A DNA stretch of 64,000 nt from Flavobacteriales bacterium. Lineage in GTDB: Bacteria > Bacteroidota > Bacteroidia > Flavobacteriales_D > Crocinitomicaceae. The notes under the pieces were generated by a model. It ran no database searches. It had not been told where the DNA came from and saw only the letters and a program-made list of their open reading frames with translations. This document shows, one piece after another, positions 1 to 64,000 of this stretch (position 1 is its first letter; each line of letters opens with the position of its first letter). The stretch is taken from positions 1 through 64,000 of the forward strand of contig JADFAL010000001.1 of NCBI GenBank assembly GCA_015665275.1, read 5' to 3'. The position numbers and the translations under genes are program-made.

Positions 1-732
1 GTAGTGAACGGAACCTTCCTAACAGAAACAGGCGATTATCGTTATTTGGCGGGAAATGTAACCGAAGATAGCCTCTTCCTTTCTTGTTTTGATGGATCAC
101 ATGCCTTCTTATTTAAAGCAAAGAAAAGTGGCTCTGAACTAGAAGGAACATTCTTCAGTGGATCGCATTGGTCTAGCAAATGGATGGCGAAACGGAACGA
201 ACAATTTGAATTGACAAGTCCTGAGGATTTAACCTACATTAAAGGTGATAGTACCGTTGCATTCCGCTTGTCAAACTTAGATGGTAAATCAGTAATTTTC
301 CCGAACGCATCTACCGAAGGAAAAGTCGTGATTATTCAAATCATGGGAACCTGGTGTCCAAACTGTTTGGATGAAACCATGTACTACAAGAAATTAAGTG
401 AGCGTTATAAAGAACAAGGATTAGAAATAATCTCTGTTTGTTACGAAGCCGGCGATACATTTGAAGAACACAAGGCAAGTATTGAGCGCTTAAAGAATAA
501 CCTCGATTTAGATTTCACATTTGTCGTTGGAGGCAGTGCTAAGAAGTCTTTAGCATCAAGACACTTTAGTATGTTAAACGAAGTCATTTCTTTCCCCACA
601 TCCATCTTTATTGGAAGAGACGGAGGTGTAAAACGCGTGCACACGGGATTCAATGGACCAGGAACTGGAGACATCTACACCGATTACGTAGAAGAAACCA
701 ATGCTTTAATCGAGTTCTTATTGGCACAGTAA
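1..732 (+). CDS. TlpA-like thioredoxin-fold redox protein, 5' end outside window
   Basis: The reading frame is open from the first base, so the N-terminus, and probably a signal peptide, lies upstream; the GTG at position 4 is unlikely to be the real start. The last ~150 residues are a thioredoxin-fold domain of the TlpA/AhpC-TSA type. It has a GTWCPNC active site (cysteines 118 and 121 counted from codon 4) and a later FPTS segment matching the cis-proline loop. The ~80 residues before it resemble the beta-rich N-terminal domain often found on Bacteroidota TlpA proteins. The family usually acts as a periplasmic or lipid-anchored thiol-disulfide reductase in cytochrome maturation or envelope redox balance; the exact substrate is not visible. 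It ends one base before the convergent rpiB stop codon. Confidence 0.8.
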   Translation, partial: VVNGTFLTETGDYRYLAGNVTEDSLFLSCFDGSHAFLFKAKKSGSELEGTFFSGSHWSSKWMAKRNEQFELTSPEDLTYIKGDSTVAFRLSNLDGKSVIFPNASTEGKVVIIQIMGTWCPNCLDETMYYKKLSERYKEQGLEIISVCYEAGDTFEEHKASIERLKNNLDLDFTFVVGGSAKKSLASRHFSMLNEVISFPTSIFIGRDGGVKRVHTGFNGPGTGDIYTDYVEETNALIEFLLAQ

Positions 733-733
733 A

Positions 734-1171
734 TTAAGCGCAGGCAATCTTATTCACGCGACGCTCGTGACGTCCACCTTCAAATTCTGTAGAAAGAAAC
801 ATATCCACCATTTCAATTGCTTCTTCTGTTGAAACAAAACGAGCTGGTATTGCAATGATATTAGCATTGTTGTGTTCACGAGCTAGTTGAGCAATTTCCG
901 TTTTCCAGCACAAAGCACTTCGAACACCCTGGTGTTTGTTCGCTGTCATGTTGATTCCATTCCCAGAACCACAAATAAGAATTCCCAACGTACCCGCATT
1001 TTCCTCTACTTTAGACGCTACAGGGTGACCGAAATCTGGATAGTCGATACTATCCTCAGAATAACATCCGAAATCCTCTATTTCGTATCCTTTAGATTGT
1101 AAGTGATTAATAAGAGTAGCTTTCAATTGAAAACCTGCATGATCTGCTCCGATGGGTAAATATTTGCTCAT
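734..1171 (-). CDS. rpiB: ribose-5-phosphate isomerase B
   Basis: RpiB/LacA/LacB-family sugar-phosphate isomerase of 145 residues, the usual length. It interconverts ribose 5-phosphate and ribulose 5-phosphate in the non-oxidative pentose phosphate pathway, in the cytosol. Visible signatures are the N-terminal GADHAG (residues 8-13), the LICGSGNG loop with the catalytic-type cysteine at 67, the NMTANK anion-hole segment, and AREHNNAN with His100. It is convergent with the thioredoxin-like gene. Its upstream side is the 683-bp AT-rich gap that holds the DnaA boxes. Confidence 0.95.
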   Translation of the reverse strand: MSKYLPIGADHAGFQLKATLINHLQSKGYEIEDFGCYSEDSIDYPDFGHPVASKVEENAGTLGILICGSGNGINMTANKHQGVRSALCWKTEIAQLAREHNNANIIAIPARFVSTEEAIEMVDMFLSTEFEGGRHERRVNKIACA

Positions 1172-1495
1172 GAAATGGAATTTGAAACAAAGCTATAGCT
1201 TATTGACATCTCCATCAAGTTTTAAACATTGAAGAAATCAACACTTCCTGAAACTCCCATAAACAGGGAGTCGAAAATTAGAATTATCAACCTTGTTTTA
1301 AACAATGATGTTAGTAATGTTGTATAAGTTCACAAATCTTTTTCTAGGAAGTCTGGTATAAAACTATAAGCACAGTAGAATTCGAAAATCAAAGAAAAGA
1401 TAGCGTGTAGTTATCCTGACTTATCCCTACTAAATGAACAATAAAACCATCTTGATTTAGAAGAAATATATAAACATGCTATGACAATATCTTAT

Positions 1496-1504
1496 TGTGG
1501 ATAA
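1496..1504 (-). other. DnaA box (perfect TTATCCACA)
   Basis: The plus strand reads TGTGGATAA, the exact complement of the nine-base DnaA consensus. It is 47 bp from the second perfect box in the same orientation. Confidence 0.6.
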
Positions 1505-1550
1505 CTATCCCTATTTCAATGAAACCAAGATCAAACGATATGGAAAACCA

Positions 1551-1559
1551 TGTGGATAA
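1551..1559 (-). other. DnaA box (perfect TTATCCACA)
   Basis: Second exact nine-base match in the same orientation as the box at 1496. It is followed about 60 bp later by the AT-rich block. Confidence 0.6.
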
Positions 1560-1781
1560 CTACACACTTCTATTTGATAACGTCTTTAGCAAACATTTCG
1601 TTCACAATTTCCAAACATATTAACAGCCTTAATAAGAATTAATAAATCTTCTTTTTAAAAAAGTATATAATTATTAATTACAAATGTGAACAACATATCA
1701 CTGACTTGTATTTAACCAATCAAATTTCTATCTTCTCTAAGACTAACATATAACTATCTATTAATCAGTAAAATAAATTAG

Positions 1782-1808
1782 TTCCGGCGGGCGCGGCTGG
1801 GCCCTTCA
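1782..1808. repeat. GC-rich island in AT-rich gap, possible dispersed repeat unit
   Basis: About 25 bases of almost pure G/C, including CCGGCGGGCGCGG and GGGCCC, sit abruptly in DNA that is otherwise strongly AT-rich. Similar GC-rich intergenic units are known in Flavobacteriia from general experience, but a second copy is not visible in this window. Confidence 0.3.
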
Positions 1809-1854
1809 CAAAATTAACGCATCTTTGTAATTACGTGGTTTCTAATAACTACAA

Positions 1855-4611
1855 ATGATTAAGAAATTATTGGCGCTTCTTGAATACGATTCTCCACGGT
1901 TTCGTTTGTTTCACAATCCTGAAAATAGCTTTTTACGAATAGCGTCAGGACAAGCTTTTGCTGCCTTAATTGTAGCTCCTTTGTACGCATACATTATGCA
2001 TCGTACAAAAGCTCCGGATATTTACGTTTGGAACGGAATAATTTATGCAGCTTCTTATCTTGTAATTTGTACTATTTGCTACTTCGTTAAAGTACTCAGA
2101 TCTTGGTTGATGAATGTGTTCATCTTTGAGTTTTTTGTACTTACGATTGTTGCTTATTTTCATTTAAGAGGGTCCGGTTTTCAACAGGATGAACTGGTCT
2201 TTTTCTTCTTGTTTTACCTGATGGCAAGCATTTCCATCCAACGTTTGTATCCAGCTATTTTATTTCAGTTGGGAATTCTGTTGGCTTTTCTTGCTGATAA
2301 TCAAATGTTAGAGCAAAGTCCAAACACACCATTCTTGGTTGTTGGCGTATTTCTCATTGTTGGATTATCGATGTGTACAGTGGTGTATTTACGACGACAA
2401 TTATTGTATTCTATCAAGGATTATATTTCTTACTTGAAACGTATTGTGAACAATCCTGGAAGTGGTTACGTTTTATTGAAACAATCCAATTTAGCAATTG
2501 CCGATAATAATATAGAAGCCTTGAAAGTGTTCGATATAGAGGAAGACCAATTGTTAGATACATTTTCGTCATTTTTCAATGAAGAAGAACGAAAAGTCTT
2601 GATTTCACTAAAGCAAGGACATAAATTCAAGAAGCAAATCAGTCTTTCAAGACACAATGCTAGAAACTACGCGGAAATTCGGATCACAACCGTAATGCTA
2701 AAAAACGATGCTTATTTGCTCGCTACGATATCTAACGTGACTGATGAAGTTTTGAAACGTGAGGAACTCCAATTGAAAGAGAAACGCTACAGAAACTTGT
2801 ATTTCCGAAACAAAGCGGGTGTATTCACACTAAATAGCCGAACACAAGTGATTGAGGCGAACGATACCTTTTTTAAAATGTTCGAGAACTCTCTAAAAAA
2901 AGGAGATCGATTGTTTAAAGATGAAAATTATACGGATTGGTCCTTCATTATTGAGTCGTTGAAATCTTCAGAAAAAGCGCAAAGTTACCAAACGCAATAT
3001 CGGTTGGATTCAGGGAGTCAAAAGACCTTTGTTTTTAGTTGGTATATCGATGAACAAACGGGATATATTGAAGGATCTGTAATTGACTTAACAAGCATTG
3101 AAAAGGCGAACCAAGCTTTAAAGGAAAGTGAAGAGAAGTATCGACTGATCTATGAGGAATCGAACGATGCCATTTTACTTTTGGATGGGGATAGAATTGT
3201 GGATGCTAATAAACGAACGGAAGGTATGTTCCAGTTGAGTAGAAAGGAATTACTGACCAAAAATCTCTTCCATTTATCCTTTGATTCCGATGTGAATTTG
3301 GAAAAAAGATACCAGCGAGAGAAAGCGCGATTGTCAACTTCAAGAAGTATTCGTTTTAACTGGTTGTTTGATGGTGCTGAAAGTGTGGTTGAATCGGAAG
3401 TTTCTTTGGTTGAAGTAATGATTGGAAACAAGCTTTTTTATCAATGCGTAATCCATGACACTACCGAACAAAATAAATTGGCAAAGGAGCAATTACGTGC
3501 TGAATTGGCCGAGGAAACCAATGTAAAGCTGGCAGCTGAAATCGAAGAGCGAATTAAGGCTGAAACAAAACTACAGGAACAGTTCTTGAGAACGCGCGCA
3601 ATTTTCGAAAGTTCTTCAAATACCTTATTAATTACCTCGAAGCCGAATGGAGATATTACGTTCTTCAATTCACACTCACATAACTATTTCCAGAACCGAC
3701 TTGGATTACTTGTAGTAAAGAACCGCAACTTCTTTGAATATCTAGACGGAATTATATCTCCGCGTCGCCGTCGTATGCTAGGAATTGTATTTGTGAGTGT
3801 TCGTAAAGGAGCTTCACGACAGTATGAGGTTCGATTGACTAGAGATGGAGTAGATTTCTGGTTGGAGCTCTTTATCAATCCAATTTTTGATACAGAAGGA
3901 GATGTTGTGGAAGTTTCTATGGTATTACACGATATCACGGAAAAGAAACGATCAAGTATGGGAATTGAAGAATCCCTAAAGGAAAAGGATGTACTCTTGA
4001 AAGAAATTCACCACCGGGTAAAAAATAATCTGCAAGTGATTTCTAGTATTCTGAACTTACAAAGTTCGTTTGTAAGCGATGAAAACACTTTAGGCATTCT
4101 CCAGGAAAGCCGGAACCGAATTCGATCCATGGCCATCATTCACGAGAACCTATATCGTACAGAAGATTTTGCCAGTATCAAGTTCGATAACTACCTAAGA
4201 AATCTAACGGCAAACTTGATTGCTTCTTACAGCGTGGATCGAAAAATTGAATTTAGTGCTGATTTACAAGAGGTAGACTTGGTGTTAGATCAGGCCATTC
4301 CGTGTGGATTGTTAACGAATGAATTAATCACTAATGCACTAAAGTATGCCTGGGAAGGAAAAGATGGTGCGGCCAAAATCCAATTAAAATTGGAGCAGGA
4401 GGGTGATATGATAACACTAACTATTGCGGACAACGGTGTTGGTCTTCCGCAAGCGTTTGAAGAAATGCAATCCGACACTTTAGGATTACAACTTGTAACG
4501 ACGCTGGCAGAACAATTAGATGCAGAGCTCAGCGTGGACACAAAGCAAGGTACAGAGTTTCAACTTTCTTTTGAAAACGTGAAACGAGTAACAATACACC
4601 CGGGGACTTAA
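1855..4611 (+). CDS. multi-PAS membrane sensor histidine kinase (HisKA_2 type)
   Basis: 918-residue sensor kinase. Residues ~25-190 contain about six hydrophobic membrane segments. PAS-like domains follow at roughly 205-300, 305-420, 427-545 and 590-705, the last two joined by a charged helix. A HisKA_2 dimerisation domain has the motif EIHHRVKNNLQ, with His720 as the likely phosphoacceptor. The C-terminus is a HATPase domain with NALKYAW (N box) and DNGVGLP (G1 box). HisKA_2 kinases usually feed response regulators without a classical HisKA helix pair; the LytTR regulator 77 bp downstream is the obvious partner. The four PAS domains suggest integration of several signals, but no cofactor or ligand can be read from sequence. 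Confidence 0.93.
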   Translation: MIKKLLALLEYDSPRFRLFHNPENSFLRIASGQAFAALIVAPLYAYIMHRTKAPDIYVWNGIIYAASYLVICTICYFVKVLRSWLMNVFIFEFFVLTIVAYFHLRGSGFQQDELVFFFLFYLMASISIQRLYPAILFQLGILLAFLADNQMLEQSPNTPFLVVGVFLIVGLSMCTVVYLRRQLLYSIKDYISYLKRIVNNPGSGYVLLKQSNLAIADNNIEALKVFDIEEDQLLDTFSSFFNEEERKVLISLKQGHKFKKQISLSRHNARNYAEIRITTVMLKNDAYLLATISNVTDEVLKREELQLKEKRYRNLYFRNKAGVFTLNSRTQVIEANDTFFKMFENSLKKGDRLFKDENYTDWSFIIESLKSSEKAQSYQTQYRLDSGSQKTFVFSWYIDEQTGYIEGSVIDLTSIEKANQALKESEEKYRLIYEESNDAILLLDGDRIVDANKRTEGMFQLSRKELLTKNLFHLSFDSDVNLEKRYQREKARLSTSRSIRFNWLFDGAESVVESEVSLVEVMIGNKLFYQCVIHDTTEQNKLAKEQLRAELAEETNVKLAAEIEERIKAETKLQEQFLRTRAIFESSSNTLLITSKPNGDITFFNSHSHNYFQNRLGLLVVKNRNFFEYLDGIISPRRRRMLGIVFVSVRKGASRQYEVRLTRDGVDFWLELFINPIFDTEGDVVEVSMVLHDITEKKRSSMGIEESLKEKDVLLKEIHHRVKNNLQVISSILNLQSSFVSDENTLGILQESRNRIRSMAIIHENLYRTEDFASIKFDNYLRNLTANLIASYSVDRKIEFSADLQEVDLVLDQAIPCGLLTNELITNALKYAWEGKDGAAKIQLKLEQEGDMITLTIADNGVGLPQAFEEMQSDTLGLQLVTTLAEQLDAELSVDTKQGTEFQLSFENVKRVTIHPGT

Positions 4612-4660
4612 TCCTCATTTACGAACAAGGAAACGGTGCCGAGAGAAGCGAATTTTTACT

Positions 4661-4668
4661 TACATTTG
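4661..4668 (+). promoter_or_regulatory. TAnnTTTG-type -7 box before LytTR regulator
   Basis: TACATTTG matches the Bacteroidota sigma-ABfr -7 consensus and lies 20 bp before the start codon at 4689. No TTG was found at the expected -33 spacing, so this is a partial promoter match. Confidence 0.35.
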
Positions 4669-4688
4669 ATAAACACTGTAAAATCTAT

Positions 4689-5447
4689 ATGTCCAAAGTA
4701 AATGTATTGGTTGTAGAAGACGAGTCTATCGTCTCCAAAGATATTCAGCACAGTTTGAAGAAGTTGGGTTACAATGTTGTGGGTGCATCTGCTACCGGTG
4801 AAAAAGCAATTGAGCTGGCAGGAAGTGAACAACCGGACATTGTTTTGATGGATATCATGCTGAAAGGTGATATGAATGGTATTGAAGCAGCGGAAGTTAT
4901 CAAGTCAAAATATTCCATTCCCGTTATATTTTTAACAGCTTACGCCGACGAATCCACCCTTTCAAAAGCGAAAATTACACAGCCATACGGATATATTTTA
5001 AAGCCTTTCAAGGAAATCGATTTGCATACGACCATCGAGATGGCGATTTACAAGCATGGAAAGGAATTAGAAGTGGTAAAGGAACGCGATCTACTATTCT
5101 CGATTGTTGAGAACAAAGAGAACAGTTCCAAAGATTTCATTTTCGTAAAATCGAATAGTAAGTTGGTGAAATTGCGTAATGATGAAATCTATTACATCGA
5201 AGCGTTAAAAGATTACGTTGTAATTCACACTCCAGGAACGCGCTACACGATTCACTCAACAATGAAGGATATCGAAGCCAAAATGGGAGAAGAGGAGTTT
5301 ATTAGAGTGCACCGATCTTACATTGTACACATTGATAAAATCGCAACGATTGAATACCCGAACCTTACATTGGAAAACATCAAGAAGATAATTCCTATTG
5401 GAGGATCGTATCGCGATGAGTTGAATAAGCGAATTCGGACGGTTTAG
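4689..5447 (+). CDS. LytTR-family response regulator
   Basis: 252 residues: a receiver domain (~1-125) with the acidic pair at 11-12, phosphoacceptor Asp55 in LMDIML and the conserved KP dipeptide. A linker then leads to a LytTR DNA-binding domain (~150-252) with VKSNSKLVKL and the FIRVHRSYIV motif typical of LytTR. It probably binds promoter DNA as a phosphorylation-driven dimer and acts as output for the PAS kinase just upstream; the pair is co-directional. Target genes are unknown. Confidence 0.93.
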   Translation: MSKVNVLVVEDESIVSKDIQHSLKKLGYNVVGASATGEKAIELAGSEQPDIVLMDIMLKGDMNGIEAAEVIKSKYSIPVIFLTAYADESTLSKAKITQPYGYILKPFKEIDLHTTIEMAIYKHGKELEVVKERDLLFSIVENKENSSKDFIFVKSNSKLVKLRNDEIYYIEALKDYVVIHTPGTRYTIHSTMKDIEAKMGEEEFIRVHRSYIVHIDKIATIEYPNLTLENIKKIIPIGGSYRDELNKRIRTV

Positions 5448-5484
5448 TCTTTAAACGTGGATCGATCGGAGTTGAGATGCAAAA

Positions 5485-7629
5485 CTATTCCTCTTCAATT
5501 AACTCCAAATCAATCTGACGCTTACGAACAGAAACCTCGTAGATACGCACCTTCACAGGATCACCAATGTTATATTCCTTCTTCGTTTTCGAACCAATAA
5601 TAGTGAACGAATCTGCGTCGAAATAAAAACGATCTCCGGGAATTTGTGCAATTGGAATCATTCCTTCACAATGGTTTTCTGTCATTCGCACAAACATTCC
5701 GAATTCAGCAATTCCAGCTACAGTTCCCTCGAATATTTCTCCGATCTTATCCATAACAAATAAAGTCTGGAAGTACTTGGTACTTTCGCGTTCTGCTTCC
5801 ACAGCTTTTCGCTCCATTCTTGAAATACGTTTCGCAACGTCGTTCAGATCGTTTCCGTAAGTCAGTTTCTTGTTATGGATTGCTTCAAATAATATACGGT
5901 GTACGATCAAATCGGCATAACGACGAATAGGGGATGTGAAATGCGCGTAATGTTCAAAAGCGAGGCCGTAGTGACCAATATTTTGCGTTTCGTAAGACGC
6001 CTTCGCCATGGATCGAATGGCCATTGACTGGATAATAGAATACTCATTTTTCAAACGAATATCTTGCAACAAAGCGTTGATTCGTTTTGAAATCATGCGC
6101 TCATCAGAGAGATCAATTTCGTATCCAAATTTTTGGACAAAGAGATCAAACAACTGAATTTTTTCTGGACTAGGCTTGTCGTGACAACGATAGATAAATG
6201 GAATTTTAGGAGCGTCTTTGTCGTCAGGCTTAGAAATAAATTTCGCCACACTTCGGTTAGCCAAAAGCATGAATTCCTCTATTAATTTATTTGCGTCTTT
6301 AGAAGTTTTAATTACCACTTCTTCGGGATAACCTTCGTCGTCCAAACGGAAGCGAACTTCTTGTGATTCAATGTTCATAGCACCCGATTTTAGACGTCTT
6401 TTCCGCAAAATTTTAGCGATTTTATCTAAAATAAGGATTTCATCACGGTAATCTCCTTCAGCTCCTTCTATGATTTCTTGTGCATCTTCGTAAGCAAATC
6501 TGCGGTTCGAATGAATCACAGACTTCCCAAACCATTCTTTATAAACCTTTCCGCTTTCATCCATTTCGAAGACTGCAGAAAAAGCAAATTTATCTTCATT
6601 AGGACGAAGGGAACAAGCCATGTTCGATAGTTGCTCTGGTAACATTGGAATTACTCGATCTACCAAGTAAACAGAATTAGATCGCTTCAATGCTTCGGCA
6701 TCCATAGCGGATCCAGGTCGTACATAATGACTTACATCGGCAATGTGAACACCAAGTTCAATGTTCCCGTTCTTCAATCGTTTGAATGAAAGAGCGTCAT
6801 CAAAGTCACGAGCATCGTGTGGGTCAATGGTAAAGGTGTCGACATCTCTGAAATCGCGTCGTTTCACAACTTCATCTGGATCCAGTTCCATACCGACTTG
6901 CTCAGCTTCTGACATCACGGCATCTGGGAAAGTGTAATCAATTCCGTTGTTGACCAAAATACTGATCATCTCCACATCATTTCCACCACTATTCCCTAAG
7001 TTTTCTATAACCTCACCATAAGGGTTGTCGGCAGATTGTGGCCAAGCAGTAATGCGAACCAATGCCTTATCACCGTTTTTAGTGCCTTTCATCTTTCCTT
7101 TTGGAATGAAGATATCGGTACCTACTTTCGAATTGTCGGGAACTAAGAATGCAAACTTATCTTCTTCCTGAATGGTTCCTACAAACTGGGTGCGTTCACG
7201 CTCTTCCACGCTTACAATAACCCCTTCGTTTCGGGAATTTCCTTTCTTGGTAATTTGAATGGTAACACGGTCACCTCCCAAGGCTTGATTCAAGTTTTTC
7301 GGATGAATAAAAACATCACTAAGAGAGGGGTCATCTAAGACCACAAACCCGGCTCCTCTGGGTGTAATCTGAAGTGTTCCAATGAGTGCACTTGAGTTGG
7401 AGTTCAGCGCGTAGACACTGTGTCCGGACTTCATTAAAAAACCTTGTTTTGCTAGATCTTCCAAAACGCTAAACACCAGTTTACGCAATGCGGCATCGCG
7501 CACATCAATCAAATGACAGATTTGTTTATGCGTTAAATTGGATTCCGGATTTTTGGTAAAGACTTTTCGCAGCGTTTGTGTTAAGCTTTGTTTCAGCTTT
7601 TTGTTCGGCGACTTTTTGCGTTTCGACAT
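5485..7629 (-). CDS. rnr: ribonuclease R
   Basis: 714-residue RNase II/R-family 3'-to-5' processive exoribonuclease, which degrades structured RNA in the cytosol. Domains in order: a lysine-rich N-terminal winged helix (~1-75), cold-shock/OB domains (~80-240), the RNB catalytic domain, and a C-terminal S1 domain (~625-712). The RNB domain has the metal-binding DPHDARDFDDA motif near residues 268-282, and the S1 domain includes a GMFVRM segment. Length and architecture match RNase R rather than RNase II. It is convergent with the LytTR gene and divergent from ferritin. Confidence 0.96.
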   Translation of the reverse strand: MSKRKKSPNKKLKQSLTQTLRKVFTKNPESNLTHKQICHLIDVRDAALRKLVFSVLEDLAKQGFLMKSGHSVYALNSNSSALIGTLQITPRGAGFVVLDDPSLSDVFIHPKNLNQALGGDRVTIQITKKGNSRNEGVIVSVEERERTQFVGTIQEEDKFAFLVPDNSKVGTDIFIPKGKMKGTKNGDKALVRITAWPQSADNPYGEVIENLGNSGGNDVEMISILVNNGIDYTFPDAVMSEAEQVGMELDPDEVVKRRDFRDVDTFTIDPHDARDFDDALSFKRLKNGNIELGVHIADVSHYVRPGSAMDAEALKRSNSVYLVDRVIPMLPEQLSNMACSLRPNEDKFAFSAVFEMDESGKVYKEWFGKSVIHSNRRFAYEDAQEIIEGAEGDYRDEILILDKIAKILRKRRLKSGAMNIESQEVRFRLDDEGYPEEVVIKTSKDANKLIEEFMLLANRSVAKFISKPDDKDAPKIPFIYRCHDKPSPEKIQLFDLFVQKFGYEIDLSDERMISKRINALLQDIRLKNEYSIIQSMAIRSMAKASYETQNIGHYGLAFEHYAHFTSPIRRYADLIVHRILFEAIHNKKLTYGNDLNDVAKRISRMERKAVEAERESTKYFQTLFVMDKIGEIFEGTVAGIAEFGMFVRMTENHCEGMIPIAQIPGDRFYFDADSFTIIGSKTKKEYNIGDPVKVRIYEVSVRKRQIDLELIEEE

Positions 7630-7700
7630 ATTAGCGAAAGTACTGTTTAATTTAGAACAAATCTAAGCGTGTAAAGGGAAACAATTACTAATCAGTTGAT

Positions 7701-7708
7701 TAAATTTG
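7701..7708 (+). promoter_or_regulatory. -7 box upstream of ferritin
   Basis: TAAATTTG fits TAnnTTTG exactly and lies 17 bp before the ferritin ATG. No TTG is visible at normal -33 spacing. Confidence 0.4.
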
Positions 7709-7724
7709 TATAAAATAGGCAATC

Positions 7725-8249
7725 ATGAATGCACGCGTAGAAAAAGCACTAAACGATCAAATTAAAATGGAAGCATCGTCTTCGCAGTTTTATTTAGCAA
7801 TGGCGTCTTGGGCAGAGACGAAAGGCTTAAATGGAACAGCGCAGTTTATGTATATGCACTCCGATGAGGAGCGTTTCCATATGTTGAAGTTGGTGAAGTT
7901 TGTGAACGAGAGAGGAGGGACCGCGTCAATTCCAGGACTTGATAATCCACCATCGGAATTTGATTCGTTAACAAATGTATTCACCCTTCTTCTGGAGCAC
8001 GAGCTTCAAGTAACGGACAGCATTAACAACCTTGTAGACGTTTGTTTGCAAGAGAAGGATTATACCACACACAACTTTGTTCAATGGTACGTTTCCGAGC
8101 AGTTGGAAGAAGAAGCATTGGCCCGTACAATTTTGGATAAAGTGAACATGATCGGCGAAGATAAAGCCGGACTATACATGTTCGACCGTGACCTTGAGAA
8201 TTCTGCAATTCAGGGTGCGACCGTAAGCGACGCAGGCGGAAACGCTTAA
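7725..8249 (+). CDS. ftnA: non-haem ferritin
   Basis: 174-residue bacterial ferritin that oxidises Fe(II) and stores it as a mineral core in a 24-mer. The ferroxidase-centre ligands of E. coli FtnA all align with an offset of one residue: Glu16, Glu49, His52, Glu93, Glu125, Gln126, Glu128 and Glu129. There is no haem-binding methionine pattern suggesting bacterioferritin. The start follows a good -7 box. It ends 32 bp before the giant cyclase gene, so the two may share a transcript, although a second promoter there cannot be excluded. Confidence 0.95.
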   Translation: MNARVEKALNDQIKMEASSSQFYLAMASWAETKGLNGTAQFMYMHSDEERFHMLKLVKFVNERGGTASIPGLDNPPSEFDSLTNVFTLLLEHELQVTDSINNLVDVCLQEKDYTTHNFVQWYVSEQLEEEALARTILDKVNMIGEDKAGLYMFDRDLENSAIQGATVSDAGGNA

Positions 8250-8281
8250 TAACCAATAATTTTTGGTAACTTTTCCAACGA

Positions 8282-11200
8282 ATGTCACGCTGGATAGTAA
8301 GAACGTTTTTCTCCCTACTTTTTATCAGCCCCGTTTTGGGGCAGAGTGAGTTGCGTTTTCGCAACTTTACTATCAACGATGGTTTATCGCAAAGTTCCGC
8401 GCTATGCATGGTGCAAGATGGGGTAAACTCGTTGTGGGTAGGAACGCAGGATGGATTGAACCGATACGACGGTCATGCCTTTCAAACATATAGTTCCAGT
8501 GATACAAAAGGACTTTCCAGTGATTATGTTCGGGCAGCAGTTCGATCAAAAGATGGCACGCTTTGGTTTGGAACCAATAACGGGCTTACAAAATTTGATC
8601 TCCGATCGGAATCTTTCAAAACATTCCATGATACCGGAAATCAAGCCTTGGATATTGTCGATGTATGTATCGATCAAAAAGGAATCCTTTGGATCACAAC
8701 AGTAGATAAAGGGCTTTATTCCTTTGATCCTGACTCAGGAAAATTACAATCGCTAAAACAACTTTCCTCGAGAAAAACGACGCAGATTGCCGTAGTTGGG
8801 TCGCACCTGTTAGTTGCATCTGAAGGGAATAAATTAGTTGATATTATTATTGATAAGCCCGGAGGAACGTTTGAATATTTAAAGGGAAAGAATGGTGGCC
8901 AGCTTATCATCAACAACATTAAAACATGGGGTAATAACGAAGCGCTATTAGCAACAACAAATGGTGTTTATGTCTATAATGTTGATACAAAGGCATTAAA
9001 AAAACAAACCATCAGCGACGAGTTGGAGTCCATTAATGTAAATGCGACGGACGTTTACCACACGCAAAAACAAGAATGGATCATTGCGACCAAAAGTGAA
9101 GGTTTGATAGTTGTAGAGGGAGACCTCACGAAGCAATACACCGAAGATATTTTCCAGAAGAACGCCCTTCTAATTAATGAACTCAACGCCATATTCAGTG
9201 ATAACTCTGGAAACATTTGGATAGGGTCTCAAAGAGGGCTTTCTGTTTTTAATATCGATGATAGCGGGATTTTGGGATACGGTCCAAGCGGAAACGATCA
9301 GAAAGGAATTCCAACTCCGAACGTCTGGAGTTTTGCAGAGTCTAAATCGGGGAGGTATACATTTATCGGAACTGACAGGGCTGTTTCTCGTTGGGACAGA
9401 AAATCCGGAGCATTCAGGCAGTTTTATCGTAACAAGGAACATTCTTCATTGGGAACTGGAGAGATGGACGTACTTGGGTTGCACGTTATTTCAAACAATC
9501 ATTTGATAGTAGCATGTGCTGATGGGGCCTACGAACTAACCATGCGAGGGGATGAATTTGAATACAAACAGATTCAGAGTTCGGACATGAGGCCTGAATT
9601 TTTCAAAACATATAGTATACTTCACTGGAAGGGTTCGAAGTACTTTTTCGCAACAAGTGGCGGAGTGCTAATGTATGACATACAATCAAAAGAATTGACT
9701 CAGTTTGCCCATGATCCAAAAAATCCAAAACAGACATTAACAGACGGAATTTGCCGTGTTTCGTACAAGGATCGACATGGGAATGTTTGGTTCGCTACAA
9801 GCGTAGGCGGACTCAGTCAGTTGAAAGAGGAAAACGGAGAAATCAGTATTGAACCCTATCAATTCAACAAGCAACTTAGAAAGGCCAGTAAGGATTATAT
9901 CACCTCTATTTTTGTAGATAAGAATGACAATCACTGGTTATCAACCTTAGGGGCTGGACTTATTAAATGGAATGAAAAGACTAAAACGGCAAAAATCTTT
10001 AATGAATCCGACGGTCTTCCAAATGGTGTAATTTATAGCGTACTCGGAGGAAGTGAAGGAAACCTTTGGCTTAGCACAAATAAAGGATTGTGTTCTTTCT
10101 CTCCCAGCAATGGAAAGGTGAAAGTTTTCACAGAGCAGGAAGGGTTGATGAGTAACGAGTTCAACCTCGGAGCATATATGAAAGGGAAGGATGGGTACTT
10201 ATATTTCGGTGGAATTTATGGGTATAACTATTTTTTACCGGCGAGCCTATCCAAACCTAAAAAGGACTTAAGCATCACCTTTACCAAGTTTAAACTGGAG
10301 AATGAATGGATAACTCCCGGACAGGAGGAGGTTGAGCTTAAAGCCCCAATTTTTGAAACGAAGGAGTTGTTTCTGGGATATCGCCAAAACAGCTTTACGC
10401 TTCGATTCCATCCATCGGATATTGGAGATGGAGAAACGGTAAACTACAAGTACCATTTATTAGGTTCGGATGAGGGAGAAATTTTCATCGGATCTAATAA
10501 TGAAATCCACTTCAATGCACTGGCTTCCGGAGATTACGAATTGTTGATTTATGCACGCCGCGGAAATGGTGATTGGAGTGCTGTTCCGGCCCGAATGAAA
10601 ATTCACATTGCTTCTCCTTTCTGGAGAACGTGGTGGTTCTGGTCCATTATTGGGGTATTAGCGCTAATTGGTATCAGGTTGTTCATTCGTCGTAGAATTG
10701 ATGCAGCAAGAAGAGAGCAAATTCGATTGGAGATTAAAGTCAAAAAACGAACGCGTGAAATTCAACAACAAAACCAGAAGATTGCGGCTCAGAAACTAAA
10801 AATTGAAGAGGAGCGAAACAAAGTGGTGAAACAACAGAAGTTGTTGCAAATCGAGAAAGATAAAACGGAGAAACTTCTTAAGAATGTAATTCCTGCGTCT
10901 ACAGCAGAGGAACTAAAGAAACGAGGAAAGGCGCGAGCAAGGGCTTACAAAACAGTTTCAGTGTTGTTCACAGATTTTGTTGGGTTTACCAAAATTTCAG
11001 ACCGAACGCAGCCTACCGAACTGGTAAAGAAGTTGGATGTGTACTTCACCAAGTTCGATGAAATTATCGTAAAGAACAACCTTGAGAAAATCAAAACGAT
11101 AGGTGACGCATACATGTGTGCAGGAGGGGTTCCAGTGCGAAACAATACCAACCCTATCGACACATGTTTGGCAGCCGTGCAGATTCAACATTATATGTCG

Positions 11201-12172
11201 AAACGAAAGCACGACGCCATCGCAAACAAAGATGAGTTCTGGGAACTTCGTTTGGGAATTAATACGGGGGAAGTAACAGCTGGCGTCATTGGAAGCGAAC
11301 GCTTGGCCTACGATGTCTGGGGAGCCACTGTAAATCAGGCGCAGCGAATGGAAATGCTGGGCGCTCCAGGGAAAGTAACTATTTCCGGTGCCACATTCGA
11401 GCTTATCGAGCCGTATTTCGACTGTACGTTTAAGGGAAAAGCCCAAACGAAAAGTCGCGGCTTAATCGATATGTATGAGGTGAATCGTATCAAGCCCGAA
11501 CTTTCTATTAATGGGGAAGGCATTGAGCCAAACAAGCGTTTCAAAGAGATTGTCAACCTGCACCTGTACAGTTCTATCAACTATTACAAGGCGGAGCGTT
11601 ATATTATGAAGTTGTTGGATCAGCAGCTCTCTTCGAAACTTCATTATCATAGCGTGGGGCACTCGAAAGATGTGGTAAACGCTGTTGAACGAATAGCCCT
11701 TCTCGAAAACGTAACGGATGAAGCCCTGTTCTTATTGAAATCAGCGGCCAATTACCACGATGCTGGCTTCATTGAGCAATACGACGCAAACGAGCCTGTA
11801 GGAGCACGACTTGCGGGAGAAATCTTACCACGCTTCGGATACACGGAGGCCGATATTAAAGTCATTCAGGAGTTGATTTATGCCACACGCATTCCGCACG
11901 CTCCAAAAAACCATTTAGAAGAAATTCTGTGTGATGCCGATTTGGATTATCTCGGCCGTGATGATTTCCATGAAATTGCCGACAACCTCCGGCGAGAATT
12001 AAAAGAGCACGGCAAAATCAAAAGCGATCGCCAGTGGGACGAAATTCAGGTAGGATTCTTAAACATGCATAAGTATTTCACGAAGACGTCCATTGAAACG
12101 CGCCGAGAAAAGAAAATGAAGCACCTTAAGGAAGTAGAAGAGCGCTTGGTTCGAGATGAGTATGAGGATTGA
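8282..12172 (+). CDS. two-component-type propeller sensor fused to class III adenylate cyclase and HD domain
   Basis: 1296 residues with a signal peptide (~1-20). A long periplasmic array of regulator-propeller repeats follows, with recurrent LWxGTxxGL motifs, then a Y_Y_Y domain (~700-775). After it come a membrane segment near 783-803, a charged coiled coil (~805-870), a class III nucleotide cyclase domain (~887-1070) and an HD domain (~1115-1235). The cyclase keeps both metal aspartates (898, 942), the adenine-type residues Lys938 and Asp1011, and the transition-state Asn1018 and Arg1022, so it should make cAMP. The HD domain has His1159-Asp1160 and a later CDADLDYLG motif. The hybrid-sensor N-terminus normally drives a histidine kinase; here that kinase is replaced by the cyclase. 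Confidence 0.9.
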   Translation: MSRWIVRTFFSLLFISPVLGQSELRFRNFTINDGLSQSSALCMVQDGVNSLWVGTQDGLNRYDGHAFQTYSSSDTKGLSSDYVRAAVRSKDGTLWFGTNNGLTKFDLRSESFKTFHDTGNQALDIVDVCIDQKGILWITTVDKGLYSFDPDSGKLQSLKQLSSRKTTQIAVVGSHLLVASEGNKLVDIIIDKPGGTFEYLKGKNGGQLIINNIKTWGNNEALLATTNGVYVYNVDTKALKKQTISDELESINVNATDVYHTQKQEWIIATKSEGLIVVEGDLTKQYTEDIFQKNALLINELNAIFSDNSGNIWIGSQRGLSVFNIDDSGILGYGPSGNDQKGIPTPNVWSFAESKSGRYTFIGTDRAVSRWDRKSGAFRQFYRNKEHSSLGTGEMDVLGLHVISNNHLIVACADGAYELTMRGDEFEYKQIQSSDMRPEFFKTYSILHWKGSKYFFATSGGVLMYDIQSKELTQFAHDPKNPKQTLTDGICRVSYKDRHGNVWFATSVGGLSQLKEENGEISIEPYQFNKQLRKASKDYITSIFVDKNDNHWLSTLGAGLIKWNEKTKTAKIFNESDGLPNGVIYSVLGGSEGNLWLSTNKGLCSFSPSNGKVKVFTEQEGLMSNEFNLGAYMKGKDGYLYFGGIYGYNYFLPASLSKPKKDLSITFTKFKLENEWITPGQEEVELKAPIFETKELFLGYRQNSFTLRFHPSDIGDGETVNYKYHLLGSDEGEIFIGSNNEIHFNALASGDYELLIYARRGNGDWSAVPARMKIHIASPFWRTWWFWSIIGVLALIGIRLFIRRRIDAARREQIRLEIKVKKRTREIQQQNQKIAAQKLKIEEERNKVVKQQKLLQIEKDKTEKLLKNVIPASTAEELKKRGKARARAYKTVSVLFTDFVGFTKISDRTQPTELVKKLDVYFTKFDEIIVKNNLEKIKTIGDAYMCAGGVPVRNNTNPIDTCLAAVQIQHYMSKRKHDAIANKDEFWELRLGINTGEVTAGVIGSERLAYDVWGATVNQAQRMEMLGAPGKVTISGATFELIEPYFDCTFKGKAQTKSRGLIDMYEVNRIKPELSINGEGIEPNKRFKEIVNLHLYSSINYYKAERYIMKLLDQQLSSKLHYHSVGHSKDVVNAVERIALLENVTDEALFLLKSAANYHDAGFIEQYDANEPVGARLAGEILPRFGYTEADIKVIQELIYATRIPHAPKNHLEEILCDADLDYLGRDDFHEIADNLRRELKEHGKIKSDRQWDEIQVGFLNMHKYFTKTSIETRREKKMKHLKEVEERLVRDEYED

Positions 12173-12175
12173 TTA

Positions 12176-12313
12176 TCCTCCCCCCACCCCCCCCAAAGGG
12201 GGAGCGGATTTTTATTCCATAAAAGTTAATGGGTACAACAATAGGTCTATTTCTTTCTTAAACGTGAGATTAAATAATTTACCCCCCCCCTTTGGAGGGG
12301 GCGAGGGGGAGGA
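12176..12313. repeat. inverted-repeat element with poly-C/poly-G arms
   Basis: A left arm (12176-12206) beginning TCCTCCCCCCACCCC and a right arm (12281-12313) ending GAGGGGGAGGA are inverted copies flanking ~74 bp of AT-rich DNA. Each arm also contains a local C-run/G-run hairpin around AAAGGGGG or TTTGGAGGGGG. The unit lies between convergent genes. Its shape fits a REP- or MITE-like palindromic element, or a bidirectional transcription barrier; no transposase is nearby. Confidence 0.55.
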
Positions 12314-12328
12314 CCACAATTACAACCA

Positions 12329-12360
12329 ATAAAAAAGGGACACTCAAATGAGCGCCCCTT
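12329..12360 (-). terminator. intrinsic terminator after universal stress protein gene
   Basis: Read on the minus strand, a 12-bp stem (AAGGGGCGCTCA paired with TGAGTGTCCCTT, two G-T wobbles) is followed at once by a run of T. It lies 22 bp past the stop codon of the minus-strand gene. Confidence 0.75.
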
Positions 12361-12381
12361 CGTATTGAATATGTACTTCTT

Positions 12382-13197
12382 CTAGTTAAAGTCAGCTGCA
12401 AATGAGAACGAACCTTCAATTGGGTTCATTATCAATGTTGGAATCTGAGCGTCGTTTGTAATAACGATTTCCTCATTTCCACTTGCAAGCGTTCCGAAGA
12501 TACTGTTCTTGTTTCCGTTCATAATTGCGATCAAATCCGCTTTCATTTCTTTCGCATGCTTTACTACAGAACGATTGAACGAACCTTCAATCATAGTTGC
12601 TGTAACTGCAATGTCGCGTTCCTCGAAATACTTCTTTGCGAAAACGATATTGGCTTTCACTTGTTTTTTTAAGAACTCATCGCTTTCATCTGGAGTAACA
12701 ACATGTACTCGAGAGTTGAAGAATTTAGCGATGTTTGAAACGATAGCCAATTTCTGCTTTGTTTCTTTATTTAAATCCAAAGGAACAACGATATCATCGT
12801 ATCCTGTTTCTTTTGGAGTTTTTTCCTGAACGATTACAAAAGGAACACTTGAGTTCGTAATTACTTTCAAGGCGTTCATTCCTGTAAGGTGTTGCCACCC
12901 TTGAGTACCGTGAGTACCCATAAAGATCAATTCTGAGTGGTGCTCAGAAGCAAAATCACCGATATCTTCAAAAATGCTACCTCGGCGTACAGATGGGTGG
13001 ATTTTTACGGTAGTGTCGAACTTATCAATGACAGCATTCAATTTTTTTTCTGCATCATTAATGTCTTTTTGTTTAGCAACGACATGTAACAGGTAAATTT
13101 CGGCACCCAAAGGCTTTGCAGTAGCGATTGCGTGCTCCAATGCGATATCCGCGACCTCAGTAAAGTCGTGCGGAACAATGAAATTCTTGGTTCGCAT
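12382..13197 (-). CDS. universal stress protein with two Usp domains
   Basis: 271-residue tandem UspA-family protein, cytosolic. The first Usp domain (~3-145) keeps a glycine-rich nucleotide-binding stretch (MGTHGTQGW followed by GMNALKV), so it may bind ATP. The second (~150-265) has a weaker version of the motif (GNKNSIFGTLASGNEEI). Double-domain Usps are common in Bacteroidota and are linked to stress survival, though the client process is unknown. It is transcribed alone, with a TACTTTTG box upstream and a clear terminator downstream. Confidence 0.9.
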   Translation of the reverse strand: MRTKNFIVPHDFTEVADIALEHAIATAKPLGAEIYLLHVVAKQKDINDAEKKLNAVIDKFDTTVKIHPSVRRGSIFEDIGDFASEHHSELIFMGTHGTQGWQHLTGMNALKVITNSSVPFVIVQEKTPKETGYDDIVVPLDLNKETKQKLAIVSNIAKFFNSRVHVVTPDESDEFLKKQVKANIVFAKKYFEERDIAVTATMIEGSFNRSVVKHAKEMKADLIAIMNGNKNSIFGTLASGNEEIVITNDAQIPTLIMNPIEGSFSFAADFN

Positions 13198-13229
13198 AAA
13201 ATTTGGTTTTCAAGTTAATTTGGTTCTAG

Positions 13230-13237
13230 CAAAAGTA
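13230..13237 (-). promoter_or_regulatory. -7 box upstream of universal stress protein
   Basis: TACTTTTG on the minus strand fits TAnnTTTG, about 33 bp before the ATG. No convincing TTG -33 element was found. Confidence 0.35.
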
Positions 13238-13244
13238 CAAATAA

Positions 13245-14213
13245 TCAAGCATCTAGATCTTTATCTAGCACCATATTTGAACTGTTTTTCTTTTTCTTAA
13301 GATAGGATTTCAAAATAGCATTGGCAAATATTACTAGCACTATAATTACCGATCCTAAGTAGAATTGCATGCCCAACTTTTGGTTTTCATTCAGGATGAG
13401 AATTCCCAAAACAATGGCGTAAACGGGCTCCAGGTTGATGCTTAAAGAAACGGTAAATGCCCCCAAATGTTTCACCAGTTCCACAATCGCTAGAAATGCA
13501 AAGGAAGTACACACAATACCAAGAAATAGCAACCATCCGATGTCTTCAACGCTTATTGCCCAAAGGTTGGTGTTGAAATTACCGGTAGCGGCCAGCAATA
13601 TGGCAATGGCAACAGTAGCCATAATCATTTCGTACAAAGTTATTGTTGACGGCTTTTCTGTTTGAGCGTACTTGGCGTTGAAAACAGAAAATGTTGCTGC
13701 AAGAAGGGCGGAGGTGAGTCCAAAGAAAAGCGCTTTCAATTGATTTCCTGAGAACTCTTCGGTAACAAGGAATATTCCTAAAACTACCACCAAGCTTAAT
13801 CCGAACTCCAACTTAGAGAACTTGCGTTTCATTACAAGCGGTTCCAACCAAGAAACATGCAGGGTAGTTGTTGATAAACAAAGCACACCGAAAGAAGCTG
13901 TCGACAATTGAACCGCTTGGAAGAAAGTGATCCAGTGGGCACCAACGACCAGTCCGGTTAGGCAAATACCAACAAACCGTTTGCGGCTTTGTACCTTCAA
14001 CGGGCGCTTCAAAATCAACATAAATATGAACAGGGAGACGCTGGCGATTAATACGCGGTGAAATACCATAGAAACAGCATCCAGATCAATTAACTTCCCA
14101 AGGATTCCTGTAAACCCAAAGAGTAGAATGATGAAATGAAGAAGGATATGATTTTTGTACGCTTCGAACATGTTTAAAAAAATAACGGGCGCATCTTTCG
14201 ACACCCCCGTCAA
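13245..14213 (-). CDS. EamA/DMT-family permease
   Basis: 322-residue inner-membrane protein with about ten hydrophobic segments arranged as two five-helix EamA halves, the layout of the drug/metabolite transporter superfamily. The substrate cannot be inferred. The N-terminus before Met15 (MFEAYKNHI) is polar and poorly conserved-looking, so translation may really begin at 14171. The C-terminal tail is short and lysine-rich. Its neighbours give no functional context; it sits 22 bp after the stop of the coiled-coil gene, which is transcribed toward it. Confidence 0.87.
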   Translation of the reverse strand: MTGVSKDAPVIFLNMFEAYKNHILLHFIILLFGFTGILGKLIDLDAVSMVFHRVLIASVSLFIFMLILKRPLKVQSRKRFVGICLTGLVVGAHWITFFQAVQLSTASFGVLCLSTTTLHVSWLEPLVMKRKFSKLEFGLSLVVVLGIFLVTEEFSGNQLKALFFGLTSALLAATFSVFNAKYAQTEKPSTITLYEMIMATVAIAILLAATGNFNTNLWAISVEDIGWLLFLGIVCTSFAFLAIVELVKHLGAFTVSLSINLEPVYAIVLGILILNENQKLGMQFYLGSVIIVLVIFANAILKSYLKKKKNSSNMVLDKDLDA

Positions 14214-14235
14214 AACTAATCATTAGGATTCAGGC

Positions 14236-15552
14236 CTAATCCAATTTCTTCATTTTGAGTAAAATTTTCTTGCGTTCGGTGTCAAGGTCATTCTGCTTCC
14301 CGTCCAGTTTCAAATTCTTTTCATCCAATTTAATTTGTTCTTGCTGAAGTTTCTCAAGGTTCTTCCCTTTAGCAACTTTCTTATCCAGTTTCTTTTGGTC
14401 GGCTTCCAGAGATTTACGATCCGCTTCAATCTTCGCTTGATCTACATCTAGCTTGTCTAGTTTCTCTTGAAGTTTGGCGCGCTTTTCCTCAAGCTTTTCT
14501 GCTGCGTCTCTTTCTTTCTCTGCTGCAGCGGCTTCTTTCTCTGCCTCCTTTTGTTCTTTTTCTACTTCTTTTTGCTCTTTTTCTGCCTCTTTTGTTGCTT
14601 TTTCCGCCTCTTTTTCACGATCCGCTTCTTCTTTCGCTGCCTTTTCGGCATCTTTCTTGGCATCCTCAGCTGCTTCGCGCTCTTTCTTCATCTCTTTCTC
14701 CTTATCCTTGGCAGCGTCTTCTGCTTCTTTTCGGGCCTTGTCTTGTTCTTTTTGAACGCGATCCGCTTCTTTTTTTGCCGCTTCCTCCGCTTTACGATCA
14801 CGCTCTAATGCTGCAGTAGCAGCTGCTTTTTCTTCCAACTCTTTACGACGAGCTTCTGCTTCTTCCTCACGTTGTTTGGCTGCTGCTTCACGCGCTGCAA
14901 TATCTTTCTCCATTTCAGCACGACGTTCTTCTGTCATTTCGGAACCGTTGTTCTTCAATTCTTCAGCCTCTTTTCGAATAGCCTCTGTCTCTGCCGCCGC
15001 TGCTTCGGCCTCTTTACTGGCCTTTTCGGTCTCTGCTGCAATTTCTTCTTGCTGCTTGCGCAAATCTTCCTGACGTTTCAATGAAGCCTCTTTCTCAGCT
15101 GCTGCTTCTTCCGCTGACTTTTGCTCATCGGCAATTTGACCTTCAATCTTTTCCGTCTTTTCTTCGGATGCCGCAGCAATTTCTTCCGCAGATTGCTTTT
15201 TAGAACGCATGATCACGTTAAAGTTAGCCCCCTCTTTTAAAGTACGATCGTGTAATTTCTCAGAAGCATATAACTTATGGAACACTTCGATAGTTACCGT
15301 TTGTCCGGTATAGTTCTTTACACTCACAGTGGAGTTTCCAGAGGCATCAGTTGTTCCGGAACCAACAGTAATGCGGTTATGTACGATTTTGATCAATGCA
15401 CCGGAAACGGGCTGACCATCACTTTTAACATTAATAGTTACGGAAACATTCTCATTGATTTCAATGGAAGTAACCGGGGATTTATCAGCTTCTGATGCTT
15501 GCGCGCCAAGCGCACTTATCAGCAATGTAGCAGCAATGTAAATGTTTTTCAT
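14236..15552 (-). CDS. secreted Ala/Glu/Lys-rich coiled-coil protein
   Basis: 438 residues. An N-terminal signal peptide (~1-19, ending LGAQA) precedes a compact beta domain (~25-115) that resembles a carboxypeptidase-regulatory or transthyretin-like fold (GQPVSGALIKI, TDASGNSTVSV). The rest, ~125-438, is almost entirely charged heptad-like sequence built from A, E, K, D and R with short repeats such as EKEQKEAEKE. It predicts a single very long coiled coil, with a more regular K/L/D segment over the last ~80 residues. The layout resembles TolA-like or periplasm-spanning spacers, but no function is recognised. The plus-strand readings in this region are artefacts of the repetitive composition. 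Confidence 0.75.
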   Translation of the reverse strand: MKNIYIAATLLISALGAQASEADKSPVTSIEINENVSVTINVKSDGQPVSGALIKIVHNRITVGSGTTDASGNSTVSVKNYTGQTVTIEVFHKLYASEKLHDRTLKEGANFNVIMRSKKQSAEEIAAASEEKTEKIEGQIADEQKSAEEAAAEKEASLKRQEDLRKQQEEIAAETEKASKEAEAAAAETEAIRKEAEELKNNGSEMTEERRAEMEKDIAAREAAAKQREEEAEARRKELEEKAAATAALERDRKAEEAAKKEADRVQKEQDKARKEAEDAAKDKEKEMKKEREAAEDAKKDAEKAAKEEADREKEAEKATKEAEKEQKEVEKEQKEAEKEAAAAEKERDAAEKLEEKRAKLQEKLDKLDVDQAKIEADRKSLEADQKKLDKKVAKGKNLEKLQQEQIKLDEKNLKLDGKQNDLDTERKKILLKMKKLD

Positions 15553-15658
15553 TGTTTTGGTTTTTTAGTAGTCCCTACGTTCAAGACGTAAGGATTTTAA
15601 ATATATGAAATCCTATTGGACTCCCCCAACAGGTCAAAAATAATTCCATTTTTTCCAG

Positions 15659-15666
15659 TACTTTTG
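15659..15666 (+). promoter_or_regulatory. holB: -7 box immediately before holB
   Basis: TACTTTTG ends only four bases before the ATG at 15671, so transcription from it would start at or next to the start codon, giving a leaderless mRNA. No TTG at ideal spacing was seen. Confidence 0.35.
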
Positions 15667-15670
15667 ATTC

Positions 15671-16789
15671 ATGCAATTTTCCGAGGTAATTGGACATAAT
15701 TCACTCAAATCTCACCTGATTGATGAGGTGAAAAATGAGAAGATCAGTCACGCCCAATTATTCCTTGGGAAGCCCGGCTATGGAGTACTACCGATGGCGC
15801 TCGCTTTTGTTCAATATCTTTTTTGTGAAAACAAGTCCGATAAAGACAGTTGTGATGTTTGTCCTTCGTGCAAAAAAGTGAAACAATTGCAACATCCTGA
15901 TTTGCACTTCTCTTTCCCTACCATTCAAGCAATTTCGAAAACTTCAAATGGAAACCTGAAAGAATGGAGAGAACAAATTTCAGAACAAGCGTACTTCGAT
16001 TTGAACGACTGGATTCGAAAAACGGATACAAAAGAACGTAAGCCAATTATTGGAGTTCAGGAAAGTGAAGAGGTAATTAAGAAGTTGAGCCTTCGATCCT
16101 ATGAGGGAGGTTATAAGGTGATGATTATCTGGATGGCCGACCAAATGAACATTGCTACGGCGAATAAGCTTTTGAAAATCCTTGAGGAGCCACCCAAGAA
16201 CACCTTGTTCATTTTGTGTGCGGAATCTCAAGAGAGCATGTTGGCCACCATTTTATCTCGCTGTCAGATTGTAAACATTCCGAGAATAACGTTGGATGAC
16301 TTGTCGCTCTTTTTGCGGGAACATAAATCAATGAATTCAAATCAAGCGGATAGCGTTGCGGCAAGGGTAGAGGGAGACTTTTTGGAGGCGTTGGAATTCA
16401 TGGGCGATCATTTAGAGCAAGATGCCAATCGCGATCAATTTATTCAACTGATGCGTGTGTGTTACAGAAAGAACGTGTTGGACATGATGGCCTGGTCGGA
16501 AGATATTGCAGGGTCGAGCCGTGAACAACAGAAGATTTTCTTGAAGTATTGTTTACACATGTTCCGTCAAAGTATGTTACGAAACTATACGGAAGATCAT
16601 TTAACAAGAGTATCCCAAGAGGAGGATGACTTCTTAGAAAAATTCGCCAAATTCATTTCTGGAAATAACGTGTTCGACTTCATGACCACCTTCAACGATG
16701 CACATTATCACATCGAACGAAATGCCAACCCTAAAATTCTCTTCATGAACCTCTGTTTCAACGTGATGCGTTTTATTTATGTAGCGTAG
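15671..16789 (+). CDS. holB: DNA polymerase III subunit delta' (clamp-loader)
   Basis: 372-residue AAA+ clamp-loader subunit of the DnaX/HolB family. The N-terminus has the RFC-like motif FSEVIGHNSLKSHL, and a Walker A position that is degenerate (LGKPGYGVLPMA, no GKT), as expected for the ATPase-inactive delta' subunit. A four-cysteine zinc site (Cys52, 61, 64, 67) and the ILSRCQ sensor/arginine-finger motif follow. It helps load the sliding clamp during replication. The following ricT and gldH genes form a conserved neighbourhood; in Bacillus holB is likewise followed by yaaT. Confidence 0.93.
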   Translation: MQFSEVIGHNSLKSHLIDEVKNEKISHAQLFLGKPGYGVLPMALAFVQYLFCENKSDKDSCDVCPSCKKVKQLQHPDLHFSFPTIQAISKTSNGNLKEWREQISEQAYFDLNDWIRKTDTKERKPIIGVQESEEVIKKLSLRSYEGGYKVMIIWMADQMNIATANKLLKILEEPPKNTLFILCAESQESMLATILSRCQIVNIPRITLDDLSLFLREHKSMNSNQADSVAARVEGDFLEALEFMGDHLEQDANRDQFIQLMRVCYRKNVLDMMAWSEDIAGSSREQQKIFLKYCLHMFRQSMLRNYTEDHLTRVSQEEDDFLEKFAKFISGNNVFDFMTTFNDAHYHIERNANPKILFMNLCFNVMRFIYVA

Positions 16790-16811
16790 ATAACGAAGTT
16801 CAGTGTTCGTA

Positions 16812-16849
16812 AAAAGTAGAAAGCAAAAGCGGAACTACTTTCTACTTTT
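16812..16849. repeat. perfect 12-bp inverted repeat between holB and ricT
   Basis: AAAAGTAGAAAG and CTTTCTACTTTT form a perfect 12-bp stem with a 14-base loop, 22 bp after the holB stop. It could act as a weak terminator or an mRNA-stabilising hairpin separating holB from ricT expression. Confidence 0.5.
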
Positions 16850-16966
16850 AACCCTTTACAAATTGCCCTCCTCAGCTTTTCAACAAACCAATGCGCATTC
16901 TTTAGACCTGCCCCGATTCTCTTCACCAATATTCTTCGTACTTTTATAGTACAAACAGAAATTACT

Positions 16967-18358
16967 ATGGGTTGTGCCAGTTGTGGGGGTAATGGAACTC
17001 CCGGCGGATGTAAAAATCACGGCACCTGTAGTTCTGGAGGTTGCAACAAATTAGAGGTATATAACTGGTTGGCAAACATGGAGTTGCCAGGCGGTCAATC
17101 ACCTTACGATATATTGGAAATCCGGTTTAAGAACAGCCGGAAAGGATTTTACCGGAACACGAAATCATTAAGTCTTCAAGTCGGAGACGTGGTGGTGGTA
17201 GAAAGTAGTCCGGGTATCGACGTAGGAGTCGTATCTATTGTTGGAGAACTCGCCAGAATTCAGGTTAATAAAAAAAGTCCAAACTTCAAGCATGCAGAAG
17301 CGCGTAAAATCGTTCGCATTGCTGAGCAGGACGATATAGATAAGTGGATCAAAGCGCGATCATTGGAACGCGAAGTGATGTACAAATCAAGAACGCTTGC
17401 GGTAAACCTCGGGTTGCAGATGAAAATTTCCGATGTGGAATATCAGGCGGATTTGAGCAAAGCAACGTTCTATTATACCGCAGAAGGCCGCGTTGATTTC
17501 CGCCAGTTGATTAAAGACATGGCCGATGAATTCCGAATTCGCGTTGAAATGCGCCAAATTGGAGCACGTCAGGAAGCTTCGCGATTAGGAGGAATTGGAT
17601 CTTGTGGTCGAGAACTGTGTTGTTCAACGTGGTTAACAGATTTCCGTTCAGTATCAACAGCCGCAGCACGGTACCAGCAATTATCATTAAACCCGCAAAA
17701 ACTAGCGGGACAATGTGGTAAGTTGAAGTGTTGTCTGAATTACGAGTTGGACATGTACCTTGACGCTGTAAAAGCATTTCCGAAGGGCGACTTGAAATTA
17801 CGTACGGAAAAAGGAACGGCCTCTCACATTAAGACGGATGTCTTCAAGAAGCAAATGTGGTACGGCTACGACGGTGAAGCTGGAATGGGTTCAGGATTGA
17901 TTCCTTTGCATCCAGACCGTGTTCGTGAAATCATAAAAATGAACCGAAACGGCGAGAAGCCAGCAGACCTTAACGATTACATGGATGTAACGGTTGAAGA
18001 AGAACCGGATTATACAAACGTGGTGGGTCAAGACAGCCTGAATCGATTTGAGCATATTTTCAAAAAGAAGAAGCGTCCAGGAAATCGGCGTAAGAAGCCG
18101 GGAGGCCAATCACAAGGAAGTAGGCCGCAAGGAAACAAACAACAAGGCAATAAGCCGAAGGGGAATCAACCTAAAAAAGGGAACCAACAGAAGCCAAACA
18201 ATCAAAAGGGGCCGCAAACGAAGAACGCTCCTCAGAAGGCTTCAGACGGCACTCAAAAGCAAGGAGGAAACCCGAATAATAAAGGAAGTCAAAACAAACG
18301 TCGTTCTAATAACCGTAAAAAGAAGCCAAACGATAGCAACAATGAAAAGAAGTCATAA
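16967..18358 (+). CDS. ricT: PSP1-domain protein, RicT/YaaT homologue
   Basis: 463 residues. A cysteine- and glycine-rich start (CASCGG, CSSGGC) leads into the PSP1 domain (~50-330). That domain carries the conserved cysteine motifs GSCGRELCCSTW and GQCGKLKCCLNYE, characteristic of RicT. The tail from ~360 is a disordered Gln/Asn/Lys/Gly-rich stretch. In Bacillus subtilis RicT (YaaT) works with RicA and RicF in an Fe-S complex that stimulates RNase Y-dependent mRNA processing; partners are not visible here. The last 17 bases overlap the start of gldH, suggesting translational coupling. Confidence 0.88.
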   Translation: MGCASCGGNGTPGGCKNHGTCSSGGCNKLEVYNWLANMELPGGQSPYDILEIRFKNSRKGFYRNTKSLSLQVGDVVVVESSPGIDVGVVSIVGELARIQVNKKSPNFKHAEARKIVRIAEQDDIDKWIKARSLEREVMYKSRTLAVNLGLQMKISDVEYQADLSKATFYYTAEGRVDFRQLIKDMADEFRIRVEMRQIGARQEASRLGGIGSCGRELCCSTWLTDFRSVSTAAARYQQLSLNPQKLAGQCGKLKCCLNYELDMYLDAVKAFPKGDLKLRTEKGTASHIKTDVFKKQMWYGYDGEAGMGSGLIPLHPDRVREIIKMNRNGEKPADLNDYMDVTVEEEPDYTNVVGQDSLNRFEHIFKKKKRPGNRRKKPGGQSQGSRPQGNKQQGNKPKGNQPKKGNQQKPNNQKGPQTKNAPQKASDGTQKQGGNPNNKGSQNKRRSNNRKKKPNDSNNEKKS

Positions 18359-18821
18359 GGTCTGGTTGAGTTTACTCTTGGTGCTAGCAGTAGCATCCTG
18401 TTCGGAGGCACCGATGTATGAAAAGGTGTATTCTTTCGAAAATCAAGAGTGGAAACAAGACGAGAAGATGAAGTTCGTGGTAGATATCAAGGACACGTCT
18501 AAAATTTATGACTTTACGGTATTGGTTCGAACGACAACTGATTACCCATACAACAACCTTTGGGTTTTTATGAAGTCCATTGCGCCAGACGGCTCAACAG
18601 GACGTGAGCCTTTCCAAATTCCAATTACTAACCCCGATGGAACTTGGGTTGGAACAAAATCAGGCTCTACTGTTGAAACTCCATTGTATTTTAAGTCACG
18701 GAAAATGCCTTTAAAAGGGAAGTACACCTTCATTTTAGAACAAGGAATCACCGATTCTAAGGTTACCGACATTTTGGATTTAATTCTCCGTGTGGATTAC
18801 GCTAGCGAGAATAAGGATTAG
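18342..18821 (+). CDS. gldH: gliding motility lipoprotein GldH
   Basis: 159 residues starting at the ATG inside the end of ricT; a longer open frame from 18048 is only an upstream read-through of the ricT region. A lipoprotein signal ends at Cys20 (AVASC). The remainder is a beta-rich domain with YPYNNLWVF and LDLILRVDYA, as in Flavobacterium GldH. GldH is needed for gliding and T9SS function, probably as an inner- or outer-membrane-anchored component. The holB-ricT-gldH order strengthens the call. Confidence 0.88.
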   Translation: MKRSHKVWLSLLLVLAVASCSEAPMYEKVYSFENQEWKQDEKMKFVVDIKDTSKIYDFTVLVRTTTDYPYNNLWVFMKSIAPDGSTGREPFQIPITNPDGTWVGTKSGSTVETPLYFKSRKMPLKGKYTFILEQGITDSKVTDILDLILRVDYASENKD

Positions 18822-18950
18822 CAAACGTATATCTCGACTCGGCCCGACACACATTGCCTGGAACATGAATTTATCATGAATCGAACTCGGTCGATGATTG
18901 AACTCGAGGTCATCGAGCCCGCCGAAATGAATCTAGACGCGAAAAAGCAA

Positions 18951-19616
18951 TTACAACTTATACTGATACGTTAAGGAAAGTACATGTCTTACACCACGAT
19001 CGAAAGCAAAGAAACGCTTGTCCAATTGGTATTTGAAAGAGATGTCGTGATCGTTGTTTAGGTCAAATGAAGCACCAACTCCCAAACGCATTTTGTCAAA
19101 TCTACGCCCGTCTTCTCCCAAAGCAGGGTTGTAGAAAAACTCAGAACTTATTTTTGGAGTAAGAAAGAAGTCTTTGATATCGTATGAAATTTCTGGTTTG
19201 AAACGAAAGGCTTGATCGAAATCAGCATCGTAGTCAAAATTACCGCGATTATCAAAGGCATATTGGTAACGCAAACGGAACCCAAGGCTCAAACGATCAA
19301 AGCTTTCCTTAAACTTAGCATTGAAGTTCAAACGGTTCGCTACTTTATAGTTACCATATTGGTTTTTATCAACTACAAAACGATATTCAACGGATGGCTT
19401 GAACCATTTCGTCACTTTGTAATCAACACCTATTTGAGGGAAGAATGTTTCGATTCCCGCCCCTCCAATACGAGTGTTTAACTCTACGAACCAGTCGGTT
19501 TTCTTTACAAGATCTCCCTTCACTCCCACATTTGTCCATACCATGTAGGTGTCATTCTGCTGTGCCAATGCAGAACTTCCGAAGAATAAAAATAAGAGGA
19601 TTGCTTTCCAACGCAT
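18951..19616 (-). CDS. DUF2490-family outer membrane protein
   Basis: 221 residues with a signal peptide (~1-18, ending ALAQ). The rest consists of alternating amphipathic strands with aromatic ends (WFVELNTRIGG, YRFVVDKNQYGNYK, SFKYQLDKRFF), terminating in YQYKL. This is the pattern of the DUF2490 family, predicted small outer-membrane beta-barrels with no assigned substrate. It lies 9 bp downstream of the lipoprotein gene in the same direction, so the two probably form a transcript. Confidence 0.82.
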   Translation of the reverse strand: MRWKAILLFLFFGSSALAQQNDTYMVWTNVGVKGDLVKKTDWFVELNTRIGGAGIETFFPQIGVDYKVTKWFKPSVEYRFVVDKNQYGNYKVANRLNFNAKFKESFDRLSLGFRLRYQYAFDNRGNFDYDADFDQAFRFKPEISYDIKDFFLTPKISSEFFYNPALGEDGRRFDKMRLGVGASFDLNNDHDISFKYQLDKRFFAFDRGVRHVLSLTYQYKL

Positions 19617-19625
19617 ACAAGGGAT

Positions 19626-20060
19626 TTAGAATCGTTCGTAAACCTCAATAGTTCCCAAGTCAACCACTTCTTTTTTATCAGTGATAGTAATTTCCTGAAT
19701 TATTGCTTTTTGGTTGGGCCCATTAGGGTTGGAGATTAATTCCTGATACGTTGCATCTTCGTAGAAGAAAATACGGTAGTTACCCGGCTCTAGGAAGCGG
19801 AACTTGAAAGTTCCGTCATACGATGTTTTAATGTCATCATGGAAATAGGTCTCATCAGGATCATTTCCATAAATGATATACACATCCATATCAGCGGCAT
19901 CGTACTCTTTAATAAGGTTTCCAGCGCTATCGTATTCTCTTACATAGAGCTTTCCTTGAATGGTGGCAGCGCCACCTGGCCCTTCAATTTTTTGACATCC
20001 TGATGTGGCTAAAAGAGTGAACAATAAGCCCAACACAAACAATGTAGAAATTCGTTTCAT
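19626..20060 (-). CDS. lipoprotein with carboxypeptidase-regulatory-like domain
   Basis: 144 residues with a lipobox ending at Cys22 (LATSGC). The mature part contains one beta-sandwich-like unit: IQGKLYVREYDSAG, then YDGTFKFRFLEPGNYRIFFY, the hallmark spacing of Ig-like/carboxypeptidase-regulatory domains. It is probably displayed on the outer membrane. Function unknown. It heads a likely two-gene unit with the DUF2490 protein. Confidence 0.8.
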   Translation of the reverse strand: MKRISTLFVLGLLFTLLATSGCQKIEGPGGAATIQGKLYVREYDSAGNLIKEYDAADMDVYIIYGNDPDETYFHDDIKTSYDGTFKFRFLEPGNYRIFFYEDATYQELISNPNGPNQKAIIQEITITDKKEVVDLGTIEVYERF

Positions 20061-20352
20061 TCCGGTATAGTTTCAAGTTTGACGAATTGAAAAAGATCGA
20101 ACCCGTCTTGTAGTTTTCTAAAGTTATATCGTGTCCAAGATACAAATAGTTATCACTTCATTAAAACTCCGTTTACATTTTCTTTAAGTTAGGAACCCCT
20201 GAATTATAGAAAAATAGAACTCTGGCTTTTCAACCATCCACTGAAAACATGCGTCATCGATGTGCGGACTGTTAGTTAAATGTTAACAAATTTCGTATTT
20301 TTAAGAACGACTAAGACTATGCCGAAAGGATGGTTGCATACTATTGATACTC

Positions 20353-23271
20353 ATGAAAAGAACTCAAATCTCATCAAGACTTGCCTTATTTCTATTGTTT
20401 GCAGGTCTGACAACTTTCTCATTTAGTCAGGTTGTCATCAACGAATATTCTTGTTCAAATGTAAATGGACCCGTGGATAGCTATGGCGATAATGAAGACT
20501 GGATAGAGTTGTATAACACCTCGGGAACACCCTTTGATTTAACAGGATATTATCTCTCAGACAAATCTGGAAACTTATTGAAGTGGCAAATTCCAAGTGG
20601 ATCAGTACCTGCAAATGGTCACTTAGTGATTCACTGTTCAGGAAGAAATACAGTAAATGCTGGGGAATTACACCCGAATTTCAATATCAAACAAACGCAA
20701 AACGAGTGGATCATCCTCACGAATCCTGGAGCAGTAGTAATTGATTCTTTCCGTGTTGTTCACATGACGCAAATGGATCATTCTGTTGGGCGTTCTACAG
20801 ATGGAGCGGCTGATTTTAAATTGTTTACTACGCCAACACCAGGCGCGCCAAATGCGGGATTCTCGGAATTTTATGAGCCAAAGCCAGTAATGAGTTTGGC
20901 ACCAGGGTTTTACACAGGAGCGCAAACGGTTAGTATTACTTGTGCGAATCCGGCGGCAACGATCCACTACACTACAGATGGAACGGACCCAAATGCCACA
21001 TCACCGGTGTATTCTGGACCTATTAATGTTCCCAACACTATGGTATTGCGAGCAATTGCTTATGGGACGAACCCTCCAAGCTTTGTAGAGACGAACACCT
21101 ATTTAATTGATGAATCACACAGTGTACCGGTAGTATCGGTTTGTAGTGGAGACCTTTTTGACCTTGTAGCGAATGGAAATCAAGGGCCAGATGATGTTGG
21201 AGCCTTTGAATTGTTTGAACAAGATGGCTCATTTATCGATGAAGGTCAAGGACACTTCAATAAGCATGGAAACGATTCTTGGGCGTATCCGCAACGAGGG
21301 TTTGACTTTATAATGCGAGATCAATTCGGATATAACGATGACATCGATCATGTAATTTTCCCTAATGATAATGATAGATCGAATTTCCAACGATTGATTT
21401 TAAAGCCGGGGGCGAGTGATAACTATCCATTTGAACCGGGAGGAGCGCACATTCGTGATGCTTTCGTACACACACTTTCCATTCGTGCAGATATGCTTTT
21501 GGATGAGCGAACTTGGAGACCTTGTGTGGTTTACCTGAATGGTCAATACTGGGGGGTTTATGAAATTCGTGAGAAGGCAGATGATCATGATTACACGGAA
21601 TATTATTACGGACAAGACAAATTCAACCTTCAATACTTGAAGACTTGGGGGGCAACTTGGCAAGATTACGGTGCGCCGAATGCACAGCCCGATTGGGACA
21701 ACTTGGTCAACTACATTTTGACGAACAACATGGGGCCGGGTCCTGCATTTGATTACGCGAAATCGCAATTGAAGTGGGCATCCCTGTGTGATTACTTCAT
21801 GTTCAACTCTTATGTGGTAAATCAGGATTGGTTGAACTGGAACACTGCTTGGTGGCGTGGAATGGATCCAAACGGATCTAAAAAGAAATGGCGTTACGCT
21901 TTGTGGGACATGGATGCCACATTCGGACACTACATCAACTTTACAGGAATTCCAGACCCAACAGCGAATGCCGATCCGTGTAACGTAGAGAACCTTCCAA
22001 ACCCTGGAGGACAAGGCCATACGGATATTCTGGAAAAATTGATCAACGAGAACCCGCAAGTAGAACAATACTACATTACGCGATACATTGACTTAATTAA
22101 CACGCAATTCTCTTGTACATACATGAACCAGTTATTGGACAGTATGATCAACGAGCTTACTCCTGAAATGACGGCTCATACCGCAAGGTGGGGAGGAACA
22201 GTTGCTGGATGGCAGGCGAACGTACAGACAATGCGTGACTTTATTGATGCACGATGTCTTGCAATGGAACAAGGATTAATTGATTGTTACAGCCTTACAG
22301 GTCCATACGACGTAACTTTTGATGTAGACCCGGTGAATTCAGGAACACTGAAAGTAAACTCAATTTTCCCTCCTACCTATCCATGGACTACCCAATATTA
22401 TGGAGCGATTAATACTGTAACAGTAGCAACACCAGAGCCTGGATTTATGTTCGATCACTGGGAATTTGCAGTTGGACCGATGAACAACGCAATCACGCAA
22501 GATACTAATGGGGTGATGCTAACTGCAAACGATTCAATTATCGCATTCTTTGTTGCGTCTGTGGATGATGATGACGGCGATGGAGTACCGAACGATCAAG
22601 AGGTACTTGATGGAACAGACCCGAACGATCCATGTGATTACTTAGTTGCCTCTGTTTCGATTGCCGTGACTTCTGGAGCAGACTGTGATGGTGACGGATT
22701 TACGGATGCAGATGAAATTATTGCTGGAACCAATCCATTCGATCCATGCGATCCGGATGATTCAGATCCACAATGTCAAATTGATACGGATGGCGATGGT
22801 GTTTCCGACCTAGCAGAGGCAGCTGGAGGGACTGACCCGAACGACCCTTGTAGTTATTTGGTAGCGGCGATTACATTACCAATTACTTCTGGTGCCGATT
22901 GTGATGAAGATGGAATCGACGATGCAACGGAAGTAGCGGACGGAACGAATCCGTTCGACCCGTGTGATCCAAATCCACTAGGAGTAGAATGTGCAACGGG
23001 TATTCACGTACCATCAGCGTTCTCACCAAATGGTGACATGAATAATGATGAATTGATGGTGATCGTTGGAACGGATGTTGTGAATTATACCATTCGCATT
23101 TACGATCGATGGGGGAACCTAATCGTTGAATCTAGCGATCACAACTTTGCGTGGGACGGAACACACAATGATATTCAGTGCAACTCTGGAGTGTATGCAT
23201 ACATGATTGAAGTGCTATTTGATAGCGGTACAGCAGAATTACGCGAAGGTAATATCACATTATTACGATAA
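20353..23271 (+). CDS. CotH-domain protein with lamin-tail domain and T9SS type-B sorting domain
   Basis: 972 residues from the ATG at 20353; a TTG three codons earlier is less likely. Signal peptide ~1-26 (SFSQ). In order: lamin-tail domain (~28-145, DNEDWIELYN), a chitobiase/FN3-like domain (~175-250, ATIHYTTDGTDP), and a CotH kinase-like domain (~260-560, WGVYEIREKADDHDYTEY, LWDMDATFG). Then come a short repeat domain, and thrombospondin type-3-like calcium repeats (~740-870, DxDGDG motifs with paired cysteines). A gliding-motility-associated type-B C-terminal domain ends the protein (VPSAFSPNGD, RWGNLI, GVYAYMI). CotH kinases phosphorylate proteins in Bacillus; here the domain would act outside the cell. 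The next gene is a PorP/SprF protein. Confidence 0.9.
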   Translation: MKRTQISSRLALFLLFAGLTTFSFSQVVINEYSCSNVNGPVDSYGDNEDWIELYNTSGTPFDLTGYYLSDKSGNLLKWQIPSGSVPANGHLVIHCSGRNTVNAGELHPNFNIKQTQNEWIILTNPGAVVIDSFRVVHMTQMDHSVGRSTDGAADFKLFTTPTPGAPNAGFSEFYEPKPVMSLAPGFYTGAQTVSITCANPAATIHYTTDGTDPNATSPVYSGPINVPNTMVLRAIAYGTNPPSFVETNTYLIDESHSVPVVSVCSGDLFDLVANGNQGPDDVGAFELFEQDGSFIDEGQGHFNKHGNDSWAYPQRGFDFIMRDQFGYNDDIDHVIFPNDNDRSNFQRLILKPGASDNYPFEPGGAHIRDAFVHTLSIRADMLLDERTWRPCVVYLNGQYWGVYEIREKADDHDYTEYYYGQDKFNLQYLKTWGATWQDYGAPNAQPDWDNLVNYILTNNMGPGPAFDYAKSQLKWASLCDYFMFNSYVVNQDWLNWNTAWWRGMDPNGSKKKWRYALWDMDATFGHYINFTGIPDPTANADPCNVENLPNPGGQGHTDILEKLINENPQVEQYYITRYIDLINTQFSCTYMNQLLDSMINELTPEMTAHTARWGGTVAGWQANVQTMRDFIDARCLAMEQGLIDCYSLTGPYDVTFDVDPVNSGTLKVNSIFPPTYPWTTQYYGAINTVTVATPEPGFMFDHWEFAVGPMNNAITQDTNGVMLTANDSIIAFFVASVDDDDGDGVPNDQEVLDGTDPNDPCDYLVASVSIAVTSGADCDGDGFTDADEIIAGTNPFDPCDPDDSDPQCQIDTDGDGVSDLAEAAGGTDPNDPCSYLVAAITLPITSGADCDEDGIDDATEVADGTNPFDPCDPNPLGVECATGIHVPSAFSPNGDMNNDELMVIVGTDVVNYTIRIYDRWGNLIVESSDHNFAWDGTHNDIQCNSGVYAYMIEVLFDSGTAELREGNITLLR

Positions 23272-23273
23272 GA

Positions 23274-24314
23274 ATGAAGAAGCTACTCTTTACAGCGATA
23301 TGTGGGTGTGCCCTTCACGGTGCCGTTTTTGCGCAAGACCTACATTTCTCTCAGACAATACAAACGCCATTATTGATTAATCCTGCAGCAGCAGGGGTTT
23401 TTAATGGCTGGGAACGCGTTTCGGTGAACCATAGAAGCCAGTGGCTTGGATCATCAACGCAATTCAATTCCACAGCAATTGCTGCAGATGCCAACCTAGG
23501 AAAAACCGATTACGGAAACAAAGCCTACTTAGGCGTAGGTTTGATGTTCTACACGGATGTTGGAGGAGATGGAAGCTTCGGAAACCAGCAAGGCTCCCTT
23601 ACTTTAAGCGGGATCCTTCCCATGGGTTACGGAAGTACATTGTCAGCTGGAATTCAAGGAGGGTACGGACAAAGAAGCGTAAACATTTCTGCACTAACGT
23701 TCAACAGCCAATGGGACGGAAACGGATTTGATAATACCCTTCCTAGCGGGGAAGGAAATCTAGGAAACTCTTTCGCTTATATTGATGCATCCGGTGGACT
23801 AATGTACCAATATGACGGAGGTCAAAATACTTTTGCCAGAAACAACGACTTCAAGTTCCAGTTAGGCTTTTCAGGGTATCACTTGAATGCACCAGAGTTG
23901 AAGTTCAACTCAGGCGTGAGTACAGAACGATTGGCGCGTAAATGGGTTGGTCACACAAGAGTGATAGCCGAAGTTGCGGGTTCGAGATGGTCCGTTGATG
24001 CATCGGCAGCTCAGTTCATTCAGGGCGGTCACTACGAAACAATTCTAGGTGGATTAGCACGTTGGCGCTTTGAGAACGGAACAAAAATTACTGGATTAGC
24101 GCACAATGCATATTTATCTTTCGGAGCGTATTTCCGAGTTCGAGATGCAGTAATCCCTACTGTCGCGATTGATTGGAGAGGTTTCCAATTTGGAGTTTCT
24201 TACGACGCGACAATATCCAAATTGCGAACAGTGAATTCCGGTTCATTGGAGTTCTCGTTATCCTTCCGAAATCTAAATGATGCTTTGTTCAAAACGAAAG
24301 GTAGAAGGTTTTAA
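23274..24314 (+). CDS. PorP/SprF-family T9SS outer-membrane protein
   Basis: 346 residues with a signal peptide (~1-20, AVFAQ). The mature start DLHFSQTIQTPLLINPAAAG is the family signature, followed by repeated beta strands with AGIQGGYGQRS and a C-terminal LEFSLSF strand. PorP/SprF proteins are outer-membrane barrels of T9SS and are often genetically paired with, and required for, a type-B-sorted cargo. Only 2 bp separate it from the CotH protein, so it is probably the dedicated partner. Confidence 0.93.
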   Translation: MKKLLFTAICGCALHGAVFAQDLHFSQTIQTPLLINPAAAGVFNGWERVSVNHRSQWLGSSTQFNSTAIAADANLGKTDYGNKAYLGVGLMFYTDVGGDGSFGNQQGSLTLSGILPMGYGSTLSAGIQGGYGQRSVNISALTFNSQWDGNGFDNTLPSGEGNLGNSFAYIDASGGLMYQYDGGQNTFARNNDFKFQLGFSGYHLNAPELKFNSGVSTERLARKWVGHTRVIAEVAGSRWSVDASAAQFIQGGHYETILGGLARWRFENGTKITGLAHNAYLSFGAYFRVRDAVIPTVAIDWRGFQFGVSYDATISKLRTVNSGSLEFSLSFRNLNDALFKTKGRRF

Positions 24315-24389
24315 GTAAATGTTTTCAGGAAGAAGGTGGAAAGGAGAGTGTTTCCTTTGGTCGCTTTTAAATAGAAGAACATAGCGCTA

Positions 24390-24411
24390 GCAGTTTTGAG
24401 CGAAGTCGGAA
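24390..24411. repeat. degenerate REP-like sequence (TTTGAGCGAAGTCGGAA)
   Basis: Resembles the intergenic CAGTCTGAGC...GAAGTCGAAG palindrome family seen again near 53.2, 59.1 and 59.8 kb. It is a diverged half copy. Confidence 0.3.
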
Positions 24412-24435
24412 TACATTATCGAACTAGTTTCTCCC

Positions 24436-24702
24436 CTATTTGCGGAAGACGGAAGCAATTTTCTTTCGAAAAACCACGATCAATACGGTAGTCACAACGG
24501 CTAAAGGAATTCCAATGTAATAGAGAAATAAGGTTCTTTTTGCGTCGGCATTTTCAGTAATGCCGATGGCATCATTATCAATAGATGAATGTTTCACGTC
24601 TTGTTTGCACTGAGAACACCCCTGACCGAATACTTCAGAAACAGTTAATACAACTAAGGCAACAAGAAGGACTTTGAGCCATTGATTAACTGCGTGGTTC
24701 AT
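24436..24702 (-). CDS. small GQGCSQCK membrane protein, copy 2
   Basis: 88 residues from the ATG at 24702; an in-frame start at 24774 would add 24 residues that are not signal-like. Signal peptide or first membrane helix ~5-24, then GQGCSQCKQD with a CxxC pair directly after the predicted cleavage or exit point. A polar linker follows, then a second membrane helix (~57-78, LFLYYIGIPLAVVTTVLIVVF), and a basic tail FRKKIASVFRK. Same length and layout as the gene just upstream, so they are tandem paralogues. Function unknown. Confidence 0.72.
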   Translation of the reverse strand: MNHAVNQWLKVLLVALVVLTVSEVFGQGCSQCKQDVKHSSIDNDAIGITENADAKRTLFLYYIGIPLAVVTTVLIVVFRKKIASVFRK

Positions 24703-24754
24703 CAGGATTGTTTTGGGTTGAAAAATGAAGCTATACCTGAGAGTCCAAAGGTTT

Positions 24755-25021
24755 TCAAGATCCCTTCTTATCAACCCCCATCAAATTACGGAACCCCGAA
24801 ATGATCTTTTTACGGAAGAATAAAATCAATAGAACGTATGGGATTGCCATCAGGTAAAGAATTCCCATGTTGATGTTGGAGCCAAAACTAGCGTCGTCCA
24901 TTCCCCCGTTTCCTGAACCCTGTTCCGAAAGCATTTTACATTGAGAACACCCTTGCCCAAAAGCTTGATCAACGACCAAAAGAACAACGAGTACCAATGC
25001 TATTTTCAACAAGGATTTCAT
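24755..25021 (-). CDS. small GQGCSQCK membrane protein, copy 1
   Basis: 88 residues. Hydrophobic N-terminal segment (~4-22), GQGCSQCKML with CxxC, a glycine/serine/asparagine linker, a second membrane helix (~50-68), then FFRKKIISGFRNLMG. It shares the FGQGCSQCK block and the FRKKI..-F tail with the next gene; the linker is different. A periplasm-facing CxxC anchored by two helices could bind metal or take part in thiol exchange; this is inference from the motif only. Confidence 0.72.
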   Translation of the reverse strand: MKSLLKIALVLVVLLVVDQAFGQGCSQCKMLSEQGSGNGGMDDASFGSNINMGILYLMAIPYVLLILFFRKKIISGFRNLMGVDKKGS

Positions 25022-25098
25022 GGTACAAAGATACGTAATTTACGTCATACGTATGAATTATAGATTCAGCCGTGGTTCTGAGCAATCCCAATGACAGG

Positions 25099-25125
25099 TT
25101 GATCGTTACATTTTGGCTACATTTG
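25099..25125 (+). promoter_or_regulatory. promoter of TPR lipoprotein gene (TTG-N16-TACATTTG)
   Basis: TTG at 25099-25101 and TACATTTG at 25118-25125 match the Bacteroidota -33/-7 consensus, with 16 intervening bases (slightly short). The -7 box ends five bases before the ATG at 25131, so the mRNA would be leaderless or nearly so. Confidence 0.5.
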
Positions 25126-25130
25126 TTACT

Positions 25131-26219
25131 ATGAAATGGGTCTTTGCAACAGTATTTTTTTCGCTTCTTTTCATCGGTACAACATCGTGTGAAACGGAGG
25201 AAAAAGTGGTGGAACAGAAAATCACCGCATCCAACATTGATAGCCTATTGATGGCACATCCAGACAGTGTTTCATTGCTGATTTGGCGCGGAGAATACCG
25301 CTTTAAAGAGCATCTGTATGATTTGGCAATGCAAGATGCTGCCAAGGCATATCGTTTGGATAAACAGAACACGAAAACAAAAATGTTGTTTTCAGACGTT
25401 TTGATTAACAGGGCGGTGCGTTCTCCGCAGGATGTAGCCAATGCACAGGCGATTTATAAGGAGGTTCTCAAGAAGGAGAAGAATAATTTGCGCGCATTAT
25501 TAGGAGTGGCTAAAACATACACCTACCAGCAGGATTTTGAAAAATCGTTCGACTACATCAATAAGGTACTTAGAGCAGATCGAAAGTACAGAGATGCTTA
25601 TGTATTAAAGGGAACCAATTATCTTGCGATGGGGCGTATTGATGACGCGAAATCATCTTATGAAACAGCGGTTTCGTTGGATTCTAAATTTTATGAAGGT
25701 TACTTTTTCCTTGCCAATATTTACGAAGCGGAAGGGAATGACCTGCTAAGTATTCAATACTTCAAAAATGCCTTAGAAATCCGTCCGAGTTCTTCAGAAA
25801 TCCGTTATCGACTGGCAGTTGCACAACAAAGATATGCAGATTCAAAAGATAGCCTTGAAGAGCGTTTGGAAGAGCTTGAGGCTGCACAGGTGCAGTACCG
25901 CGTACTTAGCAAGGACACCATGGATTTTTACGCCAATCGAGGCTATTTCCACCTGGGTTTCATCCAACAGTTTTTACTAGAAGATATAGACAGTGCTGTT
26001 TTCTATTACAACAAAGCGCTTCAAGAAGAACCGCGTCATGTTGAATCTTGGCACAATCTCGGAATATGTTATGACTATGCCGGAAAAAAGACAAAAGCGT
26101 TGGAATCCTTCGCGAAAGCCTTGAATTACAATCCGGGTTATACGATATCGAAAGAACACGCAGACAGTATTCGATTGTTACCCTCTGTCGACAGAAGAGT
26201 TCCGAAATCGAAAGAGTAG
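25131..26219 (+). CDS. TPR-repeat lipoprotein
   Basis: 362 residues from ATG 25131; the upstream in-frame TTG overlaps the promoter and gives a non-signal N-terminus. Lipobox ends at Cys20 (GTTSC). The remainder is about seven tetratricopeptide repeats with the usual pattern of small and aromatic residues (RIDDAKSSYETAVSLD, AVFYYNKALQEEPRH, KALESFAKALNYNPGY). TPR arrays bind other proteins; as an envelope lipoprotein it may scaffold an assembly. Two membrane or surface genes follow in the same direction, the first 15 bp away. Confidence 0.85.
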   Translation: MKWVFATVFFSLLFIGTTSCETEEKVVEQKITASNIDSLLMAHPDSVSLLIWRGEYRFKEHLYDLAMQDAAKAYRLDKQNTKTKMLFSDVLINRAVRSPQDVANAQAIYKEVLKKEKNNLRALLGVAKTYTYQQDFEKSFDYINKVLRADRKYRDAYVLKGTNYLAMGRIDDAKSSYETAVSLDSKFYEGYFFLANIYEAEGNDLLSIQYFKNALEIRPSSSEIRYRLAVAQQRYADSKDSLEERLEELEAAQVQYRVLSKDTMDFYANRGYFHLGFIQQFLLEDIDSAVFYYNKALQEEPRHVESWHNLGICYDYAGKKTKALESFAKALNYNPGYTISKEHADSIRLLPSVDRRVPKSKE

Positions 26220-26234
26220 CGTTAGTAATCTCAG

Positions 26235-26828
26235 ATGCGTATTCAACCGAAATACCTACTTTTTGTTTCCGATGCCATCATTCCTTTGTTAGGACTTTTT
26301 GTATGGAATTGGAGCCTGTACTTTATTCTTCTGTTTTATCTTTTAGACCTTGTGGCTCGCGAGGTGTTAACACATTTCAAAACAAGGGAAATTTATCGTG
26401 CCCAAGGGTTGAAGAACACGCAAAAATGGCAACGAAAAGGCCTACTCAGCGGGATGCTATTTCTTTTCGTAGTTGCTGCTATTCACGTGGCTGTTTGGTG
26501 GATGCAACCAAACATCAACTTCTCGAATGAAATCGTTGCTTTTTGGAAGTACGAGGAGCTTGGAATTCAACAGGGATATATTCTTTTTCCACTCATAATT
26601 TATGCGGCCTATGCGCAATATCGTATGTCTTTTCTAATGCCTGGAAAGGGTAAAACGGTTGTAATGGATTCTCTTTGGAAGCAGCATTTTATAGCGCTAG
26701 GATTAATCTTAGCTGGTGCAGCGCTCGCGGCGATCATCGGGAGTTTTGTTTCGATTCCAGATGAGGTGGCAGTATGTACCATCGTAGTTGCTGCAGGAAC
26801 CTACTGCCTTACACTGGAAAAAAAATAA
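26235..26828 (+). CDS. integral membrane protein of unknown function
   Basis: 197 residues with about five hydrophobic segments (~8-35, 68-90, 110-128, 150-170, 176-192) and short charged loops. The first cytosolic loop is basic (FKTREIYRAQGLKNTQKWQRK). No catalytic motif or family was recognised. Close spacing suggests co-transcription with the TPR lipoprotein gene upstream. Confidence 0.75.
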   Translation: MRIQPKYLLFVSDAIIPLLGLFVWNWSLYFILLFYLLDLVAREVLTHFKTREIYRAQGLKNTQKWQRKGLLSGMLFLFVVAAIHVAVWWMQPNINFSNEIVAFWKYEELGIQQGYILFPLIIYAAYAQYRMSFLMPGKGKTVVMDSLWKQHFIALGLILAGAALAAIIGSFVSIPDEVAVCTIVVAAGTYCLTLEKK

Positions 26829-27043
26829 AGGGCCGCTAAAAAGAACGACCCCTTGCAAAAATTAAGTTGCTACGAACGGGTGGCTTGTAGCTTTCATTTG
26901 ATCATTGATACAACCGTTATTAATCATTGGACACTTGTACTCGACTTATTGCGTATTAGTACGCCTTTTTCAAACGAGGTTTATTCCGGATTTTGTTCAT
27001 GTGCAACCAAATGCGAGTTGTGTGCATTGTATAAATAAAAAAG

Positions 27044-27730
27044 ATGAAGCACCTAATTTTCGCAGCAACACTATTCGTTTCTGCTTCCGTTTCAGCCCAA
27101 ATCAGCGTTGGAGCGAGTGCAGGATACACGCGTGCATGGCAAAACTATGGCGACGTCGTTCTACCCGATGATGCCGTTACCCACATTCATGGATTCAATT
27201 CCGAAGTGCAGGTTTATTACAAACTCAACCGTTTCATATCTGTTGGTGTTGAGCACGGATTTGTGCGACGTGGAGCAGCCTGTGTGCCAGGGTGGAACGG
27301 ATTAATTAATCCAAACCCCATTTTCCCCGGTGATTCCCGTTTTCTTTTAGATTACGTTGAAGCACCGTTAATGATTCAAGGTCACTTTGCTTTACTCAAG
27401 GAGCGTTTTACCATTCAACCGTCTCTAGGATATGGTTGGTCTGTGATGGTAAACGGCCGAGAGGAAGTGGTGAACTTAGAGACTGGAGAAGTGGAAATTA
27501 CACGAGATATGGGAATAGGTGAAGGAACCAATTTATCGCGCTGGGACCATGGGCTTCATGGAAGCTTGAAGTTGGGATGGCAATTCGGAAAGCATGAGAT
27601 TTTTGCGCAATCGAGCTATTATTTTGGGTTGAAAGACGCTGAAGCATGGAACGCATCTAAGAACCGCGCGTTGAATTTCAACTTAGGGTACAGTTTTCAA
27701 TTGAATGGCTGCACCCGTAAGTTGCAATAA
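27044..27730 (+). CDS. outer-membrane beta-barrel protein
   Basis: 228 residues with a signal peptide (~1-18, VSAQ) followed by ISVGASAGYTRAW and alternating strands typical of small porin-like OmpW/PorT-type barrels. The C-terminal strand is ALNFNLGYSFQL, followed by a short basic tail. Ligand unknown. It sits 215 bp after the preceding membrane protein, so it probably has its own promoter. It converges on the type-A-sorted secreted protein. Confidence 0.78.
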   Translation: MKHLIFAATLFVSASVSAQISVGASAGYTRAWQNYGDVVLPDDAVTHIHGFNSEVQVYYKLNRFISVGVEHGFVRRGAACVPGWNGLINPNPIFPGDSRFLLDYVEAPLMIQGHFALLKERFTIQPSLGYGWSVMVNGREEVVNLETGEVEITRDMGIGEGTNLSRWDHGLHGSLKLGWQFGKHEIFAQSSYYFGLKDAEAWNASKNRALNFNLGYSFQLNGCTRKLQ

Positions 27731-27742
27731 GTAGCCTTTTAA

Positions 27743-29629
27743 TTACTCCAGATATACTTGTTCAGTAGTAATATTTCCATGTGCGTCCAACACCTTCACC
27801 AGATAAACACCTGTTCTAGCCTCGGGTTTTAGTAAGATGCTGTTGGATTTGGAAGTGTTCGTGTGAGTCAAAAGGTTCAATCCCATAACATCAAATATTT
27901 CGATGGATTGAATGGATTCCCCCCGAACCCGAACACAGGCACCTTGTTCTGAACTGACATAGCATTCCTGTTCATCACAACCTGCAAAAAGCTTGGGCAA
28001 GTAGTATTCTGTTGCGCCGTCGTAATCGGTTTGACTTAATCTATAGTATACGGGTGCATTGTGACGGGCGTCATCGTAGTAGGTATATTGAATATTCTGG
28101 TTGGAATTACCTGCTCCTGAAATTTTTGCAATTTCTGTAAACTGCGCCCCATCTAGTGATTTGGAAACCGTAAAGAAGTCATTGTTAAATTCGGATGCCG
28201 TTATCCATGCAATTTCGGCTTGACCGTCAATACAACTTACGTCAAAATCGGAGAGCTCAATAGGGAGGATTACGCAAGGAGGGTCCTCATATGTAACGCG
28301 CAAGTTACACTGGGTAGCGCTCATGCGTTTCCAGTTGGTAGAAGGCTCGTTATCAAAAATAATCCCTACCTGATACCAACCGAAGGAATTCACCATGGTC
28401 ATAAGGTCTGTGTAAGCCGATGGTCCTAAATCATACCAGCCATATGTTCCGGTTCCAGTCATGGTGAAGGAACAATACCAACCCGTTGCCTGATCGTTAT
28501 AAACGTTCGTCATAATAGCACCATAAGGTCCCCAAAGATTCGTTCCCGTAGTTGTCATCATGTCAAATGCGTGCACCAACTCGGCAGCAGTACCGCCCAC
28601 GCCATTTACAAATAACTCCATCTCAACAAGATTAACGCAAGCATTTGTTGGTATAGATGAAACACTCCATTTTAACCAAGCTCTGTGTTCTAAGTTACCG
28701 CAACAAACACCAATAAATACAAATCCGGGATTGTCTACAAAATTGTTTTGTGACTGCCAACCGCCAGTATTTCCTGCGGAAGTAATCGTTGGATCAAATG
28801 TAATAGGGAAAGCACGTTCGGGCGCATTTACCCATTCTGAAGAAACCAAGGTTGAAATGTACCAAGCGCCATTATCTTCTTCAACAACAAAGGCAGCATC
28901 GTTGGCAATAGACCCGTTGTTTTCAAGACCGTTTGCGTCATGGACAATAGGCGCTGGAATTAGCAAGCGCGGTGTGTCCGAAGCATCCAGAATAAATATC
29001 CCATGATTGGTTGTTGGGTCGTTTTCTTGAGTTGCTGCACGCAATGTCCATCCTGAAGGCAAGTTTATTCTTTCCCGAAACCCATAATAAATACCACTTC
29101 CTGTTTGCCCGCCTGGCGCATAATGAAGTTTCAGGTCGTTTTTCACTTCTCCATTTGAGATTTGGTATACATCTTCTACACCCGAATTGATATCCGAATA
29201 AACGATGCGTGTGGTGTCGAAATCTGCATCCATCCAATTGTTGAAGTTCTCTAGAACAGTAATACCACCAGAAAACCGCACCAGTTCCTTCTCAAGGGAA
29301 AGTTCAATCAATTGTCCTTCAATTGTGTACTGAATGATTGAGTTTTCGCTCGGGCTTTTCGGAAAAGATGAGGTAAAAACGTTAGTAGAATTGTAAATTG
29401 TAGAAGAGGTAGTTAAAAGGGTTGGATCAATTTCTTCCCAAGTAGAACCATCAAGGTAGTGTACGGGTCCACCGGATATTAAAGACTGTTTTTGTCCATC
29501 AGGTAAGAGGTACGTTTTAGAATACATATCACGCTGGTCTGAAAGCTCAACTGCTGTGAGGTTCTGCGCGAATAGTGTGGGTGCAGCTGGGAGTACCAAC
29601 ATAGCCAAATAGCTAAGTAGATTGTTCAT
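27743..29629 (-). CDS. secreted protein with T9SS type-A sorting domain
   Basis: 628 residues, signal peptide ~1-21 (LFAQ). The N-terminal half has a YLDGSTWEEID segment that recalls the pre-domain of large Rhs-like or wall-associated secreted proteins. Residues ~305-450 look like a DNRLRE/TGF-propeptide-like beta domain (AWLKWSVSSIPTNACV, AELVHAF, WYDLGPSAYTD). A Fn3-like unit (ELSDFDVSCIDGQAEIAW) and the C-terminal sorting domain (IEIFDVMGLNLL, GVYLVKVLDAHG) end the protein. It should be exported by Sec, then T9SS, to the surface; no catalytic motif was found. A striking palindrome lies over its promoter. Confidence 0.85.
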   Translation of the reverse strand: MNNLLSYLAMLVLPAAPTLFAQNLTAVELSDQRDMYSKTYLLPDGQKQSLISGGPVHYLDGSTWEEIDPTLLTTSSTIYNSTNVFTSSFPKSPSENSIIQYTIEGQLIELSLEKELVRFSGGITVLENFNNWMDADFDTTRIVYSDINSGVEDVYQISNGEVKNDLKLHYAPGGQTGSGIYYGFRERINLPSGWTLRAATQENDPTTNHGIFILDASDTPRLLIPAPIVHDANGLENNGSIANDAAFVVEEDNGAWYISTLVSSEWVNAPERAFPITFDPTITSAGNTGGWQSQNNFVDNPGFVFIGVCCGNLEHRAWLKWSVSSIPTNACVNLVEMELFVNGVGGTAAELVHAFDMMTTTGTNLWGPYGAIMTNVYNDQATGWYCSFTMTGTGTYGWYDLGPSAYTDLMTMVNSFGWYQVGIIFDNEPSTNWKRMSATQCNLRVTYEDPPCVILPIELSDFDVSCIDGQAEIAWITASEFNNDFFTVSKSLDGAQFTEIAKISGAGNSNQNIQYTYYDDARHNAPVYYRLSQTDYDGATEYYLPKLFAGCDEQECYVSSEQGACVRVRGESIQSIEIFDVMGLNLLTHTNTSKSNSILLKPEARTGVYLVKVLDAHGNITTEQVYLE

Positions 29630-29648
29630 TAGTCGTGTAGTTTGATGG

Positions 29649-29692
29649 CAAAAGTACGCCCAACTAACCCTTTTAGCAACCTAAAAGGGTTA
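29649..29692 (-). promoter_or_regulatory. promoter with perfect 12-bp palindrome centred on the -33 element
   Basis: On the minus strand TACTTTTG (29649-29656) is the -7 box. Twenty bases upstream, TTG (29677-29679) lies in the four-base loop of a perfect inverted repeat with arms TAACCCTTTTAG (29665-29676 and 29681-29692 on the plus strand). A dimeric regulator bound there would cover the -33 region of the 628-residue secreted protein gene. Alternatively the palindrome forms an RNA hairpin for read-through from the flippase-like gene. Confidence 0.5.
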
Positions 29693-29810
29693 ATAATTTA
29701 ACAAAACACGGGAAAACCTCACTACGAGAGAGTCTACTAAGGGCAAGAAAGCTCTGGAGCCTGTGTAAACATACCCATATAGAGCCCCTTTCTGCATAAC
29801 CTTCACAAAA

Positions 29811-30977
29811 TCAACGCTTTGTTCTTCTAATCCAAGCAGGAAGCAAAATTGAACCGAGAACCAGGTAGGGGAAATAAGAGATCAATCGCCAAATCAGAGC
29901 AAGAACGCCCAATAATAGAGTAGAGGTAGTGAAGGTGGAAAGGAGCTCGCCAAAAGCAAACTCGGCAACACCGCTTCCTCCAGGGGTAGGGCTTACGAGC
30001 ATAAAGAGCCACAGGACTAATTGTTGGCCCAAGACCTTAATGTTGTCTATAAACCCGAGGTATAAGAACGCGTTGAGTACTGCGTTGATTACAAGGTATC
30101 GCGACATCCAGCTTCCAAAGGTGCTCAAGAACACTTTCAACCAAAACGAGCGCGGCTCTTTCTTAAACTCTTTTGCTGCCGTTTCAATGTCTTTTCCCCA
30201 CTCTTTTCCAATAAATTTCCATCGCCGAATAAGCGGCAAACTGAAAATTGCAAGCAGGAATCGGGTGGCTAGCTTTGGGTACCAGAAAAGGGTGAGATAC
30301 AGCAAGAGGCAGACACTAAAAATAATACCGCAACCTATCCAGAACCACCACATCAGTGGAAGTGAACCGTCAACTCCCTGGGGGAATAAATCAGAATGGC
30401 CGACGAACAGAAATACGAGCGGAATCATTATTACGAAGAAGAGATTGTCCATAAAGGCAGTAATGATGATAATGGCCGTGGCTTTGCCAAAAGGAATGGT
30501 TTCCCGGTTCAGAATAAACATCGCTACCGCAGCCCCACCAACCACGCCGGGAGATAGAGCAGAGGCAAACTCCCAAATCATAATCACGTAAAATGCCGCC
30601 TTCCAACTGAGTTTGTTCTTCGTTAAAATTCGGATCCGCAGCATGTAAAAGAAATCCCGACCTGCAGTAAATACTACCGCTCCAAGAAGCCAAGCAACGA
30701 CACCCCAATTCCAGTCGACATCGCCCAGAACTGTTCCAAAGGTTTGTTCGCTATACGACCCGTTTTGAGATTTTTTGAATTCTTCTGGATCGTGAAAATC
30801 GACCTTCCCGTCGTTATTACTATCTACCCATTCATGCGTTCCGGCGCCATCTTTCACTTTGATGAATTGAGTCTCCGATACGCTGCGATAGATCATCCAT
30901 CCTGATATCAACAAACCTATAGCCATCGCAGCAAACAAGCGCCACCCACTAAAAAGTTTGCTGATCGGGTTATTCAT
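29811..30977 (-). CDS. flippase-like (LPG synthase TM domain) membrane protein with EF-hand-like insertion
   Basis: 388 residues. One N-terminal membrane helix (~13-31) is followed by a ~45-residue extracytoplasmic stretch. That stretch carries a canonical 12-residue EF-hand/dockerin-type loop at 52-63 (Asp52, Asn54, Asp56, Lys58, Asp60, Asp63). After it come about seven further helices of the LPG_synthase_TM/UPF0104 type, with LSPGVVGGAAVAMFI and SPTPGGSGVAEFAFG motifs typical of that family. Family members move or modify lipid-linked substrates. It overlaps the preceding lipoprotein gene by 8 bp, so they are probably one operon. Confidence 0.87.
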   Translation of the reverse strand: MNNPISKLFSGWRLFAAMAIGLLISGWMIYRSVSETQFIKVKDGAGTHEWVDSNNDGKVDFHDPEEFKKSQNGSYSEQTFGTVLGDVDWNWGVVAWLLGAVVFTAGRDFFYMLRIRILTKNKLSWKAAFYVIMIWEFASALSPGVVGGAAVAMFILNRETIPFGKATAIIIITAFMDNLFFVIMIPLVFLFVGHSDLFPQGVDGSLPLMWWFWIGCGIIFSVCLLLYLTLFWYPKLATRFLLAIFSLPLIRRWKFIGKEWGKDIETAAKEFKKEPRSFWLKVFLSTFGSWMSRYLVINAVLNAFLYLGFIDNIKVLGQQLVLWLFMLVSPTPGGSGVAEFAFGELLSTFTTSTLLLGVLALIWRLISYFPYLVLGSILLPAWIRRTKR

Positions 30978-32547
30978 TTTCCGATGGATTTAATGTGATC
31001 TCCACCTCCCAATTGGCTCTAACTTTTACTTCTTTCGAATAAGAATCAACCCGTTCTGGCTGCGTAAGTGTTTCTAGGTTTCCAATATCCCACAATCCAT
31101 TTCCGTTATCGTCTCGAATGACACGAAAGGTATACGATCCGGGTTTGAGTAGCTCAAGTTTTAGAACTTGTGTGGGATCTTCAATGATCATTTTCTTATC
31201 AATGCTGCTTCCCTTCAGCATTTCTAAAACGATGGGAGAAGTATATCCCGACAGGTTGATATTGAGCACTCCGTAATCATCTTCGGAGTTCATACTCACG
31301 GTTTCTTTGAAAGCCTTTGAATTTCCGAACGGCGTTTGAATAGCTCCTTTTTTGAAGGTCAGTTGTACTTTTCCCTTCACGCTTTCATCCATCTTCAAAA
31401 ACAGTTGATGGTCGTTAAGAAGAATATCATAACTCGTGATAATCATGGAATCTTCTGTTTGCATCAGCTCGATGAGTGTGTCTTGCCATCCTGAAACTTG
31501 CCCGTACAATTCGTACTTCAGCGTATCTCCCGGAGCAATAACTGTTTCATGCAAGGATTTCATAACAATGGGCCCTTCTCGTTCCTTGTTACGAAATCGA
31601 TAACTCAAAGTATCTATCACATCTGTACTGTCTGTAATATGTGTGATTTCAACCTCGGTAATGTTTTCTCCCATTGTGTCTGGGCTTACCACATAATAGG
31701 TTCCCTTTTTTTCATCGCTGAGAAATGAGGCTTCTTTTTCATTCACTTTTGCATTTTTCAACCCATAATAACGAATGTCAGCTGTAGCTTCTAACTCGAA
31801 AGTTGCCGGAGGAATGAAGGATTTAACTTTGTATCGCTGATTTGGAAAAGGCGCATACGTCCGGATGGGAATAGAATCAAAATAGTTGGTGTCCACGGTA
31901 ATGGTTCCACTTTCAGTAAATCCTACGCGTTCGTCGTCTTGGGGTTCGAGATCTAGGTTTTTATCTTCAAATGCTCGGATTGTATAGTTCCCAGGAGTTA
32001 AATAGTTCAATTTTGCCACCCCTCGGTCCGACCGAGCCAGGCTTTTCAAGCGATTGCTTTCGGGATCGAAAAGTGCCACTGTAAGATCAGATATAGGTTC
32101 TCCGGTGAATGCATCCACCACACCAACCGTATAGGAGGTAGTATCTAAAACGGCTCCGGTAGAAAAGACCAATTGCAAAGTGGTATCGTTTCCTTGGTTC
32201 AAATCTTTTACGGTTCCGTTGAGATAAATGGCGTATGTCGTATTCGCTTCCAATGTGTCTTCCCAAGACAAATACAGGGTTTTACGCTTCATTTCAGCGA
32301 TCACCGTTGCGTGCGGAGGAACCATACGTATGGTCTGAGCAGGGTTGTTCAATTGAAAATATTCATCGAAAGGGATCACAAAGGTATTCCCCGTGTAATT
32401 GGTGGTTGCGTTTTGTGGTTCCATGAGCTCTTCCATAGGCTTTGGGGCAAACTCATCCTCTGGACCCCCTGTAATGGAGCCCACTTGAGCGCAACTACTC
32501 AACAAAGCAAGTAGGAGGATTACATAATACTTACCAGCCATTCGCAA
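30970..32547 (-). CDS. Ig-like (Big_5/SbsA type) lipoprotein
   Basis: 525 residues; lipobox ends at Cys19 (LLSSC) using the first ATG, or Cys17 if translation starts at MAGKYY. Its first domain matches the SbsA-type Ig-like module common in Bacteroidota (ITGGPEDEFAPKP, FDEYFQLNNP, LEANTTYAIYLNG). Next is a carboxypeptidase-regulatory-like unit (VVDAFTGEPISDLTVALFD). The C-terminus repeats a SYTFRVIRDDNGNGLWD motif often seen in this family. Probably a surface lipoprotein of unknown role. It overlaps fRMsr upstream and the flippase-like gene downstream. Confidence 0.83.
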   Translation of the reverse strand: MRMAGKYYVILLLALLSSCAQVGSITGGPEDEFAPKPMEELMEPQNATTNYTGNTFVIPFDEYFQLNNPAQTIRMVPPHATVIAEMKRKTLYLSWEDTLEANTTYAIYLNGTVKDLNQGNDTTLQLVFSTGAVLDTTSYTVGVVDAFTGEPISDLTVALFDPESNRLKSLARSDRGVAKLNYLTPGNYTIRAFEDKNLDLEPQDDERVGFTESGTITVDTNYFDSIPIRTYAPFPNQRYKVKSFIPPATFELEATADIRYYGLKNAKVNEKEASFLSDEKKGTYYVVSPDTMGENITEVEITHITDSTDVIDTLSYRFRNKEREGPIVMKSLHETVIAPGDTLKYELYGQVSGWQDTLIELMQTEDSMIITSYDILLNDHQLFLKMDESVKGKVQLTFKKGAIQTPFGNSKAFKETVSMNSEDDYGVLNINLSGYTSPIVLEMLKGSSIDKKMIIEDPTQVLKLELLKPGSYTFRVIRDDNGNGLWDIGNLETLTQPERVDSYSKEVKVRANWEVEITLNPSENE

Positions 32548-32999
32548 ATTTGATTCAGATAAATGGAGTCGACACCATCAAAATTTCCCAGTTGATCGCT
32601 GTCAACATCCAATACTGCGACCACTTGGCATTCCTTTACCAAAGGCACAACGATTTCACTTTTAGAGGAACTACTGCAGAAGATGTGTCCCGGAAACTGT
32701 TCTACGTCGTCTACAATTACGGTGTCTTTGCGCTCCCAAGCAGTCCCGCATACACCCTTTCCGAATTGAATGCGCGTACATGCTACTGGTCCTTGAAATG
32801 GACCGAGCACTAACTCGTCTTCTTTCACATTGTAGAATCCAACCCAAAGAAAACCAAAAGCTTCCTTGAGCGCTGCAGCAACGTTTGCCTGATTGGCTAC
32901 CCCGTCTTTTTCGTCACCGATTAGTGCTTTAATTTGAGGAATCAATCCTTCGTATTTTGTGCTTTTATCGCCTTCGATTAGTACTAAATCCTCCGCCAT
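32520..32999 (-). CDS. msrC: free methionine-(R)-sulfoxide reductase (GAF fold)
   Basis: 159-residue single GAF-domain enzyme that reduces free L-methionine-(R)-S-oxide with thioredoxin. The three fRMsr cysteines are Cys74, Cys84 and Cys108, with exactly the 10- and 24-residue spacing of E. coli Cys84/94/118, inside ACTRIQFGKGVCGTAWE and FPGHIFCSS. This makes an active reductase more likely than a signalling GAF domain. The gene overlaps the downstream lipoprotein gene by up to 28 bp. Confidence 0.92.
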   Translation of the reverse strand: MAEDLVLIEGDKSTKYEGLIPQIKALIGDEKDGVANQANVAAALKEAFGFLWVGFYNVKEDELVLGPFQGPVACTRIQFGKGVCGTAWERKDTVIVDDVEQFPGHIFCSSSSKSEIVVPLVKECQVVAVLDVDSDQLGNFDGVDSIYLNQICEWLVSIM

Positions 33000-33113
33000 A
33001 TCTGGGTTTTATACAAAAGTGCTTTTTTTATGGTGAATCTGCAATTTTTGACTAACTTGAATAGAGTAACCTATTATTTACTTAGCAATTAACGCTATTG
33101 AAACCAAAAAAGT

Positions 33114-33836
33114 ATGTTAGAAAAAGTGCCGTTGGAGAAGGTGTTGTTTTTGGATATCGAAACAGTACCTCAAGTGTATGACTACAAAGATGTAGAAGGA
33201 AAAGCCAAAGAGTTGTTCGAAGCCAAAACGCGTTGGCAACTCAAGGATGATAAGACGTATGACGACCTGTACGAAGAGCGTGCGGGAATCTTCGCGGAGT
33301 TCGGAAAAATTGTGTGTATCTCAGTTGGATACATCAACAACACGAGTACGGGAAGGCAAATCCGATTGAAGTCGTTCTACCATGATGATGAGGAAACCTT
33401 GCTGAAGCAATTCAAAGGATTACTAGACGAACATTACAATACGCCGTATCACATTTTATGCGGACACAACGCGAAGGAATTTGATTTTCCTTATATCTGT
33501 CGCCGTATGTTGATCAACGGTTTACGTTTGCCAAGTACGCTAGACATTGCCGGAAAGAAACCGTGGGAAATTAGTCACCTGGACACCATGGAACTTTGGA
33601 AGTTTGGGGACTTTAAGGCGTATACCTCATTGGCTTTGTTGTGTCATGCGTTCAATATTCCTACTCCCAAAGATGATATTTCTGGAGCTGACGTTGCTCG
33701 GGTGTATTACGAAGAAAACGATCTGGAGCGCATCAAAGTTTATTGTGAAAAAGATGTTGTTGCATTGATGCAGCTGTTCTTGCGCATGAAAGGAGATGCC
33801 TTGGTGGATGAAGGGGAGATTTATTATAGTGCGTAA
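33114..33836 (+). CDS. DEDDy 3'-5' exonuclease, PolB-exonuclease-like
   Basis: 240 residues of the predicted PolB-like exonuclease family (DNA_pol_B_exo2). ExoI motif FLDIET near residue 15, ExoII GHNAKEFDFPYICRR, and ExoIII YCEKDVVAL with the Tyr-x3-Asp spacing of DEDDy nucleases are all present. It is probably a cytosolic proofreading- or repair-type nuclease acting on DNA or RNA; no polymerase domain is attached. It is convergent with the next gene, with the stop codons adjacent. Confidence 0.9.
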   Translation: MLEKVPLEKVLFLDIETVPQVYDYKDVEGKAKELFEAKTRWQLKDDKTYDDLYEERAGIFAEFGKIVCISVGYINNTSTGRQIRLKSFYHDDEETLLKQFKGLLDEHYNTPYHILCGHNAKEFDFPYICRRMLINGLRLPSTLDIAGKKPWEISHLDTMELWKFGDFKAYTSLALLCHAFNIPTPKDDISGADVARVYYEENDLERIKVYCEKDVVALMQLFLRMKGDALVDEGEIYYSA

Positions 33837-34493
33837 TCAATCTTCTGAGAACGTAAGAATGAAGTGTTTGACCGGTAAAACGACTGATTTGTGGTTTTTA
33901 TCCCGGTAGTAGGCATAGTACACGCAGTAGAGTTTTTCAACTGAAATACTATTTACTTCATGCGTGGCTCTCAAAGTATCATCAATAAACGAAATACGTT
34001 CAATCGTGCGTATGCCCACCATGCTGCCTTCAGAGGTAATTATTTGGTCAAAATCACAAGAGCTTCGCGACATTAATAAACCCCAATAGTTATTACCAGT
34101 GCTTTTTACAAAAAGAGAACGATTCTTATTGTCGTTATAATCTGACATACCCTCAATGGGGCTAAGACTGGGAATTTCATCTTCAGAAGCGCCATTTAGG
34201 GCCAATTGATAAGAAGCCGAATCGGTGGAGGTGTTCAAAACCAAACCGCTCGAGTCTTCAATTGCAATTCGAAATTCAAAAGGTTTTTTCTGCAGTTGAA
34301 TGGTATCTGAAGTCGCAGAGATTAGTTTACCGTCCTGATATACATCAATGTGCAGATCCTCAATTTGAGAAAAAGAAAGAAAGGGGCTAAAAATGAGAAC
34401 AGTAAAAAGAGAGATTTCAATAGAATAAAGGTTTGTGCTTTGTGAGGCGAAAATAGTAAATATGCTAAAGTAATCGGATTGATTGTGAAACAA
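33837..34493 (-). CDS. secreted protein of unknown function, start uncertain
   Basis: 218 residues as read from the only upstream ATG. A hydrophobic signal-like stretch (SLFTVLIFSPFLSFSQ) ends near residue 43, unusually far from that ATG. The true start may therefore be a non-ATG codon near residue 22, or the gene may have lost its original start. The mature part is beta-rich with no recognised domain. It shares a short intergenic region with the divergent subtilisin-like protease gene. Confidence 0.6.
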   Translation of the reverse strand: MFHNQSDYFSIFTIFASQSTNLYSIEISLFTVLIFSPFLSFSQIEDLHIDVYQDGKLISATSDTIQLQKKPFEFRIAIEDSSGLVLNTSTDSASYQLALNGASEDEIPSLSPIEGMSDYNDNKNRSLFVKSTGNNYWGLLMSRSSCDFDQIITSEGSMVGIRTIERISFIDDTLRATHEVNSISVEKLYCVYYAYYRDKNHKSVVLPVKHFILTFSED

Positions 34494-34507
34494 CTACACT
34501 ACCTTTA
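34479..34507 (+). promoter_or_regulatory. promoter of subtilisin-like protease gene
   Basis: TTG (34479-34481), 18 bases, then TACCTTTA (34500-34507) is one mismatch from the TTG/TAnnTTTG consensus. It lies 20 bp before the ATG and inside the 5' part of the opposing ORF, another hint that the opposing gene starts further downstream. Confidence 0.4.
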
Positions 34508-34527
34508 TGCTTTAAATAACACTCATC

Positions 34528-36687
34528 ATGAGACTTACTATCGTCTTTCTACTGCTCGCTTTTGCCAGTAATGCGCAACTTCAGGTGTCCAACAACACCG
34601 TTGCTGATATTGCCGTAATCAATAAAGAATACAACAAGAATAATGAGCGGGTTACTGAAACCATGCGCAATCAATTTCCGATTGATAGAATTCAAGGTCA
34701 GGAATATGTAGGGCTCGTTTGTACAGTAAATGGATCATTCGACAAAGAAGAAATGCAAAGCAGGGGCATCATTGTTGGTTCCAGAATCGGTGATATTGTG
34801 AGTCTGCGCTATCCTATTCAAGATTTGAACGCCATTAATAACGAATCGTCGATTGAATATTTGAAGATGGCCGGAATGGCGAAACCCCATTTAGATAAGG
34901 TGAAAATCGGAACAAATGTAGACAGTGTTTGGCAAGGAATTAACTTACCACAGAGCTATACGGGGAAAGGTGTCATTATTGGAATTACTGATTGGGGCTT
35001 CGATTATTCATCCCCCATGTTCTATGACACATTGCTTCAAGACACACGTATTTTGGCGGCCTGGGATCAGTTCAAAAATTCAGGACCAGCACCGCAGCCT
35101 TATGGATATGGAACAGAGTACAACACTCCAACCGATATGGTTAATGTGGGCTCCGATACCGCAAATTTCTATTCATATGCAACTCATGGATCGCACGTTG
35201 CGGGAATCGCAGGAGGAAGTGGTGCCGGGTTGGATTACCGTGGAATGGCCTTTGAATCGCAGTTTTTGTTTGTGACATTTCAAATTCACGAAGCCGCAAT
35301 TCTAGATGCCTGGGAATGGATGTACGAAAAAGCACAAGCAGAAGGAAAACGTTTGGTGATTAATGGAAGTTGGGGAATTTATCACTCCAGCGCATTGGAT
35401 AATTCGGATATTTTAGCTCAAGCGATTGAGAACTATTCCAACTTGGGAGTTGTATTCGTGACCTCTGCAGGAAATAACGGAGATGTGAATTTTCATATTC
35501 AAAAGGACTTTGCGAACGATACGCTTAAAACGAAAATCAACTTTTACAATAATGCTGGCTTAAGCACTTTGTGGGGTCAAAGCATTCATATGTGGGGAGA
35601 TGTCGGAAATGATTTCTCAACCCAGTTCGTTATTACCGATGTTGCCAATAACATTGTTGCATCAACTCCTTGGTACCCGACGGTTTCTATGGCAAGTTAC
35701 ATTGATTCATTTTTGGTCCCTGGAGGAACCGATACGGTATTTTTCAATTTATCTATAGACGCGGCTTATCCTAGTAATGGCAGACCTCAAATGCGCCTAA
35801 GAGTAACCGAGCCGGTTAACGGGTATCGTGCTGGATTTCTCTCAACAGCAGCAAATGGAACCGTACATTATTGGAACTTAACAGAGCTTACTACAGATGT
35901 TGGTAACTGGGGAATGTCGTTTGGAAGCATAGGTCTAGGGTCTACAGGAGGCGACAACCAATTTGGGGTAGGAATTCCTGCTTGCGCTACCAATACAATA
36001 ACCGTGGCGGCGTATTCATCTGAGTTTTATACCACAACTGGAAACTTGGTTGGTGGGGCAGAGGCTTCATTTTCAAGTAACGGGCCACTGATGGATGGAA
36101 CCTTGAAACCCGATATTTCTGCACCAGGAGTTCAGGTAGCATCTTCCATATCATCGTATACTGATGCTACTTTCCAACAAGTGGATGAAGTGGATTTTAA
36201 TGGGCGAACGTATCCATTTGGTCGATATAGCGGAACTTCGATGTCGAGCCCAGCAGTAGCCGGAATTGCAGCTATTATTTTGGAGGCAAATCCATTCTTA
36301 TCTGCAAATCAGGTGAAGGACGTAATTATCCAAACGGCAAGAACAGACAATCATACAGGTGCAATTCCACCGCACAGCGTGAAGTGGGGATGGGGAAAAA
36401 TTAATGCGTATCAAGCGGTTTTAGCGGCCTTAGAAATTGTTGGCCAGAATGAACAGGAAATCGATTACAATTGGACCGTTTCTCCAAACCCAGCCTCAAA
36501 CACAATTTCTGTGAAGGGTATTGTAGGAACAGTTGCGGATGTACAGATTATTTCTATGTTGGGTGCTTCGGTATTTCAAGGCTCGGAGGTTTCAGCTATT
36601 GACGTTTCTGCTTTGGAATCGGGGGCTTATATCCTTCGTTTGGTTGTGGACGGAAAGGTGCAGCAAACAAAGTTTGTCAGAGAATAA
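34528..36687 (+). CDS. subtilisin-like serine protease with T9SS type-A sorting domain
   Basis: 719 residues; signal peptide ~1-16 (SNAQ). The S8 peptidase domain (~125-625) has the complete triad: Asp155 (GITDWG), His220 (THGSHVAG) and Ser571 (YSGTSMSSPAVAG), with the oxyanion-type Asn in VTSAGNNGD. Part of the middle (~330-500) is a beta-rich insertion. The last ~75 residues form a type-A sorting domain (WTVSPNPASN, GAYILRLVVDG). It should be secreted across the outer membrane and attached to or released from the surface. Substrate unknown. Confidence 0.93.
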   Translation: MRLTIVFLLLAFASNAQLQVSNNTVADIAVINKEYNKNNERVTETMRNQFPIDRIQGQEYVGLVCTVNGSFDKEEMQSRGIIVGSRIGDIVSLRYPIQDLNAINNESSIEYLKMAGMAKPHLDKVKIGTNVDSVWQGINLPQSYTGKGVIIGITDWGFDYSSPMFYDTLLQDTRILAAWDQFKNSGPAPQPYGYGTEYNTPTDMVNVGSDTANFYSYATHGSHVAGIAGGSGAGLDYRGMAFESQFLFVTFQIHEAAILDAWEWMYEKAQAEGKRLVINGSWGIYHSSALDNSDILAQAIENYSNLGVVFVTSAGNNGDVNFHIQKDFANDTLKTKINFYNNAGLSTLWGQSIHMWGDVGNDFSTQFVITDVANNIVASTPWYPTVSMASYIDSFLVPGGTDTVFFNLSIDAAYPSNGRPQMRLRVTEPVNGYRAGFLSTAANGTVHYWNLTELTTDVGNWGMSFGSIGLGSTGGDNQFGVGIPACATNTITVAAYSSEFYTTTGNLVGGAEASFSSNGPLMDGTLKPDISAPGVQVASSISSYTDATFQQVDEVDFNGRTYPFGRYSGTSMSSPAVAGIAAIILEANPFLSANQVKDVIIQTARTDNHTGAIPPHSVKWGWGKINAYQAVLAALEIVGQNEQEIDYNWTVSPNPASNTISVKGIVGTVADVQIISMLGASVFQGSEVSAIDVSALESGAYILRLVVDGKVQQTKFVRE

Positions 36688-36709
36688 TTTTGGTTTCGCT
36701 CTTGAAACG

Positions 36710-36746
36710 AAAAAAGGCCGATCGTTGAGATGCGGCCTTTCTTTAT
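36710..36746. terminator. bidirectional terminator
   Basis: AAAGGCCG and CGGCCTTT form a perfect 8-bp stem around a 12-base loop. A-runs lie on the left and T-rich sequence on the right, so it can serve both the protease gene and the opposing small lipoprotein gene. Confidence 0.75.
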
Positions 36747-36763
36747 GTAGGTTGTTTGTAAAT

Positions 36764-36955
36764 TCAATTACCGTGCTTCACACGTTTGCTTTTCTTGACT
36801 TTGTGCTTCGGCTTCTGGAATTCTTTCTGTTGTTTTTTCTTCATTTTCGTATTAGACACGCCGTGGTATCCATTTCCGGCCGCATTAGAAGCACCGCAAC
36901 TTACGAAGGCCAATGAAGTAACAATTGCTAGGGAGATGATGACTACTTTTTTCAT
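36764..36955 (-). CDS. small lysine-rich lipoprotein
   Basis: 63 residues. The N-terminus is a clear lipoprotein signal with Cys20 (LAFVSC). The mature 44 residues are strongly basic (KMKKKQQKE, KPKHKVKKSKRVKH) and probably disordered. A bidirectional terminator lies directly downstream, which supports a real transcript. Function unknown; similar basic mini-lipoproteins are common in Flavobacteriales. Confidence 0.7.
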   Translation of the reverse strand: MKKVVIISLAIVTSLAFVSCGASNAAGNGYHGVSNTKMKKKQQKEFQKPKHKVKKSKRVKHGN

Positions 36956-37069
36956 TTTCTAGTTTTTGGAGATAAGATTTTTTAAGAAGAGAAACCCATT
37001 AAGGAGACGAGTATCTGTATTAACTGCAACGATAAGGAAATTTAATTATTGTATTATGCCTGCATAACT

Positions 37070-37381
37070 TTATAGACTACTTTCTGCAAATACTTCGAAA
37101 TGATCCACAAGTCCAGGGAAGTCAACAAGGAATTGACGATCATTTTGGTAGCCGACGGCCTCCGCGAATTTTTGGCCAGTAAACCTTTTGATGGATGATA
37201 GGTCTTTCCAAAAAGTAAGAAGTTTGAAATCGGTGTATTCGCCATCCAACTTTTTAAGAAACACATGTTTCACATAACCTTCGGTCGCTGAATAACCCGG
37301 AATATAGCGTTCTTCAATGAGTTTCGTGTAAATATTAGCATGAGCGTTTGTTGTTCTTCCCTCCCAAGTTCGTACAATCAT
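37070..37381 (-). CDS. antibiotic biosynthesis monooxygenase-like (ABM fold) protein
   Basis: 103 residues with the ABM/dimeric alpha-beta-barrel pattern: MIVRTWEGRT at the start, a GYVKHVFLKK strand, then FKLLTFWKDLSSIKRFTG. Proteins of this fold include small monooxygenases and haem-degrading enzymes, but many have no known substrate. It lies 11 bp downstream of nnr and is probably co-transcribed with it. Confidence 0.75.
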   Translation of the reverse strand: MIVRTWEGRTTNAHANIYTKLIEERYIPGYSATEGYVKHVFLKKLDGEYTDFKLLTFWKDLSSIKRFTGQKFAEAVGYQNDRQFLVDFPGLVDHFEVFAESSL

Positions 37382-37392
37382 AGTATTTGTTT

Positions 37393-38886
37393 TTAATTCT
37401 CACGGAACGCTTTTGGTAAATAGTCAATCAAATCAAGTGCTTTCATAGCCTCCATACCAATATCTTCAGCGCACAAGTCGCCAGCCAGACCATGGAGGTA
37501 GCATCCAATTAGTGCAGCATTCTCTGAAGAGTAACCACGAGCCATGAGTCCGGTAAGTAACCCAGTAAGTACATCTCCACTTCCGCCTTTGGCCATTCCG
37601 GGATTGCCCGAACTGTTGAAGTATACATTTCCGTCTGGCAGTGCAATGGAAGAGTGCCGTCCTTTTAAAAGAATGATCAATTTATAATTCAACGCTTTTT
37701 CTCGAAGTCGTTCCAATTGTTCATGACTGTTCCGCGTGGCTCCAAACAAACGTTCGAACTCTTTTGGGTGCGGCGTAAGTACGGACCCTTTTGGTAGTTG
37801 AGTCAGGTCGGACTCCGAAAGCAAGTTCAAGGCATCAGCATCTATGACCATTGGAGCGTTTGCATTGCGCACAACATCGAGAAGTACATCTTTCGTTGAT
37901 TTGTTTTGACCAATCCCCGGACCGACCCCAATGGAGCTGTATTTTTTCATATCAGGAACTGCATTAATATGATCATTACCAATGGTAAGGCACATTGCTT
38001 CAGGACATGTTGATTGTAAAATGGAACACCCGACTTCAGGAACCATAATAGTCGTGAGTCCGGCCCCTGATCGAAGACAAGCGCTTGTTGCTAAAACTGC
38101 GGCACCCATCATTCCCTTGGACCCACAAATCAACCCGGCGTGACCGTACGTTCCTTTATGACTCTGCGCAGACCGAGGCTTCAATAATGATTGGATTGTG
38201 CTTTTGTCGATGAGAAACTCTTGGGTGGTTAGGGAAGTAATAAAACCTGCGTCCAGACCAATATCTAAAACATCCCATTGCCCTACCACATTGGCATATT
38301 CGGGGAAAAGAAAATTCAGTTTTGGCGATTGAAAAGTAAAAGTGCAATCGGCATGAATAATCCGGTCGAGATGTTCGCTGCAATTACCTCGGTCGTAGAG
38401 GCCAGAAGGTAAATCGACACTGCATACCAACTCGGAAGTCTGGTTGATTTTCACAACAACCTCACTTAGCAACCCCTCCAAAGGGCGAGAGATGCCCGTT
38501 CCTACCAGCGCGTCAATAATTATTGGGTGTAAACGGCTTGGAAATTCAGAGGCGTTTTCAATTCGTTGAATGTTGATCCCGAGTTCCCTTAATCTATTTT
38601 GATTTGTTCGATTGTCTGGGCTCACCTTCTCTGAGAATGGAACCAAAAAGCAATTTACCTCCCATCCTTTTTCATGCAACAGCCGAGCGATAACAAATCC
38701 ATCGCCACCATTATTTCCAGTTCCGCAGAAAATAGAGGTGCGTTTTTCTAGTGAAGAGAAATTTTTTAAAAACGAATGGACAAATGCGGCACTTGCTCGT
38801 TCCATTAAATCAATAGATGGAATCGGTTCGTTTGCAATGGTGTATGCATCGCACTCCCTAATTTGTTGTGAAGTAAGAATTTTCAT
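37393..38886 (-). CDS. nnr: bifunctional NAD(P)H-hydrate epimerase / ADP-dependent dehydratase
   Basis: 497 residues from the ATG at 38886; a start seven codons earlier is open but lacks support. The N-terminal YjeF epimerase domain (~1-215) has GTGNNGGDGFVIAR and VDLPSGLYD. The C-terminal carbohydrate-kinase-like dehydratase (~225-497) has ADALNLL, LTPHPKEFERLF and the catalytic GNPGMAKGGSGDVLTG. Together they repair hydrated NADH and NADPH in the cytosol. The fused form is the common bacterial arrangement. Confidence 0.95.
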   Translation of the reverse strand: MKILTSQQIRECDAYTIANEPIPSIDLMERASAAFVHSFLKNFSSLEKRTSIFCGTGNNGGDGFVIARLLHEKGWEVNCFLVPFSEKVSPDNRTNQNRLRELGINIQRIENASEFPSRLHPIIIDALVGTGISRPLEGLLSEVVVKINQTSELVCSVDLPSGLYDRGNCSEHLDRIIHADCTFTFQSPKLNFLFPEYANVVGQWDVLDIGLDAGFITSLTTQEFLIDKSTIQSLLKPRSAQSHKGTYGHAGLICGSKGMMGAAVLATSACLRSGAGLTTIMVPEVGCSILQSTCPEAMCLTIGNDHINAVPDMKKYSSIGVGPGIGQNKSTKDVLLDVVRNANAPMVIDADALNLLSESDLTQLPKGSVLTPHPKEFERLFGATRNSHEQLERLREKALNYKLIILLKGRHSSIALPDGNVYFNSSGNPGMAKGGSGDVLTGLLTGLMARGYSSENAALIGCYLHGLAGDLCAEDIGMEAMKALDLIDYLPKAFREN

Positions 38887-38909
38887 AGATAAAAACAGTA
38901 ATACCAATA

Positions 38910-39310
38910 CTAACTGAATAAATCAAGAAATCCCTCCAAAATGACTACAACAAAATCGAAAAATACCAAACGGTTGGTTGTTCTTTCGAAATTGTCTTTG
39001 CTTTCAGACGCTCTTTTTTCACCTCTTGTTTTTCCCTTTGCAGACTTTCGGTTGACCGTACCTCTTCTGCGATTCTCTCGCCGTTCAAACTTCTCTTTAT
39101 GAGCAGCAGTCTTTCCAAGGATGTAATGATCGTAAAGCTTGTCATATTTCACTTTACTAAATGGGTCGCCAATGACGGTGTAGGCTTCATTAAGTTCAAT
39201 AAAATGAATTGGATCAACACCTGGGCTAGCATCCGGATGCCTTTCTTTTGCCAGTTTTCGCGAATTCCAACGGACCTGTCAACCTCTAATATTTTGTAGT
39301 AATCCTTCAA
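38910..39310 (-). pseudogene. J-domain (DnaJ-like) gene, frame-disrupted
   Basis: Read on the minus strand, the region from 39310 gives KDYYKILEVDR, a normal J-domain start. In another frame, beginning after a TGA near 39279, it gives VRWNSRKLAKERHPD, with the diagnostic HPD motif, then DPIHFIELNEAYTVIGDP and a basic tail ending in a short hydrophobic stretch (stop at 38910). The two parts are one J domain. Between LEVD and the second helix about six or seven residues are missing and the frame is lost. No ATG is available for the intact first part (TTG at 39310). Either a decaying co-chaperone gene or an assembly error. Confidence 0.65.
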
Positions 39311-39320
39311 AATTCCAAAA

Positions 39321-39355
39321 TCAAAAAAGGCGGTACACTCAAATGCACCGCCTTT
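39321..39355 (-). terminator. intrinsic terminator after tandem lipoprotein genes
   Basis: On the minus strand a perfect 9-bp stem, AAAGGCGGT with ACCGCCTTT, closes a 12-base loop and is followed by TTTTGATT. It shares ACACTCAAATG (plus strand) with the terminator at 12329. Confidence 0.75.
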
Positions 39356-39372
39356 CCTGATTATACAACAAT

Positions 39373-39744
39373 CTAGTTGATGAAAACGACTTCTTCAGTC
39401 GTCGTTTCCTGTTCAACCTTAATAATTCCTTGACCTATAAGTCCACTTTTCTCAGCATCAATGTTCAAAACGGCAACACCCGCCTGACCCAACTGATACA
39501 CTTCATTGAAGTTGAAAATGGCCTCTCCAGCTGAATTTGTGTACGCAGTATCGTACAACACAACGCTGGATGCTTGATTTGTCGTTGACTGTCCGTAAAC
39601 AATCACACGTGCATTATAAACCGGCTGATTGTTGGCATCACGTACCAAAATCTTCGCGATAGTATCTTCTTTCTTTCTACATGAAACTGAGATTGTTCCA
39701 ACAAACAAAATCAACAATGCAAATATTATATAGCGTCCTTTCAT
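39373..39744 (-). CDS. small lipoprotein with Ig-like domain, copy B
   Basis: 123 residues, lipobox at Cys22 (SVSC). The mature part is a single beta-sandwich-like domain: IAKILVRDANNQPVYNARVIVYG, YTNSAGEAIFNF. This is the carboxypeptidase-regulatory/Big_1-like pattern. It is a paralogue of the gene 10 bp upstream in the same direction. Probably a surface lipoprotein of unknown role. Confidence 0.78.
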   Translation of the reverse strand: MKGRYIIFALLILFVGTISVSCRKKEDTIAKILVRDANNQPVYNARVIVYGQSTTNQASSVVLYDTAYTNSAGEAIFNFNEVYQLGQAGVAVLNIDAEKSGLIGQGIIKVEQETTTEEVVFIN

Positions 39745-39754
39745 AGTCTTATTT

Positions 39755-40129
39755 TTAGTTTGGTAGGAAAATCGTTTCTACCGCAGTCGTATGTACGCGA
39801 CTTCTAATATAACCTGTAGCTTCCTTGGTAGCCGTCTTCGCGATAATATCGAAATATGCTACTGGGTTGTCTTCAGCACCAGCCGCTTCATAGTATGCGC
39901 GCATACTGAAATATGCAAAACCAGAGTTATTGGTTACAACGGTATCAACCCATGACATTGTCTCAGGGTTCGAGTTTACATCACCAATAATAATGACTTT
40001 TGCACCCTCAACCAACTCGTTGCTGGCAGAACGAACAAATACTTTGATAACTGATGGATTGTCGTTTTTACACGCGGTAAAGAGACCGAGCGAAACAAAA
40101 AGCAATCCTATAATTAGTAATTTTTTCAT
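39755..40129 (-). CDS. small lipoprotein with Ig-like domain, copy A
   Basis: 124 residues, lipobox at Cys20 (LFTAC). VIKVFVRSASNELVEGAKVIIIG and VTNNSGFAYFSM align with copy B at the same spacing, so the two arose by tandem duplication. It has a good promoter (CAAAGATA complement at 40166) and shares the terminator after copy B. Confidence 0.78.
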   Translation of the reverse strand: MKKLLIIGLLFVSLGLFTACKNDNPSVIKVFVRSASNELVEGAKVIIIGDVNSNPETMSWVDTVVTNNSGFAYFSMRAYYEAAGAEDNPVAYFDIIAKTATKEATGYIRSRVHTTAVETIFLPN

Positions 40130-40165
40130 AAAAATCTTGCGCTAATCCTCATAAACAGAGCCGTT

Positions 40166-40173
40166 CAAAGATA
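40166..40173 (-). promoter_or_regulatory. -7 box of tandem lipoprotein operon
   Basis: The minus strand reads TATCTTTG, the best-known form of the TAnnTTTG box, 36 bp before the ATG at 40129. The expected TTG -33 element is not clear. Confidence 0.5.
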
Positions 40174-40338
40174 ATCTATTTCGATTAAAAAGAGAACTTT
40201 ACCCCTTTAATTCTTAACTTCGTACGCCTTATTGAACGGTTTTGTTTCAATTTATAACAAGTTTACCTATTAAAAAGTTACAATGACCACTCTAAGTACT
40301 GAAACGAAGGTTCTTAGAAAAGGTTGGATTAAGTGCTG

Positions 40339-41370
40339 ATGAAAGAGAAAGTGGAACAATTAAAAGCTGAAATCGATCAATTTGAAATCGATTCGGCCGA
40401 AGCAATGGAAAAGTTTCGAATTGCCTATTTGGGATCCAAAGGAGCTATCAAAGATTTATTTTCCGATTTAAAGCAAGTACCGAACGAAGAAAAGCGTGAG
40501 GCCGGACAGCTTGTAAATGGGCTGCGACAATTTGCGCAAGAAAAACTAGATTCTCAAAAGGATGCACTTTCGAATTCGGAAGAAAGTTCGAAGGGAATTG
40601 ATGTGACACGTCCAGGCGATGGAATAATCATTGGAAGCCGTCACCCGTTATCATTGGTACGATCAGAAATCATTGAAATCTTTTCTCGCGTTGGATTTAC
40701 CGTTTCTGAAGGACCGGAAATAGAAAACGATTGGCATAACTTCTCAGCATTGAATTTCCCACCGGAGCATCCTGCGAGAGATATGCAGGACACTTTCTTT
40801 ATCGAAAAGGGAGATACACCGGAATCAGAAATGGCTTTGAGAACGCACACTTCGTCTGTTCAGGTGCGCGTAATGGAAACGTCAGAACCACCAATTCGCA
40901 CTATTTCACCCGGACGTGTATATCGAAATGAAGCAATTTCTGCTCGTGCGCATTGTTTCTTCCATCAGGTAGAAGGATTGTATATCGATACAGATGTTTC
41001 TTTCGCGGATTTAAAGCAGACTTTGCTGTACTTCGCTCAGGAAATGTTTGGAGATAAAGCAGAGATTCGTTTGCGCCCATCGTATTTTCCATTCACAGAG
41101 CCGAGTGCTGAAGTAGATGTTTCTTGTACTATCTGTAGCGGAAAAGGATGTAATGTATGCAAGTACACTGGGTGGTTGGAAATTTTAGGATGTGGAATGG
41201 TAGATCCAAATGTTTTGGAGGCTAGCAATATCGATCCGGAAAAATACTCTGGTTTCGCTTTCGGAATGGGAGTGGAACGCATCGCTCAATTAAAATACCG
41301 TGTCAACGATTTACGTTTGTATTCAGAGAACGATGTAAGGTTCTTGAAACAGTTTACGTCAGGAATGTAA
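40339..41370 (+). CDS. pheS: phenylalanyl-tRNA synthetase alpha subunit
   Basis: 343 residues from the ATG at 40339; a GTG two codons earlier is in frame but less likely. N-terminal coiled-coil (~1-85) for tRNA contact. The class II catalytic core has motif 2 (PGRVYRNEAISARAH, FFHQVEGLYID) and motif 3 (GFAFGMGVERIAQLKY). It charges tRNA-Phe as an alpha2-beta2 enzyme; pheT is not in this window. The two genes after it (ytxJ, glutaminyl cyclase) are 1 bp apart or overlapping, so all three probably form one transcript. Confidence 0.97.
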   Translation: MKEKVEQLKAEIDQFEIDSAEAMEKFRIAYLGSKGAIKDLFSDLKQVPNEEKREAGQLVNGLRQFAQEKLDSQKDALSNSEESSKGIDVTRPGDGIIIGSRHPLSLVRSEIIEIFSRVGFTVSEGPEIENDWHNFSALNFPPEHPARDMQDTFFIEKGDTPESEMALRTHTSSVQVRVMETSEPPIRTISPGRVYRNEAISARAHCFFHQVEGLYIDTDVSFADLKQTLLYFAQEMFGDKAEIRLRPSYFPFTEPSAEVDVSCTICSGKGCNVCKYTGWLEILGCGMVDPNVLEASNIDPEKYSGFAFGMGVERIAQLKYRVNDLRLYSENDVRFLKQFTSGM

Positions 41371-41371
41371 T

Positions 41372-41737
41372 ATGGGACTATTTTCATTTTCTAATAAGAA
41401 ACGATTACCATGGACGGATGTCTCGTCTGTGGATCAATTGCACGAAGTATTGGAATCAGCAAAAGACAAGCCGGTACTGTTGTTCAAGCATAGTACGCGA
41501 TGTAGCATTTCATCCATGGCGCTGCACTCGTTCGAAAACGAATGGGACGAAGAGAATGAACGTTGTGCGCTCTACTTTGTAGACTTACTTAGATATCGTG
41601 ATGTATCAAGTGCAATTGCTGAGGAAACCGGCGTCATACATCAATCTCCGCAAGCTATTTTATTTAACGGAGCTGAGGTAATCTACCACGCTTCGCATTC
41701 AGGAATTGATGCACGTGCGATTGAAAAACTAGTGTAA
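41372..41737 (+). CDS. ytxJ: bacillithiol-system redox protein YtxJ
   Basis: 121-residue thioredoxin-fold protein of the YtxJ/DUF2847 family with the signature KHSTRCSISSMA. The single active-site cysteine is Cys44. YtxJ is thought to reduce bacillithiol-protein mixed disulfides in the cytosol, so its presence suggests bacillithiol as the low-molecular-weight thiol. The start is one base after the pheS stop, and its stop codon overlaps the next ATG by one base. Confidence 0.92.
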   Translation: MGLFSFSNKKRLPWTDVSSVDQLHEVLESAKDKPVLLFKHSTRCSISSMALHSFENEWDEENERCALYFVDLLRYRDVSSAIAEETGVIHQSPQAILFNGAEVIYHASHSGIDARAIEKLV

Positions 41738-42864
41738 TGAACCCAAACGCAAAGAAATATATTGTCATAACATTGATTGTTCTGGTAGGAGGAGCCTTGT
41801 TGATTGGACCTCTTATACGGAGTAACCCAGACACTCCAGATCCGGGATCAATCAAGAGGCCGGTTGATATTAAGCTTCCGGCGGAATTCGGTTTCGATCA
41901 AAATTTGGCAGCGATTACCGGAGTTACGCAAAATGTAGAAATTCAAGTAAACCAGAAAGATATTGCTTCTATGGAAGTCGATTTTGACGGAACCATTATT
42001 CAGAAATGGGACGATCCTACAGGCAATGTTTCCTTTCCGTTTTCTGCAACTATTCTGGACACGTACCCGATAAAGTTGACTGTAACATTGAAGGATGGAA
42101 GTCAAACTACCGATGAGCGATTGGTCCGTGTAGTTTCTGACATTCCACCTACGTATCTTCGTGCCGAAATAATAGGAAATCCACTGCCGCATGATGCCAA
42201 CAGTTTTACGCAAGGATTAGAGTTTAAGGACGGCCGCCTTTACGAAGGTGTTGGACTTTACGGGGAATCTCGAATTTTGGAAGTCAACCTGCAGTCTGGA
42301 GAAATCCTGCGAAAATTAGGGTTGGATGCCAGTCATTTTGGAGAGGGGATTACCCTTCTTGGAGACAAGTTATACCAATTGACCTGGCAAAAAGGTAAGT
42401 GTTTGGTGTATGATTATTCCTTAAACTCCGATAGTTTTACTTTGCTCGATGAGAAAGCGTATGAAGGTGAAGGCTGGGGGTTGTGCAATAATGGATCTGA
42501 ATTGATCTTATCAAATGGATCTGAAAAAATCCAATTTATCGATCCAGAAACCTTTGAAGTGAAGCGTACAATTCAGGTATTCAGTGACGAAGGTCCTTTC
42601 ACGCAGTTGAACGAGTTGGAGTTCATCGACGGTAAAATCTATGCAAACATTTATCAGATGAATGCTGTGGTTGCCATCGATCCAGCAACCGGGAAAGTTG
42701 TAGAGATAATTGATTGCAGTCAGTTGTCAGCTCGAGGAGGTGCAGCAGTTGGCAAAGAATTGAACGGAATTGCTAAGGATGACACAACGGGAAAGGTGTA
42801 TATGACCGGAAAGAAATGGTCGATGCTGTTTCAAGTTCAATTTGTTCCTGCCCCCAATTCTTAA
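41737..42864 (+). CDS. glutaminyl-peptide cyclotransferase (plant/bacterial type)
   Basis: 375 residues. A membrane anchor or signal (~8-27) and an Ig-like linker (~45-150) precede a five-bladed-propeller Glu_cyclase_2 domain (~155-370) with ANSFTQGLEFKDGRLYEGVGLYGES and FTQLNELEFIDGKIYANIY, typical of type-I glutamine cyclotransferases. These convert N-terminal Gln to pyroglutamate; T9SS cargo in this phylum often carries N-terminal pyroglutamate after signal cleavage before Gln, and several cargo proteins here are predicted to expose Gln. Envelope location fits. Confidence 0.9.
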   Translation: MNPNAKKYIVITLIVLVGGALLIGPLIRSNPDTPDPGSIKRPVDIKLPAEFGFDQNLAAITGVTQNVEIQVNQKDIASMEVDFDGTIIQKWDDPTGNVSFPFSATILDTYPIKLTVTLKDGSQTTDERLVRVVSDIPPTYLRAEIIGNPLPHDANSFTQGLEFKDGRLYEGVGLYGESRILEVNLQSGEILRKLGLDASHFGEGITLLGDKLYQLTWQKGKCLVYDYSLNSDSFTLLDEKAYEGEGWGLCNNGSELILSNGSEKIQFIDPETFEVKRTIQVFSDEGPFTQLNELEFIDGKIYANIYQMNAVVAIDPATGKVVEIIDCSQLSARGGAAVGKELNGIAKDDTTGKVYMTGKKWSMLFQVQFVPAPNS

Positions 42865-43184
42865 TTTACAAAACCGTATTCACGTTCTACTTTCGCCACT
42901 CTAACCTGATACGCTTTGTACCATTTTGATTTACCGGTTTCTTGCGCTACTTTATGCGCAGCATTTTGTTTCCAATGAAGAATGCTTTCTTCGTTCTTCC
43001 AATAGGAAACCGTGATTTCAAAGTTGTCCCCAGCGGACTCCATTCCAAGATACCCAGGAGACTCTTTAGCCAACTCGTGCATGCGTTGGACCGTTTCTCC
43101 TTAACCCTCTTGAACTTCTGAAGCAATAGCAGTAAATACCACAGCGTAGTATGGAGGTTGAGGTGTTTTAGCAATGTTTCCCAT
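42861..43184 (-). pseudogene. ABM-fold monooxygenase-like gene interrupted by in-frame TAA
   Basis: An ATG at 43184 opens an ABM-type frame (MGNIAKTPQPPYYAVVF). At codon 28 (43101-43103) a TAA replaces the aromatic residue expected in EGYGETVQRMHELA; the frame then continues without other stops through MHELAKESPGYLGM to the end at 42861 (107 codons before the final stop). Restart at Met 43082 would give 73 residues lacking the first strand. Either a recently disabled gene or a base-call error. The intact length matches YqjZ-like ABM proteins. Confidence 0.65.
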
Positions 43185-43187
43185 TCG

Positions 43188-44486
43188 TTATAGTTTCTCT
43201 ATTTTTTTTCGATGCAAACGGTCGTTTTCGCAATGAATTTCAAGCATGTATATTCCTGATTTTAAAGATCCTAACTCCAAAGTCGATTCAGGTTTATGTT
43301 CCTCAAAAATAAGCCTACCGTGCACATCGAACACCGTTACTTTTTCAATGGTTGTAGGGGATTGAATCTGCAAAGTTGTAGTGAAAGGGTTTGGCCCAAT
43401 AGCAAGTTGCTCCGAAGGCTCCGCTAACCCCAAATTGAACTGCGTATTTTCATAAAACCAAAGTGCTCCGCCATCTACGGTGGCCAGGATGTCTAAATCT
43501 CCATCGGCATCAATATCTACAAATTCCGGAAGTACCACCGGAGCAATGCCACCGGTTATACCAAATGGATTCAATTGACCGCCATCAAACAAAGGAGCAT
43601 TTGCATTAGCCAGATTTTGAATGTACCTCAAGTTTCCGCCGGTTTCACCTACTAGCATATCTAAATCGCCATCCATGTCCAAATCCCCCATAGTGGGATG
43701 CGAGAAATAAACTGGGTTCGGAACTAAATCAAAGGGGTTGCTAAGTGGTGCAACAAATCCCGGAAGTACCGAATCACCTTGGTTCTCAAAGTAAATCAAC
43801 CCTCCTGCCTCGCCACTCATGATGTCATAATCGCCATCATTATCTAAATCTGCAAACTCTGGCATCGAAATGTAAGACCCGGCACTAAGACCCAAGGCAT
43901 TCACAACAGGTACGCTAAAAAATGGATTTGTCGCCGTTCCAATATTTTGATAGTACATGTGATTTCCGCCGTACTCTCCCGTTACGATATCCAAATCTCC
44001 GTCATTATCCAAGTCTGCCGCTGTGATGAAAGCGTAATAATACGAACTCGTTAACCCAAACGGGTTGGTTTGAGCTGGTTCAAATACGGGGTTTTCAGGT
44101 GTTCCAGAGTTTTCTATGTAGTCTAGTGTTCCGAAAAAACCACCCATAAGAAGATCGAAATCGCCGTCGCCATCCAGATCCGCAGGGCACAAACCACCGA
44201 CGTAATTGGTACTGTCTACTACAAAACCAAAAGGATTCTCAACGGGAGGAGCGAAATTTTGTGCATTCGAATTCCAAGAAAGGCCCAATGCGAGACAAAC
44301 CGTGCTCAACCATGCCTTGATTTGACCGTTGAAAAACCAATCTGGCAGCGATTGCAAAATGGATTTAATCTTTAATGCGCATCTGCGCAAAACATCTTTT
44401 GATGCGCCGGTTGCAATAAGTCGATTGAACTCTCGAATCTTAAAGTTGAGTTGACGAATCCTTCTTGAAAATGGCTTTGCGTGCAT
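43188..44486 (-). CDS. VCBS/FG-GAP-repeat protein with 76-residue leader and T9SS type-A sorting domain, copy 2
   Basis: 432 residues. A basic helical leader of ~55 residues precedes the hydrophobic signal core (~57-73), and cleavage is predicted after NAQ at 76. Then come about five repeats of ~60 residues, each with a calcium-loop DLDxDGDxD and a conserved ENPFG(L/F) element. The C-terminus is a type-A sorting domain (AIGPNPFTTTLQI, VFDVHGRLIFEE). It is closely related to the gene at 50725 throughout, including the leader length. The propeller-like repeats could bind glycans or proteins; no enzyme motif. It sits directly downstream of the glycan cluster, in the same orientation. Confidence 0.87.
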   Translation of the reverse strand: MHAKPFSRRIRQLNFKIREFNRLIATGASKDVLRRCALKIKSILQSLPDWFFNGQIKAWLSTVCLALGLSWNSNAQNFAPPVENPFGFVVDSTNYVGGLCPADLDGDGDFDLLMGGFFGTLDYIENSGTPENPVFEPAQTNPFGLTSSYYYAFITAADLDNDGDLDIVTGEYGGNHMYYQNIGTATNPFFSVPVVNALGLSAGSYISMPEFADLDNDGDYDIMSGEAGGLIYFENQGDSVLPGFVAPLSNPFDLVPNPVYFSHPTMGDLDMDGDLDMLVGETGGNLRYIQNLANANAPLFDGGQLNPFGITGGIAPVVLPEFVDIDADGDLDILATVDGGALWFYENTQFNLGLAEPSEQLAIGPNPFTTTLQIQSPTTIEKVTVFDVHGRLIFEEHKPESTLELGSLKSGIYMLEIHCENDRLHRKKIEKL

Positions 44487-44582
44487 AATTCCTCCACAAT
44501 TTAAGCAGAAGCATGCTTGTTTGAAAATTAAGACGACGCAATTTTGCGCATTTTAAACAGGTCAAATGCAGCGGAAGTATTG

Positions 44583-45944
44583 CTAATTTGGATTAGCGCC
44601 TTCAATTAACTGCGCCAATTCGTAATCGTACTGACTGAAAACGCTGAAAGAAGACTCTTTGTCGATAATCATATGACCCACCAAACCGGCAATCAGTTTT
44701 CCTGATTTCTCAAAAACGGATCTACGCACAACGGATACTCCTCCGGAATGACGGAACAAGGCATCACGTTCAAGCCTTGTAAACTGATCACGCTCTAAAA
44801 TAGGGTGAAGCCCGTCACCTTTATGCACATAGAACAATGAGTTGTCGGCCTTTACACTAATCAATGAGTCGGAACCGAAAAGAAACATTGTGTGAATGGC
44901 ATCGTCAATTTTATGTGGTTTAAGGAAAGGATATTCTACCGTGATAAGACAGATGCTATTGAACATCATCGTTTTGATTTCTGTCTGAGTTAGAATTTCC
45001 TGAATGGTTCCATTGAGACTTTCGTTCAAACGCGCTAGGTCTTGACTACGATGATGAAATAAAACCTGATCCTTTTCCTTCAGATCGGTGTCGATAGCTT
45101 TTTGGACATTTTGATCTGGTGAGGTAACCACTATTGCAACGTGATTGGTTGCTTTAAGTGCTTGACGTATTTTTCTGCTAATGAAGTTTGTGTTCCCAAT
45201 GGGTTTGTACGCAATATCCTTTTCACCACCACGCACAGGAATTACAATTAGCGTACTTGTATCTTCGTCGCTTTGTTTGATGTAATCCGCATTGATTTGA
45301 GCTCTTGTATCGAGAATTCGGTTTTCATTCGAAGTAAGGTTGGCACCATGTTGACGGTAATAAAACAGCGGTGTTCCAACGTTGGAAACGTAGAATTTTC
45401 GGGTAAACTTTACCCAAAGTTCGTATCCATCTTGACACGTATAATTTTCGTTGTAACCTCCTAGTTCTTTCAGGAACTTAGTGCGAATCATGGTACAGGC
45501 TCCATGCGCCGCTTGATCGAACAACTGAACTTCTTTGTCAAAATCATGACGAATTTCCTGTGAAATGATTTGGTTTTCCTTGTTGACCAAGTAATAGTTG
45601 GGAAAAACCAACCCCAACTCATCATCGCTTTCCATTTTAGCAGAAAGCTCTTCCAACGCACTTTCGTGAAAGTAATCGTCAGCATCCAGTCGCATAATGT
45701 ATTTACCGTTTGCAGCGTTCATTGCCACGTTGTTGGTTGCGTTGAGCCCTTTGTTTTGCTGGTAAATTATTTGAACCTGCTTGTGCTCTCTATATTGTTC
45801 AATAATGTCTTTCGAATTATCGGTAGAGCCGTCATCAATGATGAGCAACTCAAAATCTTGACACGATTGATTCAAAACGGACTCCACAGCGTACTTAATG
45901 TAGGCACCGTAATTGTAGTTTGTGATGTAAACAGTTATGAGCAT
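44583..45944 (-). CDS. GT2 glycosyltransferase fused to CMP-sugar synthetase-like domain
   Basis: 453 residues in two parts. Residues 1-~225 are a GT-A family 2 transferase (ITNYNYGAYI, IIDDGSTDNS, metal-binding DADD at 87-90, GACTMIR). Residues ~232-450 resemble an acylneuraminate cytidylyltransferase: IPVRGGEKDIAYKPIG near 236-251 fits the nucleotide-binding PxRGGSKGIPxKN loop, LITVEYPFLKPHKIDDAIHTM fits the LQPTSPLR region, and DSLISVKADN the SVVSV strand. The loop is degenerate (GEKDIAY), so activity is uncertain. Last gene of the nonulosonic-acid-type cluster. Confidence 0.8.
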   Translation of the reverse strand: MLITVYITNYNYGAYIKYAVESVLNQSCQDFELLIIDDGSTDNSKDIIEQYREHKQVQIIYQQNKGLNATNNVAMNAANGKYIMRLDADDYFHESALEELSAKMESDDELGLVFPNYYLVNKENQIISQEIRHDFDKEVQLFDQAAHGACTMIRTKFLKELGGYNENYTCQDGYELWVKFTRKFYVSNVGTPLFYYRQHGANLTSNENRILDTRAQINADYIKQSDEDTSTLIVIPVRGGEKDIAYKPIGNTNFISRKIRQALKATNHVAIVVTSPDQNVQKAIDTDLKEKDQVLFHHRSQDLARLNESLNGTIQEILTQTEIKTMMFNSICLITVEYPFLKPHKIDDAIHTMFLFGSDSLISVKADNSLFYVHKGDGLHPILERDQFTRLERDALFRHSGGVSVVRRSVFEKSGKLIAGLVGHMIIDKESSFSVFSQYDYELAQLIEGANPN

Positions 45945-45949
45945 TTTGC

Positions 45950-46570
45950 TTATTTCTTTTCGAGCGGTTTGGCAGGAATTCCCGCGACTACCTGATGTTC
46001 TTTCACGTCCTTGGTAACAACCGCATTACTCCCGGCGATAGCACCTGTTTTCATTGTAACGCCCGGTAAGATTACAACGTGCGCCCCACACCAGACATTC
46101 TCCTCTAAAACCACCGGAGAATGCGTATATCCTTGATCCTGAATGTAACCGGTTTCCTTGAAGTTGTGCATGCTCGTCTGTACATAGACAAACCCCGAAA
46201 GGAGTACCTTTTTACCAAGTTCAATGCTATCACCACCATTTAATACGGAATACAGCCCAATTCTTGCACCGGAACGGATTTTCACAGAAGCGTTGTTAGC
46301 CCCAAGCACACGAACTCCACGGTCGATGCGATTATCACCTTCAAATTGCACCGTTGAGCCTCCATGAGCACGCAACTCAACGTTTCTTCGGAAGTAAACA
46401 TTATCTCCAATTATTATTTTGGCGTGATCTGTGATTTGAATATCTGGCCAAGTGTCGCAGCGAAACCCTTTTCCAACCTGAAGCTTCTTGGATTTAAATA
46501 GAATCTTGAACCAGAACCCTTTCCATCCGGGCGTTCTATTTTTTAAGTATAGCTTAATTCCAAGTAGCAA
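45950..46570 (-). CDS. hexapeptide-repeat (left-handed beta-helix) acyltransferase
   Basis: 206 residues, WbbJ/maltose-O-acetyltransferase type. Hexapeptide turns run from ~45 to 195 (IIIGDNVYFRRNVELRAH, ARIGLYSVLNGG, VWCGAHVVILPGVTM), ending with GIPAKPLEKK, the usual C-terminal motif. It lacks an upstream NAT-like fold and is probably an O-acetyl- or other acyltransferase acting on a sugar of the cluster. It lies 5 bp from the fusion gene and 18 bp from the NeuB-like gene. Confidence 0.88.
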   Translation of the reverse strand: MLLGIKLYLKNRTPGWKGFWFKILFKSKKLQVGKGFRCDTWPDIQITDHAKIIIGDNVYFRRNVELRAHGGSTVQFEGDNRIDRGVRVLGANNASVKIRSGARIGLYSVLNGGDSIELGKKVLLSGFVYVQTSMHNFKETGYIQDQGYTHSPVVLEENVWCGAHVVILPGVTMKTGAIAGSNAVVTKDVKEHQVVAGIPAKPLEKK

Positions 46571-46588
46571 AATGAATGTATCAAAATA

Positions 46589-47599
46589 TTAGGTCAACAT
46601 TGACCAGCTTAATTTTTCAAATGCCTTCGCATCTTCTGTAAGCTCCTTTCCAATCACCTTTTCGAAGTCTCTTGCATCGATTCCATGATTGGGTCGCAAA
46701 TATACTAAATTCTCAGGGCTAAGTGTGGTTCCGGCTTTCAGGTCCATTGCAGGATAAACGGCTCGTCTGAATGTGATTAGGTGATCTCCCTCAACAGATT
46801 GTGGCTCTTTTACTTTCGAGCCTTGAAGTTGATTAATGACATTAATTTTCTCGTTCAGTTCCAAAACTTCATCACGCGTAAGCGAAACCTTATGGTCCCT
46901 AAACTCCTTTCCCTTTCTTGTATCGGTGAAATGGAACTCTAAAATTTGAGCCCCCATTGCTACTGCAACTTCTAGCGCATACATTCCCTCAGTATGATCA
47001 GAGTATCCGACAGGAAGATTGTGTTTTGCCTTTATTTCGTGCATCACTGAAAGATGAGCATACTCTGCCGGAATAGGGTACATGGAGGTACATTGCAAAA
47101 CCGAGAGATATTCGGGGTCTTTGTAGCGCTCATCGCAGGATTGAATAAACCGAATCGCATCATCTACCTCTTCTGCGCTGGATAAACCAGTGGAAAGAAT
47201 GATAGGTTTACCTAAAGCTGCTGTTTCTTTGAGTACAGGGTATGCGGTCATGTCTCCAGAGCCAATTTTATAGATATCCATGTACTTATCAATCCATTCA
47301 AAATAGTCAGGATTCCAAACAGACGCCATAAAGCCAACACCTGCTTTTTGACACATTTCCGCCAATTCGATGTAGAACACTTTGTCCAACTCGAACTTCT
47401 TGAAGTGCTTATTCCGAACAGGGTTTTCTACCGGACTAACTAAGGAGTCTCCCGAATATAGCTGAAACTTGATGTAATCGACGTTTGCTTCAATTGCAAG
47501 TTGCGTGAGTTGTTTTGCGTATTCAAAATCACCTTCATGATTTCCGCCGATTTCCGCAATCATTAATGGGCCACCATTCCTACCTTTCCAATTGCTCAT
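46589..47599 (-). CDS. nonulosonic acid synthase (NeuB/SpsE family)
   Basis: 336 residues. The TIM-barrel synthase domain (~10-260) has IAEIGGNHEGD at 14-23, KFQLYSGDSL, KIGSGDMTAYPVL, LQCTSMYPIPAEYAHL and GYSDHTEG. The C-terminal SAF/antifreeze-like domain is ~272-336 (PNHGIDARDFEKVIGK). It condenses phosphoenolpyruvate with an N-acylated amino sugar to give a sialic-, legionaminic- or pseudaminic-type acid; which one cannot be told from sequence. It overlaps the cytidylyltransferase gene by 20 bp. Precursor enzymes (dehydratase, aminotransferase, hydrolysing epimerase) are not in the window. Confidence 0.92.
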   Translation of the reverse strand: MSNWKGRNGGPLMIAEIGGNHEGDFEYAKQLTQLAIEANVDYIKFQLYSGDSLVSPVENPVRNKHFKKFELDKVFYIELAEMCQKAGVGFMASVWNPDYFEWIDKYMDIYKIGSGDMTAYPVLKETAALGKPIILSTGLSSAEEVDDAIRFIQSCDERYKDPEYLSVLQCTSMYPIPAEYAHLSVMHEIKAKHNLPVGYSDHTEGMYALEVAVAMGAQILEFHFTDTRKGKEFRDHKVSLTRDEVLELNEKINVINQLQGSKVKEPQSVEGDHLITFRRAVYPAMDLKAGTTLSPENLVYLRPNHGIDARDFEKVIGKELTEDAKAFEKLSWSMLT

Positions 47600-48272
47600 A
47601 AGCGTTCTTTATATCTTGTAAATTATAATTTTCGTATTTCTCTCCCAGAATGGTAATCATCTGGTCAATGTGTTCAAAGTCTTCGGCTGTATCCAAAGCG
47701 AGTTGAATTCCTTGAATGTTGTCAATCGTAGTATTATAGGAGTATTTCGTACTCCCCCAATCGTTTTGATAAAGCGCTAATGTCACATGCTCTCTATATT
47801 CGGCAGAAGCATTGATTTTGTCAAAATGTTCCGCATAGAAACTGCGTCGTACAATTTCAATGCTCATTCCCTTCGGATAAGTGCGATCTTTTACGTTGGA
47901 AAGAAAATCGTATGTTCCAGATTTTGCCTCCGCAATCATTTCCGACATACAGTCTAGATCAATGAAGATGTTATCACCGTTGGTTCTGATCAGGTAGTCA
48001 AAGTTTTGAGATGCGCCAGCTTGTAAAAACCGTTGAGCGGCATTTTCAAGGCTGCCACGAAAACAATTCCAGTTGTTTTTTGCTGCAAATTCGGCAATTG
48101 GATCGTCGGTAGATTCCTCCGAGGTAGCAAGGACAATATTTTCGGTGGGCAATAGTTTACGAAGTCGGTTGTACGTATGTTCAATTGCTGGAATTCCATG
48201 CAACGGTTTTAGAACCTTACCATAAAGGCGCGAAGAATTGTATCGTGCAATAATTACCGCTCCGACTTTCAT
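47580..48272 (-). CDS. SpsF-like cytidylyltransferase-family protein
   Basis: 230 residues of the CTP_transf_3/SpsF family, with the nucleotide-binding start IIARYNSSRLYGKVLKPL (7-24), RTNGDNIFIDLD and FEHIDQMITIL. Homologues follow spsE in Bacillus and activate or transfer sugar acids. Being translationally coupled to NeuB, it is the best candidate for CMP-activation of the product, alongside the weaker domain in the GT2 fusion. Confidence 0.87.
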   Translation of the reverse strand: MKVGAVIIARYNSSRLYGKVLKPLHGIPAIEHTYNRLRKLLPTENIVLATSEESTDDPIAEFAAKNNWNCFRGSLENAAQRFLQAGASQNFDYLIRTNGDNIFIDLDCMSEMIAEAKSGTYDFLSNVKDRTYPKGMSIEIVRRSFYAEHFDKINASAEYREHVTLALYQNDWGSTKYSYNTTIDNIQGIQLALDTAEDFEHIDQMITILGEKYENYNLQDIKNAYEQLER

Positions 48273-48274
48273 AA

Positions 48275-48838
48275 TTACCGTTTGCTTATTTCTTTTGCAG
48301 GGATGCCACCAACAATAGTATTCGGCGCTACGTCGTCTTTAACAAGGGCAGACGCAGCAATAACAGCGCCATCTCCAATGGTAACCCCCTTCAATATTTT
48401 GACCCCTGTTCCAATCCATACGTCGTTCCCAATTTTAATTGGAGCGGTTTGGTTTGGTTGCTGATTTATTAGCAGTCCCTTTTCAATACCATGATCGCTA
48501 TCAACGAAATATACAAATGGAGCAATGAGGCAATTGTCGCCAATTTCAATGGACTCTGAAGCAAAAAGGTGTGAATGATATCCGAATGTAGTATTCTCTC
48601 CAATTCGAACGATAGCTGTTTCGTTGCATGCACAAATACGAGCTCCGGCTTTAATCATGGCATGGTTTCCAATATGTACATTGCCTGGAAAACGCATTAT
48701 ATCGACTTGTTTATCGAAAAACACGCCTTCTCCGCAAGTACCCAAACGTTGCGATTGACGAAACTTACGCCATTTGTGGGCGATTGTCATTTTGGTGTGT
48801 TTTCTAACCTGAGATGTCATCGTAAGAGATTTTTTCAA
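48275..48838 (-). CDS. hexapeptide-repeat acyltransferase
   Basis: 187 residues. Hexapeptide turns from ~50 (VHIGNHAMIKAGARI, IGENTTFGYHSHLFASES), the HGI loop typical of the sugar O-acetyltransferase subgroup (YFVDSDHGIEKG), and VWIGTGVKILKGVTIGDGAV. It ends GGIPAKEISKR. The first ATG overlaps the previous gene by 35 bp; an internal ATG at 48790 (MTIAHKWRKF), 13 bp after that gene's stop, is an equally plausible start. It may acylate the amino group or a hydroxyl of the nonulosonic acid or a glycan residue. Confidence 0.85.
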   Translation of the reverse strand: MKKSLTMTSQVRKHTKMTIAHKWRKFRQSQRLGTCGEGVFFDKQVDIMRFPGNVHIGNHAMIKAGARICACNETAIVRIGENTTFGYHSHLFASESIEIGDNCLIAPFVYFVDSDHGIEKGLLINQQPNQTAPIKIGNDVWIGTGVKILKGVTIGDGAVIAASALVKDDVAPNTIVGGIPAKEISKR

Positions 48839-49694
48839 AGGCGTCTATAAAAGAACCTTCGGTTAGATTAAATATTTGTGATCCTTCAAGCGCAGCGTAT
48901 TCTTTCAAAAACCAATAAGCCTTGAACGAGTAGTAGAACTTGTGCATTACTTCGTGCAACTTCATGGTTTTTAGGCTGTTTGGATGAAAGAAGGGTTTGG
49001 CGTTATCTGAAAGCAATGTGCTGTTTAATGATTTTAATTGATCCGCGTAGAAATGCTTTTGTGCAGCCATAACCACATTATCGTTTGTGACAAAAACCTC
49101 CGGAATCCACGAATGATCTGCACCCGCAATGTAAATAGTTGGATATCCTAGGTTGATTCCAAAAAGAATGGAAGGAATTAACACGTTGTGGGGTCTCGGG
49201 CAAGCTTTGTAGGAGCGCAGTGATTTTTTGAAGAACTGCGGAAAATCATCGAGCGGAGTAAGATTAAAATAGTTGACTTTAATGTTCGGATTTTGCTTCA
49301 TGTGTTGTTTCCAAGACTCGGAACTTCTAGCGACCATCGGAACAAAAAGATGCATTTCCCAATCTACCTTTTCTACAAGAAGACTGAATATTCGTTTTCG
49401 ATCGTTATCCCAAACTTCGTTTTCATCCTTGCTCCAATATTGCTTAGAAACAATGCTGTAAAAGCGAGGCTTAAACATTAAAAACTCTTTGGTGGCCGCG
49501 AAATAATTTACGGCAAGAAAGTCAGAAGTAGTGCTTAGCTTGCTCAGAGAGTCCAAATCATTAGAGAGGGACGGCCCATTACCCAATACAACCAAACTGT
49601 CTTTTGATTTCGACGCTTTAATCTTGGTGCTTTTAGACTTGAGCATGATTTTCAAGCGGCCCTCCAGTTTTATTTTGAACGATTCGTATCCCAT
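48804..49694 (-). CDS. GNGPSL-motif protein, candidate glycosyltransferase (DUF115/GT42-like)
   Basis: 296 residues. After a basic lead, LVVLGNGPSL at 34-43 matches the nucleotide-binding start shared by CMP-sialic-acid transferases of family GT42 and by DUF115/MptE-like proteins. Also visible are YSIVSKQYW, a TIYIAGADHSW motif after a strand, and a C-terminal IFNLTEGSFIDAFEKI, which is closer to DUF115. Context suggests transfer of the activated nonulosonic acid, or a kinase-like role of the MptE type; the assignment stays open. Confidence 0.6.
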   Translation of the reverse strand: MGYESFKIKLEGRLKIMLKSKSTKIKASKSKDSLVVLGNGPSLSNDLDSLSKLSTTSDFLAVNYFAATKEFLMFKPRFYSIVSKQYWSKDENEVWDNDRKRIFSLLVEKVDWEMHLFVPMVARSSESWKQHMKQNPNIKVNYFNLTPLDDFPQFFKKSLRSYKACPRPHNVLIPSILFGINLGYPTIYIAGADHSWIPEVFVTNDNVVMAAQKHFYADQLKSLNSTLLSDNAKPFFHPNSLKTMKLHEVMHKFYYSFKAYWFLKEYAALEGSQIFNLTEGSFIDAFEKISYDDISG

Positions 49695-49703
49695 TTGAGG
49701 TTG

Positions 49704-50603
49704 CTACAATTTTTTACTAATAAAAAACCCAGTGAAAACATACCAACGAACCATCACTACATATTTTGCTTTCATCGTCTGTCCTTTGAATAGGAACGGA
49801 ATAGCCAAAACCAAAGATGCGCCAAATTTGAAGATGTATTCAACCACTTTCATAAAACGAGTTCCGAACCCATAATCCTTCAATCGAATGGCCTCACTTT
49901 GACCAATAACTTTTGCCAGGCGAATCACGAATGATCTCTCTAAGCGATAATCGTCGATGAAGTGTTCTACTTCCATAGCAGGGACGTACAATATTTTAAG
50001 GTTGGCTTTTTTGAGTTTATCGAAAACAAACTTCTCGTCACTACGTGTATGTAAATCTGTATTGAAACCGCCGTGCTCTTCAAAAAACTCTTTTCGATAT
50101 GCCATGTTGCAACCTACTGGGTACTTCTTTTCGAAAGGCTTTACCTGTTCTCCCATGTCCATTCGGGATACAAGTCCTTCAACGTATACAGACAACCATT
50201 CCGGATCTTTCCCCGGATTGTAGCGCGGAATTACCTTGCCACCGAAGGAGATATATTCTTTGTATGCGTCGTTTTCTGCAAATGCTTTCAGCGTCGAAAC
50301 GTATTTTGGTACAGCGAATCCATCATCATCGATGAAGCAAACAATGTCACCCGTTGCTGTTGTTATTCCTCTGTTTCTGGCAAAAGAAAGTCCAGGTTGT
50401 GTTTCCTTTACGTATACTACATTTAGTTGAGGTTCGTCTGCAACAAATTTTTGACAAATTTCCTCCGTACTGTCCGAAGAGTTGTTGTTTACTAGTACGA
50501 TTTCAAAATTCTCTGGAGCTTCTGTTTGGTTTTTCAAATGTTCCAAACATTCAGGCAAATAGAGTTCGCGATTATAAGTACAAATGACAACAGATACTTT
50601 CAT
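49704..50603 (-). CDS. family 2 glycosyltransferase
   Basis: 299 residues. GT-A fold with VVICTYNRELYLPECL, VNNNSSDSTEEI, the RNRGI motif, metal site DDDG near 92-95, and the acceptor-side GGFNTDLHTRSDEKFVFD. A membrane-associated hydrophobic helix near 255-275 suggests an inner-membrane-bound enzyme. It transfers one sugar from a nucleotide donor to an unknown acceptor. It is the first gene of the seven-gene cluster, preceded by a 121-bp gap that holds the terminator of the upstream VCBS gene. Confidence 0.9.
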   Translation of the reverse strand: MKVSVVICTYNRELYLPECLEHLKNQTEAPENFEIVLVNNNSSDSTEEICQKFVADEPQLNVVYVKETQPGLSFARNRGITTATGDIVCFIDDDGFAVPKYVSTLKAFAENDAYKEYISFGGKVIPRYNPGKDPEWLSVYVEGLVSRMDMGEQVKPFEKKYPVGCNMAYRKEFFEEHGGFNTDLHTRSDEKFVFDKLKKANLKILYVPAMEVEHFIDDYRLERSFVIRLAKVIGQSEAIRLKDYGFGTRFMKVVEYIFKFGASLVLAIPFLFKGQTMKAKYVVMVRWYVFTGFFISKKL

Positions 50604-50673
50604 TGATTTAAACGAAGGATTGAGTGGTTAAAGATAACACTTTTGCACTAGGAGAAATTGGGCCGTACAATGT

Positions 50674-50706
50674 AAAAACCCTCCCTATCAAGGACAGGAA
50701 GGACTT
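50674..50706 (-). terminator. intrinsic terminator after VCBS-repeat gene copy 1
   Basis: On the minus strand CCTTCCT pairs with AGGGAGG (one wobble) around a nine-base loop and is followed by GTTTTTAC. It lies 19 bp after the gene's stop and so separates it from the glycan cluster. Confidence 0.6.
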
Positions 50707-50724
50707 TCAAATATGCGTTGTAAG

Positions 50725-52041
50725 TTATTGTTTTTCCAATTTCTGGCGGCTTATGTTGCCTTCGGTATCTACTACCTGAATTAGGTAAACGCCTTTTTTC
50801 AAGTGCTCAAGATTTACGCTTCCGTTTAGACTTATTTGGCTGTGTACAATTTTACCAGTCATGTCCATAACTTCTAACAAATCCAATTGAGCATCTCCAC
50901 TGAAATTGACTTCGGATGCAAATGGGTTCGGTCCGATGGCAATATTGTTGGCTAGCTCATCTATGCTTGCATTGAATTGCGTGTTTTCAAAAAACCAAAG
51001 ACTTCCATAATAACCAGACCCAAGAACGTCAAAATCACCATCGTTATCAATGTCTACAAATTCAGGAAAAATAAAGTCTGACACATTATCGATGAGTCCA
51101 AAAGGGTTTACCTGAGGAGCTGCGAACGCTGGGTTTTGCGCCGTTCCAGTATTTTCGTAAAAGGCAAAGGTTCCATAGTTTTCAGCAGTAAGTACGTCGT
51201 AGTCTCCATCTCCATCAATGTCTGCAACTGTCGGGTTTTGAAAATAGGCCGCGTTCGCCGTAATACCAAACGGACTTGTTACTTGAGCTGCAAACGCTGG
51301 ATTTTGTGCTGTCCCTGTGTTTTCGTAATAAACTACCGCTGGTCCTACACCGTATGCAATGGAGCCGGAAATGATATCAAAATCACCGTCATCGTCCAAA
51401 TCAACAAAGCTTGGCATGTCAAGAATCGAAGAGTTTGAATTCAAGCCAAATGGATTCGCCTGAGCCGCTGCAAATGAAGGGTTTGTGGCGGTTCCAGTGT
51501 TTTCAAAGTACACCAAATCACCGTAATACTCGCCAACTAAAACATCGATGTCTCCATCATCATCTAAATCGGCAGTAGTAATAAATGCGTAATAATAGGT
51601 ACTTGAAAGCCCAAATGGGTTGGTTTGAGAAGGTCCAAAAGCAGGACTGCTGGCAGTGCCAGTATTTTCAACATACTGGATAGCACCATAATATCCGCCC
51701 ATTAACAAATCGTAGTCTCCATCTCCGTCTAAATCTGCAACTCCAAAGCCTCCGATATAAGAAGTGGAGTCTATCGCGAAGCCAAAAGGGTTTTCAATGG
51801 GAGCAGCAAATTGCTGCGCGTTTACAGCACCGCTAAATCCGAATACGATGGCAAGCGCTCCAAGTTTGTGTGCTAGTTGTCGAGTTGATAGAACACCACG
51901 AAGATTGCTAATTAACACTGCAATTTTTTGTCGGATTGTATCCACAAATGCTTTTGGTTGACGCGCTTTCATCGCCTGTTTCATCTCTTTGATCAGTCGG
52001 TCTAATTGACGGACTTTTCTAGAATGGTAGTTATGTTTCAT
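50725..52041 (-). CDS. VCBS/FG-GAP-repeat protein with 76-residue leader and T9SS type-A sorting domain, copy 1
   Basis: 438 residues. A long basic helical leader (1-55), signal core ~57-73, and cleavage expected after NAQ at residue 76, exactly as in copy 2. Then six ~60-residue repeats with NPFGL and DLDDDGDxD calcium loops and ENTGTAxNP turns (~80-360). A type-A sorting domain ends it (AIGPNPFASEVNF, GVYLIQVVDTEGN). The two copies share most of their length and bracket the glycan cluster. Probably a cell-surface or released adhesion/propeller protein; ligand unknown. Confidence 0.88.
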   Translation of the reverse strand: MKHNYHSRKVRQLDRLIKEMKQAMKARQPKAFVDTIRQKIAVLISNLRGVLSTRQLAHKLGALAIVFGFSGAVNAQQFAAPIENPFGFAIDSTSYIGGFGVADLDGDGDYDLLMGGYYGAIQYVENTGTASSPAFGPSQTNPFGLSSTYYYAFITTADLDDDGDIDVLVGEYYGDLVYFENTGTATNPSFAAAQANPFGLNSNSSILDMPSFVDLDDDGDFDIISGSIAYGVGPAVVYYENTGTAQNPAFAAQVTSPFGITANAAYFQNPTVADIDGDGDYDVLTAENYGTFAFYENTGTAQNPAFAAPQVNPFGLIDNVSDFIFPEFVDIDNDGDFDVLGSGYYGSLWFFENTQFNASIDELANNIAIGPNPFASEVNFSGDAQLDLLEVMDMTGKIVHSQISLNGSVNLEHLKKGVYLIQVVDTEGNISRQKLEKQ

Positions 52042-52061
52042 ATTTAGGGTTTGTTGCTAAA

Positions 52062-53135
52062 TTACGAATGTTTTGCCCAAAACGTTGAGTTCGGAATGGA
52101 AATCCCCATCTTATGTTCAGGTTTTAAGGTGTTTAGAATGTTTGGTCGCAGTTTATTAGCGAGCACATGAACGTCATAAATTTCATCCAAAGAAGTTTGG
52201 TACGAAATCTTCCCAGCAATACTGGCAGTTGGTAAATGTACTATCACGATTCCGGCTTCGTTGGCGTCTTCTGCAAAGTCTAATTTCGCAAATGTTGATG
52301 AATTTTTACGAAGTTTTGATAGTCCAATGAAGAGATAGTCTTGGTACAAATCCATTCCACGAACAAACCCGCCCACTTGAATTACAGTTTCGTACGTTCC
52401 ATTTTCAGTATCTACTTTGATCAATTCCCCAGTCGCAGAAAGAAGGCAATACAGCTCTCCGTTGTAAATTCGCGGCGAATGCGGCATGGCTAATCCGTCA
52501 ACGATAACTTCATTGGTTGTGACGTCCATGATCACTCCCGTTTTGGTAATGTTTTCTCGCCAACTTTGTGTTGTGTTTCCCGTGTTGAATGCCGTTGCAT
52601 ATTTTGGTAACCCGTCTTGCATCGCCATTCCATTCAAATGACAACGATCTTCAGAGACAATACGATCAACAAACCAGGGCTGCCAATAGGGAGTAAAGTT
52701 GTAATCGTCATCGAGTGAGATTATGCAAGAGAACAAAGTATTTATTGCGTAGAGTTTTCCGTCTTTTCCAAAATTGAGATCGTGAATATCTACTTGACCC
52801 GTGTGGTAGGTCAGGCGAGGCATGTATAAGGCATCGTATTTCTGCGGGGCTGGCGGATAAAAGGCGGCTAAATCTTTTGAATTGGAAAATACTTGAACAG
52901 TATCTTTACAAGCTAAGGCTAATTTGTCTTTTTTCTTATCCTGTGCAATTCCCATAGGCTTGTCGAACGTCCGTGGAAGTTGAACGATTGAATGTTCGTC
53001 TTTTGGTGAAATAAACACCAATTTTCCGGCCTGATATGTGGTGATTGCCAAGGTGCAACCAAGTCGCGTGAGCAACTCAGGAACTTGCGAAGTATATTGA
53101 CAGGCGAAGGGCGCTAAAGATGGATCAGGTTGCAT
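52062..53135 (-). CDS. TIGR03032-family protein (beta-propeller, unknown function)
   Basis: 357 residues with the family features: start FACQYTSQVPELLTRLGCTLAITTYQAGKLV, a middle of alternating blades (PRTFDKPMGIA, HLNGMAMQDG, MPHSPRIYNGELYCLLSATGEL), and VGGFVRGMDLY, no signal peptide. TIGR03032 proteins are predicted cytosolic propellers of unknown function and are often found beside glycan or T9SS genes. It lies 20 bp upstream of the VCBS copy 1 start, same strand, so the two may be co-expressed. Confidence 0.83.
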   Translation of the reverse strand: MQPDPSLAPFACQYTSQVPELLTRLGCTLAITTYQAGKLVFISPKDEHSIVQLPRTFDKPMGIAQDKKKDKLALACKDTVQVFSNSKDLAAFYPPAPQKYDALYMPRLTYHTGQVDIHDLNFGKDGKLYAINTLFSCIISLDDDYNFTPYWQPWFVDRIVSEDRCHLNGMAMQDGLPKYATAFNTGNTTQSWRENITKTGVIMDVTTNEVIVDGLAMPHSPRIYNGELYCLLSATGELIKVDTENGTYETVIQVGGFVRGMDLYQDYLFIGLSKLRKNSSTFAKLDFAEDANEAGIVIVHLPTASIAGKISYQTSLDEIYDVHVLANKLRPNILNTLKPEHKMGISIPNSTFWAKHS

Positions 53136-53191
53136 GTTGTTTATATTATTGAAATCGAAGTTAGGTAAAAATGCTATTCATACAAAGTGCA

Positions 53192-53245
53192 CATCGACAG
53201 GCTCAGCGTACTTTGCCGTTTTTAGCGTACTTGAGCTGAACACGT
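53192..53245. repeat. degenerate REP-like sequence with AGCGTACTT direct repeat
   Basis: CATCGACAGGCTCAGCGTACTT and TAGCGTACTTGAGCTGAAC form a direct AGCGTACTT repeat, flanked by GGCTCAG and GAGCTGAA in opposite orientation. It is related to the TCGACAGGCTCAG-type intergenic repeats common in this phylum. The rest of the 157-bp gap shows nothing else. Confidence 0.35.
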
Positions 53246-53292
53246 GCGATTCGGGTAGATGCTAAAGTTTTACGGGGGATTGTGTCTATTGT

Positions 53293-54045
53293 CTACTCTG
53301 TGGTAAACGGTGTAAACGGATCAAATTGCTGCATTGTATTGACTTCTTTCACCGTTCCGTCGCCAACGCGCAGAATGCGACCGGGGTACTTTTCAACCAT
53401 ACTCATATCGTGGGTTGCCATTAAAATTGCGGTGTTTTTCTCCTTAAGAATAGCAAGGAGCAAGCGCATGATTTCCTCGGAGGTTTCTGGGTCCAAATTA
53501 CCGGTAGGCTCATCGGCCAAAATCAACTTCGGATCATTGATTAAGGATCGGGCGATCGCAACTCGCTGTTGTTCCCCTCCTGAAAGAGCGAAGGGCATTG
53601 CGTTCAATTTATCTTCCACTCCCACCAATTGCAGCACCTCTTTAGCGCGCTTATCCATTGCTTTTTTGTCCTTCCAACCCGATGCCCCCATCACAAAACG
53701 TAAGTTTTGAAGCACAGACCGATCGGTCAATAACTGAAAATCTTGGAAGACAATACCAAGAGAACGCCGAAGGCTGGGGATGTCTTTTTTACGGAGCGCG
53801 TTGAGGTCAAAACCCGCCACACTTCCTGTTCCGTCGGAGAGGCGTAAATCGCCATACAAAGTCTTTAACAGACTGCTTTTCCCGCTTCCTGTCTTACCAA
53901 TCAAATACACAAATTGGTTGTCTGTGATTTCGATGTTGATTTCCGACAAAACAGTAACGTTATTCTGTTGGATTACACCGTTTTTTATTTCGATAACATT
54001 GCTCACAGGAAATGGATTTGTACGTAAAAGTCCGAATTTCGGCAC
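53293..54045 (-). CDS. ftsE: FtsE-like ABC transporter ATP-binding protein
   Basis: 250 residues from the first ATG, or ~237 from a GTG at 54006 (VSNVIEI), which matches the usual FtsE start better. Walker A GKTGSGKSS (50-58), Q-loop FQDFQLL, signature LSGGEQQR, Walker B LILADEPTGNLDP, and H-loop ATHDMSMVE are all intact. FtsE with FtsX controls cell-wall hydrolases at division; no ftsX lies here, so another LolD/MacB-type partner is possible. Divergent from the TPR/barrel pair. Confidence 0.85.
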   Translation of the reverse strand: MPKFGLLRTNPFPVSNVIEIKNGVIQQNNVTVLSEINIEITDNQFVYLIGKTGSGKSSLLKTLYGDLRLSDGTGSVAGFDLNALRKKDIPSLRRSLGIVFQDFQLLTDRSVLQNLRFVMGASGWKDKKAMDKRAKEVLQLVGVEDKLNAMPFALSGGEQQRVAIARSLINDPKLILADEPTGNLDPETSEEIMRLLLAILKEKNTAILMATHDMSMVEKYPGRILRVGDGTVKEVNTMQQFDPFTPFTTE

Positions 54046-54166
54046 GTAGTTTGCCTTTAAACATAGAAATAATCTTAACAGATTTCCGTTTAAAACTTTT
54101 AAACAGTCTCTCCAAACACCGAATCGAGTAAGGTTACTTTTACTTGATTAACAAAAGCAGCAGCCT

Positions 54167-57100
54167 ATGAACAAATTGCTCTTTATCGCTATCCTGTTTT
54201 TATCCTGTCAGGCCTATGCTCAGACCTCGGAAAAATACAATAGCGAATATGCCAATTTTTACCGTGCAGAAGAACTCTTTGAGAAAGAGCAATACGGAGC
54301 TGCGCGCAAGGAATTCCGAATTTTTATGGATGGTTTTCCGGAAGTCAACGATCCGATGTACATCAAAGCTTCGTATTACGAAGCGATTTCCGCGTTGAAC
54401 CTTTACAACAACGACGCCGAGCGTTTGTTGCTGACATTTCTGAAGAATTATCCGGAAAGCATTTACCGTACAGACATTTATTTCCGACTTGGGAAGCATT
54501 ATTACTATCGCAAGAAGTGGGACGATGCCTTGGCGTGGTTCAACAAGTTGAGCATTCAGGACGTTCCAGAAGAAAATCGCGACGAATTCTATTTCAAACT
54601 GGGATACGCGAATTTCAAAGAAGACAATATTGAAGCAGCTCGAAATGCATTCGTGGAAATCAAGGATGGAGATTCGAAGTATTCTGCACCGGCTTTGTAC
54701 TACTATTCACACATCGCCTACCAAAACGAAAATTACCAACTGGCTCTCGAGGGCTTCCTGAAGTTAGAGGATCATGAAAGCTTTGGAAAATTGGTGCCGT
54801 ACTACATTGCTCAAATTTATTACCTCCAAGGGAAATACGCTTTAGTGACGCAATATGCCAAGAAGATTTCTGGTTCTGATGGAATCATGGACGACAAGGC
54901 AATCAACCAACTTATTGGAGACGCTTACTATCGCACCAATCGGTATGATGAAGCGGTGCCTTATCTAGAGAAGTACAACGCATCCACGAAAACAACCAGA
55001 GAAGAAGATTACCGACTGGGTTACGCTTACTTTAAAAGTGGCAATTACGAGAATGCGGTTTCTATGTTTGATCGCGTGAAAGGCGTGGAAGACAGCCTAG
55101 GTCAAATTGCGTATTACCACATTGGACAGTCCATGTTGAAATTGGACAACAAAGTATCAGCACGATCCGCATTTGAAGGGGCGGCATTTATTGATGCAGA
55201 CCCAGTAGTTCAGGAAGATGCACTTTTCAACTATGCCATTCTTTCGTATGAGTTGGACATCAACCCGTACGATGAGGCAGTAGAAGCTTTTGAATTGTAC
55301 TTGGATCGTTATCCGAACTCATTGCGTAAAGACGACATCTACCAGTACCTCGTGAATGTTTATTTGAGTACGAATAATTATTCAAAGGCATTGGCGTCAT
55401 TGGACAAACTACCCAACAAGGATATCAAATTACGTCAGGCTTACCAGTTGATTTGTTTCAACCAAGGTGTCAGCATGTACCAGAGAAATGCTTGGGGTGA
55501 TGCGATCAAGTCCTTTGAAAAAGTAGAAAGATATCCAGTAGATCCTGAAACTTCGGCACAAGCAAAGTACTGGATTGCCGATTCGTACTATCAAGCAAAC
55601 AACTTCGAAAAGGCCATTGAGAACTATAATAAAGTAGGAACAATGCAAGGCGTGCCTTCAGGGTTGAAATCTGAGGCGAAGTACAATACTGGGTATAGCT
55701 ATTGGAAGATTGGGGAAAGAGCCTTTACGGAAATGGAGAAGTACGAGCGAGGATCTTCTCCTTTTAAAGCGTGGAATAAGAAGCGTGAATCCGCCATTGG
55801 AAGTGCGATTACCCAGTTTAACTTGTTCTTGCAATCGAATCCGGGAGGAGACCAGAAAAAGGCCGATGCCAACATGCGTATCGCCGACGGACATTTCGTA
55901 TTGAAAGAAAATGCAAATGCCGTGAAATACTACAAGAAAGTAATTGACTTGCATGCGCAATACGAAGATCAGGCACTGTATTACATGGCATTGACCTATG
56001 GGTACATGGAAGGGAAATCGGCAGAGAAAGTGAGCAATCTTCTTACGATCATCAACAACTTCCCACAATCTCGATACATTCAAACTTCGGTATTGCAAGT
56101 AGCGAATACGTACAAATCAGATGAGGAGTATGACAAAGCATTGAAATACTTCAATAAGATTGTGATCGATTATCCAACTTCGATTGAAGTTCCTCGGGCC
56201 CGCATCAACATTGCTGACATTCACTTTAAACAAGGAAAGCCTGCTCAGGCTGAACAGGAATACCTTGCAGTAATGAACGAGTTCGGGTCAGATCAAACCA
56301 TTTGTACGGATGTAGCGAACGCCTTGAAGGACATGTATACGCAGACCAATCAATTGGATAAAATTGATGATTTAGCACAGTATCCATGTTTTGATATCAC
56401 AGACGACGAGAAGCAGAACCTGTATTACATTCCAGCGGTTCAGGCATATTTCGACTCAACTCTTTCCGTTCAGGCGCGCTACACAAAAGCGATTCCGAAG
56501 TTGGAAGAGTACTTGAACAAGTACCCTACCGGAAAATACAAAGATGAAATTCGATTCTACCTTGCCGAGGCACATTACGGACTTGGAGGTGAAGACCAAG
56601 GAATTGTGGTCTATCAGGAACTGCTTTCCGGGCCGAATAACATTTATACAGAGTATTCAGCAGCACGCGTAGCGAGTTACTTCTTCAATAAGGACGATTA
56701 CATTCAGGCGATTCCATATTATAAAAGGCTTGAACAGATCTCGAAGGACCCAGAGAAACTCTCGAATGCTAAGCTCCGCTTGATGGTTTGTCATTACAAC
56801 TTAGAGAACTGGCAAAATGCAGCCTTGTATGCAGGAAAGGTGATTCAAGACGACACGTATCCAAGTAATGTATTGGAAGAAGCGCACTACATCCGGGCGA
56901 AGTCTAATTACAACCAAGAGTACTACATGGACGCAGCGGCATCGCTCTTCTGGTTGCGTGATAACCTAACGAGTGAAAGAGGTGCTGAGGCTAGATTCTT
57001 GCTAGCAGAAATCAAGTTCAGAGATGGTGACATGGACGGAGCATTGTCAGAGATCGAAAACTTACTGAAGATGCGCCCTGCATACAACTACTGGATTGCG

Positions 57101-57325
57101 AAAGCGATCATGCTTCGATCTAAAGTATATATGGCACAGGACAATTTGTTCCAAGCCGAGCAAGACCTGAAGTCGATCAGGCTGCACTACGGAAATACTA
57201 CGGATGGAATATTAGACGAAGCGAATGCGCTTTGGGATGAACTCATGCAGTTGAAAGATGCTCCAAAGGACATCGAAGAGGAAGGAGAACGTGTAATTGA
57301 AATAGACGGAGGCAATGGAAATTAA
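54167..57325 (+). CDS. large TPR-repeat periplasmic protein
   Basis: 1052 residues, signal peptide ~1-18 (QAYAQ). The remainder is almost wholly TPR and YbgF-like tetratricopeptide helices: KEQYGAARKEF, YPESIYRTDIYFRLGKHYY, AEQEYLAVMNEF, CNNNxxAxxxY-type spacing about 20 times over. It ends in an acidic tail. Such giant TPR proteins are envelope scaffolds in Bacteroidota; the next gene, a barrel, overlaps by 11 bp, so the two are translationally coupled and likely act together. Function not established. Confidence 0.88.
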   Translation: MNKLLFIAILFLSCQAYAQTSEKYNSEYANFYRAEELFEKEQYGAARKEFRIFMDGFPEVNDPMYIKASYYEAISALNLYNNDAERLLLTFLKNYPESIYRTDIYFRLGKHYYYRKKWDDALAWFNKLSIQDVPEENRDEFYFKLGYANFKEDNIEAARNAFVEIKDGDSKYSAPALYYYSHIAYQNENYQLALEGFLKLEDHESFGKLVPYYIAQIYYLQGKYALVTQYAKKISGSDGIMDDKAINQLIGDAYYRTNRYDEAVPYLEKYNASTKTTREEDYRLGYAYFKSGNYENAVSMFDRVKGVEDSLGQIAYYHIGQSMLKLDNKVSARSAFEGAAFIDADPVVQEDALFNYAILSYELDINPYDEAVEAFELYLDRYPNSLRKDDIYQYLVNVYLSTNNYSKALASLDKLPNKDIKLRQAYQLICFNQGVSMYQRNAWGDAIKSFEKVERYPVDPETSAQAKYWIADSYYQANNFEKAIENYNKVGTMQGVPSGLKSEAKYNTGYSYWKIGERAFTEMEKYERGSSPFKAWNKKRESAIGSAITQFNLFLQSNPGGDQKKADANMRIADGHFVLKENANAVKYYKKVIDLHAQYEDQALYYMALTYGYMEGKSAEKVSNLLTIINNFPQSRYIQTSVLQVANTYKSDEEYDKALKYFNKIVIDYPTSIEVPRARINIADIHFKQGKPAQAEQEYLAVMNEFGSDQTICTDVANALKDMYTQTNQLDKIDDLAQYPCFDITDDEKQNLYYIPAVQAYFDSTLSVQARYTKAIPKLEEYLNKYPTGKYKDEIRFYLAEAHYGLGGEDQGIVVYQELLSGPNNIYTEYSAARVASYFFNKDDYIQAIPYYKRLEQISKDPEKLSNAKLRLMVCHYNLENWQNAALYAGKVIQDDTYPSNVLEEAHYIRAKSNYNQEYYMDAAASLFWLRDNLTSERGAEARFLLAEIKFRDGDMDGALSEIENLLKMRPAYNYWIAKAIMLRSKVYMAQDNLFQAEQDLKSIRLHYGNTTDGILDEANALWDELMQLKDAPKDIEEEGERVIEIDGGNGN

Positions 57326-59045
57326 AAAGAGCATATACACAGTATTGGCGCTATTGCTTTTCGGAACTGCAATGGCACAAGAAGAAACGGGATTAGGAAA
57401 CGGAACCACTATTACGGGAACTGGAAGTAGACCTATTGAGCCTGCATACAGGTTAACTATTTCACCGAAGATTATTGATACAACCATCAATACGAACGTA
57501 GTGGATTATCCACTGTTGAATTTGAAGCACGAAACGAGCACCGATGTAGGATTGATTAATCCAGCGGCCGTGAACATTAAAGACGTACTGTCACCGTTGT
57601 ACAATACTTACGTAAAGGTGGGGCTGGGAACAGAGTTCATGCCGTTAGGAGAAATTTACTACGATTCCGACCGTTCACGTCGATTGATGTACGGAGGGCA
57701 CTTGAAGCATTTGAGTTCATTCGGGAACATTTCTGGATATGCACCGGCACAATTCGACCGCACAGGAGTGAATTTGTACGGAGGGTTGAACGAGCGACGT
57801 TACAGCCTGCGTGGAGATGTTCATTATAACAATCAAGGCTTGCATTATTACGCAATTCCTATTGATACGTTAATCAAGGATAGCATTGCACAACGTTACA
57901 GTGATTTCGGATTCTCGGGGTCGTTCAGTTCACACATCAAAGACAGTGCGAAATTGAATTATACCCTAGGATTGGCATATAACAACTTCCTATCCAAGAA
58001 ACCATCTGTTGCAGAACGCAGCGATTGGAGAGCGCGCGAGAACTTCTTTGGAATCAACACGAACTGGATGTACCTGCACAAAGCGGAAACCTACAATTTG
58101 GATTTCGACATCTTATACAACGGTTATAAGTATGGAGTGGAAGGCGATACAAATACCTACGCCTTAGATTCTGGACTCGTGAACAACAACACTATTGTAA
58201 TTTTGAGTCCAAACGTGGTAACACGCTTGCAAAACGATCGATTCAAAGGAAAATTCGGGGCAAAGATAGCTTTCGATGCGAATAACGGAGTAAAAGCACG
58301 CATCTACCCAGACTTAGAGTTGAAGTACAGCATGTTCAACGACATTTTTATTCCTTACGTAGGATTAACAGGTGGATTGGAGCAAACGACCTTTAAAAGC
58401 ATCACACGAGAGAATGCGTTCGTAGTGCCGAATATTGAGCTTCGAAATGAAAGCACGGCTATCGATTTCTTCTTCGGAATCAAAGGGTCGCTTTCAAGAC
58501 GCATAGGCTTCAATGTAGGAGCAAGCTTTGCAAACGTTCGAAACACGCCATTATTCGTAACGGATACGTTGTACTCGCAGCGTAATGCATTCAATGTGAT
58601 TTACGATACGATGAACGTTACAACCATTGAAGGATCGGTTTCATACCAGCAATCTGAGAAGTTGAAAATAGATGCCATCGGACGATTCAATTCGTACTCT
58701 TTATTGAACAACAGTTACGCGTGGAACTTGCCTCAGTTGCAGGTAATCTTAAGAGGATCCTACAACCTATTCGATAAGTTCTTGATCAACCTTGACTTGG
58801 ACTTGGAAGGAGGTCGTAAAGGACTGGTTTACGAAGATGGACCGGGTGTAACGCTGGAAAATGGGCAATATATTGTGGACCTTGGATTTATCGCAGATGC
58901 CAATCTTGGGTTAGAATATCGTTACAACAACCGTATTTCAGCGTTCTTGCAGTTCAACAATTTGGCAGCTCAGCAGTATCAAAGATGGGTACAGGCTCCC
59001 GTGCAGCAATTCCAAGTAATGGGCGGACTGACGTTTAAGTTTTAG
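57315..59045 (+). CDS. TonB-dependent-receptor-like outer membrane barrel without plug
   Basis: 576 residues with signal peptide (~1-21, AMAQ). The sequence consists of alternating amphipathic strands (LRGDVHYNNQGLHYY, GSFSSHIKDSAKLNYTLGLAYNN) and a typical TonB-receptor C-terminus (YRYNNRISAFLQFNNL, VMGGLTFKF ending in Phe). There is no plug domain or TonB box at the N-terminus. Coupling with the TPR protein suggests a two-part outer-membrane assembly with a periplasmic scaffold. Ligand unknown. Confidence 0.82.
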   Translation: MEIKKSIYTVLALLLFGTAMAQEETGLGNGTTITGTGSRPIEPAYRLTISPKIIDTTINTNVVDYPLLNLKHETSTDVGLINPAAVNIKDVLSPLYNTYVKVGLGTEFMPLGEIYYDSDRSRRLMYGGHLKHLSSFGNISGYAPAQFDRTGVNLYGGLNERRYSLRGDVHYNNQGLHYYAIPIDTLIKDSIAQRYSDFGFSGSFSSHIKDSAKLNYTLGLAYNNFLSKKPSVAERSDWRARENFFGINTNWMYLHKAETYNLDFDILYNGYKYGVEGDTNTYALDSGLVNNNTIVILSPNVVTRLQNDRFKGKFGAKIAFDANNGVKARIYPDLELKYSMFNDIFIPYVGLTGGLEQTTFKSITRENAFVVPNIELRNESTAIDFFFGIKGSLSRRIGFNVGASFANVRNTPLFVTDTLYSQRNAFNVIYDTMNVTTIEGSVSYQQSEKLKIDAIGRFNSYSLLNNSYAWNLPQLQVILRGSYNLFDKFLINLDLDLEGGRKGLVYEDGPGVTLENGQYIVDLGFIADANLGLEYRYNNRISAFLQFNNLAAQQYQRWVQAPVQQFQVMGGLTFKF

Positions 59046-59052
59046 AAGTATA

Positions 59053-59079
59053 ACCGCAAGGGGCGCTAAGAACGCAAGG
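59053..59079. repeat. CGCAAGG-type intergenic repeat
   Basis: ACCGCAAGGGGCGCTAAGAACGCAAGG resembles the widespread CGCAAAG...CGCAAAG intergenic sequence seen in many bacterial genomes. Only one copy is visible here. Confidence 0.3.
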
Positions 59080-59131
59080 ATTCTTGAGGAAATCTTTGGT
59101 TTTAACTTCAGCTCGTTTTTAAACGGCTTGA

Positions 59132-59160
59132 TTTCTAGTGCCTCAGTCTGCGGTTGAAGT
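59132..59160. repeat. REP-like CTCAGTCTG palindrome, copy 1
   Basis: TTCTAGTGCCTCAGTCTGCGGTTGAAG is a diverged version of the sharper palindrome at 59749-59778 (same orientation, CAGTCTG core). Confidence 0.4.
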
Positions 59161-59198
59161 CAAGCGGGCTAACGGTATTTTCATCAAGGACAATGAGC

Positions 59199-59819
59199 CT
59201 ATCGAGTTGGGGGCTGGTGAGAGGAGGCATCCAACTTTTTTCTATTAGACAAGAGAATCAACTCGATAATAAACCCTAGTGAAAGCACCATCCAAGATAA
59301 CATCATAGCTATTACGGCTCCTGCAAGGTGTTCAGCGCGCATAACAACTTGAAGTCCCACAAGAGCACCACCTAAAAGAAGTATCAATCGGTGCCCACGT
59401 GTTCTTCCTTTTATCAAATCAATAATTTCCGCAATAAGCCAAACGATTCCAATCAAGAAGAGTAAATAATATACGAGGGGATCAAAAGTCACTCCTGAAG
59501 CGAAAGAAATACTCAATCCACACCAAAAAACGATTAACAAGCATTTAATGGTATCTGTATATCGGATGTTTGATTTACTCCAATAGCGAATGGCATAACT
59601 AATAGCCACTAAACCAAAGCCAATCTGGTAGGGAACGCGCATCCCTCTAGGAATGCAAATAACAAGTGAAAGCACCAAATACAGACAACTTATAGGAAGC
59701 AGAAAAGGAATGAGTTTTTTCAATTTTGATTTGCTTCTATAGCGCTTGACTTCGAGAGCTTCAGTCTGTGCTCGAAGTGTACTTTTAGTCTCGCCGAATA
59801 ACCAAAGGATAGCTACCAT
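59199..59819 (-). CDS. membrane protein of unknown function, start uncertain
   Basis: 206 residues from ATG 59819, or ~175 from a TTG at 59723 (KKLIPFLLPISC). The first 20 residues of the long form are the translation of a REP-like palindrome (59749-59778) and overlap the upstream gene by 35 bp, so the short form is likelier. About six hydrophobic segments and short basic loops (KGRTRGHR, SNRKKLD) indicate an inner-membrane protein. No family recognised. Confidence 0.65.
   Translation of the reverse strand: MVAILWLFGETKSTLRAQTEALEVKRYRSKSKLKKLIPFLLPISCLYLVLSLVICIPRGMRVPYQIGFGLVAISYAIRYWSKSNIRYTDTIKCLLIVFWCGLSISFASGVTFDPLVYYLLFLIGIVWLIAEIIDLIKGRTRGHRLILLLGGALVGLQVVMRAEHLAGAVIAMMLSWMVLSLGFIIELILLSNRKKLDASSHQPPTR
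59749..59778. repeat. REP-like palindrome, copy 2 (ACTTCGAG stem)
   Basis: Perfect 8-bp arms ACTTCGAG and CTCGAAGT around AGCTTCAGTCTGTG. It lies just past the stop of the BNR gene and within the 5' end of the longer reading of the membrane protein gene. Confidence 0.55.
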
Positions 59820-62664
59820 TCAACGCAGCCGCCGAAAGCACAACGGCATAATTGCCATTGGCAAGCTTCAAGTCCAAATTAATGATCTGCAGATCTTTGA
59901 ATTCTTCATCGAAAACAACGCGGCCGTCCATAGAAATTACCTGAACACTAATACGATCCAATTCGTCTGGAAGTTCAATTTGGAAGGCACCTGTGTTTGG
60001 GTTTGGATATAAAATCACGTTAGATGATTCCAATTCACTCAAGCTTAAGAACGGGTTGTTGCGCACCTCGTAATGAAACTTGTATGTTTCTGTAGTGTCG
60101 CCATTAGAACCCACAGCCATTACACGGAAGTACATTTGCGTTCCCTCAGCCGAATTGGGCAATGGTTGATCAGAAACCCATTCATTTCCCGTGGTGTTGC
60201 TCATCGGAATGACGTTTCCAAAAGCGGGTGTATTTTCAGACCATTCCACATAAACACTGGTCAACGTATTGTCGTAATCGATAGTGCTCGTTACATATTG
60301 ATCCACGGCTTCCATCGGCAAACTGAACGTTGGTGGATTGGTCATTTCGGTTGTTAAAATTGCAGGGAAGTCCGCGCGATCTTTTAAAGAAAACTCCCAC
60401 AGCCCGCGTCCCCAAGTAGAAGCACGAAGCGTGTTGCTTCCCCATGAGATGTCTAATTCAGAAACAGCCACATTGGGAAGGTCAGGATTGTACAAGCTCC
60501 AAGTATTTCCTCCTATCGGCATGGTATACACGCCAATTTCAGCACCGATGTAGATATTGGATGCGGATGAGTGATCAATTACCACAGACCGAACCGGCAT
60601 GTTACCCAAATTGTTCGTGATGTTCGTCCAGGTGCCTCCACCATCCTCCGTGAGGAACACTTTGTCGCCATTATTTTGATAGGAATTGTACACCACAATT
60701 ATTACGTCGTCGTTGTTTGGGTCGAATGCAATGCTTTGAATACTGCTATTCGGCAAGCCGTTTTTGATGTCTGTAAAAGACAATCCCCCATCTATTGATT
60801 TTTCAATTTGAGAAGATCGGGACACAACAATAATATCAGAGTTGTTGTATGCGATCGCAGCTTTATCTGCCTGTTGATTGCTCGTAAACGTTGTAAATGC
60901 GCCCAATTCGAACCAGTTGTCCCCAAATTCATCCGAACGCCAAACCTCATCGCTGAAGTGATATACTCGGAATTGATTGTTGGGATCGATGAGTAGCGGA
61001 GCAATCCAATCGGCATTTCCAGAGCCGTTTTCACCGGCAGGACTTACGTTGTTCGTGCTTAACCCTCGATTGGTCGTTTGACGGCGAATTCCGTATTGGA
61101 CACTTCCAATCATATAGTCTTTATTGATAGGGTGAATTACCGCTTCCATTCCGTCAGCGCCGTAATATTCAATCCATCCGTTTTCATAAGTGAAGCTTGT
61201 TCCGTTGTCTTGAGATCCCACCATCGTTTGATAGTGATTGGATTGACTTACCCCAAGATTGTAGTATTCACGCAGGCCGGTGTTGTCGTTCAAAATATCC
61301 CACGTTTGACCTTGATCGGAAGTACGAACCATATACCCGTCCGTTCCCACATAGACAACTCCGTTTACGGAAATCATCACACGAGGATCGGCATGTACAT
61401 AGCTTTGCGAATTCTGGAAATTCTCCTGTAGTGTTCCGTTACCATTTTCTGTACTTCCTAGGTACCACCAAGTAGTTTGATCAAATGAAGTTGCACCGTT
61501 GGTAGTAGAGAAAATATCGATGCTTCCGATGTGCATTTCATCTTCGTTCTGATCGTTTACACCAAAGAAAGCAGCTCCTTCTCCAGGATTGGAAATAAAG
61601 GTGAAGTTCAATCCGTCATCTGTCGATTTCCAAACGCCATTCGATGAGGCAAAGAACAAACAGTTCGGGCAATTCGCAGAAACATCAATGTGAGCGCGTG
61701 CATTTCCATTACCGCTTGCTTCATTCGAAAGGTTCCACGTGATTCCACCATCAGTAGAGCGATATACGTAATTTCGGTTTCCGTTGGAATTTCGGTTGTC
61801 CGTAATGTAGATGATATCGGGATTCGTAGGGTGAAAAGCGATGTCGCGTACCTCTGCAGTGGAAAGCGCTTGCGTCCATGTGGCGAGGTTGTCATCTGAG
61901 CGAAAAATTCCTTCTCTTGTAGCAATAAATACCAAATCAGGCACCGTTGGATGATAGGCAACATGATATACATTGAAGTTGTCTCCCAAACCTCCTAGCC
62001 CCACATTTGAAGGGCTGAAGTTGGACAACGACCACGAGTCTCCGCCGTCAATGGACCGATAAATTCCGTGCGAATAGTAATTCCGTGAATTTTGAAGATT
62101 AATCAGTATGGAATCCGGATTGGTAGGAGATACAGCAATAGAATTTACGCCCGTTGCAAAAAGAAAGTCCGTAGAACCTCCTTGCCAGTTGGCACCTCCG
62201 TCTGTTGTTTTCCAGAACCCTCCACTTCGAGATCCGAGATACATTCTGTTGGCATCGCTTGGATTCACGTACAAAGCTTCAATTCGCCCAAGCCCCACCG
62301 AATAATGATCGGTTAAGCTGTCTACCGTTACAGGCCCAAGTTCCTCCCAACCATTCGGAAACAAATCCTTTGGCGTAGGGTTGTTTTGAAGGAATGTTTG
62401 GTACGCTTCTGAAACCAAATATGGGTTTACATTGGCGCGATCCCCTGTGGGATAGTAACGCCCCTCATTGGCACTTTTCCAACGTTGATAGCCTTTCCAA
62501 CCGGAAGCCTCAGCGTTTTTATCGTGCGTTTCGAAATACTTCTCTGCGGCTTCACACACCTCGTAAAAGTTATAGTTCGAATCGTGCATCATCGCCTTCC
62601 AATCTTGAGCATTCACAAATATCGCTCCGAGTAGGAAACCTGCAAGTAGAAAGTTCTTTTTCAT
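59785..62664 (-). CDS. BNR/sortilin-type propeller protein with T9SS type-A sorting domain
   Basis: 959 residues, signal peptide ~1-19 (VNAQ). A short helical region (~20-110) leads to a large propeller with many Asp-box-like repeats (SxDGGxxW: SIDGGDSWSL, STDGGITWNL, TEDGGGTWTN), as in VPS10/sortilin and GH74-like proteins. A Fn3-like domain (~770-865) and a type-A sorting domain (LYPNPNTGAFQIEL, VQVISMDGRVVFDEEF) follow. The glutamate/aspartate pair of true xyloglucanases was not identified, so it is probably a binding protein. It is preceded by a small lipoprotein gene. Confidence 0.88.
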   Translation of the reverse strand: MKKNFLLAGFLLGAIFVNAQDWKAMMHDSNYNFYEVCEAAEKYFETHDKNAEASGWKGYQRWKSANEGRYYPTGDRANVNPYLVSEAYQTFLQNNPTPKDLFPNGWEELGPVTVDSLTDHYSVGLGRIEALYVNPSDANRMYLGSRSGGFWKTTDGGANWQGGSTDFLFATGVNSIAVSPTNPDSILINLQNSRNYYSHGIYRSIDGGDSWSLSNFSPSNVGLGGLGDNFNVYHVAYHPTVPDLVFIATREGIFRSDDNLATWTQALSTAEVRDIAFHPTNPDIIYITDNRNSNGNRNYVYRSTDGGITWNLSNEASGNGNARAHIDVSANCPNCLFFASSNGVWKSTDDGLNFTFISNPGEGAAFFGVNDQNEDEMHIGSIDIFSTTNGATSFDQTTWWYLGSTENGNGTLQENFQNSQSYVHADPRVMISVNGVVYVGTDGYMVRTSDQGQTWDILNDNTGLREYYNLGVSQSNHYQTMVGSQDNGTSFTYENGWIEYYGADGMEAVIHPINKDYMIGSVQYGIRRQTTNRGLSTNNVSPAGENGSGNADWIAPLLIDPNNQFRVYHFSDEVWRSDEFGDNWFELGAFTTFTSNQQADKAAIAYNNSDIIVVSRSSQIEKSIDGGLSFTDIKNGLPNSSIQSIAFDPNNDDVIIVVYNSYQNNGDKVFLTEDGGGTWTNITNNLGNMPVRSVVIDHSSASNIYIGAEIGVYTMPIGGNTWSLYNPDLPNVAVSELDISWGSNTLRASTWGRGLWEFSLKDRADFPAILTTEMTNPPTFSLPMEAVDQYVTSTIDYDNTLTSVYVEWSENTPAFGNVIPMSNTTGNEWVSDQPLPNSAEGTQMYFRVMAVGSNGDTTETYKFHYEVRNNPFLSLSELESSNVILYPNPNTGAFQIELPDELDRISVQVISMDGRVVFDEEFKDLQIINLDLKLANGNYAVVLSAAALNGSYPLVIRRD

Positions 62665-62674
62665 AATATCCTAA

Positions 62675-63040
62675 TTACGGCAAATACAGAGGCGTCAACT
62701 TCGAAATGGTGTCGATTGGCACACTGTGTTGCTTGTTTTTCTTACTAAAATATAGCGTAGCGTTGTCGGAAAAAGTTGTACCTGCCGCTTTCGCGCGATA
62801 GGTAGTTTTCTTTCCTCGTAGGATGAGTGTTTGTTTTCCGTAGCGGAGGCTGTCTAGTTGAATCGCTTCCTCCAGTGTGTCAATTTCAATTACAATTTCC
62901 TGAAATGGTTTTTCTTCTTGCCTTCCCGGATAGAACTCTTGACTGGTACAAGATACGATTGAAACTTTGGGCGCGCAAGAAAATAATAGTAGGAAGCTTA
63001 GAATCCCGAGAATGGGATAGAAGGAGAAATGATTTCGCAT
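62675..63040 (-). CDS. lipoprotein of unknown function
   Basis: 121 residues with lipobox at Cys22 (LLLFSC). The mature part is basic and beta-rich with no known domain (TLILRGKKTTYRAKAAGTTF, KNKQHSVPID). It lies 10 bp upstream of the BNR gene in the same direction and may be co-transcribed with it. Confidence 0.72.
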   Translation of the reverse strand: MRNHFSFYPILGILSFLLLFSCAPKVSIVSCTSQEFYPGRQEEKPFQEIVIEIDTLEEAIQLDSLRYGKQTLILRGKKTTYRAKAAGTTFSDNATLYFSKKNKQHSVPIDTISKLTPLYLP

Positions 63041-63105
63041 AAAGACACAGTTATAGGTACGAAGATACGAATCCTTCAGCTTTAAAATGAAGACGTCAGT
63101 CTGAG

Positions 63106-64000
63106 CTAATCTCTTATCACACGTGATTTGTATTGGCGTTTCAGGGCTTCTATTTCTTCATCACTAAAATTATTTCCACCAATATAAAGGGTATCAACCC
63201 CGGATTCACTCAAGCAATCTGGCAAAGAAGAGATATCTGTGTTGCGAAACCCCAGATAGATCAGGTTCTCCAGTTTGCAAATGTCTTCTGGAATTTCTTG
63301 GATTTTGTTATTTCCCAATCCAATTGCGGCCAGATTTGGGAGTTCAAGAAGCACAGAGGGGAACTCAGTAAAATTATTCAGTTTAAAATAAGCATTTCGC
63401 AAATCGTCAAGTTCGGAAACCCAAGCTGGCAATGAGCTTACTTTGTTTTCGTTGAACTCCAATTTTTTTAGCTGTATACATGTTCTCAAACAAACAGGAA
63501 CTTCGGTTAAGTTATTGAATCCTAACTGAAAAGTTTTGATAGACGGAGGGAGTTTTGCGTTCTTACCACATGAAGAGAGACCATTACTCGTAATGTCTAT
63601 GAAGTAGAGACTTGACATTGCTGAAAAATCAGAATCGAACACAGTTAATTCGTTCCTGCTAATTCGAAACATCTCTAAAGAGACAACCAGCTCTAGCTCT
63701 TTAGGGAGAGTAGTTATTTTGTTTTCCGATATCTGAAAATCACTTAATTGAGAAGCGAACTTTATACTTGACGGTATTTCCTGTATCGCGTTCCGCGTTA
63801 AGTCGAGTTTGTTGAGCTTTGGACAGTTCAGTAAAACAGAGTCAAATTCAGTTACTTTATTTCCGAACAATATAAGCTGAGTTAACCTGGGCAACCGACC
63901 AAAATCATTCGCAGAAGTGAGAAGGTTGTTAGTCATATCGACGCGCTCCAAATTTTCAAGATCAGATATCCAAGAAGGAAGTTCTGCAATCAAACTATTC
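63106..64000 (-). CDS. leucine-rich-repeat protein, N-terminus outside window
   Basis: At least 298 residues, open to the window edge; the TTG at 63993 is not a real start. About twelve leucine-rich repeats of ~22-23 residues run throughout (LTQLILFGNKVTEFDSVLL, NLIYLGFRNTDISSLPDCL), the ribonuclease-inhibitor/Ras-like LRR type used for protein binding. The C-terminus, FSDEEIEALKRQYKSR, caps the array. Whether it is secreted cannot be told without the start. Confidence 0.85.
   Translation of the reverse strand, partial: NSLIAELPSWISDLENLERVDMTNNLLTSANDFGRLPRLTQLILFGNKVTEFDSVLLNCPKLNKLDLTRNAIQEIPSSIKFASQLSDFQISENKITTLPKELELVVSLEMFRISRNELTVFDSDFSAMSSLYFIDITSNGLSSCGKNAKLPPSIKTFQLGFNNLTEVPVCLRTCIQLKKLEFNENKVSSLPAWVSELDDLRNAYFKLNNFTEFPSVLLELPNLAAIGLGNNKIQEIPEDICKLENLIYLGFRNTDISSLPDCLSESGVDTLYIGGNNFSDEEIEALKRQYKSRVIRD

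Follow-up and report, generated by a model that had tools for sequence, protein, structure and literature searches.

A putative nonulosonic acid glycan cassette between two tandem genes for T9SS propeller proteins in a Flavobacteriales bacterium

Seven close-packed genes (44583-50603), all on the minus strand, probably form one operon-like nonulosonic acid (NulO) cassette that is located between the tandem pair of VCBS genes and has a function of its own, apart from theirs (probability about 0.68). The cassette occurs independently of the VCBS genes, an intact VCBS pair without it being present in a congener, and their neighbourhood most likely reflects position and not common function. The window is the whole stretch of 64,000 nucleotides analysed (contig JADFAL010000001.1, positions 1 to 64,000). 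Its ORF list places genes for related FG-GAP/VCBS T9SS proteins on either side of the seven, giving the following features:

52062..53135, minus strand: TIGR03032/DUF4915 protein of unassigned function (PF16261, 375.8 bits, and TIGR03032, 355.4 bits, both above cut-off); conserved neighbour of VCBS-A, outside the glycan cassette
50725..52041, minus strand: VCBS-A, FG-GAP T9SS cargo whose signal peptide is preceded by a long extension (PF13517; Por_Secre_tail; TIGR04183, 39.5 bits, cut-off 23)
50674..50703, minus strand: hairpin and T-run ending VCBS-A, a predicted intrinsic terminator (same position in genomes G000, G020 and G025)
50622..50645, minus strand: candidate promoter region of the cassette (23 of 24 bases common to G025; role inferred)
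49704..50603, minus strand: GT2 glycosyltransferase, HpsE-like (PF00535, 112.2 bits; NF038302, 140 bits, below its cut-off of 300)
48804..49694, minus strand: GNGPSL protein, probable NulO transferase with a Maf/GT42-like fold (structure model; NeuB/PseI company; PF01973, 19.9 bits, below its cut-off of 34.6)
48275..48838, minus strand: hexapeptide acyltransferase 1 (PF00132; start codon uncertain, the ORF overlapping the preceding gene by 35 nt)
47580..48272, minus strand: SpsF-like cytidylyltransferase, probable CMP-NulO synthetase (PF02348, 72.6 bits, above cut-off; 20-nt overlap with neuB)
46589..47599, minus strand: NeuB-type NulO synthase with SAF domain (PF03102, 203.5 bits, above cut-off)
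45950..46570, minus strand: hexapeptide acyltransferase 2 (PF00132)
44583..45944, minus strand: fusion protein of 453 aa, with a GT2 at residues about 1-210 and a degenerate CMP-NulO-synthetase fold at about 225-453 (profiles, structure model, alignment)
44487..44582, minus strand: spacer ahead of VCBS-B that aligns with the spacer between VCBS-A and VCBS-B in G020, marking the cassette's right edge
43188..44486, minus strand: VCBS-B, FG-GAP T9SS cargo, paralogue of VCBS-A (Por_Secre_tail; TIGR04183, 31.3 bits, cut-off 23)

These ORF positions and their shared orientation bear out an earlier note on this DNA, two of whose descriptions held in part. The flanking VCBS proteins, both with a type A C-terminal sorting domain (TIGR04183), are indeed paralogues, but at merely 43% identity they are not closely related. 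Profiles confirmed the gene families, except that 44583-45944 does not encode a plain GT2, a reading that we rejected because the C-terminal half has the fold of a CMP-NulO synthetase. GC content is even over the region (0.40-0.45) and two congeners share the gene order of the outer flanks, making an assembly chimera unlikely. A mobile element as carrier of the cassette was rejected, as scans for tRNAs and repeats found no tRNA in the window and no long flanking repeat. Repeat families in the window lie mostly inside FG-GAP genes, together with one 22-nt inverted pair at 82%. Predicted sigma-70 sites numbered 22, compared with 21.4 on average in shuffled sequence.

Predicted functions of the cassette genes

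NeuB is the genome's sole match to PF03102. Its alignment with the N. meningitidis enzyme spans most of the protein and takes in the SAF domain. It scored highest with the NeuB model (TIGR03569, 255 bits), yet under the equivalog cut-off of 399.65; it falls below both subtype cut-offs, so its scores single out no particular sugar. Profile searches detected no precursor enzyme (NeuC, PseB/C/G or Leg set) among the seven genes and no ManNAc-releasing NeuC over the curated cut-off anywhere in the genome. The earlier reading of a NulO-type glycan cassette without adjoining precursor-synthesis genes is thereby supported, and the cassette may draw on a sugar pool made elsewhere. For the SpsF-like protein the best named matches are KdsB models, all below cut-off; the genome's second PF02348 protein (C26) is presumably KdsB. 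SpsF is a likelier candidate for NulO activation than the fused NeuA-like domain.

The fused domain resembles CMP-NulO synthetase (NeuA) in fold, with an hhalign probability of 99.6% and a structural match to 6ifd_B (Z 24.1, rmsd 2.8, 202 aligned); the model of the whole protein has a pLDDT of 73.5, falling below 50 at residues 367-399. It differs from NeuA in being fused to a GT2 and in lacking the GSKxIPxKN and C-terminal DxD patterns, which are missing from 11/11 rows of the alignment. Both motifs have a catalytic role in CMP-NulO synthetase, and with these motifs missing we rejected the domain as a working enzyme. This conserved combination of a GT2 with a degenerate CMP-sugar-synthetase fold is described here, and its function is open to direct testing.

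Could the sugar be another 3-deoxy-2-ulosonic acid such as Kdn and not a 5-amino NulO? We consider this rather unlikely given the preference of NeuB for the NeuB model and its alignment with the meningococcal enzyme, although NeuB scores below all subtype cut-offs, KdsB models lead the named SpsF matches, NeuC is missing over cut-off, and CMP-Kdn synthetase 9t4z is among the leading matches of the fused domain.

The GNGPSL protein is probably a NulO transferase, which would use a CMP-NulO donor, a role to which its modelled structure (pLDDT 90.6) and its genomic company point. The fold is nearest to Maf and GT42 sialyltransferases (5mu5, Z 13.2; 2x63, Z 11.9; 2p2v, Z 11.8), with a modest best Foldseek TM-score of 0.49, and the model also matches MptE-type HPPK (8sd5, Z 10.2). 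Among the best 80 of 302 relatives, which include those of the congeners G012 (L075) and G025 (L076), a NulO synthase gene (NeuB/PseI) accompanied GNGPSL in 55 loci and was missing from 25, some of which end at contig edges. An unnamed family found mainly in Bacteroidota records thus gains a likely role in NulO transfer.

In the proposed pathway, NeuB would form a NulO from PEP and a ManNAc-type sugar supplied from elsewhere, SpsF would convert this product into a CMP-sugar, and the GNGPSL protein would transfer the sugar from it. The two GT2 enzymes would assemble the sugars that carry the NulO, while the hexapeptide proteins may acylate it. The product would most likely take an outer position in a lipid-linked surface glycan, with a Wzx-type protein as the flippase. 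Searches with phmmer matched no Wzx-like ORF in the window; a Wzx-like gene lies near 8 of the 14 cassette loci (7 by phmmer, L170 by Pfam). Several components are not universal: GNGPSL is absent from cassettes L168 and L170, SpsF is missing from L114 and L128, and several relatives have a methyltransferase in the slot of hexapeptide acyltransferase 2.

The cassette and the VCBS genes in relatives

The same cassette core was found in 14 loci, the window included. One cross-genome comparison scored at most four candidates per genome. The VCBS bracket recurs around it in one congener only, G025. In the congener G020 both VCBS genes lie 148 bp apart and the cassette is absent; conversely, the congener G012 has the cassette and no close VCBS genes, and the same holds for 11 further loci, of which three lie on contigs below 8 kb. 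The earlier note had proposed a functional link between the two and a synteny check in relatives. That check located VCBS genes away from glycan genes, as a pair in G020 and as single VCBS-A homologues in G016 and G046, and the link is left unsupported. Relatives carry the VCBS genes and the cassette independently, so the bracket was rejected as an inherited functional unit; such an arrangement, however striking, can reflect position alone.

Comparison of G000 (this genome), G020 and G025 revealed sharp cassette edges. The hairpin after VCBS-A folds at -14.6, -17.4 and -19.9 kcal/mol in the three genomes, and VCBS-A is closed by this predicted terminator of its own. A consensus terminator scan, in which this hairpin was not among the hits, found 12 sites against a shuffle mean of 9.3, which is not above the shuffles. 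These genomes all lie at almost the same distance from one another, and their tree gives the forks no clear order; gain of the cassette in G000/G025 and loss in G020 both fit.

The separate occurrence of VCBS genes and cassette in relatives makes it improbable that the cassette produces a surface glycan bound by the VCBS propellers, even though both are predicted at the cell surface. In two loci that we take to be from Saprospiraceae (L114 and L134), the GT2-NeuA gene directly follows a gene for a T9SS propeller protein of another kind, but these propellers belong to a separate Pfam family, Ldl_recept_b. Still less probable is a glycan dedicated to O-glycosylation of the two VCBS proteins. The bracket itself, present in G000 and G025, would fit it, as would one site of the D(S/T)(A/I/L/V/M/T) type, located at residue 91 and kept in 6/6 VCBS proteins of G000, G020 and G025; G020, however, has the pair and the site without the cassette, the cassette occurs without VCBS genes in the 12 loci described above, and VCBS-A ends at its own terminator. 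A broad O-glycan motif signal was likewise rejected, as the counts were not above shuffles (VCBS-A, 1 vs mean 1.53; VCBS-B, 2 vs mean 0.98, P 0.265). Production of a linking sugar or glycolipid for T9SS cargo attachment, which the earlier note had also entertained, is hardly credible: cargo with a type A tail does adjoin the cassette, but GNGPSL occurs in merely 3/34 genomes of the genus, with a close NeuB in the same three, against VCBS-A matches in 35/36 (many through the T9SS tail alone), so that the cassette is too rare for a general anchor. The linkers reported in the literature are of other kinds: P. gingivalis and T. forsythia have N-acylated amino-sugar acids, and P. intermedia has an alanyl-deoxyhexose (PMC11969387).

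The TIGR03032 neighbour of VCBS-A

A more open lead than the cassette is the pair formed by TIGR03032 and FG-GAP proteins, to which we redirected our attention. A survey of 40 of 43 TIGR03032 matches (two contig-end fragments of G068 and a partial match of G177 were left out) revealed an FG-GAP gene adjoining 25/26 close homologues vs 0/14 distant ones. FG-GAP partners with a readable start have a long extension, roughly 40-65 residues and mostly basic, ahead of the signal peptide. When 45 tail-bearing proteins were compared, 5 being dropped for a weak hydrophobic core, ordinary short signal peptides were found in 2/17 FG-GAP cargo proteins (L043, L050), and late hydrophobic cores also in 5/23 other cargo proteins. 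The TIGR03032 protein has no signal peptide by eye and is therefore presumably cytosolic. We tentatively suggest that this protein, and not the cassette, is the true partner of VCBS, the pair possibly being a dedicated secretion module in which TIGR03032 might recognise or hold the extension and so control export of its partner. To our knowledge, no such export checkpoint has been described for T9SS cargo, and a literature search found no paper naming TIGR03032 or DUF4915. The pair is directly testable.

Comparison with known systems

Literature searches found no paper on BFO_1060 and, among titles and abstract openings, nothing on topic for Fluviicola and sialic acid. The protein O-glycosylation locus of Tannerella forsythia resembles the cassette in combining a NulO synthase with glycosyltransferases in one locus of a T9SS-bearing member of the Bacteroidota, and in its acyl and methyl decoration. 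That locus, however, clusters an entire CMP-Pse or CMP-Leg pathway, uses GtfS (445 aa) as NulO transferase and includes Wzx, whereas our cassette has no PseB/C/G-type gene, carries the unrelated GNGPSL type and lies in a window with no matched Wzx-like gene (PMC6120980, PMC6388019). The LFG-type O-glycosylation locus of Bacteroidota is described as starting at metG and ending with two glycosyltransferases conserved across species (PMC12871550); its wzx flippase feature was not matched in the window but has a counterpart near the 8 cassettes noted above.

The legionaminic acid (sps) genes of B. subtilis likewise pair an SpsE/NeuB-type synthase with an SpsF-type cytidylyltransferase; legionaminic acid is reported to depend on spsE, and its transfer to the spore surface on spsF, which encodes a putative cytidylyltransferase (PMC7439481). 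The cassette differs from that system in its transferase and in the fused GT2, and profile searches identified no counterparts of SpsC, SpsD, SpsG or SpsM in it.

The GNGPSL protein shares its fold (Z 11.8-13.2) and the company of NulO synthases with GT42 enzymes (CstI, CstII) and Maf flagellin glycosyltransferases, but differs from them in sequence, with 12-16% identity, no match in a PDB sequence search and no significant family match (PF01973 under cut-off). We therefore leave GNGPSL outside the GT42 and Maf families, though its modelled fold and probably its mode of action are alike.

Cassette edges and the bracketing VCBS genes

The nonulosonic-acid (NulO) cassette consists of seven genes on the minus strand, read from 50603 to 44583 and separated by 2 to 18 nt or overlapping by 20 and 35 nt, in the order GT2, GNGPSL protein, hexapeptide protein, SpsF-like, NeuB, hexapeptide protein and GT2 fusion. 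Its flanking genes are as follows.

50725-52041, minus strand: VCBS-A, upstream of the cassette; FG-GAP repeats and a type A sorting tail
43188-44486, minus strand: VCBS-B, downstream of the cassette; FG-GAP repeats and a type A sorting tail

The earlier note described closely related VCBS T9SS proteins on both sides, suggested possible functional links between them and the cassette, and named synteny of the VCBS genes with NeuB clusters elsewhere as a check. The bracket is indeed present, its two members sharing 43% identity; the comparison gave no backing to a link. In the congener G020, a TIGR03032 gene and VCBS-A are followed after 148 bp by VCBS-B, with the cassette absent and the outer neighbours as in the window. 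Conversely, no close VCBS gene was found at the cassette of the congener G012 or at 11 further cassette loci (stretches of 3 to 20 kb). A third congener, G025, carries the cassette at the same site as the window; its first gene there is an FkbM methyltransferase, and a methyltransferase fills the decoration slot. G016, and G046 from a different family, have TIGR03032 with VCBS-A but neither VCBS-B nor the cassette. At a threshold of E 1e-40, four of the genus's 34 genomes encode the VCBS protein, and G005 has fragments of it.

A hairpin with a T-run lies 3' of VCBS-A at the same position in the window's genome (G000), G020 and G025, and is followed by an element common to G000 and G025 (23/24 bases). 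Because of these features, the alignment of the right-hand cassette spacer to the G020 spacer and the cassette-less G020 pair, the cassette edges between the VCBS genes are sharp. On these sequence comparisons, the VCBS genes form a pair that stands without the cassette in G020, and the bracket appears to be positional; as far as the comparison can tell, the cassette is not tied to the surrounding VCBS genes. VCBS-B might be read through from the cassette. Trees fit either gain or loss of the cassette.

Cassette enzymes, precursor supply and variable parts

In the window's genome (115 contigs, 3.64 Mb, completeness 96%), the cassette NeuB is the single PF03102 match; it fits the NeuB model (255 bits) better than the PseI model (186 bits), below the cut-off of both. 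PF02348 has two matches, the SpsF-like protein and a protein on contig C26 taken for a putative KdsB. According to a report on B. subtilis, legionaminic acid depends on spsE there, and spsF is needed to transfer it to the spore surface (PMC7439481).

The GNGPSL protein (48804-49694) gave a weak, MptE-like Pfam match below cut-off. Its predicted model (pLDDT 90.6) matched best to Maf (Z 13.2) and CstII/CstI (Z 11.9/11.8), and also resembles MptE-type HPPK (Z 10.2). Among the loci of its best 80 of 302 relatives, NeuB/PseI is present in 55, an SpsF-like gene in 37 and NeuA in 12; by comparison, NeuB is matched somewhere in the genome in 24 of the 60 relatives sampled. GNGPSL is probably a new, predicted transferase family.

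The fusion gene (44583-45944, GT2-NeuA) joins a GT2 to a CMP-NulO-synthetase fold (6ifd_B, Z 24.1; hhalign probability 99.6%). Because the GSKxIPxKN and DxD patterns of CMP-NulO synthetase are absent in 11/11 rows while another pattern is retained, we read this fold as a putatively degenerate or repurposed domain. The cassette is real and of NulO type, with an unusual fused enzyme.

As the earlier note stated, precursor-synthesis genes are not beside the cassette. On contig C8 of the window's genome (L172, 9696-13096), a priming sugar transferase is grouped with a WecB-type epimerase, which exceeds its cut-off at 319 bits, and a PseC-like aminotransferase, which at 295.5 bits falls short of its own. 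This is another surface-polysaccharide locus, and its WecB and PseC-like genes are a possible source of amino-sugar precursor.

The GT2-NeuA gene was found in 14 loci, window included, and in 6/399 genomes of the order; the cassette is spread over several families of Bacteroidota. G012 holds all seven genes in unchanged order, preceded by an 870-aa gene taken for a putative alaS and followed by a Wzx-like gene. Window NeuB is 90% identical to that of G025 and 82% to that of G012, and GNGPSL 63% and 69%, respectively, which makes the cassette a mosaic. Between NeuB and GT2-NeuA lies a second hexapeptide protein (acyltransferase) in the window (45950-46570), G012, L128 and L170, and a methyltransferase in G025, L078, L086, L168 and L169, suggesting that the sugar decoration is exchanged. 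Cassettes L114 and L128 are without SpsF, and L168 and L170 without GNGPSL; in L168 (G321), the GNGPSL position, after the first GT and ahead of the first hexapeptide gene, is taken by a BFO_1060-family GT (5191-6594; NF046086, over cut-off), a possible replacement. A Wzx-like gene lies near 7/14 cassettes (phmmer) and also at L170 (Pfam), with none in the window or in 20 kb of G025.

Large YfhO-like membrane proteins were observed near the NulO cassette at L068, L078, L086, L121, L168 and L169, and near a Pse-type cluster at L073. In Saprospiraceae, a T9SS-tailed Ldl_recept_b propeller gene immediately precedes GT2-NeuA (L114, 6344-7465; L134, 1029-2162).

TIGR03032 as proposed partner of the FG-GAP genes

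By gene neighbourhood, the TIGR03032/DUF4915 gene is a better candidate partner of the VCBS genes than the cassette. Its close relatives number 43 matches in 38/299 genomes of the order. An FG-GAP gene adjoins TIGR03032 in 25 of the 26 examined matches at >=47% identity (n=28), and in 0 of the 14 examined at <=44% (n=15). Paired loci are that of the window (52062-53135 with 50725-52041), L183-L201, L203, L205-L208 and L071, the last six bringing 19/20 in the first set to 25. The exception, L202, ends at a contig end; L070, outside the 26, likewise has the pair. The FG-GAP gene lies upstream instead of downstream in L190 and L205, and part of the partners match only weakly (26-36% identity). 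Furthermore, the signal-peptide hydrophobic core begins at residue 42-67 in 15/17 scored FG-GAP cargo proteins, and at residue 13 or earlier in 18/23 other cargo proteins. Within the genus, this N-terminal extension is confined to these FG-GAP proteins, save two marginal matches (E ~0.002). Our literature search found no publication naming TIGR03032 or DUF4915. We suggest that the pair may be a dedicated export or chaperone module.

Proposed roles of the cassette

That the propeller proteins bind a surface glycan made by the cassette has low odds, given the separability of the two; in its favor, a T9SS propeller of another family adjoins the cassette in L114 and L134. Glycosylation of the VCBS proteins fared worse: the O-glycan motif of the phylum is not enriched in them, and the only site conserved throughout the six VCBS proteins of the three genomes occurs in cassette-less G020 as well. 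Synthesis of a T9SS cargo anchor is made unlikely by the occurrence of GNGPSL with a close NeuB in only 3/34 genomes of the genus, and the T9SS linking sugars described in one published account are of other kinds (PMC11969387).
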